A stretch of 58,545 bases of DNA, from positions 1 through 58,545 of the forward strand of contig NZ_SMRQ01000005.1 in the NCBI RefSeq assembly GCF_004359965.1, written 5' to 3'. The notes under the pieces are model-generated. The model had not been told where the DNA came from. It did no database searches and worked only from the letters and a program-made list of their open reading frames with translations. Every line of letters starts with the position of its first letter. The stretch's first letter is position 1. The translations under genes were made by a program, and so were the position numbers. Origin of the DNA: Cognatilysobacter segetis. Lineage in GTDB: Bacteria; Pseudomonadota; Gammaproteobacteria; Xanthomonadales; Xanthomonadaceae. This document shows, piece by piece, positions 1 to 58,545 of this stretch.

Positions 1-725
1 CGCTGGCGCCGCACCTCGACGGCCTCGACCTGGTCGCGCTCGACCTGCCGGGCCACGGCGCCAGTGCGCACCTGCCGCCGTCGGCCGAGTACACGCTGGT
101 CAACGCCGCGCGTGCGGTGCTGTCGGCGGCCGACGCGCTGGGCTGGTCGCGCTTCTCGCTGCTCGGGCACTCGATGGGCGGGGCGACGGCGACGCTGGTC
201 GCCGCGGGTGCGCCAGGGCGCGTCGCCAGGCTCGCGCTGATCGAGGCGTTGGGCGGACTGGTCGAAGCCGAGGACGCCACCGCGCGCCGCCTGCAGGACG
301 CGTTCGCCGCGCTGGCCGAGCCCGCCGGGGCGCGGCGGCGCGTGTTTCCCGACGTCGCCACCGCGGTGCGCGCCCGCTTGCTCGCCGGCGGGCTGGACGA
401 GGCCGCCGCGCGGCCGATCGTCGAGCGCGGCCTCGCGCCGGCGCCGGACGGCGGCTACGTCTGGCGCAGCGACGCGCGCCTGACGCGGCCGACCGCGGTG
501 CGCATGACCGAGGGCCAGGTGCGCGACGTGATCCGCGCGATCGAATGCCCGGTGCGGCTGGTGCACGCGGTGCCGGCATTCCGCTTCTTCCCGGCCGACG
601 TGCGCGACGCGCGCGCCGCGCTGCTGCGCGACGTGCAGGTGGTCGGCCTCGACGGCGGCCACCACCTGCACATGGACATCCCCGGCGCGGTCGCCGCCGT
701 GCTCGGGCCGTTCCTGCGCGACTAG
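1..725 (+). CDS. alpha/beta hydrolase (5' end outside window)
   Basis: The reading frame is open from base 3 with no start, so the N-terminus lies upstream. Visible motifs are those of an alpha/beta-fold hydrolase: an early DLPGHG segment, the nucleophile elbow GHSMGG (Ser in the middle), and a late GGHHLH segment that should carry the catalytic histidine. The family hydrolyses esters or related bonds; the substrate cannot be inferred. The protein has no membrane segment in the visible part and is probably cytoplasmic. Its TAG stop shares the palindrome CTAG with the stop of the convergent dehydrogenase gene. Confidence 0.85.
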   Translation, partial: LAPHLDGLDLVALDLPGHGASAHLPPSAEYTLVNAARAVLSAADALGWSRFSLLGHSMGGATATLVAAGAPGRVARLALIEALGGLVEAEDATARRLQDAFAALAEPAGARRRVFPDVATAVRARLLAGGLDEAAARPIVERGLAPAPDGGYVWRSDARLTRPTAVRMTEGQVRDVIRAIECPVRLVHAVPAFRFFPADVRDARAALLRDVQVVGLDGGHHLHMDIPGAVAAVLGPFLRD

Positions 726-1999
726 AGCCGGCCGTCCACCGCGTCGCGCGGATAGAGGCTCTTGATGTCGTAGAGCAGCGCGCCCGGCTTGCCGTAGGCA
801 CGCGCGCCCTCGGCGCCCAGCTCGGCGAACTGCCGGTGGGCGACCGCGAGGATCACCGCGTCGTACGCACCGGTCGGCGGTTCGGCCACCAGCGAGATGC
901 CGTATTCGCCGAACGCCTCGTGCGCGTCGGCCCACGGATCGTGGATGTCGACCTTCGCGCCGTATTCGGTGAAGTGGCGCGCCACGTCCACGACGCGCGT
1001 GTTGCGCAGGTCCGCGCAGTTCTCCTTGAACGTCAGCCCGAGGATGAGGATCCGCGCGCCCGACACCGGGCTGCCGCGACGGATCATCTCCTTCACCACC
1101 TGCGTCACCACGTGCTCGCCCATCGCGTCGTTGATGCGGCGGCAGGCCAGCAGGATGTCCGGGTAGTAGCCGGCCGCCTGCGCGCGCTGGATCAGGTAAT
1201 AGGGATCGACGCCGATGCAGTGCCCGCCGACAAGCCCGGGCCGGAACGGCAGGAAATTCCACTTGGTGCCGGCCGCGGCCAGCACGTCCTGGGTGTCGAT
1301 GCCCAGCCGCTGGAAGATCAGCGCGAACTCGTTCATCAGCGCGATGTTCGCGTCGCGCTGCGTGTTCTCGATGACCTTGGCCGCCTCCGCCACCTTGAGG
1401 CTGGAGGCGCGGTGCGTGCCGGCCGTGATGATGCGGCGGTACAGCGCGTCGACGAAGTCCGCCGCCTCCGGCGTGGACCCCGAGGTGATCTTGAGGATGT
1501 TGGTGAGCCGCCGCTCCTGGTCGCCCGGGTTGATGCGCTCGGGGCTGTAGCCGACGGTGAAGTCCTCGTTGTAGCGCAGGCCCGAACGCTTCTCGAGTTC
1601 GGGCACGCAGATCTCCTCGGTCGCGCCTGGGTAGACCGTCGATTCGTAGACCACGGTGTCGCCGCGCTTGAGCACGCCGCCGATCAGGCGGCTGGCGGCG
1701 ATCAGCGGGTTGAAGTCCGGCCGCTTGTCGCCGTCCACCGGCGTGGGCACGGTGACGATGTAGACGTTGCGCTGGGCCAGCGCGGCGACGTCGTCGGTGA
1801 CCGAGAGATGCTTCGCGGCGGCGAATTCCTGCGCGGTCGACTCGCCGTTGACGTCCTGGCCGTCGCGCAGGGCGCGGATGCGCGAGGGATTGATGTCGAA
1901 CCCGACGGTGTCGAACACGCGGCCGAACTCGAGCGCCAGCGGCAGCCCGACGTAGCCCAGTCCCACGACGCCGATCCTCACGGTGTCCAGCTTGTGCAT
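722..1999 (-). CDS. tviB: UDP-sugar 6-dehydrogenase, TviB/WbpO type
   Basis: This 425-residue protein has the layout of NAD-dependent UDP-sugar dehydrogenases. It starts with a Rossmann fold (GVVGLGYVGLPLA near residue 10), then a central helical domain, then the active-site segment GGHCIGVDPYYL with the catalytic Cys at residue 261, and a C-terminal UDP-binding domain. Length and motifs fit the TviB/WbpO branch, which oxidises UDP-GlcNAc or UDP-GalNAc to the uronic acid for capsule or O-antigen. AGGAA precedes the ATG by three bases. It probably supplies a sugar for surface polysaccharide, and a glycosyltransferase operon lies 4 kb away. The exact substrate is inferred, not seen. Confidence 0.9.
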   Translation of the reverse strand: MHKLDTVRIGVVGLGYVGLPLALEFGRVFDTVGFDINPSRIRALRDGQDVNGESTAQEFAAAKHLSVTDDVAALAQRNVYIVTVPTPVDGDKRPDFNPLIAASRLIGGVLKRGDTVVYESTVYPGATEEICVPELEKRSGLRYNEDFTVGYSPERINPGDQERRLTNILKITSGSTPEAADFVDALYRRIITAGTHRASSLKVAEAAKVIENTQRDANIALMNEFALIFQRLGIDTQDVLAAAGTKWNFLPFRPGLVGGHCIGVDPYYLIQRAQAAGYYPDILLACRRINDAMGEHVVTQVVKEMIRRGSPVSGARILILGLTFKENCADLRNTRVVDVARHFTEYGAKVDIHDPWADAHEAFGEYGISLVAEPPTGAYDAVILAVAHRQFAELGAEGARAYGKPGALLYDIKSLYPRDAVDGRL

Positions 2000-2319
2000 C
2001 GCTTCCTCACTTCAAAGGCAGGCCACGCGCGGGCGCGGCGGTGAAAACGTAGCCGGCGCGAGGCGCCCGCGGGCGGTCGCTTGGGCGCAAATCGGCGCGG
2101 GCACCGCTGTTCAGGCCCGCTACGGCTGTTCGGTTTCGTGAAGGAACGGCCGCCTTTCCGCGGATCGCGTCCGCTGCGTTCGAGCAGCCGGTCACGGTGC
2201 GGGCCACCGACCGGACCGCCGTGACGGTTATGTGACGGGGTGCGCTCAAGTATCTGTTCCTGCTGGGGATTCTGCGCGTTCCCGCCTTCCCCCGCAGGCG
2301 CTATCCCCCGTTCCCCTAC
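2000..2319. other. Divergent intergenic region between tviB and the chitinase gene
   Basis: This 320-bp spacer separates two divergent genes and should hold both promoters. It contains a short direct repeat (GTGACGG and TGTGACGG near 2220-2238), of which one copy is a CRP half-site only. No convincing -10/-35 pair or small gene was recognised. Open frames across it lack plausible starts and composition. Confidence 0.4.
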
Positions 2320-4218
2320 ATGCGTATTTCCCGTAAGTCGCTGGCCATCGCGGCCGGCAGCCTCGGCGTGATCCTCGCCGCCCAGGCGGCGCTCCAGCTC
2401 GCCAACACCCCTCCCACCGTCTCGATCTCGTCCCCCACCGCCGGCGCCTCCCTGCCGGCCGGCAAGACCGTCATCCTCGCCGCATCGGCGTCCGACGTCG
2501 ACGGCCGCGTCCGCCGCGTCGACTTCTTCGTCGACGGCTCGCGCGTCGGCTACGACACCTCCGCGCCCTTCGGCGTCAACTGGACGCGCGCCACGACCGG
2601 CAGCCACACGGTGTACGCCGTCGCCAAGGACGACCGCTCGACGACCACGACGTCGGCGAAGGTGAGCTTCAGCGTCGGCACGGCCACCACGCCCGGCGGC
2701 AGCACCGACACCGTGGCGCCCGGCGTGCCGTCCGGCCTCGCCATGACCGCGCAGAACGAGAGCAGCATCTCGATCAAGTGGACGGCGTCCGCCGACAACG
2801 TCGGCGGCAGCGGCCTCGCGCGCTACGAGGTGTTCCGCAACGGCGCGTCGGTCGGCAGCAGTACCACCAACGCCTACACCGACAGCGCGCTCGCGGCCTC
2901 GACCGGCTACACCTACACCGTGCGCGCGGTGGACAACGCCGGCAACGCCTCCGCGCAGAGCGCGGGACTGGTGGCGAGCACGACGGCCGCCAACGTGCCG
3001 GCCGCGCTGTGGCACCGCGTCAACGGCTACTTCACCCAGTGGGGCATCTACAACAAGTACGTGCCGCGCAACCTCGAGACCACCGGCGTGGCCGCGCAGC
3101 TCACCCACCTCACCTACGCGTTCGGCAACGTGCGCAACAACCGGTGCGAAGTGGGCGTTCTGAAGGCCAACAACGCGAGCACGGGCGAGGGCGGTGACGC
3201 CTACGCCGACTACTCGCGCGTGTACGCCGCGGCCGAGAGCGTGGATGGCGTCGCCGACGTCGCCGGCGCCCCGCTGCGCGGCAACTGGAACCAGCTGAAG
3301 AAGCTCAAGGCCAAGCACCCGGGCATGAAGGTGCTGATCTCGCTGGGCGGCTGGAACTGGTCGCGTGGCTTCGCCAGCGCGGCGCGCCCGGAGAACCGCC
3401 AGGCGTTCGTGGCCTCCTGCATCGACGCCTACCTCCGCGGCAACCTGCCGGCCTTCGACGGCGCCGGCGGCGCGGGCGCGGCGGCCGGCGTGTTCGACGG
3501 CTTCGACATCGACTGGGAGTTCCCGGCGGCCTGCGGCGTGACCTGCGGCGGCCCCGAGGACACGGACAACTTCACCGGCCTGCTCGCCGAGTTCCGCAAG
3601 CAGCTCAACGCGATCCGGCCCGGCCTTGAGCTGACCGTCGCGGTCGGCGGCGGCATCGACAAGATCCGCGTGACGCGTCCGGAGCAGTACCACCAGTACC
3701 TCGACGCCATCAACCTCATGACGTACGACTTCCACGGCCCGTGGGACGCGAAGACGAACTTCCACACCGCGCTGTTCAACTCCAGCAGCGACCCGGCCAC
3801 GGGCGATGCGGCGCTGTTCAACACCAACGACGCGGTGCAGGCGTTCCTGTCGCGCGGCGTGCCGGCGACGAAGCTCAACATCGGCATCGCGTCGTACGGC
3901 CGCGGCTGGACCAACGTCGGCGCCACCAACCACGGCCTGTTCCAGTCCGGCACGGCGGCCGCGGGCAGCCTGGAGCCGGGTATCGAGCGCTACGCGGTGC
4001 TGAAGGCGCTGGGCTGGCCGATGTACACCGACAGCTCGAGCAAGTCGCACTGGATCTACAACGGCACGACGTTCTGGAACTTCGACGATCCGACCACGAT
4101 CGCCGACAAGACCGCCTACGTGCGCGTGCAGGGCCTGGCCGGTGCGTTCCTCTGGGACTTCAGCGGCGACGACACGCAGGCCTCGCTGGTGAACGCCCTC
4201 GCCGGCGGCCTGCGCTGA
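2320..4218 (+). CDS. Secreted GH18 chitinase with Ig-like and FnIII domains
   Basis: This 632-residue exoenzyme begins with a signal peptide of about 24 residues. An Ig-like domain with a PPTVSISSPT start follows (about 29-117), then a fibronectin type III domain (about 135-225), then a glycoside hydrolase 18 barrel (about 230-632). The GH18 catalytic motif DxxDxDxE is complete at D393, D396, D398 and E400, and the SLGGW and MTYDFHG strands of the fold are present. It should hydrolyse chitin outside the cell. A strong terminator follows. Secreted chitinases of this architecture are common in predatory or antifungal Lysobacter. No chitin-binding type 5 domain was seen. Confidence 0.95.
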   Translation: MRISRKSLAIAAGSLGVILAAQAALQLANTPPTVSISSPTAGASLPAGKTVILAASASDVDGRVRRVDFFVDGSRVGYDTSAPFGVNWTRATTGSHTVYAVAKDDRSTTTTSAKVSFSVGTATTPGGSTDTVAPGVPSGLAMTAQNESSISIKWTASADNVGGSGLARYEVFRNGASVGSSTTNAYTDSALAASTGYTYTVRAVDNAGNASAQSAGLVASTTAANVPAALWHRVNGYFTQWGIYNKYVPRNLETTGVAAQLTHLTYAFGNVRNNRCEVGVLKANNASTGEGGDAYADYSRVYAAAESVDGVADVAGAPLRGNWNQLKKLKAKHPGMKVLISLGGWNWSRGFASAARPENRQAFVASCIDAYLRGNLPAFDGAGGAGAAAGVFDGFDIDWEFPAACGVTCGGPEDTDNFTGLLAEFRKQLNAIRPGLELTVAVGGGIDKIRVTRPEQYHQYLDAINLMTYDFHGPWDAKTNFHTALFNSSSDPATGDAALFNTNDAVQAFLSRGVPATKLNIGIASYGRGWTNVGATNHGLFQSGTAAAGSLEPGIERYAVLKALGWPMYTDSSSKSHWIYNGTTFWNFDDPTTIADKTAYVRVQGLAGAFLWDFSGDDTQASLVNALAGGLR

Positions 4219-4250
4219 CGGCAGGCACGCCCCAACCCGTTCTATCGCAG

Positions 4251-4283
4251 CGGCCGCCGGTGACTCCGGCGGCCGTTTCGTTT
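4251..4283 (+). terminator. Rho-independent terminator of the chitinase gene
   Basis: A perfect 10-bp stem, CGGCCGCCGG at 4251-4260 and CCGGCGGCCG at 4266-4275, closes a TGACT loop. It is followed by TTTCGTTT. It starts 33 bp after the chitinase stop. Confidence 0.85.
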
Positions 4284-4347
4284 GCGGCCCGTGCCGGCCG
4301 TCGCGATACGCTGCGTGCTTCGCACCGTGTGCGCCCGGGCCCTTCCG

Positions 4348-4554
4348 ATGCAGCAGGACGATCGCAGCCGTCGTCGCCGTTTCGCCGTGACCCGCCAGCG
4401 CGGCGGCGCGCTGGTGCTGCTGGTGGCGTTGTTCGCGCTGGTCGCGGCCGCGCGTAGCGGCCGTTACGACGCGGGGGTGGACCGCGCGGCGCGGCGCCTT
4501 GAAGCCGGCGTCCAGCACGTCACGGGGTTCGTGCGTCGCCATCTGGGCGGCTAG
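4348..4554 (+). CDS. Hypothetical small single-span membrane protein
   Basis: The ATG at 4348 gives 68 residues: a basic N-terminus, one hydrophobic stretch (ALVLLVALFALVAAA) and a basic C-terminal tail. An in-frame start at 4282 exists but overlaps the chitinase terminator and adds an arginine-rich stretch of poor quality. The gene converges on the TPR/porin gene. No family was recognised, and coding status rests only on the hydrophobic pattern. Confidence 0.4.
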   Translation: MQQDDRSRRRRFAVTRQRGGALVLLVALFALVAAARSGRYDAGVDRAARRLEAGVQHVTGFVRRHLGG

Positions 4555-4581
4555 TCCGGCGCGCGCGCATCGCGATGCCGC

Positions 4582-6060
4582 TCAGGGCCCGGCGTTGGCC
4601 GGGCAGCGCTCGCGCCGCGCCTCGCAGAAGCGGTAACGCAGCTCCAGCCCGACGCTGCGGCCTTCGTAGCGCCCGAACTGGTTCAGGCGCTGGCTGTAGC
4701 CGACGCTGGCGACCAGCTGCCAGTGGCTGAAGATGCCGAAGGTGAACTGCGCGCTGAAATCCGCGGCGCGCTTCCAGCTGTCGAAGGTCTCGTCGCGCTG
4801 CACGCCGAGCGCGCCCTGCAGGAACAGCCCGGCGTCGTCGCCCAGCTTCACGTAGGCCGAGGCCAGCGGCGCGATGCGCTCGTAGCGGTCGGGGCTGTAG
4901 TAGCCGTCGCCCGGATTGCGCGAGTACGACTGCCACTCGGCCTGGCCGCCGATGTCCAGGTTGAGCCGGCCGTTGCGCACCACCGCGTGGCGGTAGTCGA
5001 GGTCGAGCGCGGTGCGGTGGTTGTCGTCGGTGAGGTGTTCGAAGGTGGCGTTGCCGCGCAGGTTGTCGCGCAGCGTCGGGCGCCAGTTGCCCGAGAGGGT
5101 CACGCCCTCGCGCAGCACGCCCAGCGAGACCGCGAGCGGCGAGGACAGCACGCGGTCGCGCTCGGCACGCACGCGCCAGCCGAACGCGTCGCTGGCCTGC
5201 TGCCCGAACTCGATGTGGCCGACCGTCTCGCCGTCGCCCGGATCGATGTCGGAGCGGCCGAGTTCGACCTCGAGCGCGGCATCCGGCGAGAAGGCATAGC
5301 GCGCGCCGACCAGCACGCGGCGTTCGTCCACCGAATCGCCGCCGGTGACCGGGCGCCACGGGCCGTCGATGGGGGCGGAGATCTCGCGCGACGTCACCTC
5401 CGCGAGCAGCCGCCACGGATCGCCGACGCGCACGTCCGCCTGCAGGCCGACGCTGCGGATCTCGATGTCGTCGGAATCGCGATAGACCGACACCGGCAGC
5501 GCCACGCTCGAGAACAGCGGCAGGCGCACCGCGCGCGCGAGGTCGCGCGTGTCCTTGCCGTCCGGCTTGGCGGCCTCTGCGGCCTCCAGCGCGGGCAGCG
5601 CCTCGTGCGGCCATTCGCCCTGCCGTGCGGCGAGCGCCTGCGTGTAGGCGGCGTCGTAGTCGGCGGGATCGGCGCCGTACGCCGCGGCGTTGAGCGCCAG
5701 CGACGCGTTGCGTCGACCCGCCCACGCGTAGATGCGCGCGCGCAGCGCCTGCGCTTCGGGCGAGTCCGGCGCGATCGCGTCGAGCGCCTCGATCGCCGCC
5801 GCGTAATCGCCGCTCCAGGCGAGGAAGCGCGCCCGGTCGAGCCGCGCGGCGCGATCGTCCGGGTGCGTGGCGAGGTACGCGTCCATCAGCCGGATGCCTT
5901 CGCCGGTGCGTCCGGCCCAGGCCGCCTCGCGTGCCTGCTGGTCCAGGCCGGCCGGCGGCGCGGTGTCCTGGGCGAATGCGGACGATGTCGCGAAGGCCAG
6001 CAGAAGCCCGGCGGCCGTCGCGATGGAATGGATGCGGAGGGTAGAAGTCACTTGCGCCAT
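4582..6060 (-). CDS. TPR protein with outer-membrane beta-barrel (PgaA/YaiO-like)
   Basis: The start at 6060 gives 492 residues: a signal peptide ending near FATSSAFAQ, then tetratricopeptide-like helices (about 40-170) with repeated ARxxxWAG units, then a beta-rich C-terminal half of alternating strands ending at LRYRF plus a 13-residue tail. This matches the periplasmic-TPR plus outer-membrane-barrel design of exopolysaccharide exporters such as PgaA and of YaiO proteins. The start overlaps the upstream glycosyltransferase stop by 13 bp, so the two are co-translated. It likely guides a secreted glycan across the outer membrane. The precise family is uncertain. Confidence 0.75.
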   Translation of the reverse strand: MAQVTSTLRIHSIATAAGLLLAFATSSAFAQDTAPPAGLDQQAREAAWAGRTGEGIRLMDAYLATHPDDRAARLDRARFLAWSGDYAAAIEALDAIAPDSPEAQALRARIYAWAGRRNASLALNAAAYGADPADYDAAYTQALAARQGEWPHEALPALEAAEAAKPDGKDTRDLARAVRLPLFSSVALPVSVYRDSDDIEIRSVGLQADVRVGDPWRLLAEVTSREISAPIDGPWRPVTGGDSVDERRVLVGARYAFSPDAALEVELGRSDIDPGDGETVGHIEFGQQASDAFGWRVRAERDRVLSSPLAVSLGVLREGVTLSGNWRPTLRDNLRGNATFEHLTDDNHRTALDLDYRHAVVRNGRLNLDIGGQAEWQSYSRNPGDGYYSPDRYERIAPLASAYVKLGDDAGLFLQGALGVQRDETFDSWKRAADFSAQFTFGIFSHWQLVASVGYSQRLNQFGRYEGRSVGLELRYRFCEARRERCPANAGP

Positions 6061-7439
6061 TTCCGGTTCCCTGTGATCCAGAGATCGGTCGCGAAGCGTC
6101 CGATCGTCACCATGTCCCACAGCATCAGCAGGTAGCGCAGCGGCGTCACCAGGATGCCCTTGACCAGGGCGGCCAGCCGCTCGCCCTTCGATACCGACAC
6201 CAGCACCGCGAGCGAGACGACGAGCTCGGCGACCATCGTGACCACGAGCGGCTCCCACATGCGCAGGATCGCCATGATGATGATCGCGGTGGGGAAGCTG
6301 ATCTTCTCGAACGCGGACAGGAACATCGTCCAGCCGATCGGGCGGCCGTAGCGCTGGGTGAACGCGTCGCCGAACGGCTGGCGGTACTGCTCCTTGTGGA
6401 TGCGCAGGTCCTCGACCCGCTCCGCTTCGCCGCTCGCGCGGTCGCGCCGGCGCGTGGCCGCGCGCCGGAACACCCGGAACGGCGTTCGCAGCAGCGAGTC
6501 GAAGTAGTAGCAGCTCTGCAGGAACGAGGACGACCACAGGTAGGTCTGCCGCGGCAGCCGCTGCACCTCGGGTTCCTCCGAGCGCGCGAGCACGTCCTGC
6601 AGCTGGATGTTGCGGTAGCCCTCGTTGGTGAGGGCGAAGCCGATGAAGATGTCTTCGGAATTGGTGAGGTCGTCGCCGAACAGCGGCTCGTACTTGTCGA
6701 ACAGGTCCTTGATGTACTCGCGCCGGTACGCGACCGCGCAGCCCACCGGGTTGGTGATGGTGCCGAAGAACACCATCTGTCCCTTGTAGACGAAGCGCTG
6801 CAGGAACTGGTACAGGCAGTCGCGGTACATGTTGGTGACGCCCCACCAGATCGAGTTCAGCAGGCCGCGCCGGGCATGCGGATCGTCGTAGGCCGGGGCG
6901 CCGTGCCAGAGCTTGAACGCGTCGGTTTCCGACAGCGCATGCCGGTCCTTGGCGCGCATCGGCAGGATGGTGCCGCAGGCGCTGGCGATGCCGGCGCCCT
7001 GGTAGAGCTCCTCTACGCAGCGCTCGATGTACTCGGGCGATTCGAGGAACGTGTCGCCGTCGAGGATGAACTCGACGTCCGAGTCGAACTCGCGCGACTG
7101 CCGCTTGATCGTCGGCGTCTTGCCGATCGATTTCTGGCGTTCGATCACCGTCAGGTCGAGGCCCGCCGCCGCGGCGTATTCGCGTGCGCGCGGCACGGTG
7201 AGGTCCTTCGCGCCGTCCTCGACGAGGATGATGTTGCGCGGCCTGAGTGTCTGCCTCGCCAGCGAGGCGAGGCAGTGCACGATGTTGTCTTCTTCGCGAT
7301 AGGCGGGAATCACCACGTCCACGACGGCGGTACGCCAGTCGAAAGCAGGATTGGGGACGACCTTGTCCGGCCCCCTGAGGAGGCCGATGGCACTAAGCAG
7401 CGTATTCGGGCTGATTACGAACCACGGTGCGGTCGCCAT
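6048..7439 (-). CDS. Membrane-associated GT2 family glycosyltransferase
   Basis: This 463-residue protein has an N-terminal GT-A domain with VVIPAYREE near residue 42, the metal-binding DGD at 127-129, and the catalytic-base region SED at 261-263. A QRLPRQ segment lies where processive GT2 enzymes have QxxRW. Hydrophobic helices follow near residues 375-425, placing it at the inner membrane. The layout resembles PgaC-type synthases, though the QxxRW motif is imperfect. Its start lies 47 bp inside the epimerase gene, so translation may begin somewhat later. It sits in an operon between an epimerase and a TPR/porin, suggesting synthesis of an exported polymer. Confidence 0.85.
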   Translation of the reverse strand: MATAPWFVISPNTLLSAIGLLRGPDKVVPNPAFDWRTAVVDVVIPAYREEDNIVHCLASLARQTLRPRNIILVEDGAKDLTVPRAREYAAAAGLDLTVIERQKSIGKTPTIKRQSREFDSDVEFILDGDTFLESPEYIERCVEELYQGAGIASACGTILPMRAKDRHALSETDAFKLWHGAPAYDDPHARRGLLNSIWWGVTNMYRDCLYQFLQRFVYKGQMVFFGTITNPVGCAVAYRREYIKDLFDKYEPLFGDDLTNSEDIFIGFALTNEGYRNIQLQDVLARSEEPEVQRLPRQTYLWSSSFLQSCYYFDSLLRTPFRVFRRAATRRRDRASGEAERVEDLRIHKEQYRQPFGDAFTQRYGRPIGWTMFLSAFEKISFPTAIIIMAILRMWEPLVVTMVAELVVSLAVLVSVSKGERLAALVKGILVTPLRYLLMLWDMVTIGRFATDLWITGNRKWRK

Positions 7440-8439
7440 CGTGTCCCCTTTGCTCGGCGTGGTGGCTGTGGGCCTCCTGGCGAGCGAGCGCCACGAGGTG
7501 GTCGATCGTGTCTTCCAGCGTGTAGCGGTGCTTGAACCCGGTGAGCGCGCGCAGGCGAGAGAGATCCGGGCGGCGGCGGCGGATGTCCTCGAAGTCCTCG
7601 CCGTACGCCTCGCGCAGCGGCACGTCCTTGATCGACGACCGGCTGCCCGAGCGCTGGATCACCAGCTCGGCGAGGTCGCGGATGCTGATCTCGCGGTCGT
7701 TGCCGACGTTGGCCACGACGGTGTCGCGGCCGGCGCGCGTGGCGAGGCTCTCGAGCGCGACGACGGTGTCGCGCACGTCGCAGAACGAGCGCGTCTGGTC
7801 GCCACCGCCGAACACGGTGATCGGCTCACCGCTGACCGCCTGCTGCACGAACCGCGGCACCACCATGCCGTAGCGGCCGACCTGGCGCGGACCGACCGTG
7901 TTGAAGAAGCGGGCGATGACCGCGGGGATGCCGAAACGCTGCGCATACGACATGCCCAGCGCCTCGTCGGCGATCTTGCTGACCGAGTAGCCCCAGCGCG
8001 TGCCGGCGCGCGAGCTGACCGTGAGGTCCTGGTCCTCGCGCAGGATCTGCTCGTCGTTGTGGCCATACACCTCGGAGCTCGAGGCCAGCACGACCTGCGG
8101 CTTCCAGCCGCCGTCGCGCGCGGCGCGCAGCAGGCGCTCGCAGCCGGCGATGTTGGTGGCGAGCACCTTGGTCGGTTCGGCGATGACGCGGTAGACGCCG
8201 ACGACGGCGGCCATGTGGTAGATGCGATCGGCCCAGCCGACCGCATGGTCGAGCCGGTCCCAGGTCAGGACGTCGGCATGGTCGAAACGAAAGAGCGGGT
8301 TGTCCCGGTGCGGTTCGACGTTGGCGAACACGCCGGTCGAAAGGTCATCGACGACGTGGACCTGGTCGCCCTTGGCGAGGTGCAGGTCGACGAGATGCGA
8401 CCCGATGAAGCCTGCGCCTCCGGTGATCAGAACGTGCAT
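7393..8439 (-). CDS. NAD-dependent sugar epimerase/dehydratase (SDR family)
   Basis: The ATG at 8439, preceded by GGGGAGA, gives 348 residues. An extended short-chain dehydrogenase fold is evident: GGAGFIGSH nucleotide-binding motif at residues 7-15, a SSSEVYG strand, and the catalytic YSVSK (YxxxK). Family members interconvert nucleotide sugars (UDP-glucose 4-epimerase-like or UDP-glucuronate decarboxylase-like); which reaction applies here is not clear. It is first in a three-gene operon with a GT2 enzyme and an outer-membrane TPR protein. A CRP/Clp-like palindrome lies 41 bp upstream. Confidence 0.88.
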   Translation of the reverse strand: MHVLITGGAGFIGSHLVDLHLAKGDQVHVVDDLSTGVFANVEPHRDNPLFRFDHADVLTWDRLDHAVGWADRIYHMAAVVGVYRVIAEPTKVLATNIAGCERLLRAARDGGWKPQVVLASSSEVYGHNDEQILREDQDLTVSSRAGTRWGYSVSKIADEALGMSYAQRFGIPAVIARFFNTVGPRQVGRYGMVVPRFVQQAVSGEPITVFGGGDQTRSFCDVRDTVVALESLATRAGRDTVVANVGNDREISIRDLAELVIQRSGSRSSIKDVPLREAYGEDFEDIRRRRPDLSRLRALTGFKHRYTLEDTIDHLVALARQEAHSHHAEQRGHDGDRTVVRNQPEYAA

Positions 8440-8804
8440 GGGATGTCTCCCCTCAGATGGCCGGACAGCGAAGCTAAACTGTGATCCCGTTCGCAGTGTA
8501 ATCGTCGGTAAGCGAACATGCACCTTAGTGAAGCCACGGTGATCCGGCGATTCCCGGCAGCGGCCGGCGCGAGCATGCGTTGCGAGCGTGCACCGCGGAT
8601 TTCCCGGCATGCGTTATCGGTTTTTGCGCGTAACGGACGGCAAAAGACCGGCGCCCGGCCGCACCGAATCGGCCGGTTCATCGTCTCGTCCGTTGGTCGG
8701 ATCAGGTCGGCGCGGGCCCGCCGACGCTCGCGGGCCCGGCCGATGCGGACGGTCGGTCGCAGCACGGCAAGCGCGCGTCGCATGGGCCCGTATGGGCGTG
8801 TCGA
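8440..8804. other. Intergenic region upstream of the epimerase operon
   Basis: This region separates the end of the FapF-like gene from the epimerase start, both on the minus strand. It holds the CRP/Clp-like site at 8480-8495 and, next to it on the minus strand, TAGCTT (8471-8476) as a possible -10. Two copies of the palindrome CGGGCCCG, at about 8713 and 8731, could form a GC hairpin below the fap-like operon, but no T-tract follows. No small gene was supported. Confidence 0.45.
8480..8495. promoter_or_regulatory. CRP/Clp-like operator upstream of the epimerase operon
   Basis: TGTGA-TCCCGT-TCGCA matches the CRP/Clp consensus TGTGA-N6-TCACA at 9 of 10 positions. It ends 41 bp before the epimerase ATG and abuts a possible minus-strand -10, which would suit repression or class II-like control. 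Clp is the c-di-GMP-responsive CRP homologue of xanthomonads; binding is inferred. Confidence 0.5.
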
Positions 8805-10217
8805 TCAGAACGTGATCGGCAGCCGCACCATCAGCGTCGTGTCGGGCGTGTCGCGCGTGACGCCGACGCCGAGCGATACGTTGAGGCTCATGCGGTCGTT
8901 GAAGCGGTACGAACCGCCCAGCAGCAGCGTGCCCAGCATGACGCGCACCGAGCCCGGCAGCGGCTCGCCGTTCTGCTCGGTGCGGTCGACGATCGAATGG
9001 TCGTAGCCGATCGAGATCGCCGCCTTCTCGTTGAGCGCGAGGCCGAGGCCGACGTTGAAGCCGAGGATGTCGCCGGCCTTGATGTCGCCCAGCGGCTCGG
9101 TGGTGGTCTGCGGGAACCCTTCCGGGGCGCCGGTCAGCACCGTGCGCGACACGTTGCTGCGCTTGAAGTTGTGCAGATAGCTGAAGCTGCCGAAGAACAC
9201 CACCGGATCCGACGCGTACAGCCACGTCACGCCCGGCTGCAGCGACTGGAAGCCGCTGCCGGTCGGCAGCTCGAGCGGCAGCCCGGTGCCGGTCGCGTTC
9301 TCGACGCAGCGCGTCACGCAGTCCGTGGTCACCTCGAACAGGTCGCGGCCCGTGCGCGCCTTGTAGCGCAGCCAGCCGACCCAGAACGCCTTGTCGGGGC
9401 CGCCGCGATTGAGCTGGAAGCGCGCGGTCATCTCGACGTCGCCGATGCCGCTGCCTTCGCTGTTGAACACCTTGTCGGTGGCGCTGCCGGTGAAGATCTC
9501 GCGGCTGATGGTGTCGGTGTACGTGTACACGTACGGCACCTTCGCCTCGAGTTCGAAACGGTTGGTGATGCCGAAGCGGCCGGTGAGTGCGGCGGTCGCG
9601 GTGGTGGTCTTGACCTGGCGCACGTCGATCAGGCCGATCAGGATCGCCGGGATGATCGTGTAGCCGATCAGCGCGACGCGATCGTTGGACGAATAGCCCA
9701 CCTGCAGCGACGGCTCGAGCACGAACCTGCCGCGCGGAGTGAGCACGCCCGGCTGCTCGAAGATCTGCGCGAGCTGCGGGCGCGTGCTTTCCTCCGTGGG
9801 CGCGCGACCGACCGGCGTCGGCTGCGTCTGCGCCTGCGGATTCATCGTCGGCAGGTTGCCGCCGCCGGCGGTCGTCTGCGGTTCGGGCGACATCGCATCG
9901 AGCGTCGCCGCCGCCGACACCACGCCGGTCGCGGTCGCGGCCGCGCCGGCCAGCGACGGCGCCTGCGCGCCCTCGCCGCGCAGGTCGTCGAGTTCGCGCT
10001 CGTGCAACTGCTCGCGCAGCTCGGCGATGTCCTGCGACTGCGCGTCCAGCGTCTGCTTCAGCGTCGACAGCTGGGCCGCCTGCGCCTTGACGAGGTTTTC
10101 GAGCTGGGTGATGCGATCCGGTGCCGCGTCCTGCGCGTGGGCGTGGCCCGCGCAGAGGAGCGAAACGGAGGCGGCGAGGGAGAGACAGCGGAGCGACTGC
10201 GGCATCGGCGTCCTCAT
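8805..10217 (-). CDS. fapF: FapF-like outer-membrane amyloid secretion pore
   Basis: This 470-residue protein has a signal peptide ending AGHAHA, then a coiled coil (about residues 36-78, ITQLENLVKAQAAQL and following), an Ala/Pro/Gln linker, and a long beta-barrel starting near LTPRGRFVLEPSLQVGYS and ending in the outer-membrane signature MVRLPITF. This coiled coil-linker-barrel plan is that of FapF, the trimeric pore that exports Pseudomonas functional amyloid. It is last in a tightly packed operon with C39 peptidase and FapE-like genes. An internal ATG at 10205 has a better ribosome site (GAGGA, 5-nt spacing) and may be the true start. Confidence 0.85.
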   Translation of the reverse strand: MRTPMPQSLRCLSLAASVSLLCAGHAHAQDAAPDRITQLENLVKAQAAQLSTLKQTLDAQSQDIAELREQLHERELDDLRGEGAQAPSLAGAAATATGVVSAAATLDAMSPEPQTTAGGGNLPTMNPQAQTQPTPVGRAPTEESTRPQLAQIFEQPGVLTPRGRFVLEPSLQVGYSSNDRVALIGYTIIPAILIGLIDVRQVKTTTATAALTGRFGITNRFELEAKVPYVYTYTDTISREIFTGSATDKVFNSEGSGIGDVEMTARFQLNRGGPDKAFWVGWLRYKARTGRDLFEVTTDCVTRCVENATGTGLPLELPTGSGFQSLQPGVTWLYASDPVVFFGSFSYLHNFKRSNVSRTVLTGAPEGFPQTTTEPLGDIKAGDILGFNVGLGLALNEKAAISIGYDHSIVDRTEQNGEPLPGSVRVMLGTLLLGGSYRFNDRMSLNVSLGVGVTRDTPDTTLMVRLPITF

Positions 10218-10224
10218 CGATGGC

Positions 10225-10695
10225 TCACGGCGACCCGCCGATACGCAGCGCGTCGCTCAACGTCTGGTTGAAGTTCAGGTTCTGCAACAGGGTCAGCGTA
10301 TTCACGGCCGTGTGAAGGGTCGTCGACGCCTGGATCTGCTGGCCGTCCAGCGCGTTCTGGATCACCAGCGACCCGACCCCCGGGTGCAGCGACGTGCCGC
10401 CGCCGACCTGGATCGTCTGGCCCTGCGTCAGCGCGGAGAGCTGCTGCGCCTGGTCGGCGGTCATCCGCGACAGGTCGGGGATGTCGATCCGCTGCGACAC
10501 GATCAGCTGGCCGTTGACGGCGACCGTGCGCTCGAGGCCGAACGCGATCGACATGCCGCCGGGCAGCGCGTAGCCACCGCGCAGTGCGTCGAGGTGTTCG
10601 ACGGGGACGGGCGTGCCCAGGTCGCCGGCCCGGGCGGGCGTCGCGAACACGAGCACGGTGAAGAGGAAAGGGGCGAGCAGGGCGGGCAGGCGCAT
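10225..10695 (-). CDS. FapE-like secreted amyloid-system protein
   Basis: The ATG at 10695 overlaps the upstream stop in TGATG and gives 156 residues with a signal peptide ending near ATPARA. After it comes a segment ending LDALRGG (residues 35-41) that fits a double-glycine leader: V-12, L-7, L-4, G-2, G-1. Near the C-terminus IQN-x6-IQAST (112-125) matches segments in the two upstream secreted proteins. Position between a FapD-like peptidase and a FapF-like pore supports a FapE role as extracellular or periplasmic accessory subunit. Sequence identity to FapE could not be tested. Confidence 0.65.
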   Translation of the reverse strand: MRLPALLAPFLFTVLVFATPARAGDLGTPVPVEHLDALRGGYALPGGMSIAFGLERTVAVNGQLIVSQRIDIPDLSRMTADQAQQLSALTQGQTIQVGGGTSLHPGVGSLVIQNALDGQQIQASTTLHTAVNTLTLLQNLNFNQTLSDALRIGGSP

Positions 10696-11378
10696 CAGAA
10701 GTCTCCCGGTCCACGTTTCGGCATGACGATGTTCTGCAACCCCTGGCGCTGGATGCCGACGTCCAGCGGCGCCGGCGGCGCGGTGCGCCAGTCGGCGGGG
10801 TGGTTGAACTGGGCCAGCTCGCGGCGGTTGTGCACCACGAAGAGCAGGCGGTTGTCCCACAGGCGTTCGAACTGGCGTCGCGGCAGCGCGCGCGTACCGC
10901 GGGCCGGGTCGCCCACCAGCACGCGATCGCCGCGCAGGCCCTTCACCACCACGAAGTGGCGATAGCCCTTGTCGTTGAGCAGCACGATGGCCGGCAGGCC
11001 TTCCTCGGCGAGCTTCTCGAGCGGCAGCTTGAAGCCGTCGGCCTGGAAGCCCTTCGACGCGAGGTAGCGCCGCATGTCGAGCAGCGAGAAGCCTTCGCGA
11101 CGGATCTTCTGCACGTTGCCCTTGGCGAACATGTCGCGGAAGACGTCGGCTTCCGACACCGGCAGGCCGTACTGGTACGTCAGCAGCGTGGCGGTGGCCG
11201 CGGAGCCGCAGCTGAAGTCGAACCGCTGGCGCACGGTCGTCCTGAAGCGCGCTTCCTTGAGGCTGGTCACCGGCACCGAGTAGGTCGCGCCCGGTGCGCG
11301 CAACTCGAGGTTGCTGGCCGCCGTCGTGGCGGGCGCCCCGCAGGCGAGCAGGAGCAGCAGCGGCAGGATCGGCCTCAT
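10695..11378 (-). CDS. fapD: FapD-like C39 family cysteine peptidase
   Basis: This 227-residue protein carries a complete C39 papain-like triad: Cys57 in RQRFDFSCGSAATA, His141 in GYRHFVVVKG and Asp157 in VLVGDP. Unlike bacteriocin exporters it has no ABC transporter domains. It has an N-terminal export signal in which LLAC at residues 10-13 could serve as a lipobox, so it may be a lipoprotein; otherwise it is a soluble periplasmic enzyme. It overlaps its neighbours by 4 bp upstream and 1 bp downstream. FapD of the Fap system has the same design, and two operon partners carry double-glycine-like motifs that it could cut (inference). Confidence 0.87.
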   Translation of the reverse strand: MRPILPLLLLLACGAPATTAASNLELRAPGATYSVPVTSLKEARFRTTVRQRFDFSCGSAATATLLTYQYGLPVSEADVFRDMFAKGNVQKIRREGFSLLDMRRYLASKGFQADGFKLPLEKLAEEGLPAIVLLNDKGYRHFVVVKGLRGDRVLVGDPARGTRALPRRQFERLWDNRLLFVVHNRRELAQFNHPADWRTAPPAPLDVGIQRQGLQNIVMPKRGPGDF

Positions 11379-11803
11379 GGCGTGGGCGAGAACAGCACGC
11401 TGACCACGGTGCTGTTCTGGATCAGCACGTTGTTGCCGCTGTTCTGGATCACCGTCGACAGGCCCGCGGCGTTGCCGAACGCGCCGCCATCCATGAGGTT
11501 GCCGCCGCTGATCGTATTGATGGCGGCATTGCCGTCGACGTTGCCGTTGACGTCGGATACGTTGGTGATCGTGGTCTTGGTCTCGGTGCCGCCGCGCATG
11601 TCGTCCAGCGCGTCGCCGGGCACGGCGGTGCCGAGCGTGGCGTCGCGGGTGACCGCATCATCCGCGGGGACGCCGGCGTCGACCGTCGGCACGGGCACGT
11701 CGACGGCCACGAACGGCACCGATGGAAGCGACTGCGCCGCAGCGGGAAGCGCGAGCAGGTTGATGGCGGCGATCGCGAGGACCGCGGGCGTGGACATCCG
11801 CAT
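11375..11803 (-). CDS. Small secreted protein of the fap-like operon, candidate minor subunit
   Basis: The ATG at 11803 has AGGGAGA six bases before it and gives 142 residues with a signal peptide ending LPAAAQ. A Val/Pro/Asp-rich stretch leads to LDDMRGG (66-72), another double-glycine-like motif with V-12, L-7, M-4. The remaining 70 residues are Asn/Gly-rich and end in TVIQNSGNNVLIQNSTVV, which recalls amyloid repeats of the curlin type (Q-x-x-G-N-N) and matches the C-termini of two operon partners. It overlaps the C39 peptidase start in ATGA. It may act as a nucleator or minor fibre subunit. No known family was recognised. Confidence 0.7.
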   Translation of the reverse strand: MRMSTPAVLAIAAINLLALPAAAQSLPSVPFVAVDVPVPTVDAGVPADDAVTRDATLGTAVPGDALDDMRGGTETKTTITNVSDVNGNVDGNAAINTISGGNLMDGGAFGNAAGLSTVIQNSGNNVLIQNSTVVSVLFSPTP

Positions 11804-11924
11804 GGGCTGTCTCCCTGTGGGAACGTGTCCACCGGTCGGCGGACGGAACCGGCGGGGCCGAAGCCCCGCCGGTGACAAGGAACCGAAGCGATGCGCCGCC
11901 GGAGCGGCGCATCCACGCCCGGTC

Positions 11925-12821
11925 TCAGTGGCCCAGGTTCAGGTTGGCCTGCACCGTCACGCCCTGCTGGATCAGCGACATCGCACCGCTGTTCTGGCCG
12001 ACCACCATGATGCCGGCGGCCGCATTGGACGAGCCGTTCATCTGGTTGGACATGTCGAACGCACCCGCGTCGGCCGAGGCCACGCCGCCGATGCCGCCCG
12101 CGGCGCCGTCGCCGCCCGCCGCCGAGGCGGTGCTGGTCCCCGCGCCCGAGCCCGCGCCGCCCGTGTTCCCGCCGCCCGTGCCCGCGCCGCCCGTGTTCCC
12201 GCCGCCCGCGCCGCCGGCGCCGCCGACCGACGCGGTGGTGTCGCCGCCACCGACGGCGCTGTTATCGGAGTCGTCGCTGCTGGTGCCGCCGGCGGCATAC
12301 GAGCCGCCGTCGTCGCCGCCGCGCGCACCGCGGGCGGAGCCGCCGCGGCCGTTGGCGCCTTCGGCCTCACCGCCGGAGCCGTAGCCCTTGCCATACGAGT
12401 CCGAGTACGCACTGCCGCCACGGCCGCCACGGCCGCCGTTGGCGTCGCCCTCGTTATAGGCGCTGTTGCCGACATAGCCGAAGCCGTTGCCGCTCACCGT
12501 GCCGTCCAGCGCGGTGGTGGCGACGACCGTGTTCACCGTCGTCGAGTTGTCGTTGAACGAGTCGTGCAGCGACTGGTCGGTGTTGAAGGAGTGATGCGCC
12601 GACATGTCGGTGTTGAACGAGTCGTTCGCCGAGTTGTCGGAGTTGTCGTTGGTGGAGTTGTCGGAATAGTCGTTCTGCGAGTCGTTCATCGAGTTGTCGG
12701 TGTTGAACGACCGGTGGGCCGAGTTGTCCGTGTTGAACGAATCGGTCGCGTCCTGGGCGAAGGCCGGCGCGGCGAAGCCGAAGGCCACGGCGATCGAAGC
12801 GGCAATGAGTGTCTTGCGCAT
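11925..12821 (-). CDS. Repeat-rich secreted protein, candidate major amyloid subunit
   Basis: The ATG at 12821 has AGGAGA seven bases upstream and gives 298 residues with a signal peptide ending APAFAQ. Residues 28-97 are seven decapeptides in strict register, best copies SFNTDNSAHR, SFNTDNSMND, SFNTDMSAHH and SFNTDQSLHD. Residues 126-250 are a Gly/Ser/Ala-rich low-complexity region with repeated GGNTGGAG, and the C-terminus has GQNSGAMSLIQQGVTV, shared with the next protein. It is first in the fap-like operon, where Pseudomonas has fapA-C. A secreted fibre-forming role is inferred. An open frame continues upstream of the ATG but has no signal sequence or ribosome site. Confidence 0.75.
   Translation of the reverse strand: MRKTLIAASIAVAFGFAAPAFAQDATDSFNTDNSAHRSFNTDNSMNDSQNDYSDNSTNDNSDNSANDSFNTDMSAHHSFNTDQSLHDSFNDNSTTVNTVVATTALDGTVSGNGFGYVGNSAYNEGDANGGRGGRGGSAYSDSYGKGYGSGGEAEGANGRGGSARGARGGDDGGSYAAGGTSSDDSDNSAVGGGDTTASVGGAGGAGGGNTGGAGTGGGNTGGAGSGAGTSTASAAGGDGAAGGIGGVASADAGAFDMSNQMNGSSNAAAGIMVVGQNSGAMSLIQQGVTVQANLNLGH
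12531..12740 (-). repeat. Seven 30-bp coding repeats (decapeptide SFNTDxSxxx)
   Basis: Within the first fap-like gene, seven consecutive 10-residue units keep exact register from residue 28 to 97. Units 1, 2, 5 and 6 keep SFNTD and a Ser at position 7; units 3, 4 and 7 are degenerate but still Asn/Asp/Ser-rich. This is a protein-level repeat, not a CRISPR array, since there are no unique spacers. Confidence 0.85.
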
Positions 12822-13234
12822 GTGCGGTTCTCCTGGAGGTAGCGAAAAGCTGGGGAGGAAAGCGCCCTTCGCGGACGCAACGCCCTCCTCGCATATCGCG
12901 TGCCAACACGTGACCGTCGTCACAAAAGGCCGAGCTTGCCGCCAAATGAACGTTTCCGCGCGCGCAGCTGAATCGTTGCGTTCGTCCTTGCGTCGCGCAG
13001 CGGGAAATCGCTGCGCCGCTTCGGACAAATTTGCCGGCCGGCAGCGGTACGAACGCCGAATGCGCCGACCAACGACACGCAACACGCGCGCAGGCCGCTG
13101 AAATGCCGGACGCAGGCGCAGCGACGCACGTGTGCGGAAGACGGTCGCTTACGAACAACGGCAGTCGGCATGCTTTCGACTGCCTGCGGTGCATGTCCGG
13201 TCGCGCGCGACCGTCAGTCCGGTGGCCGGGTCTC
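12822..13234. other. Promoter region of the fap-like operon
   Basis: This 413-bp gap separates the fap-like operon from the DUF45 peptidase gene, both read on the minus strand. It holds a CRP/Clp-like palindrome at 12909-12924. On the minus strand GATATG (12892-12897) is the only weak -10 candidate near it. Frames open across the gap look like random high-GC extensions; no RNA gene was seen. Confidence 0.45.
12909..12924. promoter_or_regulatory. CRP/Clp-like operator upstream of the fap-like operon
   Basis: CGTGA-CCGTCG-TCACA matches TGTGA-N6-TCACA at 9 of 10 positions, with one perfect half. It ends about 88 bp before the first ATG of the operon. With the 8480 site this suggests shared control of amyloid and polysaccharide operons by Clp and hence c-di-GMP; this is inference. 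Confidence 0.55.
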
Positions 13235-14032
13235 TCACCCCGCCGGCAGCGCCGATGCGTCGCGGATCACCCGCAGCGCGGCCTTGATCGGCCGGCCGCG
13301 CGCGCGCAGCAGGTCGCGCTGCGCCTTCCAGTCCGGAAAGCGCTGCTCGACTTCCGCCCAGAACGCGGCGGAGTGATTGGCCTGGATGAGGTGGCAGAGC
13401 TCGTGCACGAGCACGTACTCGAAGGCCGCCGGCGGCGCGAGCACGAGCGCGAGGTCCAGCCGCATGCGGTCGTCGGCCGCCAGCGAGCCCCAGAGCGACG
13501 TCAGCGGCCGGATCTGGATCGACGCCGGCGCGCGCGGCAGCGACGGCAGGTACGTCGGCAACCAGCGGCCGACGTCGGCGCGTGCCTCGGCGAGGTAGAA
13601 GTCGCCGATCGCCTTGCGCACGGACGCATCCGACGCGGCGGATGGCAGCGTCACCGCGATGCCGCCATCGCCCGCCTGCACGCGCAGGAAGCGGCCGTCG
13701 ATCCACTGCAGCGGCACGTCGACGCCGCGAAGCGGCAGCGTGCTGCTTTCACCGACGCGCAGCGGCTGCACCTCCCCGAAGGTGTGATGGACCTGACCCG
13801 CGAGCCAGGCCGCGTGTTCCTCGACGAACGCACGCACGCGACGGTCGCTCGCGCGCGGCGGCGCGGTCACGCGGACGCCGCGCTCGGTCACCGCCAAGCG
13901 CAGGCCACGCACGCGCGCGTTGTCGACGCGGCGCACTTCGACCACGCGGCCGTCCGGCAGCGCGAGCGGCAGCACCGCCGCGCGCACGGGCGCGGGCGTG
14001 GCGACGCGGGGCGGCCGTGCGCGGAAGAACAT
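13235..14032 (-). CDS. DUF45/YgjP-type zinc metallopeptidase
   Basis: This 265-residue protein has the zinc-binding motif HELCH within YVLVHELCHLIQANHSAAFW, followed by a conserved Trp-rich end (FPDWKAQRDLL), as in the YgjP/DUF45 family. The N-terminal part is beta-rich and matches the usual family layout; no signal peptide is present, so it should be cytoplasmic. The family is presumed proteolytic with unknown substrates. It starts 7 bp after the rdgC stop and is probably co-transcribed with it. Confidence 0.88.
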   Translation of the reverse strand: MFFRARPPRVATPAPVRAAVLPLALPDGRVVEVRRVDNARVRGLRLAVTERGVRVTAPPRASDRRVRAFVEEHAAWLAGQVHHTFGEVQPLRVGESSTLPLRGVDVPLQWIDGRFLRVQAGDGGIAVTLPSAASDASVRKAIGDFYLAEARADVGRWLPTYLPSLPRAPASIQIRPLTSLWGSLAADDRMRLDLALVLAPPAAFEYVLVHELCHLIQANHSAAFWAEVEQRFPDWKAQRDLLRARGRPIKAALRVIRDASALPAG

Positions 14033-14039
14033 CGCGCGG

Positions 14040-14948
14040 TTACGCCTCCACCTTCGACAGCTTCAGCGCGGGCTCCAGCACGCTGAACAGCCGGCGCAGC
14101 TCGTGGCTCATCAGCGCGAAGCGCGCCTCGAGCTCGGCGCGCAGGTCCTCGCGCTCGGTGTTTTCCAGCGAATCGACCGCACCATCGAGCAGCTTGAACT
14201 TGCGGATGACGAGATCCTCGCCGAGCACGAAGCTGACGTGGTCGTCGAGGTTGAGCGCGAGCCGCGTGACCTGCTTGCCGCTCTGCAGGTGCTTGTCGAT
14301 CTCGGCGTTCTTCTCTAGCTCCATTCGCTGGCACTTCACCACCGCGCCTTGGTCGAGTGCGTCGCGCAGCTCGCATTCATCGCCCATCGACAGGCCGTCC
14401 GGCAGCGCTTCGCCGGCCAGCCAGCCGGTCAGCACCGAGCGCGGCGCGACCTCGGCATTGAGCGGCAGCGCGGGGAAACTGCCGAGCGCCTTGCGGATCT
14501 CGCTGACCACGCTCTCGCCGGACTTCTTGCTCGACGTGTCGATGGCGACGATGCCCTGCTTCATGTCGAGGATCGCGTCGGTGCGGGTCGGGCGCACGAA
14601 CGCGCGCGGCAGAAGCTCGGTCACCAGCTCGTCCTTCAGGCGCTTGCGCGTGCGGCCGCCGGGGCGGCGCCCTTCCTTCTGTTCGATCTCATCGAGCTTC
14701 TTCTGCAGCAGGTCGTTGACGACCGCGCCCGGCAGCAGGCGGTCCTCGCCACCGACGGCGAGCCAGTAGGCCTCGTCGAGCATGTGCTTGAGGCCTTCGG
14801 TGTCGCGGCCGAAGGGCGAGATGAAACCGCGCGTGGAGAGTTCCATCGGGCCGACCGGGCGCAGCGCGCATTCGGCGAGGCCGGCGTCGAAGGCCTCGAG
14901 CTGCAGGGTGGTGGGGAAGCGGAAGAGGGTGACGTTGCGGAAGAACAT
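14040..14948 (-). CDS. rdgC: Recombination-associated protein RdgC
   Basis: This full-length 302-residue protein begins MFFRNVTLFRFP and contains the family segments GFISPFGRDTEGL and the C-terminal LDDHVSFVLGEDLVIRKFK. RdgC forms a ring-shaped dimer around double-stranded DNA and limits RecA-promoted exchange. The DUF45 peptidase gene follows after 7 bp. The upstream region is occupied by a dispersed hairpin repeat, so the rdgC promoter must lie within or next to it. Confidence 0.96.
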   Translation of the reverse strand: MFFRNVTLFRFPTTLQLEAFDAGLAECALRPVGPMELSTRGFISPFGRDTEGLKHMLDEAYWLAVGGEDRLLPGAVVNDLLQKKLDEIEQKEGRRPGGRTRKRLKDELVTELLPRAFVRPTRTDAILDMKQGIVAIDTSSKKSGESVVSEIRKALGSFPALPLNAEVAPRSVLTGWLAGEALPDGLSMGDECELRDALDQGAVVKCQRMELEKNAEIDKHLQSGKQVTRLALNLDDHVSFVLGEDLVIRKFKLLDGAVDSLENTEREDLRAELEARFALMSHELRRLFSVLEPALKLSKVEA

Positions 14949-15002
14949 GCGTGGGGTTTTCTCGTGTGGTCGAAACGCGTTGCGGGTTACGCGCTTGGGA
15001 TC

Positions 15003-15238
15003 GAATCAACTGCGTTTCGTGCGCTGGCGCGCCCGAGTCACTTTTCTTTGCTGGCACAAAGAAAAGTAACCAAAAGAAAGTGCCTTCCCCGATCAGGTCT
15101 ACAGCGTCGCGATCGGATCGACGATCGCCGGCGGTCGGACTCGGCATCCTGCCTCGGCCGACCGCGGCGCACATCCATGTGCGCCGCCTTCGGGCCGGTG
15201 AGGGTGTCACCGGTCGGAGATTGGAAAAGCGGTCTGCG
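15003..15238. repeat. Dispersed structured repeat, copy 1
   Basis: A block of about 100 bp (15003-15104) is closely similar to 33555-33652. It contains a perfect 11-bp stem ACTTTTCTTTG/CAAAGAAAAGT with a 6-base loop at 15040-15067. Three further hairpins follow at 15109-15128 (stem GCGATCG), 15131-15165 (stem GCGGTCGG) and 15166-15185 (stem GGCGCACAT). Copy 2 has hairpins at nearly the same offsets but with different stem sequences. The element fills the gap between ttcA and rdgC, which are both on the minus strand. Confidence 0.8.
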
Positions 15239-16141
15239 TCAGGCTTCGCCCTCCTCGGGCGCGCCGGCGAGCCATGCATGCGCATCCGGCATCGGGGCGT
15301 CGCCACTCCGGCCGAGGGCGAGGAAGTCGAAGAGCTTCGGGTCGCTCAGCTGCGAGGGCCGGATGTCGCCGAGCGCACGCGCGATCGTCTCGATGCGGCC
15401 GGGCGATTCGCGCTCCCAGGCGTCCATCATCCGCTGCACCTGCTTGCGCTGCAGGTTTTCCTGCGAGCCGCAGAGGTTGCACGGGATGATCGGGAAGCCC
15501 TTCGCCTCGGCGTACGCGGCGATGTCGTCTTCCTTGACGTAGGCGAGCGGGCGGATCACCACGTGCCTGCCGTCGTCGCTCTGCAGCTTCGGCGGCATGC
15601 CCGACAGCTTGGCGTGGAAGAACAGGTTGAGGAAGAACGTGGCGATCAGGTCGTCGCGGTGATGGCCGAGCGCGATCTTGGTGAAGCCTTCCTGCTCGGC
15701 GTACGTGTACAGCGCACCGCGCCGCAGGCGCGAGCACAGCGAGCACATCGTCTTGCCCTCGGGCACGACGCGCGTCACCACCGAATACGTGTCCTGCTCG
15801 AGGATGTGGTACTTCACCCCGATCGATTCGAGATACGCAGGCAGCACGTGCTCCGGGAAGTCGGGCTGCTTCTGGTCGAGATTGACCGCGACCAGCTCGA
15901 AGTTCACCGGCGCCTTCTTCTGCAGCTGCAGAAGGATGTCCAGCATCGTGTAGCTGTCCTTGCCGCCGGACAGGCAGACCATGACCTTGTCGCCGTCCTC
16001 GATCATGCCGAAGTCGGCGATCGCGCGGCCGACCTGGTGACGGAGGCGCTTGGCGAGCTTGTTGGCCTCGTGCTGCGCGCGCCGGGCGCGCGGCGGCAGG
16101 GGTTCGGCGAGGGGAATGACGGGCAGTGCGACGGTGCTCAT
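15239..16141 (-). CDS. ttcA: tRNA 2-thiocytidine(32) synthetase TtcA
   Basis: The start at 16141 (MSTVALPV) gives 300 residues; upstream in-frame starts would add an Arg/Ala-rich tail without support. The protein has the PP-loop SGGKDS that activates the tRNA cytidine with ATP and the paired cysteine motifs CSLC and CNLC that hold the [4Fe-4S] cluster. It thiolates C32 of certain tRNAs in the cytoplasm. The family is well conserved in gammaproteobacteria. The stop lies directly beside dispersed repeat copy 1. Confidence 0.95.
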
Positions 16142-16224
16142 GCCGTGCATTCTACGGGGCGGCCGTCGCGCGGCCTGAGCGCGTTCAGTCGCCGGGCTGC
16201 TCGCGACCGCCACCGCCCGCGCGC

Positions 16225-16230
16225 TAAGCT
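16225..16230 (+). promoter_or_regulatory. -10 box of an apparently leaderless transcript (ydcH-like)
   Basis: TAAGCT is followed by exactly six bases and then the ATG at 16237. Transcription would start at or next to the A of the start codon. The same TAnnnT-N6-ATG arrangement occurs before tdk and the carbonic anhydrase gene, with a close variant before rsmG. Confidence 0.5.
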
Positions 16231-16236
16231 CGCGGC

Positions 16237-16446
16237 ATGAACGACGGCCGCGACCCCGCCGACATCGCCCGCCAGCTGGCCGACCTGCGCCAGCAGCACC
16301 GCGACCTCGACCTCGCCGTCGACGGGCTCAAGCACGCGCCGGTGCGCGACGAACTGGCCCTCACGCGGCTCAAGAAGCGCCGGCTGCAGCTCAAGGACTG
16401 CATCGCGCGGCTGGAGTCGTCGCTGATTCCCGACGAGCCGGCCTGA
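16237..16446 (+). CDS. DUF465/YdcH family small coiled-coil protein
   Basis: This 69-residue protein is strongly charged and predicted helical. It keeps the family core HxxLDxxIxxL...[12 protein letters not shown] (here [12 protein letters not shown] and [15 protein letters not shown]). YdcH-like proteins are small cytoplasmic coiled-coil proteins of unknown function. The transcript looks leaderless. The gene converges on plsB with 6 bp between stops. Confidence 0.85.
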
Positions 16447-16452
16447 GCGGGC

Positions 16453-19209
16453 TCAGGGCGCCGGCGCCGGGTCCGGCCGGCTCGCCGCCTCGGGGCTCAC
16501 CTTCTCGATCGAATGCCGCAGCTCGCGGCCGAGGATGAACTTCGCGTCCTTCGCCCACGCGTCGAGGCGCTCGTCGAAGGTGAGCTTGCCGTTCTCGTCC
16601 GCCCACACCAGCCGCAGCTCCCGCAGCTTGGCGATGAAGCCGCGGAACAGCGACTTGTCGAAGAACTCCGGCGCGGCCGGCGCGTACAGCAGCGACAGGC
16701 GTTGCGCCGCGAGGTGGCAGAGCGTCTCGAGCTCGCCCGCGCTGAGCGTGCCGGCGCCGTTCTTCACCAGCACGCTGATGGCGATGTAATAGCGCTCGAA
16801 CGCCTGCTGCAGCGAGTGGCCGATGGCGCGTAGGCGGAACACCTCGTCCGACTGGCTCGCACTGCGCGAGAGCTGCTCGCCGTCGTCGTCGTCGCGCCGG
16901 CGCAGCAGGCCTTCGGCCTCGAACACGTCGACCGTCGCGCGCAGGCGTTCGACGAACTCGTCCTCGGTCCACGGCAGGAACAGCTCGGACTGCAGGAAGG
17001 GATACACACTGCGACCCAGGCGCAGAACCGCCGACAGGTTCATGCGGCGGTTGTGCTGGAAGCAGCACGCCACCCAGCCGGCCGCGGTGAACAGGTGCAG
17101 CACGTTGTTGCGGAAGTAGCTGAGCAGGACCGCCATTTCCTCCTCGACCTCCAGCACGTCGCCGAGCGGATGCTTGACGCGCATCAGCACGCCGATCTCC
17201 TCGCCGTGCGCGACGATTTCCTCCGGCGTGTGCGGCGTCACGGTGACGCGGTCGGAGTACGGCAACTGCGCCAGCAGCTTCTTGGACAGCGCGATCTGCG
17301 CCAGCAGGTCGGCCTCGCTCATCGCGTGCTTCGGCGTCGACAGCAGCGCGAGCGCGAGCAGGCAGATGGGGTTCACGTCCGCGGCTCGGTTGATGTTGAC
17401 CTGGATCTTCTGCGCCAGTGCGTCGACCGTCTCCGCCAGCCACGCGGGCTTGGCGTCCTCCGGCACCGGGCGGCCGTCCCATTCGGGGGCCTTCTCCGCG
17501 AGCACGTCGCCAAGCCGGATCGGCTCGCCGAAGTTCACCACCACCTGGCCGTAGTTGCTGCTCAGCACCTTCGGGATGCCCATGAGCAGCGACCAGATCG
17601 ATTCCTTTTCCTTCGGCTTGCCCGACAGCTCGTCGAGGTAGCTGCGGCCTTCCATCAGCTTCTCGTAGCCGATGTAGATCGGCTGAAACAGCACGGGGCG
17701 GGTGGGCGCGCGCAGGTAGGCGCGAAGCGTCATCGCCAGCGAGCCGCCCTTGGGCTGCAGCAGTCGGCCCGTGCGCGAACGGCCGCCCTCGATGAAGTAC
17801 TCGATCGAGTAGCCGCCGGCCACCAGCTGCGCCATGTACTCGCGGAACACCGCCGAATACAGCGCGTTGCCGCGGAAACTGCGCCGCGCGAAGAACGCGC
17901 CGCCCTTGCGAAGGAACGTGCCCACCACCGGCAGGTTGAGGTTGACGCCCGCGAAGATGTGCGGCGGCACGATGCCGCGCGTGTAGAGCAGGTAGCTCAG
18001 CAGCAGGTAATCCATGTGGCTGCGGTGCGAGGGCACGTAGACCACCTCGTTGCCGGGCGCGTCCTCCTTGAGCTTGTCGAGGTGGTGCACCAGCACGCCG
18101 CGGTAGATGCGGTTCCACACCGGCTGCAGCAGGAAGCTCGCCGAGCGCACCACCGGATGCGAATAGTCCGCCGCGATCTCGTACGCATAGGCATGCGCCT
18201 TCTTCCAGGCCTCGGCGGCGCTGGTGCCGTCGCGACGCGCCTGGTCGGCGATCGCGTCGCGCACGCTGGGCGAGCCGAGCACCTGGTCGACCAGCAGGCG
18301 CCGCGTCGATAGGTCCGGCCCGATCACCGCAGTGCGGATACGGCGGAAGTGCGTGCGCAGCACGCGCGAGAGCTTGCGCACCGTGCGCTCGGGCGGCAGG
18401 CCCTCGTCGGCGATGGCGCGCAGGCTCACCGGCGGCGCGAAGCGCACGTAGGTTTCGCGGCCGTTGAGGGCGATCGACAGCAGGCGGCGGAAGCGGCCGA
18501 CCAGCTGCCAGTTTTCCGAGAACAGCACCGAGAACCAGCCGCTCGACTTCTCCGGCGCGCGGCCGACGAAGATCGACACCGGCACCAGCGCGATGTCGAG
18601 CGTGGGATCGGCGCGGTGCGCCTGGATCAGCCGCGCCAGCGATTCGGAGTGCGACTTGCCGTTCGGCATCGCCGGCCGCTCGATCACGCCGGGGATGTTC
18701 GGGATCGGCGCGATCGGCCCGACGTTGCGGCGCGACAGCGCGACGTACGCGCGCCCGCGGCCGGTGGGATCGCCGGGCAGCGGCTTGAGCGGCGACGGCA
18801 GGCCGGCCTCGAGGCAGGCGCGGTCGAGGATCAGTGCGTTCGACAGGCCGTAGTCCTCGAGCACGTAGCAGACCGGGCGGCCCTGCCACTCGGGCACGTG
18901 CTCGGCCGGTGCGGCCGGCTCGATCTTGAGCGCGACCCAGGGCGCGAGCAGGCGCCCGAGCACGCGAGCCCACAGCGGGCGCGCCGACGCGTCGCCGCGG
19001 GGCGGACGTGGCGGCGGCGGGGACGCCAGCAGCGCGTCGGCGGGCGTGGCGCCGGGCATGGGAAGATCGGGCTGGGCGGGATCGGGTTGCGGCATGGGGG
19101 GCTCTACGGCCGATGCCGCGGGCGTGTCGGGGGGCGTCGTGTCGTGCTGCGGCGGCGGTGGGGGCGCGTCCGGGACCGGCAGGGGCGTCTGCTGGGCCAT
19201 CGCCGGCAT
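16453..19209 (-). CDS. plsB: Glycerol-3-phosphate 1-O-acyltransferase PlsB
   Basis: The start at 19209 gives 918 residues; ATG at 19200 is equally possible and the TTG at 19218 less likely. The acyltransferase signature is complete: HRSHMDYLLL (H-x4-D), the GGAFFARRSF block, FIEGGRSRTGR and a later P-containing block. PlsB acylates glycerol-3-phosphate at sn-1 on the inner face of the inner membrane, the first step of phospholipid synthesis. The N-terminal 80 or so residues are unusually proline-rich. A minus-strand terminator lies 65 bp upstream, separating it from any earlier transcript. Confidence 0.95.
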   Translation of the reverse strand: MPAMAQQTPLPVPDAPPPPPQHDTTPPDTPAASAVEPPMPQPDPAQPDLPMPGATPADALLASPPPPRPPRGDASARPLWARVLGRLLAPWVALKIEPAAPAEHVPEWQGRPVCYVLEDYGLSNALILDRACLEAGLPSPLKPLPGDPTGRGRAYVALSRRNVGPIAPIPNIPGVIERPAMPNGKSHSESLARLIQAHRADPTLDIALVPVSIFVGRAPEKSSGWFSVLFSENWQLVGRFRRLLSIALNGRETYVRFAPPVSLRAIADEGLPPERTVRKLSRVLRTHFRRIRTAVIGPDLSTRRLLVDQVLGSPSVRDAIADQARRDGTSAAEAWKKAHAYAYEIAADYSHPVVRSASFLLQPVWNRIYRGVLVHHLDKLKEDAPGNEVVYVPSHRSHMDYLLLSYLLYTRGIVPPHIFAGVNLNLPVVGTFLRKGGAFFARRSFRGNALYSAVFREYMAQLVAGGYSIEYFIEGGRSRTGRLLQPKGGSLAMTLRAYLRAPTRPVLFQPIYIGYEKLMEGRSYLDELSGKPKEKESIWSLLMGIPKVLSSNYGQVVVNFGEPIRLGDVLAEKAPEWDGRPVPEDAKPAWLAETVDALAQKIQVNINRAADVNPICLLALALLSTPKHAMSEADLLAQIALSKKLLAQLPYSDRVTVTPHTPEEIVAHGEEIGVLMRVKHPLGDVLEVEEEMAVLLSYFRNNVLHLFTAAGWVACCFQHNRRMNLSAVLRLGRSVYPFLQSELFLPWTEDEFVERLRATVDVFEAEGLLRRRDDDDGEQLSRSASQSDEVFRLRAIGHSLQQAFERYYIAISVLVKNGAGTLSAGELETLCHLAAQRLSLLYAPAAPEFFDKSLFRGFIAKLRELRLVWADENGKLTFDERLDAWAKDAKFILGRELRHSIEKVSPEAASRPDPAPAP

Positions 19210-19273
19210 TATGCCCAAGCGGGTTCATGCGTCCCGGACGCAGGCCACAGCCGGGACGCGGCGGACGGCGGGC

Positions 19274-19301
19274 AAAGAAAAAGGAGGCCGCGAGGCCTCC
19301 T
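19274..19301 (-). terminator. Orphan minus-strand rho-independent terminator
   Basis: Read on the minus strand, AGGAGGCC-TCGC-GGCCTCCT is followed by TTTTCTTT. It points toward plsB but lies upstream of it, and no protein gene precedes it on that strand. It may end a small RNA or attenuate plsB. Confidence 0.7.
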
Positions 19302-19337
19302 CCAAACCCGGCCGGAGCCAGGGGGACAACAACGATT

Positions 19338-19449
19338 GGACAGTGCCGGTCGAACCGGACGCGAACAGCTTAATAAATCGTTATTCCTAAAGCAATAGCG
19401 GCGGAAGTAACGCTAAGTGCTTGAATCTTTGGAGCAGCCGGCACTGTCC
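19338..19449. repeat. 12-bp inverted repeat flanking an AT-rich segment
   Basis: GGACAGTGCCGG (19338-19349) is perfectly complementary to CCGGCACTGTCC (19438-19449), 88 bp apart. A short ATTGGA is present just outside both arms, slightly displaced. The sequence between is AT-rich. It could be a large hairpin, an operator pair or a degenerate mobile fragment. Confidence 0.6.
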
Positions 19450-19647
19450 CTTCCAATGCCCTCCAACGCAAAGCACTCGGAGGAGCGGCCACTCCGCGAC
19501 CTACCAGAAACCGAAACTGCGCCGCAAGTCACGCATTCCACTCGACAGCCCCCGTCAGCGCCACGTATACAGCCGACACCGCGGGATACGCCGCGGCGCG
19601 GTGACGCCAGGACGGCGGCCACCGGCTTTCACGACCAGGGGAAAACC

Positions 19648-22600
19648 ATGAAGACCTGTACCACGCGCACCGCCCGCGGCGGCCTCGCGCGCTCGCTGCT
19701 TTCCGGCGCCGTCGCCGCCACGCTCGCCCTCGGCTTCATGCCGGTCGCCGGCGCCCAGCAGGCCGATCCCGGCAAGGCCGGCACTCCGGACAGCTGGATG
19801 ACCGGCGAATTCCAGGCCGACTGGGGCCTGGCCGCCATCAATGCGCAGTACGCCTATGCCCGCGGCCTGACCGGCAAGGGCATCCGCCTCGGCATCTTCG
19901 ACAGCGGCGTCGCGCTCGGCCACGACGAGTTCGCCGGCAAGCAGACGCGCGGCATCACCATCGCCGACCTGCTGCGCGACGGCAGCCTGTGCACCAACAC
20001 CACCGCACTCACCGGCGACGACGCGTGCTTCCGCTCGAACGGCGGGCAGGTCGCGGTGGACTACTTCGAGTACACCGACGAAGACCGCGCGCTGGTCCAG
20101 TACCTCACGGACATCGGCTACTTCTACGACTGGGTGCCCGAGTACCTCGAGTCACTGGCCGGCTTCCATTACGGCACGCACGGCACGCACGTCGCCGGCA
20201 CCATGGCCGGCAACCGCGACGGCCAGGGCACGCAGGGCGTGGCGTTCGGCGCCGACTTCAGCGCGGCCCGCCTGTTCTCGAACACGTACCAGGACCTCTA
20301 CTCGCTGCTCGGCGTGCAGGGTGGCCAGAACTACGCCATCGGCCCGGACAGCAGCGCCGTGCAGAGCATGTATGAGCAGATGGCCGCGCAGGGCGTGCGC
20401 GCCATCAACCACAGCTGGGGCCTGAGCCAGGAACCGGACAACGCGGCCGACATGGACGCGCTGTACAACCTCGAAGGCGTGCCGGAGTACTTCCAGACCT
20501 ACGCCGATCCGTCGCTCAACGACCACATGCTCCAGGTCTTCGCCGCGGGCAACAACTACGGCGCGATCGCGGGCATCTACGCCACGCTGCCGCGCTGGGT
20601 CGAGGGCCTCGACAAGTACTGGCTGAGCGTCGTCAACATCAACGACACCGGCGAGATCGACGAGAGCTCGAGCATCTGCGGCCTGAGCAAGGACTGGTGC
20701 GTCACCGCGCCGGGCACCGACATCGCCTCCACCGTCGTCGGCGGCGAGATCGAGGGCACCGTGCAGCGCGATGCCGACGGCAACGTCATCGGCCTCGACG
20801 TCACCGCCGAACACCCGGAGTACGGCTACGGCTACATGACCGGCACGTCGATGGCGGCGCCGCACGTCACCGGCGCGCTCGCACTGCTGATGGAGCGCTT
20901 CCCGTACCTCGACAACCCGCAGATCCGCGACATCCTGCTCACCACCGCCACGGACCTCGGCGAGGCGGGCGTGGACGAGATCTACGGCTGGGGCCTGATC
21001 GACCTCAAGAAGGCGATCGAAGGCCCGGGCCTGCTGCGCGTCGATACCGACGTCGTCATGAACCGCATGGCGGGCGGCATCAAGACCTGGTCGGGCCTGG
21101 CCTGGGACGACTGGACCAACGACATCGGCGGCCCCGGTCGCCTGACCAAGTCGGGCATCGGCTGGCTGCGCCTGTCGGGCGACAACCGTTTCGCCGGCGC
21201 CACCGTGAAGCAGGGCGTGCTCGAACTGACCGGCGACAACGCGCTTTCGGCCGCGACCAACGTGGACGGCGGTGTGCTGATCGTCGGCGGCAGCCTGCGC
21301 GGCAGCGCGCTGACCGTGAACAACGGCGGCATCGCGACCGTCGACGGCACCGTGGCGGGCGCGGCGACGCGCATCAACGCGGGCGGCCGCCTGAGCGGCC
21401 ACGGCACGCTGGCCGACCTCGCCGTGTACGGCACGATCGCGCCGGGCAACAGCATCGGCACGCTCCACGTCAGCGGCAACTACGTGCAGGGCGCGGGCTC
21501 GGTCTTCGAGGCCGAACTCGGTGCGAACGGCGCCTCCGACCGCATCGCGGTCGCCGGCACCGCGCAGCTGCAGGGCGGCACGGTGCGCCTCTACGGCACG
21601 CCGGGCGTGTACCTCGTCGGCCAGAACTACACGCTGCTCACCGCCGCGGGCGGCCTGACCGGCCAGTTCCAGTCGCTCGACCGCAGCGCGTTCTCGCCGT
21701 TCCTGAAGTTCGACCTCGGCTACGGCGCGAACGCGCTCAGCCTGGCGGTCAGCCGCGGCATGGCCTTCGCCGCCGCCGGCACCACCGCCAACCAGCGCGC
21801 CGTGGGCGCGGCCGCCGACGCGATGACCGCCGGCACGCCGCTGCTCAACACGCTGACCCAGCTGTTCCCGGCGCAGGCGCAGGTCGCGTTCGACCAGCTC
21901 GGCGGCGAGGCGCATGCGAGCACGCGCGGCGTGCTGGTCGATACCAGCCGCCACGTGCGCGAGGCCGCGCTCGCGCGCAGCTTCACGCAGGCCGCGCCCG
22001 ACGCGCATGCCGACGGCACCACGTCGGTCTGGGCCGAGGGCCTCTCGACCGGTGGCCACGTCAATGCGGACGGCAACGCCGCGCGCATCGAGGCGCAGGG
22101 CAGCGGCCTGTTCGTCGGCGTCGACCACGCGTTCGCGGGCGGCTGGACCGTCGGCGGCCTGCTCGGCAGCGCGCGCAACGACCTCGCGGTGGCCGACCGC
22201 GGCAGCCGCGGCGACTCGCAGGATCGCCACCTCGCCGTGTACGGCGGCGGCCGCCTCGGCGGCTTCGGCGTGAAGGGCGGGCTGGCGTACGCGACGCACG
22301 ACATCGACATGCGTCGCCGCGTCGCGTTCCCGGGCCTGGACCAGACGCTGACCTCGACGCACGACGCCAAGACGCTGCAGGGCTTCGTCGAGGGCAGCTG
22401 GCGCTTCGACGGCGGCCACTGGTCGGTCGAGCCGTACGCGCAGTTCGCGCACGTGCGCGTGGACGCGGACCGCTTCGCCGAGCAGGGCGGCAGCGCCGCG
22501 CTCACGGTGGAAGGCGACGCGACCCACGTGAACCTGTCGACGGCGGGCGCGCGCTTCGCCGTGGATCTCGGCGGCCAGGGCCAGACGCCGGGCTGGCTGC

Positions 22601-22848
22601 AGCTGCGCGCCGGCGCCGGCTACCGCCACGCGTCGGGCGATCTGGCGTCCCCGACCCGCGCGATGTGGGCAGGCGGCGGCACGTTCACCGTCGAAGGCGC
22701 GACGCTGGCCGACAACGCGTGGACGGCCGACCTCGGCCTCGGCGCGTGGCTGAGCCCGCGCACGCTGCTCGAGCTGGGCTACAGCGGCCAGTACTCGGAC
22801 GAGGCGCGCGACCACGGTGCCAACGCGCGGATCTCCGTGCAGTTCTGA
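19648..22848 (+). CDS. S8 (subtilisin-like) serine protease autotransporter
   Basis: The ATG at 19648, with AGGGGAAAA upstream, gives 1066 residues. A long signal sequence ends near VAGAQQ. The subtilase domain carries the full triad: Asp85 (GIFDSG), His178 (HGTHVAG) and Ser401 (GTSMAAPHV). A parallel beta-helix linker with autotransporter repeats follows (about 460-690), then a C-terminal barrel of about 270 residues ending in SVQF, the outer-membrane signal. This type V protein carries its protease to the cell surface or medium. Related proteins are abundant in Lysobacter. The gene has a long, AT-rich leader and a strong terminator. Confidence 0.95.
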   Translation: MKTCTTRTARGGLARSLLSGAVAATLALGFMPVAGAQQADPGKAGTPDSWMTGEFQADWGLAAINAQYAYARGLTGKGIRLGIFDSGVALGHDEFAGKQTRGITIADLLRDGSLCTNTTALTGDDACFRSNGGQVAVDYFEYTDEDRALVQYLTDIGYFYDWVPEYLESLAGFHYGTHGTHVAGTMAGNRDGQGTQGVAFGADFSAARLFSNTYQDLYSLLGVQGGQNYAIGPDSSAVQSMYEQMAAQGVRAINHSWGLSQEPDNAADMDALYNLEGVPEYFQTYADPSLNDHMLQVFAAGNNYGAIAGIYATLPRWVEGLDKYWLSVVNINDTGEIDESSSICGLSKDWCVTAPGTDIASTVVGGEIEGTVQRDADGNVIGLDVTAEHPEYGYGYMTGTSMAAPHVTGALALLMERFPYLDNPQIRDILLTTATDLGEAGVDEIYGWGLIDLKKAIEGPGLLRVDTDVVMNRMAGGIKTWSGLAWDDWTNDIGGPGRLTKSGIGWLRLSGDNRFAGATVKQGVLELTGDNALSAATNVDGGVLIVGGSLRGSALTVNNGGIATVDGTVAGAATRINAGGRLSGHGTLADLAVYGTIAPGNSIGTLHVSGNYVQGAGSVFEAELGANGASDRIAVAGTAQLQGGTVRLYGTPGVYLVGQNYTLLTAAGGLTGQFQSLDRSAFSPFLKFDLGYGANALSLAVSRGMAFAAAGTTANQRAVGAAADAMTAGTPLLNTLTQLFPAQAQVAFDQLGGEAHASTRGVLVDTSRHVREAALARSFTQAAPDAHADGTTSVWAEGLSTGGHVNADGNAARIEAQGSGLFVGVDHAFAGGWTVGGLLGSARNDLAVADRGSRGDSQDRHLAVYGGGRLGGFGVKGGLAYATHDIDMRRRVAFPGLDQTLTSTHDAKTLQGFVEGSWRFDGGHWSVEPYAQFAHVRVDADRFAEQGGSAALTVEGDATHVNLSTAGARFAVDLGGQGQTPGWLQLRAGAGYRHASGDLASPTRAMWAGGGTFTVEGATLADNAWTADLGLGAWLSPRTLLELGYSGQYSDEARDHGANARISVQF

Positions 22849-22877
22849 TGCAGTCCGACGCAGGGATGCGTCGATGG

Positions 22878-22908
22878 AAAAGGCGGCCTCCGGGCCGCCT
22901 TTTCTTTT
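22878..22908. terminator. Bidirectional rho-independent terminator
   Basis: GGCGGCC (22882-22888) pairs with GGCCGCC (22893-22899) around TCCG. The stem is preceded by AAAA and followed by TTTTCTTTT, so it can end both the autotransporter transcript and the convergent rep transcript. Confidence 0.9.
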
Positions 22909-22941
22909 GCCCGCGGTCAACGCCCGCCGCGTCGCGGGACG

Positions 22942-24921
22942 TCAACCGTCCAGCAGCGCGCGGATCGCCGCGAAGCCGGCGTCGGCGCGCGCCTTCTTGT
23001 TCTCCGCGTCCGCAACGGGGTCCGCGCCGTCGCGCTGGATCTCCGAGGCCGGCAGTTCGTCGAGGAAGCGGCTTGGCTTGAGCCGCAGCACTTCGCCCCA
23101 GCGCTCGGCGCGTTTCGAATACGACAGCCAGAGCCGTTCCTTCGCGCGGGTGATGCCGACGTAGAGCAGGCGTCGCTCCTCGTCCAGACGGCCTTCGTCG
23201 AGGCTCGCCTCGTGCGGCAGCGTGCCGTCTTCCATGCCGACGATGAAGACGTAGCGGAACTCCAGGCCCTTGGCGGCATGCAGGCTCATCAGCCGCACCT
23301 GATTGCCGGCCTCGCCCTTGTCGGCATGCGAGAGTAGCGCGAGCTGCGCGGCGAGTTCGCCCGGGCCCGCATTGCGCGCGCCCTCGAACCAGCCGGCGAG
23401 CTCGTCGATGTTCGCCTTGCGACGCTGGAAGCTCGCCTCGTCCTTGCACTGCGCACGCACGCTGGCCAGCAGCCCGCTGCGCTCGGCGACCTCGCCGACG
23501 AGTTCGGCCGGCGTCGCGTGCTGCGACTTCGCGCGCAGCTGGCGCACCAGCGTGCCGAAGCTGTCGAGTGCGTTCGCCGCGCGCGGCGGCAACTGCTTGA
23601 GCGCGCCGACGTTGTCGATCGCCCGCGCCATCGGCATGTGCGCGTGCTGCGCCAGTTCGGCGAGCCTGGCCAGCGTGCCCGCGCCGACCTCGCGCTTGGG
23701 CGCCTGCACCGCGCGCAGGAAGGCCGCGTCGTCGTCGGGGTTGGCCAGCAGGCGCAGCCAGCTCAGCACGTCCTTGACCTCGCCGCGATCGAGGAACGCG
23801 GTGCCGCCCGAGAGGTGGTACGGCACGCGCTGCAGCTGCAGCGCCTTCTCGAGTGCGCGGCTCTGGAAGTTGCCGCGGAACAGCAGGCAGAAATCGCTCC
23901 ACGGCGCGCGCGTGCTGGCCGCGATGAACTGGATCTCCGCCGCCACCTTCTCCGCCTCGTGCGCGGCGTCGCGGCATTCCCAGATGCGGATGCGCTCGCC
24001 GTCGGGCTGGTCCGACCACAGCGTCTTCAGGTGCTCGTGCGGATTGTTCGCGATCAGCGTGTTCGCCGCGCGCAGCACGCGGTTGCTGCAGCGGTAGTTC
24101 TGCTCCAGCTTGACGATGCGCAGCGTCGGGTAGTCGCTGCCGAGCTGCAGCAGGTTGTCGGGGTTCGCGCCGCGCCAGGCGTAGATCGACTGGTCGTCGT
24201 CGCCCACGCAGGTGAACAGGCCGCGCGGGCCGGCCAGCGATTTCAGCAGGCGGTACTGCGCGTCGTTGGTGTCCTGGCACTCGTCGACGAGCAGGTAGCC
24301 GATGCGCTCGCGCCAGGCGAGGCACATGTCCTCGTCGGCTTCGAGCAATTGCACGGGCAGGCGGATCAGGTCGTCGAAGTCGACCGCGTTGAAGCTCGAC
24401 AGGCGCTGCTGGTAGAGGTCGTAGACGGTCGCCGCCTCGATCTCGCGCGGGCTGCGCGCCTCGCGCATCGCTTCCTCGGGCGACAGGCCGGCGTTCTTCG
24501 CGCGCGAGATCAGCCCGCGCACGCCGTCGATCACGTCGGGCTTGCTGCCGGCGGGCAGCAGGTCCTTGATCTGCGCGGCGCTGTCGTCGGAATCGAAGAT
24601 CGAGAAGCCGCGCCGCAGGCCCGCCTTCGCGTGCTCGATCTGCAGGAACTTCAGTCCCAGCGCATGGAAGGTGCAGATCGTCAGGCCTTCCGCCGCGTCG
24701 CCGCGGATGCGCTTGGCGACGCGCTCGCGCATCTCCTTCGCGGCCTTGTTGGTGAACGTGATCGCTGCGATCCGCTTGGCCGGCATGCGGCCCGTCGCGA
24801 TCAGGTGCGCAATCTTCTCGACGATCACGCGCGTCTTGCCGCTGCCCGCGCCGGCGAGCACGAGGAGGGGGCCGTCGCAGTGCTCGACGGCGGCGCGCTG
24901 TTGGGGATTGAGGCCGTGCAT
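22942..24921 (-). CDS. rep: ATP-dependent DNA helicase Rep (UvrD family)
   Basis: MHGLNPQQRAAV at 24921 is the canonical family start and gives 659 residues. Superfamily 1A helicase motifs appear in order: GAGSGKT (Walker A), TFTNKAAKEM, LVDECQDTN (motif II), GDDDQSIYAWRGA, LEQNYRC, and VGITRAKERLWL (motif VI). Rep is a 3'-5' helicase that travels with the replisome and clears protein roadblocks. An open frame continuing upstream of this start is a chance extension opposite the Sel1-like gene. Confidence 0.95.
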   Translation of the reverse strand: MHGLNPQQRAAVEHCDGPLLVLAGAGSGKTRVIVEKIAHLIATGRMPAKRIAAITFTNKAAKEMRERVAKRIRGDAAEGLTICTFHALGLKFLQIEHAKAGLRRGFSIFDSDDSAAQIKDLLPAGSKPDVIDGVRGLISRAKNAGLSPEEAMREARSPREIEAATVYDLYQQRLSSFNAVDFDDLIRLPVQLLEADEDMCLAWRERIGYLLVDECQDTNDAQYRLLKSLAGPRGLFTCVGDDDQSIYAWRGANPDNLLQLGSDYPTLRIVKLEQNYRCSNRVLRAANTLIANNPHEHLKTLWSDQPDGERIRIWECRDAAHEAEKVAAEIQFIAASTRAPWSDFCLLFRGNFQSRALEKALQLQRVPYHLSGGTAFLDRGEVKDVLSWLRLLANPDDDAAFLRAVQAPKREVGAGTLARLAELAQHAHMPMARAIDNVGALKQLPPRAANALDSFGTLVRQLRAKSQHATPAELVGEVAERSGLLASVRAQCKDEASFQRRKANIDELAGWFEGARNAGPGELAAQLALLSHADKGEAGNQVRLMSLHAAKGLEFRYVFIVGMEDGTLPHEASLDEGRLDEERRLLYVGITRAKERLWLSYSKRAERWGEVLRLKPSRFLDELPASEIQRDGADPVADAENKKARADAGFAAIRALLDG

Positions 24922-25077
24922 CGGTCGGTCGGTGCCGGGGGACGCGCATGGTAAGCGCCCGACGTCGCAGCACGCCGCGGCACTGAACGCCAACGTGAAC
25001 GCGGCGCGGCTAGCCCATGAGTTGGCTGTCGTAGGCCCGATCGTCGCCCTAGACTGCGCGCGTTCCGACTGCCCTGG

Positions 25078-25833
25078 ATGGCCATGCGCCGCTTCGCACT
25101 GACGCTCTCCGCCGCGATCGCCTTGATCGTGCCCTTCGCCGCCGCCGCATCCGATGCCAAGCCCGCGCCGCCGACCGACGCGCGCTCGCTCGAGTACGAA
25201 TTCGCGTTCCGCGGCCATCCGGACCTCCAGTACCGGTTGTTCGGCGTGGACCGCTTCCGCCGGGGCCAGTACGACGAGGCGATGACGCTGCTGCGCCGCG
25301 CCGCGCGCTTCGGCGACAAGCCGTCGCAGGGCCTGATCGCGGAGATGTACGCCGCGGGCCAGGGCGTGCCAGCGGACATGGCGATGGCATATGCGTGGAT
25401 GGATCTCGCCGCCGAACGCGGATACAGGGATTTCGTCATCCGCCGCGAGCGCTACTGGGCGCGCATGACCGAAGCCGATCGCGCGCGCGCCGTGACCGAA
25501 GGCCAGGCGATCTACGCCGAGTTCGGCGATGCGGCGGCCAAGCCGCGTTTCGCCGACCAGCTGCGCAGGGCCTCGAAGGAAGGCGTCGGGAGCCGTACCG
25601 GTTTCTCCGGCAACGTGAAGGTGACGATCCCGAGCAGCTTCGGCGACCAGACCCTCGATGCCGCGCAATTGCGCAGCTTCAGCTACTGGGATCCGAAGAA
25701 GTACTGGGCCATGCAGGACGCGCTGTGGAAGAACCCGGGCGGCCGCGTCGACGCCGGCGACCTGCAGGACGTGCGCACGCGCCCCGGCGCGGCACCCGCG
25801 CCCGCCAACCCGAAGGCCGGCGACCGCCGCTGA
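25078..25833 (+). CDS. Exported Sel1-like repeat protein
   Basis: This 251-residue protein starts with a signal peptide ending FAAAAS. A helical region at about 60-115 with YDEAMTLLRRAARFG, then AEMYAAGQGVPADMAMAYAWMDLAAERG, is a Sel1/TPR-like repeat. The C-terminal part has no recognised domain and ends in an Ala/Pro tail. Such proteins are periplasmic scaffolds of unknown partner. ATG at 25084 is an alternative start. A TAGACT hexamer about 30 bp upstream may be the -10. Confidence 0.8.
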   Translation: MAMRRFALTLSAAIALIVPFAAAASDAKPAPPTDARSLEYEFAFRGHPDLQYRLFGVDRFRRGQYDEAMTLLRRAARFGDKPSQGLIAEMYAAGQGVPADMAMAYAWMDLAAERGYRDFVIRRERYWARMTEADRARAVTEGQAIYAEFGDAAAKPRFADQLRRASKEGVGSRTGFSGNVKVTIPSSFGDQTLDAAQLRSFSYWDPKKYWAMQDALWKNPGGRVDAGDLQDVRTRPGAAPAPANPKAGDRR

Positions 25834-25887
25834 CCAGCGCACGGCGGTATGCCGGCGGCCGCGCTTCGCGGCCGCATCGGCGCTGCG

Positions 25888-25893
25888 TAAACT
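25888..25893 (+). promoter_or_regulatory. -10 box of an apparently leaderless transcript (tdk)
   Basis: TAAACT is followed by exactly six bases and the tdk ATG at 25900, and no Shine-Dalgarno sequence fits between them. Confidence 0.5.
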
Positions 25894-25899
25894 CCCCGC

Positions 25900-26529
25900 A
25901 TGGCGAAGCTGTACTTCTACTACTCGGCGATGAACGCCGGTAAGACCACCACGCTGCTGCAGTCGGCGCACAACTACGCCGAGCGCGGCATGCGCACGCA
26001 CATCCTCACGCCCGCGCTCGACGACCGCGCCGGGCGCGGCGTGGTGGCCTCGCGCATCGGGCTGTCCTCGCAGGCGACCGCGTTCTCGCGCGACGACGAC
26101 CTGCAGCGCTGCATCGAGCGCGACATCGCCGCGCACGGGCCGCTGCACTGCGTGCTGGTGGACGAGGCGCAGTTCCTCACCCGCGCGCAGGTCTGGCAGC
26201 TCACCGAGATCGTCGACCGCCTGCGCATTCCGGTGCTCTGCTACGGACTGCGCACGGATTTCCGCGGCGAACTGTTCGAGGGCTCGCAATACCTGCTCGC
26301 GTGGGCCGACGAGATCGACGAAATCAAGACGATCTGCCACACGGGCAAGAAGGCGACGATGACCGTGCGCGTGGATGAGCACGGCCGCGCCGTGCAGGAC
26401 GGTCCGCAGGTCGAGATCGGCGGCAACGAACGCTACGTCTCGGTCTCGCGGGCGCAGTTCAAGGCGGTCACCGCGGGCGAGGGCCGGATCGATCCGATGC
26501 AGGCGCCATTGCCCCTGGAACGGACGTAA
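25900..26529 (+). CDS. tdk: Thymidine kinase
   Basis: This 209-residue type II thymidine kinase has the Walker A loop SAMNAGKTT, the LVDEAQFL Walker B segment, and the thymidine-binding lasso with [11 protein letters not shown]. It phosphorylates thymidine in the salvage pathway. The structural zinc site is degenerate: the first pair reads CHTG instead of CxxC, and the last cysteine of YVSVCR is Ser. The gene converges on the kinase gene with 12 bp between stops. Confidence 0.95.
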
Positions 26530-26541
26530 CGATCGCGCCGG

Positions 26542-29400
<2,859 letters not shown>

Positions 29401-29426
29401 GGCTCAGCGACCGCGCACGGCCAAGC

Positions 29427-30002
29427 TCAGGCGGCCTGCTCGTCGCCTTCCAGGCTGGCCAGCAGGAACAGCCGCGCCTTCTGCCAGTCGCGGCGGATGC
29501 TGCGTTCGGAGCGGTCCTGCAGCGCGGCGATCTCCAGCTCCGACAGGCCGCCGAAGTAGCGCAGCTCGACCACCTGCGCCAGCCGCGGGTCGACCGCCGC
29601 CAGCTTGTCGAGCGCGCCGTCGAGCGCCAACAGCTCCTCGTCGAGGCGGATCGCGCCTTCGCCATCCTCGGGAATCGACGTCACGCGCTCCATGTCGCCG
29701 CCGCGCTTCTGCGCGAGGCGCTGGCGCACGTGGTCGACCACCACGCTGCGCATGGCGGTGGAGGCGTAGGCGAAGAAGTGGGCGCGGTCGCCGAACTCGG
29801 CGCCGTGGTTGCCGATGAGCTTGAGGTAGGCCTCGTGGACCAGCGCGGTGGCGTCGAGCGTCTGTTCCTGCTGGCCGGCGAGCTGGCGGCGCGCCATGGC
29901 GTGCAGCTCGTCGTAGAGGGTGCCGAGCACGCGATCGAGCGCCTCGCGGTTGCCTCCGCGCGCGGCGTCCAGCCATTGGGTGATCTCGGCGCTGTCCGTC
30001 AT
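29427..30002 (-). CDS. ECF sigma factor (TIGR02999-like), partner of the TPR kinase
   Basis: This 191-residue protein has sigma region 2 (ALVHEAYLKLI, then AHFFAYASTAMRSVVVDHVRQR) and region 4 (VVELRYFGGLSELEIAALQ, then SIRRDWQKARLFL). The LVHEAYLKL and VDHVRQR wording is that of the ECF group usually linked to TPR-containing protein kinases. It should direct RNA polymerase to a small regulon. A good GGAAGGAG site and a TATAGT -10 lie upstream. No anti-sigma factor gene is adjacent, so the kinase may control it (inference). Confidence 0.93.
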   Translation of the reverse strand: MTDSAEITQWLDAARGGNREALDRVLGTLYDELHAMARRQLAGQQEQTLDATALVHEAYLKLIGNHGAEFGDRAHFFAYASTAMRSVVVDHVRQRLAQKRGGDMERVTSIPEDGEGAIRLDEELLALDGALDKLAAVDPRLAQVVELRYFGGLSELEIAALQDRSERSIRRDWQKARLFLLASLEGDEQAA

Positions 30003-30025
30003 GACGTAGGGCTCCTTCCGGCCGG

Positions 30026-30031
30026 ACTATA
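30026..30031 (-). promoter_or_regulatory. -10 box upstream of the ECF sigma gene
   Basis: On the minus strand TATAGT lies 23 bp before the ATG at 30002, followed by a clear GGAAGGAG ribosome site. No strong -35 was recognised. Confidence 0.45.
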
Positions 30032-30095
30032 CGCCGCCGTCCCGTGCCGGCCGTGGCCCGGAAGGCATGGCCGGTCGGGCCCGTTCGACGGGCGG

Positions 30096-30908
30096 TCAGC
30101 GTTGGCAGGCCGGGCACCACACGCTTGCGCGTTGTCCGACCGTCGAAAGCCGCAGCGCGCGGCCGCAGGCGCGGCAGGGCTGGCCGTCGCGCCCGTAGAC
30201 CGCGAGCTCCTGCTCGAAATAGCCGGGCGCGCCATCGGGGCTGATGAAATCGCGCAGCGTGGTGCCACCCCGGGTGATGGCGTAGCCGAGGATGGCCTTC
30301 ACCGCCTCGGCCAGGCGGCGATAGCGCTCGCGCGACACCTTGCCCGCCTCGCGCAGCGGCGAGATGCCCGCGGTGAACAGGGCCTCGGCGGCGTAGATGT
30401 TGCCGACGCCCACGACGACCGCCTGGTCCATCAGGAAGGTCTTCACCGACGCGCGCCGGCCGCGTGACAGCCGGTACAGGTAATCGCCGTCGAACGCGTC
30501 CGAGAGCGGCTCGGGGCCGAGCCCGGCCAGCAGTTCGTGCGTCTCGCCGACCGGCTGCCACAGCAGGCAGCCGAAGCGGCGGGGGTCGTTGAAGCGCAGG
30601 ACGCGGCCGGAATCGAGCGCGAGGTCGACGTGGTCGTGCGCGCGCAACGGCGTATCGGCCGGCAGCACGCGCAGGCTGCCCGACATGCCGAGGTGCAGCA
30701 GCGCGCTGCCGGCCGCGGTGTCGACCAGCAGGTACTTTGCGCGGCGCCGCACGGCCTCGATGCGCTGGCCCGGCAGCAGGTTCGAGACCTCGGGCGGGAT
30801 CGGCCAGCGCAGGTCCGGGCGACGCAGCGTCACGTGGACCACGCGCCGGCCCTCGACGTGCGGCGCCAGGCCGCGGCGCGTGGTCTCGACTTCGGGCAGT
30901 TCGGGCAT
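30096..30908 (-). CDS. mutM: Formamidopyrimidine-DNA glycosylase MutM
   Basis: The start MPELPEVET at 30908 is fixed by chemistry, since the N-terminal proline after Met removal is the catalytic nucleophile. The 270-residue product has the family's normal length, a GMSGSLR segment, the helix-two-turn-helix region with [11 protein letters not shown], and a C-terminal zinc finger C-x2-C-x16-C-x2-C (CRACG and CPACQ). It removes 8-oxoguanine from DNA. In-frame sequence upstream of this start is not coding. Confidence 0.97.
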
Positions 30909-31109
30909 CGCGGCATCCGGCGGGGCTCGCCTGCAAGGTGGCGACGCCGGCCGCGTCGCGCAAGGCACCGGCCGCCTTCACGCCCGCGCATGCGTGAATC
31001 GTTGGCCCCTGCTCATTTTGCGGTGGGCTGCCGTGCATATGCGGATGGCATGATGGCTCTGTCGCTGGCGCGACACGGCCTGTACGGCCGCTTCCCCCTG
31101 GAGTGTTCG

Positions 31110-32315
31110 ATGTCTTCTTCCCTGATTGATTTCCTGACCGGCGGGCTGCTGCAGTTCGGTTGGGGATCGATGCTGCTCTACCTGCTGGTGGCGACGCAGC
31201 TGACCATCTTCACCGTCACCCTCTACCTGCACCGTTCGCAGGCGCACCGCGCGGTGGATTTCCACCCGGTGCTGGCGCATTTCTTCCGTTTCTGGTGCTG
31301 GCTCACCACCTCGATGATCACCAAGGAGTGGGCGGCGATCCATCGCAAGCACCACGCCAAGTGCGAGACCGAAGAGGATCCGCACAGCCCGCAGATCAAG
31401 GGCATCAAGACCGTCTTCTGGCGCGGCGTCGAGCTCTACCGCGACGCGCGCGCGCAGCGCGAGGACATCGAGAAGTACGGCAAGGGCTGCCCGGACGACT
31501 GGATCGAGCGCAAGCTCTACACGCCGTTCGCCACCTTCGGGCCGACGCTGCTGCTGTTCCTGTCGTTCGCGCTGTTCGGCTTCAAGGGCATCGCCGTGTG
31601 GGCGATCCAGATGGCGTGGATCCCGTTCTGGGCCGCCGGCGTCGTCAACGGCCTCGGCCACTGGTGGGGCTACCGCAACTTCGAGACCACCGACACCGCG
31701 ACCAACCTCGTGCCGTGGGCGGTCTGGATCGGCGGCGAGGAGCTGCACAACAACCACCACGCGTTCCCGTCGAGCGCGAAGTTCGCGCTGCGCAAGTGGG
31801 AATTCGACATCGGCTGGGCGGCGATCAGGTCGCTCGAGGCGGTGCGCCTGGCCAAGGTGCTGCGCGTCGCGCCGAGCCTGGACGTGCGCCCGAACATCGC
31901 GATGCCGGACGGCGAGACGCTCAAGGCGCTGCTCGCGATCCGCTTCCAGGCGATGACCGACTACTACCGCGGCGTCACGCTGCCGGCGCTGCGCGAGGAA
32001 GCCGCGGCGGTCGGCGCGAAGGCGCGCCACCTGCTGCCGTCCAAGCTGCGCAAGGGCCTGGCCGACGGCGGCCGCTGGCTCGACGACGACAAGAAGGCGC
32101 GGCTCGCCGCGTTCCTCGCCGAGCGCCCGAAGCTCGCGACCGTCGCCGAGTACCGCGCGCGCCTCGCGCAGGTGCTCGACGACCGCTCGCACGACGCGAA
32201 GGCCACGCTGGCGCGCCTGCATGCCTGGTGCCAGGAGGCGGAAGCCAGCGGCATCGCCTCGCTGCAGCAGTTCAGCGCGCGCCTGAAGGGCTACGCGCTC
32301 GCCACCGCGCACTGA
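31110..32315 (+). CDS. Membrane fatty-acid desaturase (acyl-CoA delta-9 type)
   Basis: MSSSLIDFL at 31110 with GGAG eight bases upstream gives 401 residues. The three histidine boxes of di-iron desaturases are present: HRSQAH near residue 41, HRKHH near 76 and HNNHH near 213. Hydrophobic helices lie before the first and between the second and third boxes. The enzyme should introduce a double bond in acyl chains at the inner membrane, adjusting fluidity. A longer frame upstream is non-coding. The EF-hand gene begins one base after its stop, so they probably form one transcript. Confidence 0.93.
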   Translation: MSSSLIDFLTGGLLQFGWGSMLLYLLVATQLTIFTVTLYLHRSQAHRAVDFHPVLAHFFRFWCWLTTSMITKEWAAIHRKHHAKCETEEDPHSPQIKGIKTVFWRGVELYRDARAQREDIEKYGKGCPDDWIERKLYTPFATFGPTLLLFLSFALFGFKGIAVWAIQMAWIPFWAAGVVNGLGHWWGYRNFETTDTATNLVPWAVWIGGEELHNNHHAFPSSAKFALRKWEFDIGWAAIRSLEAVRLAKVLRVAPSLDVRPNIAMPDGETLKALLAIRFQAMTDYYRGVTLPALREEAAAVGAKARHLLPSKLRKGLADGGRWLDDDKKARLAAFLAERPKLATVAEYRARLAQVLDDRSHDAKATLARLHAWCQEAEASGIASLQQFSARLKGYALATAH

Positions 32316-32316
32316 C

Positions 32317-32670
32317 ATGCGCATGGGCATCCGCCACCTCGGGGCCGCGCTGATCTGCGCGGCCCCGTCGTTTGCGGCGCTCGCCGCGGGGCCGGTGACG
32401 TCGAGCGGCGACTACCTCGCGCGCATGGACACCGACGGCGACCGCCGCGTGTCGCTGGCCGAGTTCCAGGCCTGGATGGGCTATGCGTTCGAGCGCATGG
32501 ACGTGAACCACGACGGCAGCGTGTCGCAGGCCGAACTGCCGGGCGGTCGCGGCAAGCCCATTTCGCTGACGGAGCATCGCGCCGCACTCGCGGCACGATT
32601 CGCGAAGCAGGACGTCAACCACGACGGCGTGCTCGACGCGCGCGAACTCGCCGCGCCGCCGCAGCGCTGA
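32317..32670 (+). CDS. Exported EF-hand protein
   Basis: This 117-residue protein has a signal peptide ending LAALAAG. Three calcium-binding loops follow: DTDGDRRVSLAEF, DVNHDGSVSQAEL and DVNHDGVLDAREL, each with the Asp-x-Asp/Asn-x-Asp-Gly pattern and the terminal Glu. It should bind calcium in the periplasm. It is flanked one base away by the desaturase and directly by a pseudouridine synthase, so it is probably co-transcribed although the functions seem unrelated. Confidence 0.88.
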   Translation: MRMGIRHLGAALICAAPSFAALAAGPVTSSGDYLARMDTDGDRRVSLAEFQAWMGYAFERMDVNHDGSVSQAELPGGRGKPISLTEHRAALAARFAKQDVNHDGVLDARELAAPPQR

Positions 32671-33537
32671 ATGAAGCCGCCGGCGATCGACGGCGTCGGC
32701 GCGAGCCGCGTGCAGCTGCGGCCGGGTGATGGCGTGACGGTGCTCGATGCGCTGTGCGCGCGCTTTCCGTCGGTCGATCGCGACGCGTGGGCGTCGCGCT
32801 TCGCGCGCGGCCGCGTGCTCGATGCGCAGGGCATCGCGTTGGACGCATCGACCGTGCTCGTCCGCGGCGGCGACGTCTTCTACTACCGCGAAGTGCCGGA
32901 CGAGGAGGCGTGCAGCGGCATCGAAACGCTGCTGCACGTCGACGCCGACATCGCGGTGGTGGACAAGCCGCACGGGCTCGCGGTGATGCCGGCCGGACGC
33001 TTCGTCCACGACACGTTGCTCGCGCGGCTCGTCCGCAGGCTCGGCATCGACGACATCGCGCCGCTGCATCGGATCGATCGCGACACGGCGGGGCTCGTCA
33101 TGTTCTCGCTGCGGGCCGCCACGCGCGACGCCTACCTCGAACTGTTTCGCAGTCGCGCGATCGACAAGCGCTACGAGGCGATCGCGCCGCCGCTTCCGCA
33201 TCTCGTGTTTCCACTCGAACGCCGCAGTCGCGTCGAGCCCGGCGCGCGGTTTCCCGCGATGCGCGAGGTCGACGGCATGGCGAACAGTTGCAGTCGCATC
33301 GATGTTCTCGAGCGCAGCGAAACCTTATGGCGTTACGCGCTCGAGCCGGCCACGGGGCGCAAGCACCAGCTGCGCGTGCATATGGCGGCGCTGGGGGCGC
33401 CGATCGCGCATGATCGGTTGTATGGGGAAGTAGTCGCGGGCGACGGTGCGCCGCTTGCGCTTCTTGCACGGTCGATCGGGTTTGATGATCCGCTGAGCGG
33501 GCGGCGGCGCGTGTTCGGGAGCTTGTTGTCTCTCTAG
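32671..33537 (+). CDS. RluA-family pseudouridine synthase
   Basis: The ATG follows the preceding TGA with no gap. The 288-residue protein has the active-site motif HRIDRDTAG with the catalytic Asp, the VVDKPHGL strand and the C-terminal ATGRKHQLRVHM motif. An N-terminal segment of about 85 residues resembles a reduced S4-like region. It isomerises uridine in rRNA or tRNA; the target base cannot be assigned. It may depend on translation of the EF-hand gene. Confidence 0.93.
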   Translation: MKPPAIDGVGASRVQLRPGDGVTVLDALCARFPSVDRDAWASRFARGRVLDAQGIALDASTVLVRGGDVFYYREVPDEEACSGIETLLHVDADIAVVDKPHGLAVMPAGRFVHDTLLARLVRRLGIDDIAPLHRIDRDTAGLVMFSLRAATRDAYLELFRSRAIDKRYEAIAPPLPHLVFPLERRSRVEPGARFPAMREVDGMANSCSRIDVLERSETLWRYALEPATGRKHQLRVHMAALGAPIAHDRLYGEVVAGDGAPLALLARSIGFDDPLSGRRRVFGSLLSL

Positions 33538-33554
33538 TCGCTGCGGTTCGCGGC

Positions 33555-33790
33555 GATCAACGCAGTTTCGTCCGCTGACGCGGCCGAGTTACTTTCTTTG
33601 CTGGTGCAAAGAAAGGTAACCAAAGAAAGCACCCTTCTCGACGGATCTACAGCCCGCAACGTGCGGGCTCCCCGCGATCGCCACACTCGCCATCCATGGC
33701 TCGGGTGGCGACGGCCGACATCGTGTCGGCCGCCCCTTCGGGGTCTCTACGATTGCCGTCGCGCTTCAAAGCACTGGAAAGCGGGCGCCG
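33555..33790. repeat. Dispersed structured repeat, copy 2
   Basis: This is the second copy of the element at 15003. The conserved block (33555-33652) includes the stem CTTTCTTTG/CAAAGAAAG at 33592-33615. Hairpins follow at 33651-33669 (AGCCCGCA), 33678-33711 (TCGCCAC) and 33712-33732 (CGGCCGACA). Their sequences differ from copy 1 but offsets and stem lengths match. It sits between convergent genes. Confidence 0.8.
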
Positions 33791-33837
33791 ATCTGATCTC
33801 GCTTTGGGCGAGACTGCAAGAAGCCCTTGCGCACGAC

Positions 33838-34524
33838 TTACTTCGCCGGCGCCCCGAACAGCACCTTCCGCTCCTCGTCCGTCATCGGCTTCGCGTACGA
33901 CGCCTGCGCATCGGCGTACACGCGCTTCGTAGCCTCGCGTTCGCCCACCTGCGCGAACCAGCGCTTGAGGTTCGGCGTGTCGTCGAGGTTCTGCTTGTGC
34001 GCCTCGTGCGGCACGATCCAGGGATAGATCGCCATGTCGGCGATGGAATACGCGTCGCCCGCGACGTACTCGCGGTCGGCCAGTCGCCTGTCGAGCACGC
34101 CATAGAGCCGCGCGGTCTCGCGCGTGTAGCGGTCGATCGCGTACGGCACCTTCTCGGGCGCGTAGACGTTGAAATGGCCGTTCTGCCCGGCCATCGGGCC
34201 AAGGCCCCCCATCTGCCAGAACAGCCACTGCAGCACGTCGACGCGGCCGCGCAGGTCCAGCGGGATGAAGCGGCCGGTCTTCTCCGCCAGATAAAGCAGG
34301 ATCGCGCCGGATTCGAACAACGACAGCGGCCCGCCGCCGTCGGCCGGCGCGTGGTCGACGATCGCGGGAATGCGGTTGTTCGGTGCGATCGCGAGGAATT
34401 CGGGCCGGAACTGCTCGCCGGCGCGGATGTCGACCGGCAGGATGCGGTGCTCGAGGCCGGTTTCCTCGAGGAACAGGCGGATCTTGTAGCCGTTGGGCGT
34501 GGCCCAGTAATAGAGGTCGAGCAT
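33838..34524 (-). CDS. Glutathione S-transferase family protein
   Basis: MLDLYYWATPNGYKI at 34524 gives 228 residues. The thioredoxin-like N-terminal domain carries WATPNGYK, NNRIPAIVD and the LFESGAILLYLAEK glutathione-site segment. The all-helical C-terminal domain includes QWLFWQMGGLGPMAGQ and the N-capping DAYSIADMAIYPW. Wording is close to the YfcG/YghU group, which act as disulfide reductases using glutathione. Cytoplasmic; the physiological substrate is unknown. Confidence 0.92.
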   Translation of the reverse strand: MLDLYYWATPNGYKIRLFLEETGLEHRILPVDIRAGEQFRPEFLAIAPNNRIPAIVDHAPADGGGPLSLFESGAILLYLAEKTGRFIPLDLRGRVDVLQWLFWQMGGLGPMAGQNGHFNVYAPEKVPYAIDRYTRETARLYGVLDRRLADREYVAGDAYSIADMAIYPWIVPHEAHKQNLDDTPNLKRWFAQVGEREATKRVYADAQASYAKPMTDEERKVLFGAPAK

Positions 34525-34674
34525 GGCGCGGCTCCGGTGGCGAGCCGGCATCGTAGGCGCGCGCCGTGAAGCCGGCCGTGCCGCGCGACGGACGCAGCGT
34601 TGCGGCCGCTGGCGCGCGCGCATTGATCGCGGCGCGACATCGCGGGGTCGAGCATCGGTGGTGGAGGACCCGCC

Positions 34675-36045
34675 ATGCATCGCCAGACCGACACCGCGCC
34701 ACTTGCACGCACGCCCACGCCGCCCGACATCGCGCCGCGCGCCGCGAAACCCGGGCTTCCCGAGCGGCTGCGCGAGGCCATCGAGCCCCTGCCCGACATC
34801 GACGATCCCGCGTTCGCGGAGACTTTCGACCGCTATGCCGACTGCCGCGTCGTGCTGCTCGGCGAGGCGAGCCACGGCACGTCGGAGTTCTATCGCGCGC
34901 GCGCGGCGATCACGAAGCGGCTGGTCGAGCGGCACGGCTTCCGCATCGTCGCGCTCGAAGCCGACTGGCCCGACGCGGCGGTGATCGACCGCCACGTGCG
35001 CCACCGCGCGGCCAACGAGGACGCCGAGCCGCCGTTCACGCGCTTCCCGACCTGGATGTGGCGCAACGCGGAGGTCGCCGCGCTGTTCCGCTGGATGCGC
35101 CGGTTCAACGAGACGCGCGCCGCGCACGACCGCGCGGGCGTCTACGGACTCGACCTGTACAGCCTGAACGCGTCGATCCGCGCGGTCATCGACTACCTCG
35201 ACGAGCGCGACCCTGAAACCGCCGTGATCGCGCGCGAGCGCTACGGCTGCCTGATGCCGTGGGTCAAGGACCCCGCGCACTACGGCCTGGCCGCGCTCAC
35301 GTACGGCCACGCGAAGTGCGAGGACGCGGTGCTGGCGATGCTGCGGGAAATGCTCGAAAAGCGCGTCGAGCTCGCGCAGCGCGACGGCGCCGAGTGGTTC
35401 GAGGCCGAGCAGAACGCGCGCCTGGTCGCGAACGCCGAGAACTACTACCGCGCGATGTACCGTGGGGCGGCCGAGTCGTGGAACGTCCGCGACGCGCACA
35501 TGGCCGAGACGCTGCTGCAGGTGCTGCGCGCCCGCGGCGAGTCTTCGCGCGCGGTGGTGTGGGCGCACAACTCGCACATCGGCGACGCGCGCTTCACCGA
35601 GATGGGCCGCACGCGCGGCGAGTTCAACCTCGGCCAGCTCTGCCGCGAGCAGTTCGGTCGCGACGCCGCGCTGATCGGCTTCGGCACGCACACGGGCACC
35701 GTCGCCGCCGCCAGCGACTGGGACGCGCCGATGCGCGTGATGCCGGTCAACCCGTCGATGGCGGGCAGCGTGGAGCGGCTGTTCGTCGACGCGGGCGAGC
35801 CGCGCGGCGTGCTGCACCTGCGCGGCGCCGATGCCGGACTGAACACGGCACTGGCCGCCGAGCGGCAGGAGCGCTTCATCGGGGTGATCTACCGCCCCGA
35901 CACGGAGCGCTGGAGCCACTACGCCGAGGTGTCGCTGCCGGCGCAGTTCGACGCCTACGTCTGGTTCGAGCACACCCGCGCCCTGGATGCGCTCGAAGGG
36001 CCGCACGCGGGCGGTGTGCCCGACACCTATCCGGTCGGCGTGTAG
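34675..36045 (+). CDS. Erythromycin esterase-like protein
   Basis: This 456-residue protein starts after a strong GGAGGA site. It carries the EreA/EreB-like landmarks LLGEASHGTSEFYRAR, with the conserved Glu and His, VALEADWPDA and VVWAHNSHIGDAR. True erythromycin esterases open the macrolide lactone; many relatives of this size have unknown activity, so resistance should not be assumed. No signal peptide is seen. A small membrane protein gene follows after 44 bp. Confidence 0.88.
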   Translation: MHRQTDTAPLARTPTPPDIAPRAAKPGLPERLREAIEPLPDIDDPAFAETFDRYADCRVVLLGEASHGTSEFYRARAAITKRLVERHGFRIVALEADWPDAAVIDRHVRHRAANEDAEPPFTRFPTWMWRNAEVAALFRWMRRFNETRAAHDRAGVYGLDLYSLNASIRAVIDYLDERDPETAVIARERYGCLMPWVKDPAHYGLAALTYGHAKCEDAVLAMLREMLEKRVELAQRDGAEWFEAEQNARLVANAENYYRAMYRGAAESWNVRDAHMAETLLQVLRARGESSRAVVWAHNSHIGDARFTEMGRTRGEFNLGQLCREQFGRDAALIGFGTHTGTVAAASDWDAPMRVMPVNPSMAGSVERLFVDAGEPRGVLHLRGADAGLNTALAAERQERFIGVIYRPDTERWSHYAEVSLPAQFDAYVWFEHTRALDALEGPHAGGVPDTYPVGV

Positions 36046-36089
36046 CCGTCGCCACCGACGCTTCACCCGCCGGCGCGGAGGCTGTGCGC

Positions 36090-36647
36090 ATGCAGGCCGC
36101 CATCACCCCCGCAATGCTCTGGACGCTGCTCGGCGCAGTCGTGTACCCGCTGTGGCTGCTGGCGGGCGTCGCCGACGTCTGGGTGCACCGTCGCGACCGC
36201 ATCGAGCTGCATACCGGCACGCACGAGTCGTGGATGCACGTCGCCATGTGCGTGCAGATGGGCATCCCGGTGCTGCTGGTGCTGTTCCTCGAGGTCACGG
36301 CGCCGGTGTTCCTGATCGCCGCGGCCGCCGTGCTGGTGCACGGGTGGACGTCCTGGCGCGACTCGCGCTTCGCCGACCGCGTGCGCCACATCGGCCCGGG
36401 CGAGCAGAAGATCCACGTGGCGCTGGACGCCATCCCGTGGGTCGCGCTGGCGCTGCTGGCGATGCTCTACGCACCCGTGCTGCGCGGGCTGGTCGGGCCG
36501 GGCGACGCGGACTGGCGCTGGCGCCTGCGCGATCCCGCCTTCCCGCCCGCGGTGGTCGCGACCGTGGTGGCGACGTCGCTGCTGCTCGGCCTGTTGCCCT
36601 CGGTGCTGGAGCTGCTGCGCGCGCGTCGCGCGACCGCCGCGCTGTAA
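36090..36647 (+). CDS. Hypothetical multi-span membrane protein
   Basis: The ATG at 36090 has GGAGG seven bases upstream and gives 185 residues with about five hydrophobic helices. A charged, histidine-bearing loop [15 protein letters not shown] and a segment [10 protein letters not shown] could bind metal. No family was recognised. Frames extending further upstream overlap the esterase-like gene and are shadows. Confidence 0.75.
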
Positions 36648-36696
36648 CCGTCGCGGCCGCTGCGGCACACTCCCCGCCATTCGCGAGGAGCCCCGC

Positions 36697-38664
36697 ATGT
36701 CCACGCCCGAGACGCTGCCCGTCCCGACCGCCTTCGCCGCCCGCACGCGCATCGACGCCGCCGCGCGCGCGGCACTCGACGCGGAGGCCGCGCACGATCC
36801 CGATGCGTTCTGGCGGCGCCTGGCCGATCGGCTCGATTGGCAGCGTGGTCCCACGCAGCTGAAGGACACGAGCTTCGAGCGGGACGACTTCCACATCCGC
36901 TGGTACGCCGACGGCGTGCTCAATGCGAGCGTGAACTGCCTGGACCGGCACCTCGCCACGCGCGGCGACAAGGTCGCGCTGCTGTTCGAGGCCGACGATC
37001 CGGGCGCGCCCGCGCAGTCGGTGACCTACCGCGAGCTGCATGCCCGCGTCTGCCGGCTCGGCAACGCCTTGCGCAACCTCGGCGTGCGGCGCGGCGACCG
37101 CGTCACCATCTACCTGCCGATGATCGTCGACGCGGTGGTGGCCATGCTCGCCTGCGCGCGCATCGGCGCCGTGCATTCGGTGGTGTTCGGCGGCTTCGCG
37201 CCGCAGTCGATCGCCGACCGCATCGCCGACTGCGGCAGCAAGCTGGTCATCACCGCCGACGAGGGCCTGCGCGGCGGCAAGCGCATCCCGCTGAAGGCGA
37301 ACGTCGATGCGGCGTTGAAGCTGCCCGGTCCGAATTCGGTGGAGACGGTGCTGGTCGTGCGTCATACCGGTGCGGGCATCGACATGCAGATGCCGCGCGA
37401 CCGCTGGTTCCATGCCGTCACCGACATCCAGCCCGACACCTGCGAGCCCGAGGCGATGGGCGCGGAGGATCCGCTGTTCATCCTCTACACCTCCGGCAGC
37501 ACCGGCAAGCCGAAGGGCGTGCTGCACACCACGGGCGGCTACCTCGCCTGGGCGAGCTGGACGCACGAGGCGGTGTTCGACCTGCGCGAGGACGACGTCT
37601 ACTGGTGCACGGCCGACGTCGGCTGGATCACCGGGCACAGCTACGTGGTCTACGGCCCGCTCGCCAACGGCGCCACGCAGGTGGTGTTCGAGGGCGTGCC
37701 GAACTTCCCCGACAGCTCGCGCTTCTGGAACGTGATCGATCGCCATCGCGTCACGATCTTCTACACCGCGCCTACCGCGATCCGCGCGCTGATGCGCGAG
37801 GGCGACGCGCCGGTCAGGCGCACCTCGCGCGCGTCGCTGCGCCTGCTGGGCACCGTCGGCGAGCCGATCAATCCGGAGGCGTGGCGCTGGTATCACGACG
37901 TCGTGGGCGATGCGCGCTGTCCGGTGGTCGATACGTGGTGGCAGACCGAGACCGGCGGCATCCTGATCGCGCCGTTGCCGGGCGCGGTCGCGGCCAAGCC
38001 CGGCTCGGCGACGCTGCCGCTGCCCGGCGTGCGGCCCGCGCTGGTCGACCCCGAGGGCCGCGTGCTCGAGGGCGAGGCCGAGGGCAACCTCGTGCTGCTC
38101 GATTCCTGGCCCGGCCAGATGCGCACGGTCTACGGCGACCATGCGCGCTTCATCGAGACGTATTTCTCGACGTATCCCGGCATGTACTTCACCGGCGACG
38201 GCTGCCGGCGCGATGCCGACGGCTACTACTGGATCACCGGCCGCGTCGACGACGTCATCAATGTCAGCGGCCATCGCATCGGCACCGCGGAAGTGGAGAG
38301 CGCGCTGGTCGCGCATGCGCATGTCGCGGAGGCCGCGGTGGTCGGCTATCCGCACGACATCAAGGGCCAGGGCATCCATGCCTACGTGACGCTGGTGGCC
38401 GACCGCGAGCCCAGCGAGGCGCTGCGCAGCGAACTCGTGCAGGCGGTGCGCAGCGCGATCGGCGCGATCGCCACGCCCGATCGCATCCAGTGGGCGCCGT
38501 CGCTGCCCAAGACACGCTCGGGCAAGATCATGCGGCGCATCCTGCGCAAGATCGCCGAGGGCACGCCGGACCAGCTCGGCGATACCTCGACGCTCGCCGA
38601 CCCCGGCGTGGTGGATTCGCTGGTGGACGGCGCGCGCACGCATGCCACGCCGCCGAAGCCCTGA
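36697..38664 (+). CDS. acs: Acetyl-CoA synthetase (or close acyl-CoA synthetase)
   Basis: This 655-residue protein has the AMP-forming adenylation motifs in order: [15 protein letters not shown], the WWQTETGG segment, YFTGDG, and a C-terminal [11 protein letters not shown] whose Lys is the catalytic and acetylation-regulated residue. Length and the [14 protein letters not shown] signature are those of Acs. It converts acetate, CoA and ATP to acetyl-CoA. A CACACT -10-like box and an AGGAG site precede it. It converges on a LysR gene. Confidence 0.93.
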
Positions 38665-38673
38665 CGTCGCGCC

Positions 38674-39582
38674 TCAGCCCACTACCACGTCGTCGCCGAG
38701 GTGCTCGGCGAAATACGCGATCGCCGCGGCGACTTTCGGCGGCACGTGGCGCGCATAGGGATGCACCGCGTGCACGTCGATGCGTGACGTCGCCTGGTCG
38801 GGCAGCACGCGTACGAGGTCGCCGCGCTCGACGTGCGGATCGGCGAGGTAATCCGCCAGCAACGCGAGGCCGCCGCCGGCCAGTGCGACCTGCAGCTGGC
38901 CGAGCGTGCTGTTCACCGCGATGCCGGCGCCGATCGGCAGCTCCAGCCCGGGCACCGACCAGGTGCGCGCGTGCTCGTCGTAGCGCAGGCAGTCGTGCTC
39001 GCGCAGGTCGTCGATCGACTGCGGCACGCCGCGGCGTGCGAGATACGCGGGCGACGCGACGATCGAGCCGCGGATCGTGCCGAGCCGGCGCGCGATCAGC
39101 CCCGAGTCGGGCAGCCGGCCGATGCGGATCGCGAGGTCGTAGCGATCGCCGACGAGGTCGGCCACGGCATCGTCCAGGCGCAGCGCGACCTGCAGCTGCG
39201 GATGCCGTTCGGCGAGCCCCGCGAGCAGCGGCGCCACGCGCGCGACCCCGAAGCTCACCGTGGCGGTGATGCGCAGCAGGCCGCGCGGCACGTCGCGCAG
39301 GCGGCCGAGGTGCTGCTCCGCGGCGTCGGCCTGCTGCACCACCTCGCGGCAGTAGGCGAGCAGCGCATCGCCCGCCTCGGTCGCGCTGACCCGGCGCGTG
39401 GTGCGCAGCAGCAGGCGCGTGCCGAGGTGGCGCTCCAGCCGGCCCACCGCCTTGCTGACCGCGCCCTTGGTCAGGCCGAGCCGGCGCCCGGCGGCGGTGA
39501 AGCCGCCGGCGTCGAGCACCGCGGCGAAGACCGCCATGTCGGCGAGGCGCTCGGTCAGGCGCAGGTCGGCATTGGGATGCAT
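38674..39582 (-). CDS. LysR family transcriptional regulator
   Basis: This 302-residue protein has an N-terminal winged helix (VFAAVLDAGGFTAAGRRLGLTKGAVSKAVGRLE) and a periplasmic-binding-like effector domain beginning near residue 95 (GLLRITATVSFGVARVAPLL). The wording fits the AaeR/DmlR-like group. It is divergent from a 56-codon gene and a cupin gene, the usual arrangement for a LysR regulator and its target, and a palindrome lies between them. The effector is unknown. Confidence 0.93.
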   Translation of the reverse strand: MHPNADLRLTERLADMAVFAAVLDAGGFTAAGRRLGLTKGAVSKAVGRLERHLGTRLLLRTTRRVSATEAGDALLAYCREVVQQADAAEQHLGRLRDVPRGLLRITATVSFGVARVAPLLAGLAERHPQLQVALRLDDAVADLVGDRYDLAIRIGRLPDSGLIARRLGTIRGSIVASPAYLARRGVPQSIDDLREHDCLRYDEHARTWSVPGLELPIGAGIAVNSTLGQLQVALAGGGLALLADYLADPHVERGDLVRVLPDQATSRIDVHAVHPYARHVPPKVAAAIAYFAEHLGDDVVVG

Positions 39583-39605
39583 GCGGAAACAAAGAAGCCA
39601 CGGAC

Positions 39606-39621
39606 AGGTGGATTATCACCT
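39606..39621. promoter_or_regulatory. Candidate LysR operator (AGGTG-N6-CACCT)
   Basis: A perfect 5-bp-arm palindrome, AGGTG-GATTAT-CACCT, lies 24 bp upstream of the LysR start and 48 bp upstream of the divergent small gene. Its place between divergent genes fits autoregulation and target control. Confidence 0.45.
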
Positions 39622-39668
39622 CCGCGTGGCCGGCACACACTGCGCCTCCCTTCCAAGGAGGTTCCGCC

Positions 39669-39839
39669 ATGTGCCGTTCCGCGTTCTTCAGGACACTCGC
39701 CGGCCTGCTCGCCGGCACCCATGCCGTCGGCCCTTTGCCCATCGACGGCCTGCCGACCGAGGCGCGCTGCAAGGCGCCGCCGCGCGACGCCGCCGGCCGC
39801 TGCGCCGCGCGCGCTCCGGCCGCGGCGACCTGCCGGTGA
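39669..39839 (+). CDS. Hypothetical 56-residue protein translationally coupled to the cupin gene
   Basis: A near-perfect AAGGAGG site lies seven bases before the ATG at 39669. The product has a short basic N-terminus, a modest hydrophobic stretch (TLAGLLAGTHAVG) and a Cys/Arg/Ala-rich tail. Its stop overlaps the GTG start of the cupin gene in GTGA. No family was recognised. The strong ribosome site and coupling are the only evidence that it is translated; it could be a leader peptide. Confidence 0.55.
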   Translation: MCRSAFFRTLAGLLAGTHAVGPLPIDGLPTEARCKAPPRDAAGRCAARAPAAATCR

Positions 39840-40171
39840 GCGTCGCGGTCGTCCGCGGCGCCGCGTTCACCGCCGACCGTCCCTGGGGCGCGCGCACCGT
39901 CGCCGCGTTCGGGGGCCTCACCGCGAACCTGCACTGGACCAATGCCGCCTACCCCTGGCACGTCAACGACGGCGACGAGCTGTTCGTCGTGCTCGCCGGC
40001 GCGGTGGAGATGCAGTGGCGCGAGGACGGCATCGAGCGCAGCGCCCGGCTGGTGGCCGGCGACGTGTGGCGCGGCGGCGCGGGCATCGCGCACCGCGCCC
40101 TGCCCCAGGGCGAGGCGCGCGTTCTGGTGGTCGAAACGCCGGACGCCGACACGCTCGTCGACGCCGCCTGA
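39836..40171 (+). CDS. Small cupin-domain protein
   Basis: The GTG at 39836 gives 111 residues forming one cupin barrel: WHVNDGDELFVVLAGAVEM is motif 1 (with one His and acidic residues) and GDVWRGGAGIAHRALPQGEARVLVVET is motif 2. It is probably a cytoplasmic metal- or ligand-binding protein. It is likely regulated by the divergent LysR protein. GTG is the only start that avoids overlap with the LysR promoter and agrees with the coupling. It ends 42 bp before the borosin-type methyltransferase gene. Confidence 0.8.
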   Translation: MSVAVVRGAAFTADRPWGARTVAAFGGLTANLHWTNAAYPWHVNDGDELFVVLAGAVEMQWREDGIERSARLVAGDVWRGGAGIAHRALPQGEARVLVVETPDADTLVDAA

Positions 40172-40213
40172 CCGCGGTGCTACGGTCCGCCGGGCGGAGG
40201 GGAGCCGCGGACC

Positions 40214-41083
40214 ATGCACAGCGAACGACAGGGCAGCCTCGCCTGCGTGGGGCTCGGAATGATGCTCGGCGCGCACCTGACGCCGCGCTCGCGCCACACC
40301 ATCGAGCACGCCGACGTCGTGTTCGTGCTCGCGTCCGACGGCCTGGTCGAGCGTTGGGTCGAGGAGATGCATCCCGACGTCCGCAGCCTCCAGCCCTACT
40401 ACTCGGAGGGCAGGTCGCGGCGCGCGACGTACGCGGAGATGGTCGGCGCGATCGTCGCCGAGGTCCGCGCGGGCCGACGCGTCTGCGCGGCGTTCTACGG
40501 TCATCCGGGCGTGTTCGCGCAGGTCGCGCACGAGGCGATCGAACGGGTGCGCGGCGAGGGCATCGACGCCCGGATGGAGCCCGGCATCTCCGCCGAGGAC
40601 TGCCTCTACGCCGACATCGGCATCGACCCCGGCCGCACCGGCTGCCAGCACTTCGAGGCGACGCAGTTCCTGTGCTGCGATCGCCAGGTCGACACCGCGG
40701 CGTGGCTCGTGCTGTGGCAGGTGGCGTCGGTCGGAGATCGCAGCTTCGCCCGCAATGCGACCGGCCGTGGCTATCGCCAGCTGCTGGTCGACAAGCTCGC
40801 GCGCGTCTACGCGCCGCAGTACGAAGTGGTGCTCTATGAAGCGCCCACGATCGCGACCGGTTCGCCGCGCATCGAGCGCCTGCCGCTGGGACGGCTCGCG
40901 GACGCGCGACTGAACATGCATACGACGCTGGCGGTCGGGCCCGCGCGGCCGCTGCGCGTCGACCTCGCCATGCGGGCCGCGCTCGATGCGCTCGATGCGC
41001 TGGACGCGGGTCCGTCGCCGCGCCCACGCGTCCGGCCGCGCCTGGAGCTGGTCCGCGACGTAAACCGCGAGCGCGATGACTGA
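40214..41083 (+). CDS. Split-borosin peptide backbone alpha-N-methyltransferase (SonM/OphMA family)
   Basis: This 289-residue protein is a tetrapyrrole-methylase-fold SAM enzyme of the borosin type. It has the landmarks CVGLGM, IEHADVVF, FYGHPGVF, MEPGISAEDCLYADIGIDP, QHFEATQFL and LWQVA. Tyr63, Arg69, Tyr73 and Tyr95 keep the exact spacing of the OphMA catalytic residues Y66, R72, Y76 and Y98. OphMA is fused to its substrate; this protein lacks a core extension and so is of the split type, like SonM of Shewanella. It should methylate backbone amides of the peptide encoded at 41823. Its last 8 bp overlap the GNAT gene. Confidence 0.88.
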   Translation: MHSERQGSLACVGLGMMLGAHLTPRSRHTIEHADVVFVLASDGLVERWVEEMHPDVRSLQPYYSEGRSRRATYAEMVGAIVAEVRAGRRVCAAFYGHPGVFAQVAHEAIERVRGEGIDARMEPGISAEDCLYADIGIDPGRTGCQHFEATQFLCCDRQVDTAAWLVLWQVASVGDRSFARNATGRGYRQLLVDKLARVYAPQYEVVLYEAPTIATGSPRIERLPLGRLADARLNMHTTLAVGPARPLRVDLAMRAALDALDALDAGPSPRPRVRPRLELVRDVNRERDD

Positions 41084-41756
41084 CGTTGCCCATCCGTCGG
41101 CTCGCTCGACCGGCGGCTCGCGGGCCATCGAAACGGCCGCGTCCAGCCGTGACGCGGAACTGCACGCGGCCACGCTCAGCCTCCGGCTGCTGGACGAGGG
41201 TGACCGCGCGCTTTATCACGCGCTGCATTCCAGTCGCGAGGTGATGCGCGCCATCGGTCCGCCGCTCGACGCCGACGCGATCGACGCGCGTTTCGGACGC
41301 GTGCTGCGGCACAACCGCAGTCAACGGCCGGGGCATCGCGCCTGGGCCGTCATACCGCGCGACGCGGCGAAGCCGGTGGGGCTGACGGCATTGCTGCGGG
41401 ACGGCGTGCGTGCCGAGTTCGGGATCATGTTGCTGCCCGCGGCGCAGCGGCGTGGAATCGCCGGCGCCACGATCGCCGCGCTGCTGCCGCATGCGTTCGG
41501 GGACATGCGGCTCATGCACGTCGACGCTTCGCGCCCCGATGGCCGATTCGTCCACGTCATCGACGCGATGTTCGCGCCGTTCGGATTCCGCCGCGTTCCG
41601 GGGCTTCGACCCGGCGAAGTCGGCTGGACCCTGTCGCGCGACAACGCGACCTGGACTTCGACCCGCCTGCAAGCCTGCGATCCGGGCGGTGGACCGACAG
41701 ACGGTCATGACCGGCGGCCGGCGGGCGAACCGGCTCGTCCGCCGCCTCGTTCCTGA
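41076..41756 (+). CDS. GNAT family N-acetyltransferase in the borosin locus
   Basis: This 226-residue protein has a GNAT fold of the RimJ/RimL type: LSLRLLDEGDRALYHALH at the start of the domain, then the acetyl-CoA loop QRRGIAG after strand EFGIMLLP. The first 30 and last 30 residues are low-complexity extensions. An 8-bp overlap with the methyltransferase and its position before the precursor gene suggest that it acts in the same pathway, perhaps acetylating the peptide's N-terminus or the product for self-protection (inference). Confidence 0.85.
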   Translation: MTDVAHPSARSTGGSRAIETAASSRDAELHAATLSLRLLDEGDRALYHALHSSREVMRAIGPPLDADAIDARFGRVLRHNRSQRPGHRAWAVIPRDAAKPVGLTALLRDGVRAEFGIMLLPAAQRRGIAGATIAALLPHAFGDMRLMHVDASRPDGRFVHVIDAMFAPFGFRRVPGLRPGEVGWTLSRDNATWTSTRLQACDPGGGPTDGHDRRPAGEPARPPPRS

Positions 41757-41810
41757 CGTACTCTCGGGCGGCGCGGCCGATGACGGCCGCGCCTATCGTG
41801 TGGACGACCC

Positions 41811-41820
41811 AGGGGGGGGG
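41811..41820 (+). promoter_or_regulatory. Homopolymeric Shine-Dalgarno (A plus nine G) of the precursor gene
   Basis: The ribosome-binding site for the ATG at 41823 is A followed by nine G, only two bases from the start codon. Slippage during replication would change the spacing and the amount of precursor peptide. It could also be a sequencing artefact in run length. Confidence 0.55.
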
Positions 41821-41822
41821 AT

Positions 41823-42080
41823 ATGTCTCGCATCATCGAAGTGCTGGTCCAAGCCGGCGAAAGCGGCGCGCTCGACGGGGAGTCGGCGTTTCTCGAACTA
41901 CCGGTGGCGATGCGCCGTGCCTTGCGGCTCGGGGACACGGCTGCGGTCGCCACGCTCGCCGGCGTCGAGCCCGTGCGTTGCTGTCTGGTGGCGTCGCCCG
42001 ACAACGAACCGGAGCCGGCCGAAGCCCCCGCCGAGCCCGATTCCGACGTGCCGGAGTCGCCGGACGCGGCTGCGGCCTGA
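41823..42080 (+). CDS. Putative split-borosin precursor peptide
   Basis: This 85-residue peptide has a helical N-terminal part (MSRIIEVLVQAGESGAL, then LPVAMRRALRLGDTAAV) resembling the leader/binding domain of SonA-type substrates. Next comes a short hydrophobic run CCLVAS at residues 53-58, where SonA has its methylated core, and finally a Pro/Glu/Asp/Ala tail. Leu55, Val56 and Ala57 are the likely methylated positions by analogy. It follows the methyltransferase and GNAT genes. The assignment rests on context and pattern, since precursors vary widely; no protease gene is adjacent. Confidence 0.7.
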   Translation: MSRIIEVLVQAGESGALDGESAFLELPVAMRRALRLGDTAAVATLAGVEPVRCCLVASPDNEPEPAEAPAEPDSDVPESPDAAAA

Positions 42081-42088
42081 GGCTATGC

Positions 42089-42116
42089 TTGGGGCCCCGC
42101 GGGTGCGGGGCCCCAA
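42089..42116. other. Strong GC hairpin between precursor and GGDEF genes
   Basis: TTGGGGCCCCGC pairs perfectly with GCGGGGCCCCAA around a GGGT loop, giving a 12-bp stem. It begins 9 bp after the precursor stop. There is no T-tract, so it may stabilise the precursor mRNA 3' end or attenuate read-through into the cyclase gene, not act as a classical terminator. Confidence 0.75.
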
Positions 42117-42143
42117 CACTGGGCGGAGGCCCGGAGGCGCAAC

Positions 42144-43952
42144 ATGCGGTGGCGCTCGAGTTTGGCGATGGTGTGCCTGGTGGCCATGTCGGCGATCAGC
42201 CCGACGTGCATCGCCTCCGTTTCGAAATTCAGCGACGAGCTCGCGCGCGTCGAGCGCCTGCGTTCCTCCGACACGGTCGCGTTCAACGCGGGCCTGTCGC
42301 GTCTTGAGGCGAACGCGGCCAAGCTATCGCCGCGCGAATCGCGTTGGCTGCGCTACCTGCAGGATTACCGGCGCGTCATCCAGGGCGAGTACGGCGAAGC
42401 GGTGGGCGACGCGGTCGCGTTGTATGACCAGGCTCCCGAGACCGACATCAAGTTCCGCGCCGGGTTGCTGATTGCCAACGCCGCGGCGATCACCCGCGAC
42501 TTCTCCCTCGGCCTCCGTTACCTCGAGCAGTCGCTCGCGCTCCAGCCGCGCATCTCGGACGCCGGCGTTCGCAATTACGGATACACGGTCGCAGCGATCC
42601 TCTACAACCAGTACGGCCAGTACGAGCTCGGGCTGCAGAACGCGCGTGCGCTCGCCGAAGCGCGGCCCGAACCGCGCAGCGCATGTTTCGCCCAGCAACT
42701 GCAGATCGAAGCGCTGCATGGGCTCGGGCGCCCGATCGACGAAACGGCCGACGTGCAAGCCGCGATTTCCCGGTGCACCGAAGCGCACGAGCCGATCGCG
42801 ACCAACCTCATCCGCAGCATCCTCGCGCAGCGGTGGGCGCAGGAAGGCAAGCAGCGCCAGGCCATCGCGTTGCTCGATGCGAGCCTGCCGGAGGTGGAGG
42901 CCACGGGCTATACCCGGCTGATCGGCGAGATCCACGGCCTGCTCGCGCAGCTCAGGCTCGACGTCGGCGACCTCGCTGCCGCGGAGCGCGATGCGCGCGC
43001 GGTCGCGCGGATCAAGGGGCAGGACGCGCGTTGGCTGCCGAATGTCACGGCGCACCATGTCCTCTACGAACTCGCACTCAAGCGCGGTGACTATCGAACC
43101 GCGCTTGACGAATACCGGCAATACGCGGACGCCGACAAGGCACGCCTGGATGACGTCAAGGCGCGCGAGTACGCGTTCCAGCTCAGCCGGCACGAGCTCA
43201 ACCAGAAGAACCAGTCGATCCTGCTGCTGCAGAGCCAGAACCGGCTGCTGCAACTCAAGCAACAGGCCGCGACCGCGTCCGCCTGGAACACGCGCCTCGC
43301 GATCGCGCTGCTTCTTGTGCTCGTCGCCTCGGTCGGTTACTGGGGCTGGCGCGCGCGCCGCATGCACGGCTCGCTCCGCACGCTGGCGGAAACGGACGGG
43401 CTGACCGGGCTGGCGAATCGCCGCCACTTCCGCGCGAGTTCGGAGGCGGTGCTCACGCAGTGCGCGCAGCGGCAGCGGCCGGTGGCCGTGCTGCTGTTCG
43501 ACCTGGACCACTTCAAGCAGATCAACGACCAGTGCGGCCACGCGTCGGGGGACTGGGTGCTGCGGGAGGTCGCGCGGGTCGGGCGGCTGCATTGCCGCGA
43601 GACCGACCTGTTCGGCCGGATCGGCGGCGAGGAGTTCGCGATGGCGCTGATGGACTGCGAAGTCCACGAGGCGGTCGGCATCGCCGAGGCCTGCCGTCGC
43701 GCGATCGCCTCCATCGATGCCGAGGCCGCCGGCTGCTGCCTGCCGGTCTCGGCCAGCGTGGGCGTGGTGGGCACGCGCCAGGTCGGCTACGACTACGAGT
43801 CGCTGATCGCGCACGCGGACGCGGCGATGTACCGCTCGAAGGTGGGCGGGCGCAACCGCGTCACGCTGTACGAGCCGCCCGCGCTGCCCGAGGCCGGCCA
43901 GCCCGTCCTGCTCGACCAGCGCAACGCCGAGGCAATGCTCCGCCAGTACTGA
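42144..43952 (+). CDS. TPR-containing membrane diguanylate cyclase (GGDEF)
   Basis: This 602-residue protein has a signal peptide (to about residue 24), a periplasmic TPR-like region (about 40-380), one transmembrane helix (LAIALLLVLVASVGYWGW) and a cytoplasmic GGDEF domain. The active site reads GGEEF at 494-498 and is preceded by an intact inhibitory I-site RETD at 485-488, five residues upstream. It should make c-di-GMP in response to a periplasmic signal and be product-inhibited. c-di-GMP in this group acts on Clp, whose candidate sites lie upstream of the amyloid and polysaccharide operons. Confidence 0.93.
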   Translation: MRWRSSLAMVCLVAMSAISPTCIASVSKFSDELARVERLRSSDTVAFNAGLSRLEANAAKLSPRESRWLRYLQDYRRVIQGEYGEAVGDAVALYDQAPETDIKFRAGLLIANAAAITRDFSLGLRYLEQSLALQPRISDAGVRNYGYTVAAILYNQYGQYELGLQNARALAEARPEPRSACFAQQLQIEALHGLGRPIDETADVQAAISRCTEAHEPIATNLIRSILAQRWAQEGKQRQAIALLDASLPEVEATGYTRLIGEIHGLLAQLRLDVGDLAAAERDARAVARIKGQDARWLPNVTAHHVLYELALKRGDYRTALDEYRQYADADKARLDDVKAREYAFQLSRHELNQKNQSILLLQSQNRLLQLKQQAATASAWNTRLAIALLLVLVASVGYWGWRARRMHGSLRTLAETDGLTGLANRRHFRASSEAVLTQCAQRQRPVAVLLFDLDHFKQINDQCGHASGDWVLREVARVGRLHCRETDLFGRIGGEEFAMALMDCEVHEAVGIAEACRRAIASIDAEAAGCCLPVSASVGVVGTRQVGYDYESLIAHADAAMYRSKVGGRNRVTLYEPPALPEAGQPVLLDQRNAEAMLRQY

Positions 43953-44022
43953 GCGCGGCGCGTCGACGCCGCCACGACGCGGCCGGCGTAGCGTGGAACG
44001 ACGCCCGCCCCCCGGTACCGCC

Positions 44023-44280
44023 ATGGACGAGAGCCGACGCATCGCTGACTACCTGCGCTCGACCGCCGACCTCACCGAGTATTTCCGCACCTGCAAGCAG
44101 ACCGGCGACATGGCGCTGGTCGAGAGCGCGCTGCGCGACATGCCGGAGTGGGCGACGTTCCACGAGGTGAAGAGCGCGCTGGGCGCGGCCGGGCTGCGCA
44201 TGAGCGTCACGCCGCTGAGCCCGGCGGACAAGGTGCTCCCGGAGTTCGCCGAGCGCCGCAAGGGGCCGCGCAAACACTGA
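44023..44280 (+). CDS. Hypothetical 85-residue cytoplasmic protein
   Basis: The ATG at 44023 opens an 85-residue mostly helical protein (MDESRRIADYLRSTADL, then FHEVKSALGAAGLRMSV) with a basic C-terminus KGPRKH. No domain was recognised. An earlier in-frame start at 43993 adds ten residues without support. A TAGCGT hexamer about 35 bp upstream may be a -10. It converges on the ribosomal-protein operon. Confidence 0.6.
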   Translation: MDESRRIADYLRSTADLTEYFRTCKQTGDMALVESALRDMPEWATFHEVKSALGAAGLRMSVTPLSPADKVLPEFAERRKGPRKH

Positions 44281-44442
44281 GCGGCGGGCGCGCCGGCAAG
44301 CGCTGACGACGACGGACTAGGCGTCCGATGTACGGCTCGGACGCGCGTTTCCCGAGACGCACCCGTGGCACGACCGATCCGGACGTCGCGGCAATGGGCC
44401 GCAGTCATCGGTCGAACCGCGCCGACCGCCGCCGACCGCAAC

Positions 44443-44470
44443 AAAAAACCCGCCTTGCGGCGGGTTCTTC
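44443..44470. terminator. Terminator after rpmB-rpmG (bidirectional)
   Basis: CCCGCC (44449-44454) pairs with GGCGGG (44459-44464) around TTGC. On the minus strand the stem is followed by six T, making a strong terminator for rpmG; on the plus strand TTCTTC follows. Confidence 0.88.
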
Positions 44471-44500
44471 GCGGAACGTCGGATCGTTCGGCCTGTCGGC

Positions 44501-44679
44501 TTACTTGATCTTGCCTTCCTTGTACGGCACGTGCTTGCGCACCACCGGGTCGTACTTCTTGATTTCCATCTTGCCGGGGGTGTTCTTCTTGTTCTTGTCG
44601 GTCGTGTAGAAATGACCGGTGCCGGCGGAGGAAATCAGGCGGAGGAAATCAGGCGGATCTTGTCGCGCTTGGAAGCCAT
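44501..44679 (-). pseudogene. rpmG: rpmG (ribosomal protein L33) frameshifted by a 14-bp tandem duplication
   Basis: The frame begins [14 protein letters not shown] and then meets TGA, because GCGGAGGAAATCAG (plus strand) is present twice in a row at 44625-44638 and 44639-44652. Removing one copy restores a normal 54-residue L33, with [18 protein letters not shown] and the end [11 protein letters not shown] intact. As written, only 14 residues can be made. It lies 13 bp after rpmB in the usual operon. Either this is a real lesion (L33 is dispensable in E. coli) with a paralogue elsewhere, or it is an assembly error. Confidence 0.92.
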
Positions 44680-44692
44680 CGTCGTCTACTCC

Positions 44693-44929
44693 TCAGATCT
44701 TCTCGCCACGGGCGCGGAGATCGGCGAGCACGGCGTCGATGCCGTTCTTGTCGATGGTGCGCAGGGCATTGGCGGAAATACGCAGCTTGACCCAGCGGTT
44801 CTCCGACGCGACCCAGAAACGGCGCTCGTGGAGGTTCGGCTGGAAGCGGCGACGCGTCTTGTTGTTGGCGTGGGAGACGTTGTTACCCGTCACCGTACGC
44901 TTGCCGGTGACCTGGCAGACCTTGGACAT
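44693..44929 (-). CDS. rpmB: Large-subunit ribosomal protein L28
   Basis: [20 protein letters not shown] at 44929 gives a full 78-residue L28, including [20 protein letters not shown] and a conserved C-terminal end. GAGGTGCG precedes the start. L28 is a structural part of the 50S subunit. The operon promoter lies about 180 bp upstream, leaving a long untranslated leader of about 175 nt in which no known riboswitch was recognised. Confidence 0.97.
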
Positions 44930-45112
44930 ACGCACCTCGAAAGGTATTGAGCTTCCCTTGGCCAGGGAGGCGGCGGCCCCGACGCACCGGACATCCGGGC
45001 ATCGCGCGATACGGGCGGGACCTGCGCGGGGCAGGCATTCGCTGGACGCGGAAAACGCGCTTTCCGGTCGACGTCCGGTGCCGGCAGGGCCGGTGGACGC
45101 AGCGAGCCGCGC

Positions 45113-45141
45113 ATTATGGCGGCCGATCCCTTTGCGGGCAA
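45113..45141 (-). promoter_or_regulatory. Sigma-70 promoter of rpmB-rpmG
   Basis: On the minus strand TTGCCC (45136-45141) and CATAAT (45113-45118) are separated by 17 bp, close to consensus. It lies in the gap between rpmB and the LAB_N gene and points to rpmB. The rest of the 44930-45251 gap shows no gene. Confidence 0.65.
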
Positions 45142-45251
45142 GCACTTACGGGTCGGAGGAAGGGTCGACCGCGTTCAGGGAGCCGGGCCGGACGCCGCGG
45201 CAGCCGGGGTGTCCCGATCCAGCGCGCGCCGGGTGCGACCCGGCGGCGGCT

Positions 45252-45593
45252 TCAGTGCGAGGCCCGGTCCCGGTGCCAGCCGCGATGGCGGATGTCGAGA
45301 TAGAGCGAGTAGAGCGCGGTGAACGCGGGGAACAGGTTCTGGATGACGCCGACCGAGTCCTGCTTCTGCGAGAACAGGAAGTAGCTGAGCGTCATCAGAC
45401 TGCCGACCACGCTCATGTACCAGAACAGGCGCGGGATGACCGGCTTGCCGGCGCGCCGGGAGGCGACGAACTGCACCAGCCAGCGCCCGCCGAACATCGC
45501 CGCGCCGACCAGCCCGATGACCTTCCACGGCGAGGCATGCAGGCCCGTCCAGGCCAGCCACGGGATCGGGCTGTTCATCACGTCGTAGGCCAT
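45252..45593 (-). CDS. LAB_N domain membrane protein
   Basis: This 113-residue protein has three hydrophobic helices with the LAB_N signature VGAAMFGGRWLVQFVASRRAGKPVIPRLFWYMSVVGSLMTLSYF, seen in short form here and at the N-terminus of some lipid A disaccharide synthases. It begins three bases after the GT2 stop, and the pair is a recurrent unit. It probably helps move or modify a lipid-linked sugar for lipid A or another envelope glycolipid. The specific role is unknown. Confidence 0.88.
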   Translation of the reverse strand: MAYDVMNSPIPWLAWTGLHASPWKVIGLVGAAMFGGRWLVQFVASRRAGKPVIPRLFWYMSVVGSLMTLSYFLFSQKQDSVGVIQNLFPAFTALYSLYLDIRHRGWHRDRASH

Positions 45594-45596
45594 GGC

Positions 45597-46328
45597 TCAG
45601 ACCTCTTCGGTGCGCGTCAGGCGCGAACGCGTGATCAGCCACGACACGCCGCGCAGGTCGCGGATGCCGACCAGCGCGCGGTTGAGATTGTTGTACTTGG
45701 ACACGCCGCTGGCACGATGCCGGTGGTTCACCGGCACGCTCACCGTCTTCCAGCCGGCGCGCTGCATCAGCGCGGGCAGGTAGCGGTGCATGTGGTCGAA
45801 ATAGGGCAGGTCGAGAAAGGCCTCGCGCTCGAACAGCTTGATGCCGCAGCCGGTGTCGGGCGTGGAATCGCGCAGCATGCGCGAGCGGATCGCGTTGGCG
45901 ATCTTCGACGCCCAGCGCTTGCTGCCGGTGTCCTGGCGGTTGACGCGCCAGCCGGCGAACAGCTTTACGTCCGCCGCCGCCGCATCGCGCTTTTCCAGCA
46001 GTTTCGGGATGTCGGCGGGATCGTTCTGGCCGTCGCCGTCGAGCGTGGCGATCCACGCCCCGCGCGCGGCTTTCACGCCGGTGCGCGTGGCCGTGCTCTG
46101 CCCGCTGTTGGTGACGTGGCGGACGACGCGCAGCTCCGGCACCTCGGCCTTCAGCGCCTGCAGCGCCTCGACCGTGCCGTCCTTCGAGCAGTCGTCGACG
46201 TAGACGATCTCGAAGTCGGTGACGCCGCGCAGCGCGGCGACGATCTCGCGCACGAGCGGCGCGACGTTGCCTTCCTCGTTGTAGACGGGAACGACGACGG
46301 ACAACGGCAGGGCAGGCGTCATGGGCAT
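45597..46328 (-). CDS. GT2 family glycosyltransferase (dolichol-phosphate-sugar synthase-like)
   Basis: This 243-residue protein is a GT-A domain without membrane helices: VVVPVYNEEGNV, the DDCSKDGT loop, ATLDGDGQNDP with the metal-binding DGD, and GIKLFEREAF. The pattern is that of polyprenyl-phosphate sugar transferases such as ArnC or DPM1-like enzymes, but the usual C-terminal membrane helices are supplied, if at all, by the adjoining LAB_N protein. ATG at 46322 is an alternative start. Confidence 0.88.
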   Translation of the reverse strand: MPMTPALPLSVVVPVYNEEGNVAPLVREIVAALRGVTDFEIVYVDDCSKDGTVEALQALKAEVPELRVVRHVTNSGQSTATRTGVKAARGAWIATLDGDGQNDPADIPKLLEKRDAAAADVKLFAGWRVNRQDTGSKRWASKIANAIRSRMLRDSTPDTGCGIKLFEREAFLDLPYFDHMHRYLPALMQRAGWKTVSVPVNHRHRASGVSKYNNLNRALVGIRDLRGVSWLITRSRLTRTEEV

Positions 46329-46463
46329 CTCGATGGAGGGCTCGCCACGTCCGTGCGGCCGGGCGCGGCGCCCGTTTGGAGCGGCATTGTCGCCGATAGT
46401 TCCGGCAGCGGCCGATGTCCGTGACGGGACGGCGCGGTGTGGCGGCGCGCGGCCGGCCGCGGC

Positions 46464-47378
46464 TTATTCGTCGCGGGGGCCGCGCAGGCGCTCGAGCACG
46501 CCGTCGAGCGATTCGAGGTCGCTGTAATGGATGACCAGCCGGCCCTTGTTGCCGCGCCCGTTCAGCACGCTCACCTTGGTGCCCAGCGTCTCGGCGAGCT
46601 CGCGCTCCAGCGCCACGATGTCGGCCTGCGGCTTGGCCTTGGCGGCGCGCGCCTTGGCCGTGCCGGGCACCTGGCCGGCCATCAGCTGCTGCACGCGGTG
46701 CTCGACCTCGCGCACCGACCAGCCCAGCTCCGCCGCCTGCTTGGCCAGCGCGACCGCGGCCTGCGGCTGCAGCGGCAGCAGCGCACGCGCATGGCCCATC
46801 TCGATCGCGCGCGTCTCCACGAGCACGCGGATCTCGGGCGGCAGCTCCAGCAGGCGCAGCAGGTTCGACACCGCCGCGCGCGAGCGGCCCACGGCCTCGG
46901 CGGCCTGCGCATGGGTGAGGTCGAATTCGTCGATCAGGCGCTGCAGCGCCTGCGCCTCTTCCAGCGGATTGAGGTCCTCGCGCTGGATGTTCTCGATCAG
47001 CGCCATCGCGACCACGGTGCGGTCGTCGACCTCGCGCACCACCACCGGGATCTCCGGCAGCCCCGCGAGCTTGGACGCGCGCCAGCGGCGCTCGCCGGCG
47101 ATGATCTCGTAGGTCTTGCCGCCGTGGTCGCGGATCTCGCGCACCACGATCGGCTGGATCACGCCCTGCGCGCGGATCGACTCGGCCAGTTCGGCGAGCT
47201 TGGCCTCGTCCCAGTGCCGGCGCGGCTGGTACTTGCCCGCCACCAGAGCGTCGACCGGCAGCTGGCGCAGCGTGTCGCCGGGCTGCGCCTCGACGATCTG
47301 CGGCGCTTCCGCGGCGGCCTTCGGGCCGAGCAGCGCTTCCAGTCCGCGACCGAGGCCGCGCTTCTTCGCCGTGCTCAT
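46464..47378 (-). CDS. parB: Chromosome partitioning protein ParB
   Basis: This 304-residue protein has the N-terminal box LGRGLEALLG, the CTP-binding segment YQPRRHWDEAKLAELAESIRAQGV, with GERRWRASKLAG, and the helix-turn-helix LTHAQAAEAVGRSRAAVSNLLRL that binds parS. A C-terminal dimerisation region ends at LERLRG. It loads on parS near the origin and works with ParA in segregation. It overlaps parA by 4 bp. No parS site was noticed inside the window. Confidence 0.96.
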   Translation of the reverse strand: MSTAKKRGLGRGLEALLGPKAAAEAPQIVEAQPGDTLRQLPVDALVAGKYQPRRHWDEAKLAELAESIRAQGVIQPIVVREIRDHGGKTYEIIAGERRWRASKLAGLPEIPVVVREVDDRTVVAMALIENIQREDLNPLEEAQALQRLIDEFDLTHAQAAEAVGRSRAAVSNLLRLLELPPEIRVLVETRAIEMGHARALLPLQPQAAVALAKQAAELGWSVREVEHRVQQLMAGQVPGTAKARAAKAKPQADIVALERELAETLGTKVSVLNGRGNKGRLVIHYSDLESLDGVLERLRGPRDE

Positions 47379-48175
47379 GCCGCGGCCTCCTTCTTCTTCG
47401 CCGCCTGTTCGCGTTCGCGGGTACGCCGCACGACCTCACCCGCGAGGCCCAGGTACGCCACGCCGCCGCGGCTCGCGCGGTCGTAGCCGACGATCGACTG
47501 GCCGTGGCTCGGCGCCTCGGCCAGGCGCACGTTGCGCGGCACGATGGTGCGGAAGACCTTGTCGCCGAAATGGTTGATGAGTTCGGCCGACACCGCGTTG
47601 GCGAGGTTGTTGCGCACGTCGAACATGGTGCGCAGCACGCCCTCGATCTCGAGGCCCGGATTGAGCCGCGCGCGGATGGCCTCGATCGTCTCGACCAGCG
47701 CGCTGATGCCTTCGAGCGCGTAGTACTCGCACTGCATCGGCACGATCACCGAATCCGCCGCGGTCAGCGCGTTCAGCGTGAGCAGCGAGAGCGCGGGCGG
47801 GCAGTCGATCAGGATGAAGTCGTAGTCGGCGCGCAGCGGCTCGAGCACGGCCTTGAGCTGCTGCTCGCGATCGCTGCGGTCCATGAGCTGGATCTCGGCG
47901 GCAGTCAGGTCGATGTTGCCGGGCAGCAGGTCGAAGTCCTCGGCGGTGCGCACGATGGCGCTCTTCGCGTCGGCCTCGCCCAGCAGCACCTCGGTGATCG
48001 ACGCCTCGATCGCGCGCTTGTCCACGCCCGAGCCCATCGTCGCGTTGCCCTGCGGGTCGAGGTCGACCAGCAGCACCTTCTGCGGCGCGCGGGCGAGCCC
48101 GGCGGCGAGGTTCACGGCCGTGGTCGTCTTGCCGACGCCGCCTTTCTGGTTGGCGATCGCGATGATGCGGGCCAT
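47375..48175 (-). CDS. parA: Chromosome partitioning ATPase ParA
   Basis: [19 protein letters not shown] at 48175 gives 266 residues with the deviant Walker A motif KGGVGKTT, Walker A' and [12 protein letters not shown] (Walker B). It is a Soj-type ATPase without the N-terminal DNA-binding domain of plasmid ParA proteins, as expected for a chromosomal copy. AGGGGAA lies upstream. Extension of the frame to 48289 has no support. It is divergent from rsmG, a gene usually beside parAB near the origin, which suggests that this part of the window is origin-proximal. Confidence 0.96.
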
Positions 48176-48321
48176 TCGGCTCGTTCCCCTGGATGCGACT
48201 GGGTGGACTGCAGAGTCGGACACGCGGCCGACGCCGGAGCGCCGGTCGATCGGGGCGGTCCGGACCGGCAAGGATAACCGCGCGGGCACCGCACCATGCG
48301 GGTCGGGACCGCGCCGCCCGT

Positions 48322-48327
48322 CATACT
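48322..48327 (+). promoter_or_regulatory. -10 box of an apparently leaderless transcript (rsmG)
   Basis: CATACT is followed by exactly six bases and the rsmG ATG at 48334. No ribosome-binding site fits between them. Confidence 0.45.
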
Positions 48328-48333
48328 GTCGCG

Positions 48334-48993
48334 ATGGCGACCGACCTGCCCCCCGACCTTCGGCCGATGCTCGAGTCCGGCCTGACCGCGCTCGGGCTCG
48401 ACACCGCGCACGCCCCGCGGCTGCTGGCCTACCTGGCGCTGCTGGTGCGCTGGAATGCGACCTACAACCTCACGGCGATCCGCCACCCGCGCGAGATGGT
48501 GGCCAAGCACCTGCTCGACTCGCTGGCGATGCATCCGTTCGTCGACCCGCTGGTCGCCTCGGGCGGCGCGCTGGCCGACCTCGGCACCGGCGCCGGCCTG
48601 CCCGGCATCCCGCTGGCGATCGTCAAGCCGGGCCTGCGGGTCACGCTGGTCGAGAGCGCCGGCAAGAAGGCGCGCTTCATGCGCCAGGCGATCCGCGAAC
48701 TCGGGCTGGCTGATGCGCGCGTGGCCGAGTCGCGCATCGAGGCGCTCGACGAGCCGGGCGCCTACGCCGCGATCACCGCGCGGGCGCTGGCGACGATCCC
48801 GCTGATCCTCGAGCTCGGCGGCCACCTGCTGGCGCCGGACGGGGTGCTGCTCGCCATGAAGGGCGTCCATCCCGCCGACGAGCTGGCGCAGCTGCCGCCC
48901 GGCTGGGCGCTGCGCGAAAGCCATGCGCTGACGGTGCCGGGGCTCGACGCCGAACGGCATCTGGTGGTGGTCGGGCGAGCGCAGGCCGGCTAG
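48334..48993 (+). CDS. rsmG: 16S rRNA m7G527 methyltransferase RsmG (GidB)
   Basis: This 219-residue protein has the SAM-binding motif [17 protein letters not shown] and the upstream [21 protein letters not shown] that defines the family, plus a late [13 protein letters not shown] strand. It methylates G527 of 16S rRNA. The stop shares the palindrome CTAG with the convergent PPTase gene. Confidence 0.96.
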
Positions 48994-49592
48994 GGCAGCG
49001 CGGCGCGGTCGCACCAGGCCAGCATGCCGACGAGGCCGTCGGCCGGCACCGCCTCGATGGTCCAGGCCGCGGGCCGGCCCAGCGTCGCATCGGCCGCTAC
49101 CAGCCGCGGGGTCGACGCCAGTCCCTCGAAGCGCAGCCGGTCGAGCCCGAACGCGAGCCCGCGTCCATGCGCCTTCAGCACCGCCTCCTTGGCGCACCAC
49201 AGCCGCAGGAAGGCCGGCTCGCGGGCCGGTTCGGGCAGCGCCGCCAGGGCCTCGGCCTCGGCCGGCGTGAAGAAGCGGCGGGCGAGTTCCACCGCCCGGG
49301 GCCGGGCGCGCGGCCGCTCGATGTCGATGCCCACCCGCAGCCCGACGCCGAGCGCGATCGCCAGCCGTCCGCCGCTGTGGCTCCAGTTGCAGTCCCAGTC
49401 GCTGTCGCGGTCGTCGACCTGCAGCGTCGGACGGCCGTGGGGCGCGCGCGCGAAGCCGATCCGCGCCGGCGCCAGGCCCAGGGCCGACGCCAGCCAGTCG
49501 CGGGCCAGCGCCTCGGCCGGCACGCCCGCCGGATGCGGCAGGACGGCGACCTCGACCGGGCCGGAGGAGCGGGCGCTGGGGGCGTGGGGCAT
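48990..49592 (-). CDS. 4'-phosphopantetheinyl transferase (Sfp/HetI-like)
   Basis: [11 protein letters not shown] at 49592 gives 200 residues. The family core is present: NWSHSGG, GIDIE and [15 protein letters not shown], with magnesium and CoA ligands in the last two. It transfers phosphopantetheine from CoA to carrier proteins. Lying divergently from an AMP-ligase gene, it resembles the edge of an aryl-polyene (xanthomonadin-like) or NRPS/PKS cluster, but no carrier protein or synthase is within the window. Starts upstream of 49592 run into the intergenic region. Confidence 0.9.
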
Positions 49593-49656
49593 GGCGGCTG
49601 ACCGGGCAGGTCCCGCAGCGTAAAGTACGGGCGGGGAATCGCGGTGGGTCCTGCGC

Positions 49657-51024
49657 ATGTCGGCGGTGGTGGAAACGGGTCTGGAAGCGGTGCCGCGCCG
49701 GCAGGCGCTGGCCACCGGTGCGCCGACGCGCATCGTCGCGTGGGAGCGGGGCGTCGCCATCACCCGCGAGGTCTTCGAGCGCCACGTGCGCGCCGTCGCC
49801 GCCGCGCTGCCGCCGGCCGCGTACGCCGTGAACCTCTGCGAGGACCGCTACCGCTTCATCGTCGTGCTGGCGGCCGCCGCCGCGCGCGGACAGGTGACGC
49901 TGCTGCCGCCCTCGCGTGCGCCGGCCGTGGTCGACGCCGTGCTCGCCGAGCACCCCGACGCGGTCTGCATCGGCGACGGCGACCTGCTGCCGGCGCCGCC
50001 CGCGTTCTGGCGACTGCCCGACACGCTTGGCGAACGCGACGGCGCGCCGCTGGAGATCGACGCCGATGCCGCGCTGCTGATCGGCTTCACCTCCGGCAGC
50101 ACCGGGCGCCCCACGGCCAACCGCAAGACGCTGGCGAGCTTCGTCACCAGCACCGCGCAGAACGTCGCGGCGATGGCCGGGCTACTGGCCGACGACGCGA
50201 CCACGCCGGTGGTGGCCACCGTGCCGCCGCAGCACATGTACGGCATCGAGACGTCGGTGATGCTGCCGCTGCTGGCCGACGTGGCCGTGCACGCCGCGCG
50301 CCCGTTCTTCCCGCAGGACGTCGCGCGCGCCGTCGCCGACTGTCCGCGGCCGGCGTTGCTGGTCAGCACGCCCGTCCACCTGCGCGCGCTGGTGCAGGCG
50401 CGCGACGACGACCGGACCTTCGCGATGCCGCCGCTGGCGGGCATCGTCTCGGCCACCGCGCCGCTGCCGCGCGAACTCGCGCAGTCGGCCGAAGTCGCGT
50501 TCGGCTGCGAGGTGCGCGAGATGTTCGGCTCGACCGAGACCTGCATCGTCGCGCGCCGCCGCACGGCGATCGACGAGGCCTGGACGCTGCTGCCGGGCGT
50601 GCGTCTGTCGCCGCAGCCGGACGGCACGCTCGTCGATGCGCCGCACCTCGCCGTCCCGGTGACGCTCGCCGACATCGTGGAGCTGCTGCCGGACGGGCGC
50701 TTCCGCCTGTGCGGCCGCAATGCCGACCTGCTCGAGATCGCCGGCAAGCGCGCCTCGCTCGGCGACCTCACGCGCAAGCTGCTAGCGGTGCCCGGCGTGG
50801 TCGACGGCGTGGTCGTGCAGCTCGATGCCGAAGCCAACGGCGTGCGTCGCATCGCGGCGCTCGCCGTGGCGCCGACGTTGTCGCCCGAGGCCATCCTGCA
50901 GGCCTTGCGCACGCAGATGGATCCGGTGTTCCTGCCGCGTCGACTGCGTTGCGTCGCATCATTGCCGCGCAACGAAACGGGCAAGCTTCCGCGCGACCAG
51001 GTACTGGCACTGTTGCAGGGATGA
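49657..51024 (+). CDS. AMP-dependent ligase, aryl-polyene/pigment type
   Basis: This 455-residue adenylating enzyme is shorter than Acs. Motifs include IGFTSGSTGRPTANRKT (P-loop), REMFGSTETCIVARR, and a C-terminal LPRNETGKLPR with the catalytic Lys. The compact length and pairing with a PPTase fit the acyl-CoA/ACP ligases of xanthomonadin or aryl-polyene clusters, which load an aromatic acid on a carrier protein. Substrate unproven. No other cluster genes follow. Confidence 0.83.
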   Translation: MSAVVETGLEAVPRRQALATGAPTRIVAWERGVAITREVFERHVRAVAAALPPAAYAVNLCEDRYRFIVVLAAAAARGQVTLLPPSRAPAVVDAVLAEHPDAVCIGDGDLLPAPPAFWRLPDTLGERDGAPLEIDADAALLIGFTSGSTGRPTANRKTLASFVTSTAQNVAAMAGLLADDATTPVVATVPPQHMYGIETSVMLPLLADVAVHAARPFFPQDVARAVADCPRPALLVSTPVHLRALVQARDDDRTFAMPPLAGIVSATAPLPRELAQSAEVAFGCEVREMFGSTETCIVARRRTAIDEAWTLLPGVRLSPQPDGTLVDAPHLAVPVTLADIVELLPDGRFRLCGRNADLLEIAGKRASLGDLTRKLLAVPGVVDGVVVQLDAEANGVRRIAALAVAPTLSPEAILQALRTQMDPVFLPRRLRCVASLPRNETGKLPRDQVLALLQG

Positions 51025-51184
51025 TGCGCTCGCGCGTGCTTCACGCATCGCCCACAACTGCCGGATGAACGGTGCGGGAAAGCGGCTGTATTCATACACA
51101 GCCGTCACGACGTGCTTTCCAGACTGAGCTCGCCCCCAAACGCAGGGGTGCCGAATTCACCCTCTGACTGGAAAGGAGAAAACC

Positions 51185-51457
51185 ATGGGCTTCATCATTT
51201 GGCTGATCGTCGGCGGCATCATCGGTTGGGTCGCCAGCATGATCATGAAAACCGACGCTCAGCAGGGCGCGCTCATGAACATCGTCGTCGGCATCGTCGG
51301 CGCGGTCCTCGGTGGTTGGCTGGGTGGCATGCTCCTCGGCGACGGCGGCAGCATCAACAGCGGTGACTTCTCGCTGTCGGGCCTGCTGATGTCGCTGCTG
51401 GGCGCCGTCGTCCTGCTCGCCATCGTGAACATGTTCCGCCGTGGCCGCGTGCGCTAA
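51185..51457 (+). CDS. GlsB/YeaQ/YmgE family small membrane protein
   Basis: This 90-residue protein is preceded by AAAGGAGAAAACC. It has three glycine-rich helices: IIWLIVGGIIGWVASMIMK, MNIVVGIVGAVLGGWLGG and LLMSLLGAVVLLAIVNMF. This is the transglycosylase-associated/YeaQ family of inner-membrane proteins linked to stress in other bacteria; biochemical function is unknown. A strong bidirectional terminator follows. The 160-bp gap upstream is less GC-rich and probably holds its own promoter. Confidence 0.93.
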   Translation: MGFIIWLIVGGIIGWVASMIMKTDAQQGALMNIVVGIVGAVLGGWLGGMLLGDGGSINSGDFSLSGLLMSLLGAVVLLAIVNMFRRGRVR

Positions 51458-51478
51458 TCGCAGGCTGATGCTTCGATG

Positions 51479-51506
51479 AAAAAGGCCCGGTTCCCCGGGC
51501 CTTTTT
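51479..51506. terminator. Bidirectional terminator between the YeaQ-like gene and xthA
   Basis: GGCCCGG (51484-51490) pairs with CCGGGCC (51495-51501) around TTCC, with five A before and five T after. It serves both convergent genes. Confidence 0.92.
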
Positions 51507-51518
51507 CATTTGCGCCGT

Positions 51519-52316
51519 TCACCCACCGGCGGGTGCGAGGTGCACCCAGGCCGGCGCGTGGTCGCTCGGCCGCTCCCACAACCGCGGCTCCTTGTCGACA
51601 CCGGCCGCGACACAGTGCGGACGCAAGGCTTCGGAGACGAGCGTCAGGTCGATGCGCAGGCCGAGGTTGCGGCGCAGCGCGAACTGGCGGTAATCCCACC
51701 AGCTGACCATGCGTTCGTCCGGGTTCAACGCGCGGAACGCATCGTGCAGCCCGAGCGCCAGCAGCCGGTCCAGCGCATCGCGCTCGGCGCGCGAGGTCAG
51801 GATGTGGTCCTCGTTCCACTGCACCGGATCGTGCACGTCGCGCTCGTCAGGCGCGATGTTGAAATCGCCCAGCAGCACCAGGCGGGGATGCCGGCGCAAC
51901 TCATCCTCCAGCCAGCGGTGCAGCGCGTCGAGCCAGCGCAGCTTGTAGGCGTACTTGTCGCTGCCGACCGCCTGCCCGTTCACGACGTAGACGTCGACGA
52001 TGCGCACGCCATTGACGGTCGCCGCGAGCACGCGCTTCTGCTCGTCCTCGAAGCCGGGGATGCCCGCCTGCACGTCGTCGATGACGCCGCCGCCCGGCGA
52101 ATCCATGCGCGCGAGGATCGCCACGCCGTTGTAGGTCTTCTGCCCGGAGAACACGCTGCGGTAGCCGGCGGCGGCGATCGCGGTGTCGGGAAAGCGCGCG
52201 TCCTCGAGCTTGGTCTCCTGCAGCGCGACCACGTCGGGACGGGCGGCGGCGAGCCACTGCTCCAGGTGCGGCAGGCGCACGTTCAGTGAGTTGACGTTCC
52301 AGCTGGCGATCTTCAT
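51519..52316 (-). CDS. xthA: Exodeoxyribonuclease III (AP endonuclease)
   Basis: This 265-residue protein begins [18 protein letters not shown], with LQETKLED (catalytic Glu), [13 protein letters not shown] (Asp/Asn of the active site) and a final PSDHAPAW (catalytic His). It nicks abasic sites and degrades 3' ends in base-excision repair. The xthA/exoA forms cannot be separated by eye; the length fits XthA. It is transcribed away from ltaE with a short shared promoter gap. Confidence 0.95.
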
Positions 52317-52373
52317 GACGGGAGTCTAGCCGCAGGGCGCGCATGCGCTGGCATCATCGCGCCTCGCCTCCCG

Positions 52374-53396
<1,023 letters not shown>

Positions 53397-53429
53397 CGCC
53401 GGCGCCGTACGACCGGGCGCGTTGCGGCG

Positions 53430-54827
53430 CTAGCGCGCCAGCCAGCGGATCACGCGGTCGAGCCGCCGGTACGGCGGCCGCAGCTGGTCGGTCACCGCGA
53501 AGCGTCGCTGCTGGAACACCGGCAGCAGCTTGCTGAAGGTGTCGAAGCCCGCCTTGCCGTGGATCGCGCCCATGCCGCTCGGGCCGATCCCGCCGAACGG
53601 TAGACCTTGGGCACCGAAGTGCAGCAGCGTGTCGTTGACGGTGACGCCGCCGGCGAGCGTGCCGTCGACCAGCCGGTCGACGTTCGCGCGCGCATGGCTG
53701 AAGGGATACATCGCCAGCGGGCGTTCGAGCGTGGCGATGTGCGCGATCGCGTGGTCGAGCGTGTCGTAGGCCAGCACCGGCAGGATCGGCCCGAAGATCT
53801 CGTCCTGCATCACGCGCAGTGTGTCCGGCGGATCGAGCACGAGCATCGGTGGCAGCAGTCGCGTGGCCGCGTCGCCGTCGCCGAACGGCGCGATCACCGT
53901 CGCGCCCGCGGCGCGCGCTTCGGCGATGTAACCGGAAAGCCGCGCGAACTGCGCGTCGTTGATGATGCGGGTGTAGTCGGGGTTGTCCGCGATGTCGCCG
54001 TAGCGCTCGCGCAACTGCGAAACGAGCGCCTCGACGAACGCGTCGCGACGCGGGCGGTCGACCAGCGCGTAATCGACGCCGATGCAGGTCTGGCCCGCGT
54101 TGAACCACTTGCCGGTGGCGATGCGCGCGGCCGCCGTGTCGAGCTCGTAATCGGGGCAGACGATCGCCGGCGCCTTGCCGCCGAGCTCGAGCGTGACCGG
54201 CGTGAGGTTCGGCGCCGCTGCGGCCATCACCTTGCGGCCGACCGCGGTGGAGCCGGTGAACAGCAGGTGGTCGAACGGCAGCGACGCGAACGCGGCGCCG
54301 ACGTCCGCGCCGCCGAGCGCGACCGCCACGCGCTCGGGCGGGAACACGTCGGCCAGCAGATCGCGCAGCCACGCGCTGGTGCGCTGCGTGTGTTCCGACG
54401 GTTTCAGGTAGACGTGGTTGCCCGCCGCGATCGCGCTCACCAGCGGCACCAGCGCGAGGTTCACCGGGTAGTTCCACGGCGCGATCACGCCGACCACGCC
54501 GACCGGCATCGGCCGCACCTTCGCGCGCGCCGGCCACAGCCGCCAGCCGACCGCCGCGCGGCGCGGCCGCGACCACCGCCGCAGGTGCGCGAGCGCCTCG
54601 CCGATCTCCGCCAGCACGATCAGCGTTTCGGCAATCAGGTTCTCGTGCGTCGAGCGATGGCCGAAGTCGGCGCGGATCGCGGCGTCCATCTCCGGCTGCC
54701 GGGCGCGGAACGCATCACGCAGGCGGCGCAGGTCGGCGGCGCGCTGGGCGAGGTCGGGCTTGCGCGCGCGCCAGGCGGCCTGCAGGCGCGCATGCGTGGC
54801 GACCAGATCGGGATTCAGCGTGTTCAT
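53430..54827 (-). CDS. Aldehyde dehydrogenase, coniferyl-aldehyde dehydrogenase type
   Basis: MNTLNPDLVATHARL at 54827 gives 465 residues. Motifs are IAPWNYPVNLAL, the NAD-binding FTGSTAVGRKV, LELGGKAP (catalytic Glu) and GQTCIGVDY (catalytic Cys), followed by EIFGPILPV. The absence of a long N-terminal arm and the C-terminal PPYRRLDRVIRWL tail fit the class 3/CalB subfamily that oxidises medium-chain or aromatic aldehydes. A start at 54854 is possible but overlaps the divergent carbonic anhydrase promoter. Confidence 0.93.
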   Translation of the reverse strand: MNTLNPDLVATHARLQAAWRARKPDLAQRAADLRRLRDAFRARQPEMDAAIRADFGHRSTHENLIAETLIVLAEIGEALAHLRRWSRPRRAAVGWRLWPARAKVRPMPVGVVGVIAPWNYPVNLALVPLVSAIAAGNHVYLKPSEHTQRTSAWLRDLLADVFPPERVAVALGGADVGAAFASLPFDHLLFTGSTAVGRKVMAAAAPNLTPVTLELGGKAPAIVCPDYELDTAAARIATGKWFNAGQTCIGVDYALVDRPRRDAFVEALVSQLRERYGDIADNPDYTRIINDAQFARLSGYIAEARAAGATVIAPFGDGDAATRLLPPMLVLDPPDTLRVMQDEIFGPILPVLAYDTLDHAIAHIATLERPLAMYPFSHARANVDRLVDGTLAGGVTVNDTLLHFGAQGLPFGGIGPSGMGAIHGKAGFDTFSKLLPVFQQRRFAVTDQLRPPYRRLDRVIRWLAR

Positions 54828-54858
54828 GCGCGCGGCCGGGCCATCGAGGCGCACAGCC

Positions 54859-54864
54859 TACAAT
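54859..54864 (+). promoter_or_regulatory. -10 box of an apparently leaderless transcript (gamma-carbonic anhydrase)
   Basis: TACAAT, the best -10 match of the set, is followed by six bases and the ATG at 54871. Confidence 0.6.
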
Positions 54865-54870
54865 CCGTGC

Positions 54871-55407
54871 ATGGCGATCCGACCCTATCTCACCCATCTC
54901 CCGACCCTCGGCGCGCGCGCCTATGTCGACGACGCGGCCAACGTGATCGGCGACGTGGTGCTCGGCGACGACGTGTCCGTCTGGCCCGGCACGGTCATCC
55001 GCGGCGACGTCAACTTCATCCGCATCGGCGACCGCACCAACATCCAGGACGGCACCGTGGTGCACGTGAGCCACGACGGCCCGCACGCCAAGCTCGGCGG
55101 CTTCGCCACGCGCATCGGCAGCGACGTCACCATCGGCCACAAGGCCATCGTGCACGCCTGCACGATCGAGGACGCGGTGCTGATCGGCATGGGCGCGATC
55201 GTGCTCGACGGCGCGGTCGTGAAGCAGCACGGCTTCGTCGGCGCCGGCGCGGTGGTGCCGCCGGGCAAGGTGGTCGGCGAGCGCGAGCTGTGGCTCGGCA
55301 ACCCGGCGAAGAAGGTGCGCGTGCTGAGCGATGCGGAAGTCGAGGCGCTGTACTACTCGGCGCAGCACTACGTGCGACTCAAGGACGCCTACCTCGGCGC
55401 TGGCTGA
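54871..55407 (+). CDS. Gamma-carbonic anhydrase-like hexapeptide-repeat protein (YrdA type)
   Basis: This 178-residue protein is a left-handed beta-helix with hexapeptide repeats (VIGDVVLGDDVSVWPGTVIRGDVN and following) and the metal ligands in NIQDGTVVHVSH, IGHKAIVHAC. Members bind zinc or iron and are related to archaeal gamma-carbonic anhydrase, though the YrdA group often shows little activity. Cytoplasmic trimer by family. The transcript appears leaderless. Confidence 0.94.
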   Translation: MAIRPYLTHLPTLGARAYVDDAANVIGDVVLGDDVSVWPGTVIRGDVNFIRIGDRTNIQDGTVVHVSHDGPHAKLGGFATRIGSDVTIGHKAIVHACTIEDAVLIGMGAIVLDGAVVKQHGFVGAGAVVPPGKVVGERELWLGNPAKKVRVLSDAEVEALYYSAQHYVRLKDAYLGAG

Positions 55408-55551
55408 GGCGGGGCGCGGCCGCTACAGTCGCCACGGGGACGGACGGGGGACGCCGGATGACGCAGCAGGATGCGCGAGCCGCAGGGCGTGGCGCGGCAG
55501 GCGCCGCGGCCGCCGTGCGTCGCGCCTGATCCGCGTCCGTTGCCGCATCGC

Positions 55552-56238
55552 ATGGCGCTGGACACCCATCTCGACGTCGTGACGCCCGAAGGCGTCGCCC
55601 TGCACCTGCCGGTCGCGGGGCCGGTGCCGCGCGCGCTGGCCTGGTTGATCGACTTCGCGGTGCGGCTGGCGGTGCTGTTCGCCGCGGCGATGGTGCTCGG
55701 CCTGCTCGGCGGTGCCGGTGCGGGCGCGATGTCGGTGCTGATGTTCGCGCTGTTCTGGTTCTACCCGGTGTTGTTCGAAGTGGTGTTCGACGGCCGCACG
55801 CCGGGCAAGCGCGCACTCGGGCTCCGGGTGGTCGCCGCCGACGGCGCGCCGGTGGGCTGGCGCGCCTCCTTCACCCGCAACCTGCTGCGCAGCGTCGACA
55901 TGCTGCCGTTCGGCTATGCGACCGGGCTGGTCGCCTGCCTGGCCGATCCCGCCGCGCGCCGGCTCGGCGACATGGTGGCGCGCACGCTCGTGGTGCACGT
56001 GGCCGACGCACCCGACGCGGCGTCCGCGCCGCACGTGCCCGCGCAGCCGCCGCGCACGCCGCTGCAGCCGGCCGAACAGTCGGCGGTCGTCGCCTTCGCG
56101 GAGCGCGCGCCGCGGCTGGGCGATGCGCGCCGCGACGAACTCGCCGACCTCGCCTCGCCGCTGGTGCAGGCGCACGGCGCGCAGGCCGCCGCGCGGCTCT
56201 ACGCCATCGCGGCCTGGCTGCTCGGGCGACGCGCATGA
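55552..56238 (+). CDS. RDD family membrane protein
   Basis: MALDTHLDVVTPEGVAL at 55552 gives 228 residues. The RDD pattern is seen: RALAWLIDFAVRL (Arg and Asp in helix 1), FDGRTPGKRALGLRVV before helix 3 and DPAARRLGDMVARTLVV after it. RDD proteins are three-helix membrane proteins, some acting in ion exchange. It overlaps the next gene in ATGA. A TACAGT box about 130 bp upstream may drive the operon; the gap also holds an unsupported 23-codon frame. Confidence 0.9.
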   Translation: MALDTHLDVVTPEGVALHLPVAGPVPRALAWLIDFAVRLAVLFAAAMVLGLLGGAGAGAMSVLMFALFWFYPVLFEVVFDGRTPGKRALGLRVVAADGAPVGWRASFTRNLLRSVDMLPFGYATGLVACLADPAARRLGDMVARTLVVHVADAPDAASAPHVPAQPPRTPLQPAEQSAVVAFAERAPRLGDARRDELADLASPLVQAHGAQAAARLYAIAAWLLGRRA

Positions 56239-57245
56239 AGCAGGACGCCTTCGTCGAGCGGCATGCCGCCGAGTGGAGCGCCTTCGAGCACTGGCTCGAC
56301 ACGCGCGGGCGCAGCGCGCGACGCGCGCGCCGCGAAACGCCCGAGGGCCTGCGCGACGAGGACGTGCCGGCGTGCTATCGCCGCCTGACCCAGCATCTCG
56401 CGCTCGCGCTGCGTCGCGGCTACAGCCCGCAGCTCACGGGACGCCTGCAGCGGCTCATGCAGCGCGGCCACGCGGTGCTCTACCGCGCGCCCCCGCCGCG
56501 CTGGCGCCGCCTGGCGCGCTTCTTCATCGCCGGCTTCCCGCGCCTGGTCCGCGAGGAGGCGGGCTGCATGCTCGCCGCGGCCGTGCTGCTGTACGTGCCG
56601 ATGCTGCTGGTCTTCATCGCGATCCAGTGGAACCCGGACCTCGCGTCCGCGCTGTTCAGGCCCGAACAGCTGACCGAGTTCGAGCGCATGTACGACCCGG
56701 CCGACGCGGCGCGCAGGCTCGGTCGCGATAACGGCACCGACGTCGCGATGTTCGGCTACTACATCCTCAACAACATCACGATCGCGTTCCGCACCTTCGC
56801 CAGCGGTGCGCTCGCGGCGGTGGGCTCGATCGTCGTGCTGGTCGCCAACGGGCTGGTCATCGGCGGCGTGGCCGGGCACCTGCAGGCCGTCGGCCATGGC
56901 GACCCGTTCTGGCGCTTCGTCTGCGGGCATTCCGCGTTCGAACTCACCGCGGTGGTGATCGCCGGCGGCGCGGGGCTGCAGATCGGCCTGCGCCTGCTCG
57001 CACCCGGCCAGCGGCGCCGCATCGACGCGCTGGTCGAAGGCGGGCGCCGCGGCGCGCTGCTCTGCGCGGGCGTGTTCGTGATGCTCGTGCTCGCCGCGTT
57101 CGTCGAGGCGTTCTGGTCGTCGATCGGCTGGATGCCGGCGACGGTGAAGTACTCGGTCGCCGCGGTGCTGTGGACGCTGGTCGGCCTGTGGCTCTGGCGC
57201 GGCGGTCGCGGCCTGCCCGACGCACTGGACGAGGCGCGCGCATGA
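56235..57245 (+). CDS. SpoIIM/DUF95 family membrane protein
   Basis: This 336-residue protein has a charged, helical N-terminus (QDAFVERHAAEWSAFE) and several membrane helices, with the family segments FGYYILNNITIAFRTFASG and GHSAFELTAVVIAGGAGLQIG. In sporulating bacteria SpoIIM acts in engulfment; in proteobacteria it travels with RDD, MoxR, DUF58 and DUF4129 genes and has no defined function. It is coupled to both neighbours by 4-bp ATGA overlaps. Confidence 0.9.
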   Translation: MKQDAFVERHAAEWSAFEHWLDTRGRSARRARRETPEGLRDEDVPACYRRLTQHLALALRRGYSPQLTGRLQRLMQRGHAVLYRAPPPRWRRLARFFIAGFPRLVREEAGCMLAAAVLLYVPMLLVFIAIQWNPDLASALFRPEQLTEFERMYDPADAARRLGRDNGTDVAMFGYYILNNITIAFRTFASGALAAVGSIVVLVANGLVIGGVAGHLQAVGHGDPFWRFVCGHSAFELTAVVIAGGAGLQIGLRLLAPGQRRRIDALVEGGRRGALLCAGVFVMLVLAAFVEAFWSSIGWMPATVKYSVAAVLWTLVGLWLWRGGRGLPDALDEARA

Positions 57246-58545
57246 GGATCGACGCGCTCACCGTCGTGCTGCGCCCGCGCTCGTCCTGGGAGGCGGTCGA
57301 GCTCGGCACCGCGCTCGTGCGCCGCCATGCGCGTGCGGTGTGGACGCCGTGGCTCGCCTGCGCGCTGCCCGCCTTCGTCGTCGCCAACGCGCTGGCGTGG
57401 TGGGCGGGCATGCCGGTGCTCGCGCTGCTCGTGCTGTGGTGGCTCAAGCCCGTGTTCGACCGCATCCCGCTGTTCGTGCTGTCGCGCGCGGTGTTCGGCG
57501 AAGTGCCGTCCACGCGTGCCACGCTGCGCGGCGCCTTCCGCGGCGGCGGGGCCGCGATGCTCGGGTATCTCACCTGGCGCCGCCTCGGCCCCGCGCGGTC
57601 GCTGCTGATGCCCATCGACGTGCTCGAAGGCGGCAGCGCGGCATCGACGCGCGCGCGCCGCCGCGTGCTGGCCGGCCCCGCCTACGGCATCGCATCGCTG
57701 TGCCTGATGGCGTTCGCGGCCTTCGAGACGGCGCTCGCCGGCGGCCTCGCGATGCTCGCCTTCCTGTTCGTGCCGAACGAGTACCTGCAGGACGTGGCCA
57801 CCTCGGTCTGGCAGAGCGTGCGCGACGCGCCCGCGTGGCTGCAGCTGCTCGAGAACGCGCTGCTGTGGACGGCCGCCGGCGTGCTCGAACCTTTCTACGT
57901 CGGCACCGGGTTCGGGCTCTACCTCGGCCGCCGCACCGAGATCGAAGGCTGGGACATCGAGCTGGCCTTCCGTCGCCTGCGCGAGCGCCTGCTCGCCGTG
58001 GCCGGCGCGACGCTGGTGCTGGCCGGCCTGCTGCTGGCGCCGCGGCCGTCGCTCGCGGCGCCCGCGGCCATGCCGGGGCGCACGGATGCGGCGGCCGCGC
58101 CGGCCCCGGCGCGCACCGCGGCGCTGTCGCCCGCCGATACCCGGATGCTGCAGCGCGTCTTCGGCAGCGACTACCGCGATCCGGCGCGTTTCGGGCGGGC
58201 GGTCGACCGCGCCTTCGCCGATCCGCAATTGCATCCGCGGCGGAAGATGGACACGTGGGAGCGCCGCGAACCGCCGCCGCCGGAAGCGGCACGGGCGTCG
58301 CCGCGCTGGATCCAGGCGATCGCCTCGCTGCTCGCCACGCTCGGCGAGATCGGCCTGTGGCTGCTGCTCGGCGCGCTCGTGCTCCTGCTCGCGGCCACCG
58401 CGAAGCACTGGTGGCCGTGGCTGCGCGGCATCGCCGAGGACGTGCGGCCCGTGCCGGCGCCGGTCGTCGACGCGGTCCCGGCCCCGGCGGCGCCGCTGCC
58501 CGACGACGTCGCCGCGGCCGCGCGCCGGCTGTGGCAGGCGGGCCA
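57242..58545 (+). CDS. Large membrane protein, DUF4129-like (3' end outside window)
   Basis: The ATG overlaps the SpoIIM stop and the frame stays open for 434 codons to the window end. The visible part has an N-terminal pair of helices, several further membrane spans, a periplasmic stretch (about 265-350) rich in Ala/Pro, and another helix (ASLLATLGEIGLWLLLGALVLLLAATA). The placement after RDD and SpoIIM, plus the DTWERREP region, suggests a DUF4129-containing protein; the diagnostic C-terminus is missing. Confidence 0.75.
   Translation, partial: MRIDALTVVLRPRSSWEAVELGTALVRRHARAVWTPWLACALPAFVVANALAWWAGMPVLALLVLWWLKPVFDRIPLFVLSRAVFGEVPSTRATLRGAFRGGGAAMLGYLTWRRLGPARSLLMPIDVLEGGSAASTRARRRVLAGPAYGIASLCLMAFAAFETALAGGLAMLAFLFVPNEYLQDVATSVWQSVRDAPAWLQLLENALLWTAAGVLEPFYVGTGFGLYLGRRTEIEGWDIELAFRRLRERLLAVAGATLVLAGLLLAPRPSLAAPAAMPGRTDAAAAPAPARTAALSPADTRMLQRVFGSDYRDPARFGRAVDRAFADPQLHPRRKMDTWERREPPPPEAARASPRWIQAIASLLATLGEIGLWLLLGALVLLLAATAKHWWPWLRGIAEDVRPVPAPVVDAVPAPAAPLPDDVAAAARRLWQAG

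Follow-up and report, generated by a model that had tools for sequence, protein, structure and literature searches.

A split borosin locus of Cognatilysobacter segetis with a predicted sensor-diguanylate cyclase gene in its cassette

We analyzed a 58,545-nucleotide stretch of the genome of Cognatilysobacter segetis (the window) and conclude with high confidence that it holds a split (type IV-like) borosin pathway embedded in a conserved gene cassette that includes a sensor gene; this confidence covers the pathway and the cassette and does not extend to the signalling role discussed below. Its product is very probably a small peptide that a dedicated enzyme methylates on the backbone. The locus is of a kind already known, and the assignment, which draws on sequence homology, is firm; the value of the locus lies in the sensor partner. 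The genes are as follows:

40214–41083, + strand: borosin-type N-methyltransferase gene (SonM-like), 289 aa
41076–41756, + strand: GNAT acetyltransferase gene, 226 aa (PF13302)
41823–42080, + strand: putative precursor peptide gene, 85 aa, with a family profile that matches SonA
42144–43952, + strand: predicted membrane sensor-diguanylate cyclase gene, 602 aa, with a GGDEF domain

The open reading frames (ORFs) of the enzyme and the GNAT overlap by 8 nt, a 66-nt gap precedes the 85-aa ORF, and the sensor gene starts 63 nt past the latter; enzyme and precursor are separate genes within one cluster, as in split borosins. The original prediction had described the 289-aa enzyme, the GNAT, and the 85-aa peptide, and this description is borne out here; its reading as a split borosin is supported by the homology of the enzyme and the precursor and was incomplete in overlooking the adjacent sensor/GGDEF gene at 42144–43952.

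The methyltransferase and its precursor peptide

When compared with all PDB sequences using phmmer, the enzyme finds its best match in SonM (7ltc; E 5e-70), followed by the fungal fused borosin enzymes 6mjf (4.9e-43), 5n0o (6.6e-41), and MroMA (2.6e-36), whereas the best cobalamin-type match, a precorrin methylase, reaches an E-value of only 4.4e-7. Grouping with the cobalamin methylases, one of the outcomes that the original prediction had named as speaking against it, was thus not observed. Pfam places the enzyme in PF00590 (E 5.7e-22), and NCBIfam returned only tetrapyrrole and YabN models, all far below their cut-offs. The enzyme is 47% identical to SonM, and its residues 5–236 align nearly collinearly with residues 7–238 of the OphM-type PDB chain 5n0o. 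The residues named in the original prediction, Tyr63, Arg69, Tyr73, and Tyr95, are present and invariant across all 17 alignment rows, among them SonM; in SonM numbering, the first three correspond to Y58, R67, and Y71, with a Tyr–Arg spacing of six residues in the window enzyme and three more in SonM, and Tyr95 is the Y of YGHPG. Y58, R67, and Y71 of SonM stabilize the deprotonated amide (PMC8429565), and the active-site Tyr/Arg/Tyr set of type IV split borosins is present in the window enzyme. It carries no fused core peptide, again as predicted, and its identity as a borosin N-methyltransferase is confirmed at the level of sequence comparison. The enzyme had no matches in phage records and 13 in plasmid records, all below 60% identity.

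Taken alone, the 85-aa peptide has no significant match among PDB sequences or in Pfam and NCBIfam. A scan of named genomes for relatives produced 28 loci, of which 22 carry the label Lysobacter, Luteimonas, Luteibacter, or Silanimonas, and some of the 28 are the same places as loci from the 395-genome search described below; 13 ORFs in these loci, some of which are near-identical, are related to the window peptide (phmmer; E 1.8e-6 to 0.0034). With a profile of 27 precursors, the window's being the first, searched against 177,635 PDB sequences, seven of the nine matches are SonA chains (E 0.0025–0.012). The best match, to a SonA construct with a change at position 65, is the only one printed as aligned into the core, where the conserved Cys is paired with SonA Y62 and the three residues after it with L63, V64, and position 65; the other SonA alignment printed ends before the core. 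Against a precursor with a SonA match of its own (1.3e-10), profile–profile comparison gave an E-value of 2e-5 and a probability of 77%. Homology of the leader to the borosin-binding domain of SonA is thus detected through the family profile, the match of the window peptide alone not being significant, and homology of the 85-aa ORF family to SonA is supported, in agreement with the original prediction of a SonA-like precursor. The AlphaFold model of the precursor (pLDDT 76) contains helices at residues 3–14, 20–23, 28–36, and 39–46, and the top three Foldseek matches of this model were SonA chains, but with E-values of 3.3–4.0, which are not significant. The peptide can be divided as follows:

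41823–41975, + strand: helical leader, borosin-binding-domain-like, residues 1–51 (putative extent; model and SonA profile alignment)
41976–41999, + strand: putative core RCCLVASP, residues 52–59 (conserved hydrophobic columns, SonA alignment, and a fourfold repeat in a relative)
42000–42077, + strand: acidic proline-rich tail, residues 60–85, composition conserved (precursor alignment)

Conservation of the core was assessed across 106 distinct precursor rows, with counts restricted to the rows filled in each column. Column 52 is M in 68 of 103 rows; column 53 is mixed hydrophobic, with M and F being the commonest; the Cys54 column is C in 86 of 105; columns 55–58 are M/L/A, I/V/L, variable, and A/P/T, respectively; column 59 is P in 73 of 105; and column 60 is D/E in 85 of 105, beyond which lies the acidic proline-rich tail. 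The window core deviates from this nine-residue motif at positions 52 (R), 53 (C), and 58 (S). A hydrophobic core thus follows the leader, as in type IV systems, and the stretch 53–58, which the original prediction had singled out, is conserved among the relatives' precursors. SonM methylates SonA at L63 and I65 (PMC8429565), and since L55 and A57 align with these targets, they are the predicted sites of backbone methylation.

The precursor of one relative, genome G022 (L152, L169), contains four copies of the motif, TLSCLVFTPE, TYFCWVATPE, TYFCAVNTPE, and PYFCGVLTPE (L169:4902-5336), and these repeated cores, which mark the likely product unit, are the best sequence evidence for its location. 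The gene order at this multi-core locus is GNAT, precursor, enzyme, ABC exporter with a C39 peptidase domain, and HlyD, and no sensor gene was found there (L152/L169); the arrangement suggests that, in at least that species, short products exit the cell. The end of a Luteibacter precursor (L013:6821-7123) repeats an ALMP-like motif (ALMPPFS, ALMPAFS, ALMAPIS) and is possibly also multi-core.

A cassette shared with a sensor gene

The product of the gene behind the precursor is predicted to be a membrane sensor with an outward (periplasmic-type) helical domain and an intact GGEEF motif. Its GGDEF domain spans residues 415–572 (Pfam; E 1.3e-39) and carries the diguanylate cyclase signature GGEEF together with the I-site RETD; among 22 aligned homologues, GGEEF is present in all 22, the I-site R in 15, and the D in 19. 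Hydrophobic segments at 5–27 and 379–403 flank the helical domain, the N-terminus is signal-peptide-like by eye, and the model of the protein is helical from 28 to 416, with a mean pLDDT of 88. Among the 50 Foldseek matches listed for this model, there are only GGDEF-domain entries. Pfam detects TPR_12 in five of the 22 homologues and no TPR in the window sensor; we read the helical-repeat domain as TPR-like.

To place the locus in its family, we searched 395 genomes of that family with the enzyme. The best match was of the window kind in 103 genomes, a long frame (676 to 1874 aa; 46–52% identity) in 26, and a 42% homologue in three, with the class boundary set at our own choice of a best E-value of at most about 1e-80. 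The following tally covers 100 of the 105 listed unfused-class rows, leaving out G227, G365, G049, and the second copies in G020 and G160. A precursor lies downstream of the enzyme in 97 of the 100 loci, a tally in which the precursor profile took seeds from 10 of the 100 loci and the precursor match at 5 is only weak (E 0.0014–0.007); the three exceptions are L132 (short contig end), L152 (where it is upstream), and L158. A sensor homologue likewise lies downstream on the same strand in 97 of the 100, the others being L041 (contig end), L152 (multi-core), and L179. Under stricter settings (E < 1e-10, a 2-kb limit, and enough flank), 70 of 72 loci have the sensor downstream and 6 of 69 have it upstream. 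When the 395 genomes were searched with the N-terminal domain of the sensor (E ≤ 1e-10), 101 had both enzyme and sensor, 2 the enzyme only, 5 the sensor only, and 287 neither. Three of the five sensor-only genomes have a long-frame enzyme; the sensor homologues of the other two, L230:4459-6561 (G164) and L231:2899-4686 (G177), one of which is on a short contig, had no adjoining enzyme or precursor that we could find, and there is a weak GNAT match near L230. Because the species are related, a Fisher value cannot be read as a probability; the co-occurrence is plain despite this kinship. With 44 GGDEF domains in the 2.94-Mb genome of the window's own species, we estimate the chance adjacency of a GGDEF gene at about 2%. 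The sensor/GGDEF gene belongs to the cassette.

The GNAT (PF13302; E 2.6e-13) is a frequent partner that is less constant than the sensor, being found within 1 kb of 76 of the 100 enzyme genes as opposed to 97 of 100: it is upstream in 71 and in the window's position, between enzyme and precursor, in 5. No second homologue of the window GNAT was found in its own genome at E ≤ 1e-3. Variations on the cassette include two or three precursor genes around one enzyme (L007, L009, L013, L042, L109, and L140) and extra copies of the sensor-cyclase, some paired with precursors, around one enzyme (L026, L153, L140, and L003). At the three loci with the 42% enzyme homologue (L078, L079, and L080, in G134, G280, and G270), no match to the precursor, GNAT, or sensor was found nearby.

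In the long-frame class, a GGDEF protein carries the enzyme at its C-terminus as a fusion (L028, L029, L030, L066–L077, L081, and L082). The 14 loci tallied, out of 31 listed long-frame rows (46–52% identity), all have a GGDEF match in the ORF of the enzyme itself and a precursor-like (SonA/LigA-like) ORF upstream, and none has a GNAT. Pfam finds GGDEF plus TP_methylase in the proteins of L028 and L029, and one of their precursors weakly matches LigA.

The association with a sensor extends to the vicinity of SonM. At L210, where the enzyme is 93% identical to SonM, the enzyme gene is followed by a SonA-like precursor and then directly by a 596-aa GGDEF protein (E 3.6e-38) with TPR matches below the Pfam cut-offs. 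Among 20 loci, which we selected from the rows of the search that gave L210 and which are not a random sample, a cyclase or kinase homologue stands beside the enzyme on the same strand in 18, is divergent in 1 (L222), and is absent from 1 (L229); a precursor match is present at 15. The partner is a histidine kinase in four of those loci, with TPR, HisKA, and HATPase detected by Pfam in L219, L225, and L226 and the fourth identified by phmmer. Outside the family, a cyclase or kinase partner is present at three of eight class-level loci (L160, L161, and L162), and none was found with four cyclase and kinase queries at the other five, more distant ones, so that the sensor link pertains to the SonM-like clade rather than to all split borosins. 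Short ORFs also lie directly upstream of two distant enzyme homologues (L164:5730-5942 and L165:3504-3737), with membrane-transporter-like genes behind them (by eye); these are perhaps other split-borosin types. In a 55-row tree, the window enzyme pairs with a row of the same genus within a clade (100/97) that includes Shewanella-type and related genomes, six of which have acidic-tailed precursors, five of the six with Cys; the three rows closest to SonM group in a separate clade (99/98), and the seven fused rows in one clade (99/89). Branches are very long for four rows, including one in the clade of the window enzyme.

A scan for promoters and terminators gave nothing above shuffled sequences. 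Between the precursor and the sensor genes lies a perfect 12-bp GC hairpin without a T-run (42089–42116), a possible processing or attenuation element. Stems of at least 8 bp occur in 15 of 65 precursor–sensor gaps (the window included) versus 3 of 65 enzyme–precursor gaps, and at 15 of 65 the hairpin is not a general feature of the cassette.

No exporter or maturation protease was noticed by eye among the larger ORFs at 38.6–44.3 kb, four of whose proteins were covered by Pfam, which leaves the route of the peptide to an outward-facing sensor without a candidate. A C39-family peptidase ORF of 227 aa (10695–11378, − strand) was dropped as a cassette partner: it lies about 29 kb away, among small repeat-rich ORFs in a region (10225–13085, − strand) that, judged by eye, presumably resembles a functional-amyloid (Fap-like) locus. 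One idea in the field is that shewasin cleaves a Shewanella borosin. A search of the window's own genome for pepsin homologues (PF00026) found none, but the positive control likewise matched in no genome, so the search is uninformative.

Proposed function and its alternatives

From the homology of both partners, the catalytic residues, and the conserved core, we infer a reaction in which the SonM-like enzyme would bind the separate 85-aa precursor by its helical leader and use SAM to methylate backbone amides of the short hydrophobic, Cys-containing core, most likely at L55 and A57; the GNAT perhaps acetylates the peptide. The membrane GGEEF protein would then couple the peptide to c-di-GMP signalling, one option being that it is the receptor of an exported or membrane-permeant N-methylated peptide. 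That the product of this locus is an N-methylated signal linked to c-di-GMP is possible, and we put it forward tentatively. More generally, SonM-like split borosins may serve peptide signalling, the methylated core being stable and membrane-permeant and read by the helical-repeat domain of a co-encoded cyclase or hybrid histidine kinase, a proposal that we hold with the same reserve. The near-invariant sensor partner, which occurs alongside the enzyme in 101 genomes of the family and is present at the locus nearest SonM, turns this into a concrete, testable hypothesis with c-di-GMP or a phosphorelay as the output, and through that partner, the function of bacterial borosins becomes directly testable. 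If the hypothesis is true, bacterial borosins would regulate c-di-GMP or phosphorelays in the manner of pheromones, and SonM–SonA offers a ready test case.

The same genes admit other accounts. An antibiotic-like or a metal- or redox-binding product, with the cyclase merely controlling the timing of its production, would be in line with the nematocidal activity of the fungal borosin omphalotin A (PMC11285071) and with the conserved core Cys, which could bind metal; yet neither the GNAT nor any exporter seen is as constant as the sensor, which the locus nearest SonM has too, and we judge such a product somewhat unlikely. Unlikely to a greater degree is a methylated full-length precursor that is never cut or exported and acts in the cytoplasm as a regulator, directly on the cyclase or on an enzyme–cyclase fusion. 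That account gains from the cassette in the window, where no exporter or protease was recognized by eye and the precursor has no obvious signal peptide (also by eye), and from the long-frame class, in which enzyme and cyclase form a single protein, but the four repeated cores of one relative, with its C39-peptidase exporter and HlyD, speak for the release of short products, and the helical domain of the sensor has a hydrophobic segment on either side, as a periplasmic domain would.

An ordinary tetrapyrrole methylase beside a small ORF that is a chance frame would explain why Pfam assigns the enzyme to PF00590 and why the peptide alone matches nothing significant, but we regard it as exceedingly improbable: SonM is ahead of the best cobalamin methylase by more than 60 orders of magnitude in E-value, a PDB ranking on which we rejected the former, and the peptide family, homologous to SonA, accompanies the enzyme at 97 of 100 loci, a conservation on which, together with that of the core, we rejected the latter.

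Relation to known systems

In the limited set of literature searched, borosins were not found together with diguanylate, c-di-GMP, or Lysobacter, the combination with GGDEF occurred in a single paper, and that with histidine kinase yielded only an unrelated passage. Borosin types 0–XI are given in PMC11395268, which traces types V–X and the GGDEF-bearing type to Imani 2022 and Cho 2022, with Lee 2024 as a further source. Because the legend of its Fig. 1 abbreviates GGDEF, a GGDEF-bearing borosin architecture has already been published, and we dropped the GGDEF fusion as a novelty; the long-frame fused class is probably that published type. The window differs from it, as far as that legend describes it, in that the enzyme and the GGDEF protein are encoded by separate genes. 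With OphMA and the fungal fused borosins, the window shares the homology of the enzyme (about 7e-41), whereas its enzyme has no fused core. RRNPP-type TPR peptide receptors are cytoplasmic; a TPR domain that reads a peptide is the idea in common, whereas the window protein is a predicted membrane cyclase with outward helical repeats.

The closest described system is the type IV split borosin SonM–SonA of Shewanella oneidensis (PMC8429565; PDB 7LTC and others). The window differs from it in that its enzyme belongs to another clade (100/97), with acidic-tailed precursors, and has three fewer residues between Tyr63 and Arg69; in its GNAT gene; and in its shorter leader, with the core at 52–59 rather than 62–71 and a Cys in the core. 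Shared between the two are a separate enzyme, a short precursor, a helical leader, a hydrophobic core, and the catalytic Tyr/Arg/Tyr, and a sensor-cyclase gene follows the precursor both in the window and at L210, the locus whose enzyme is 93% identical to SonM.
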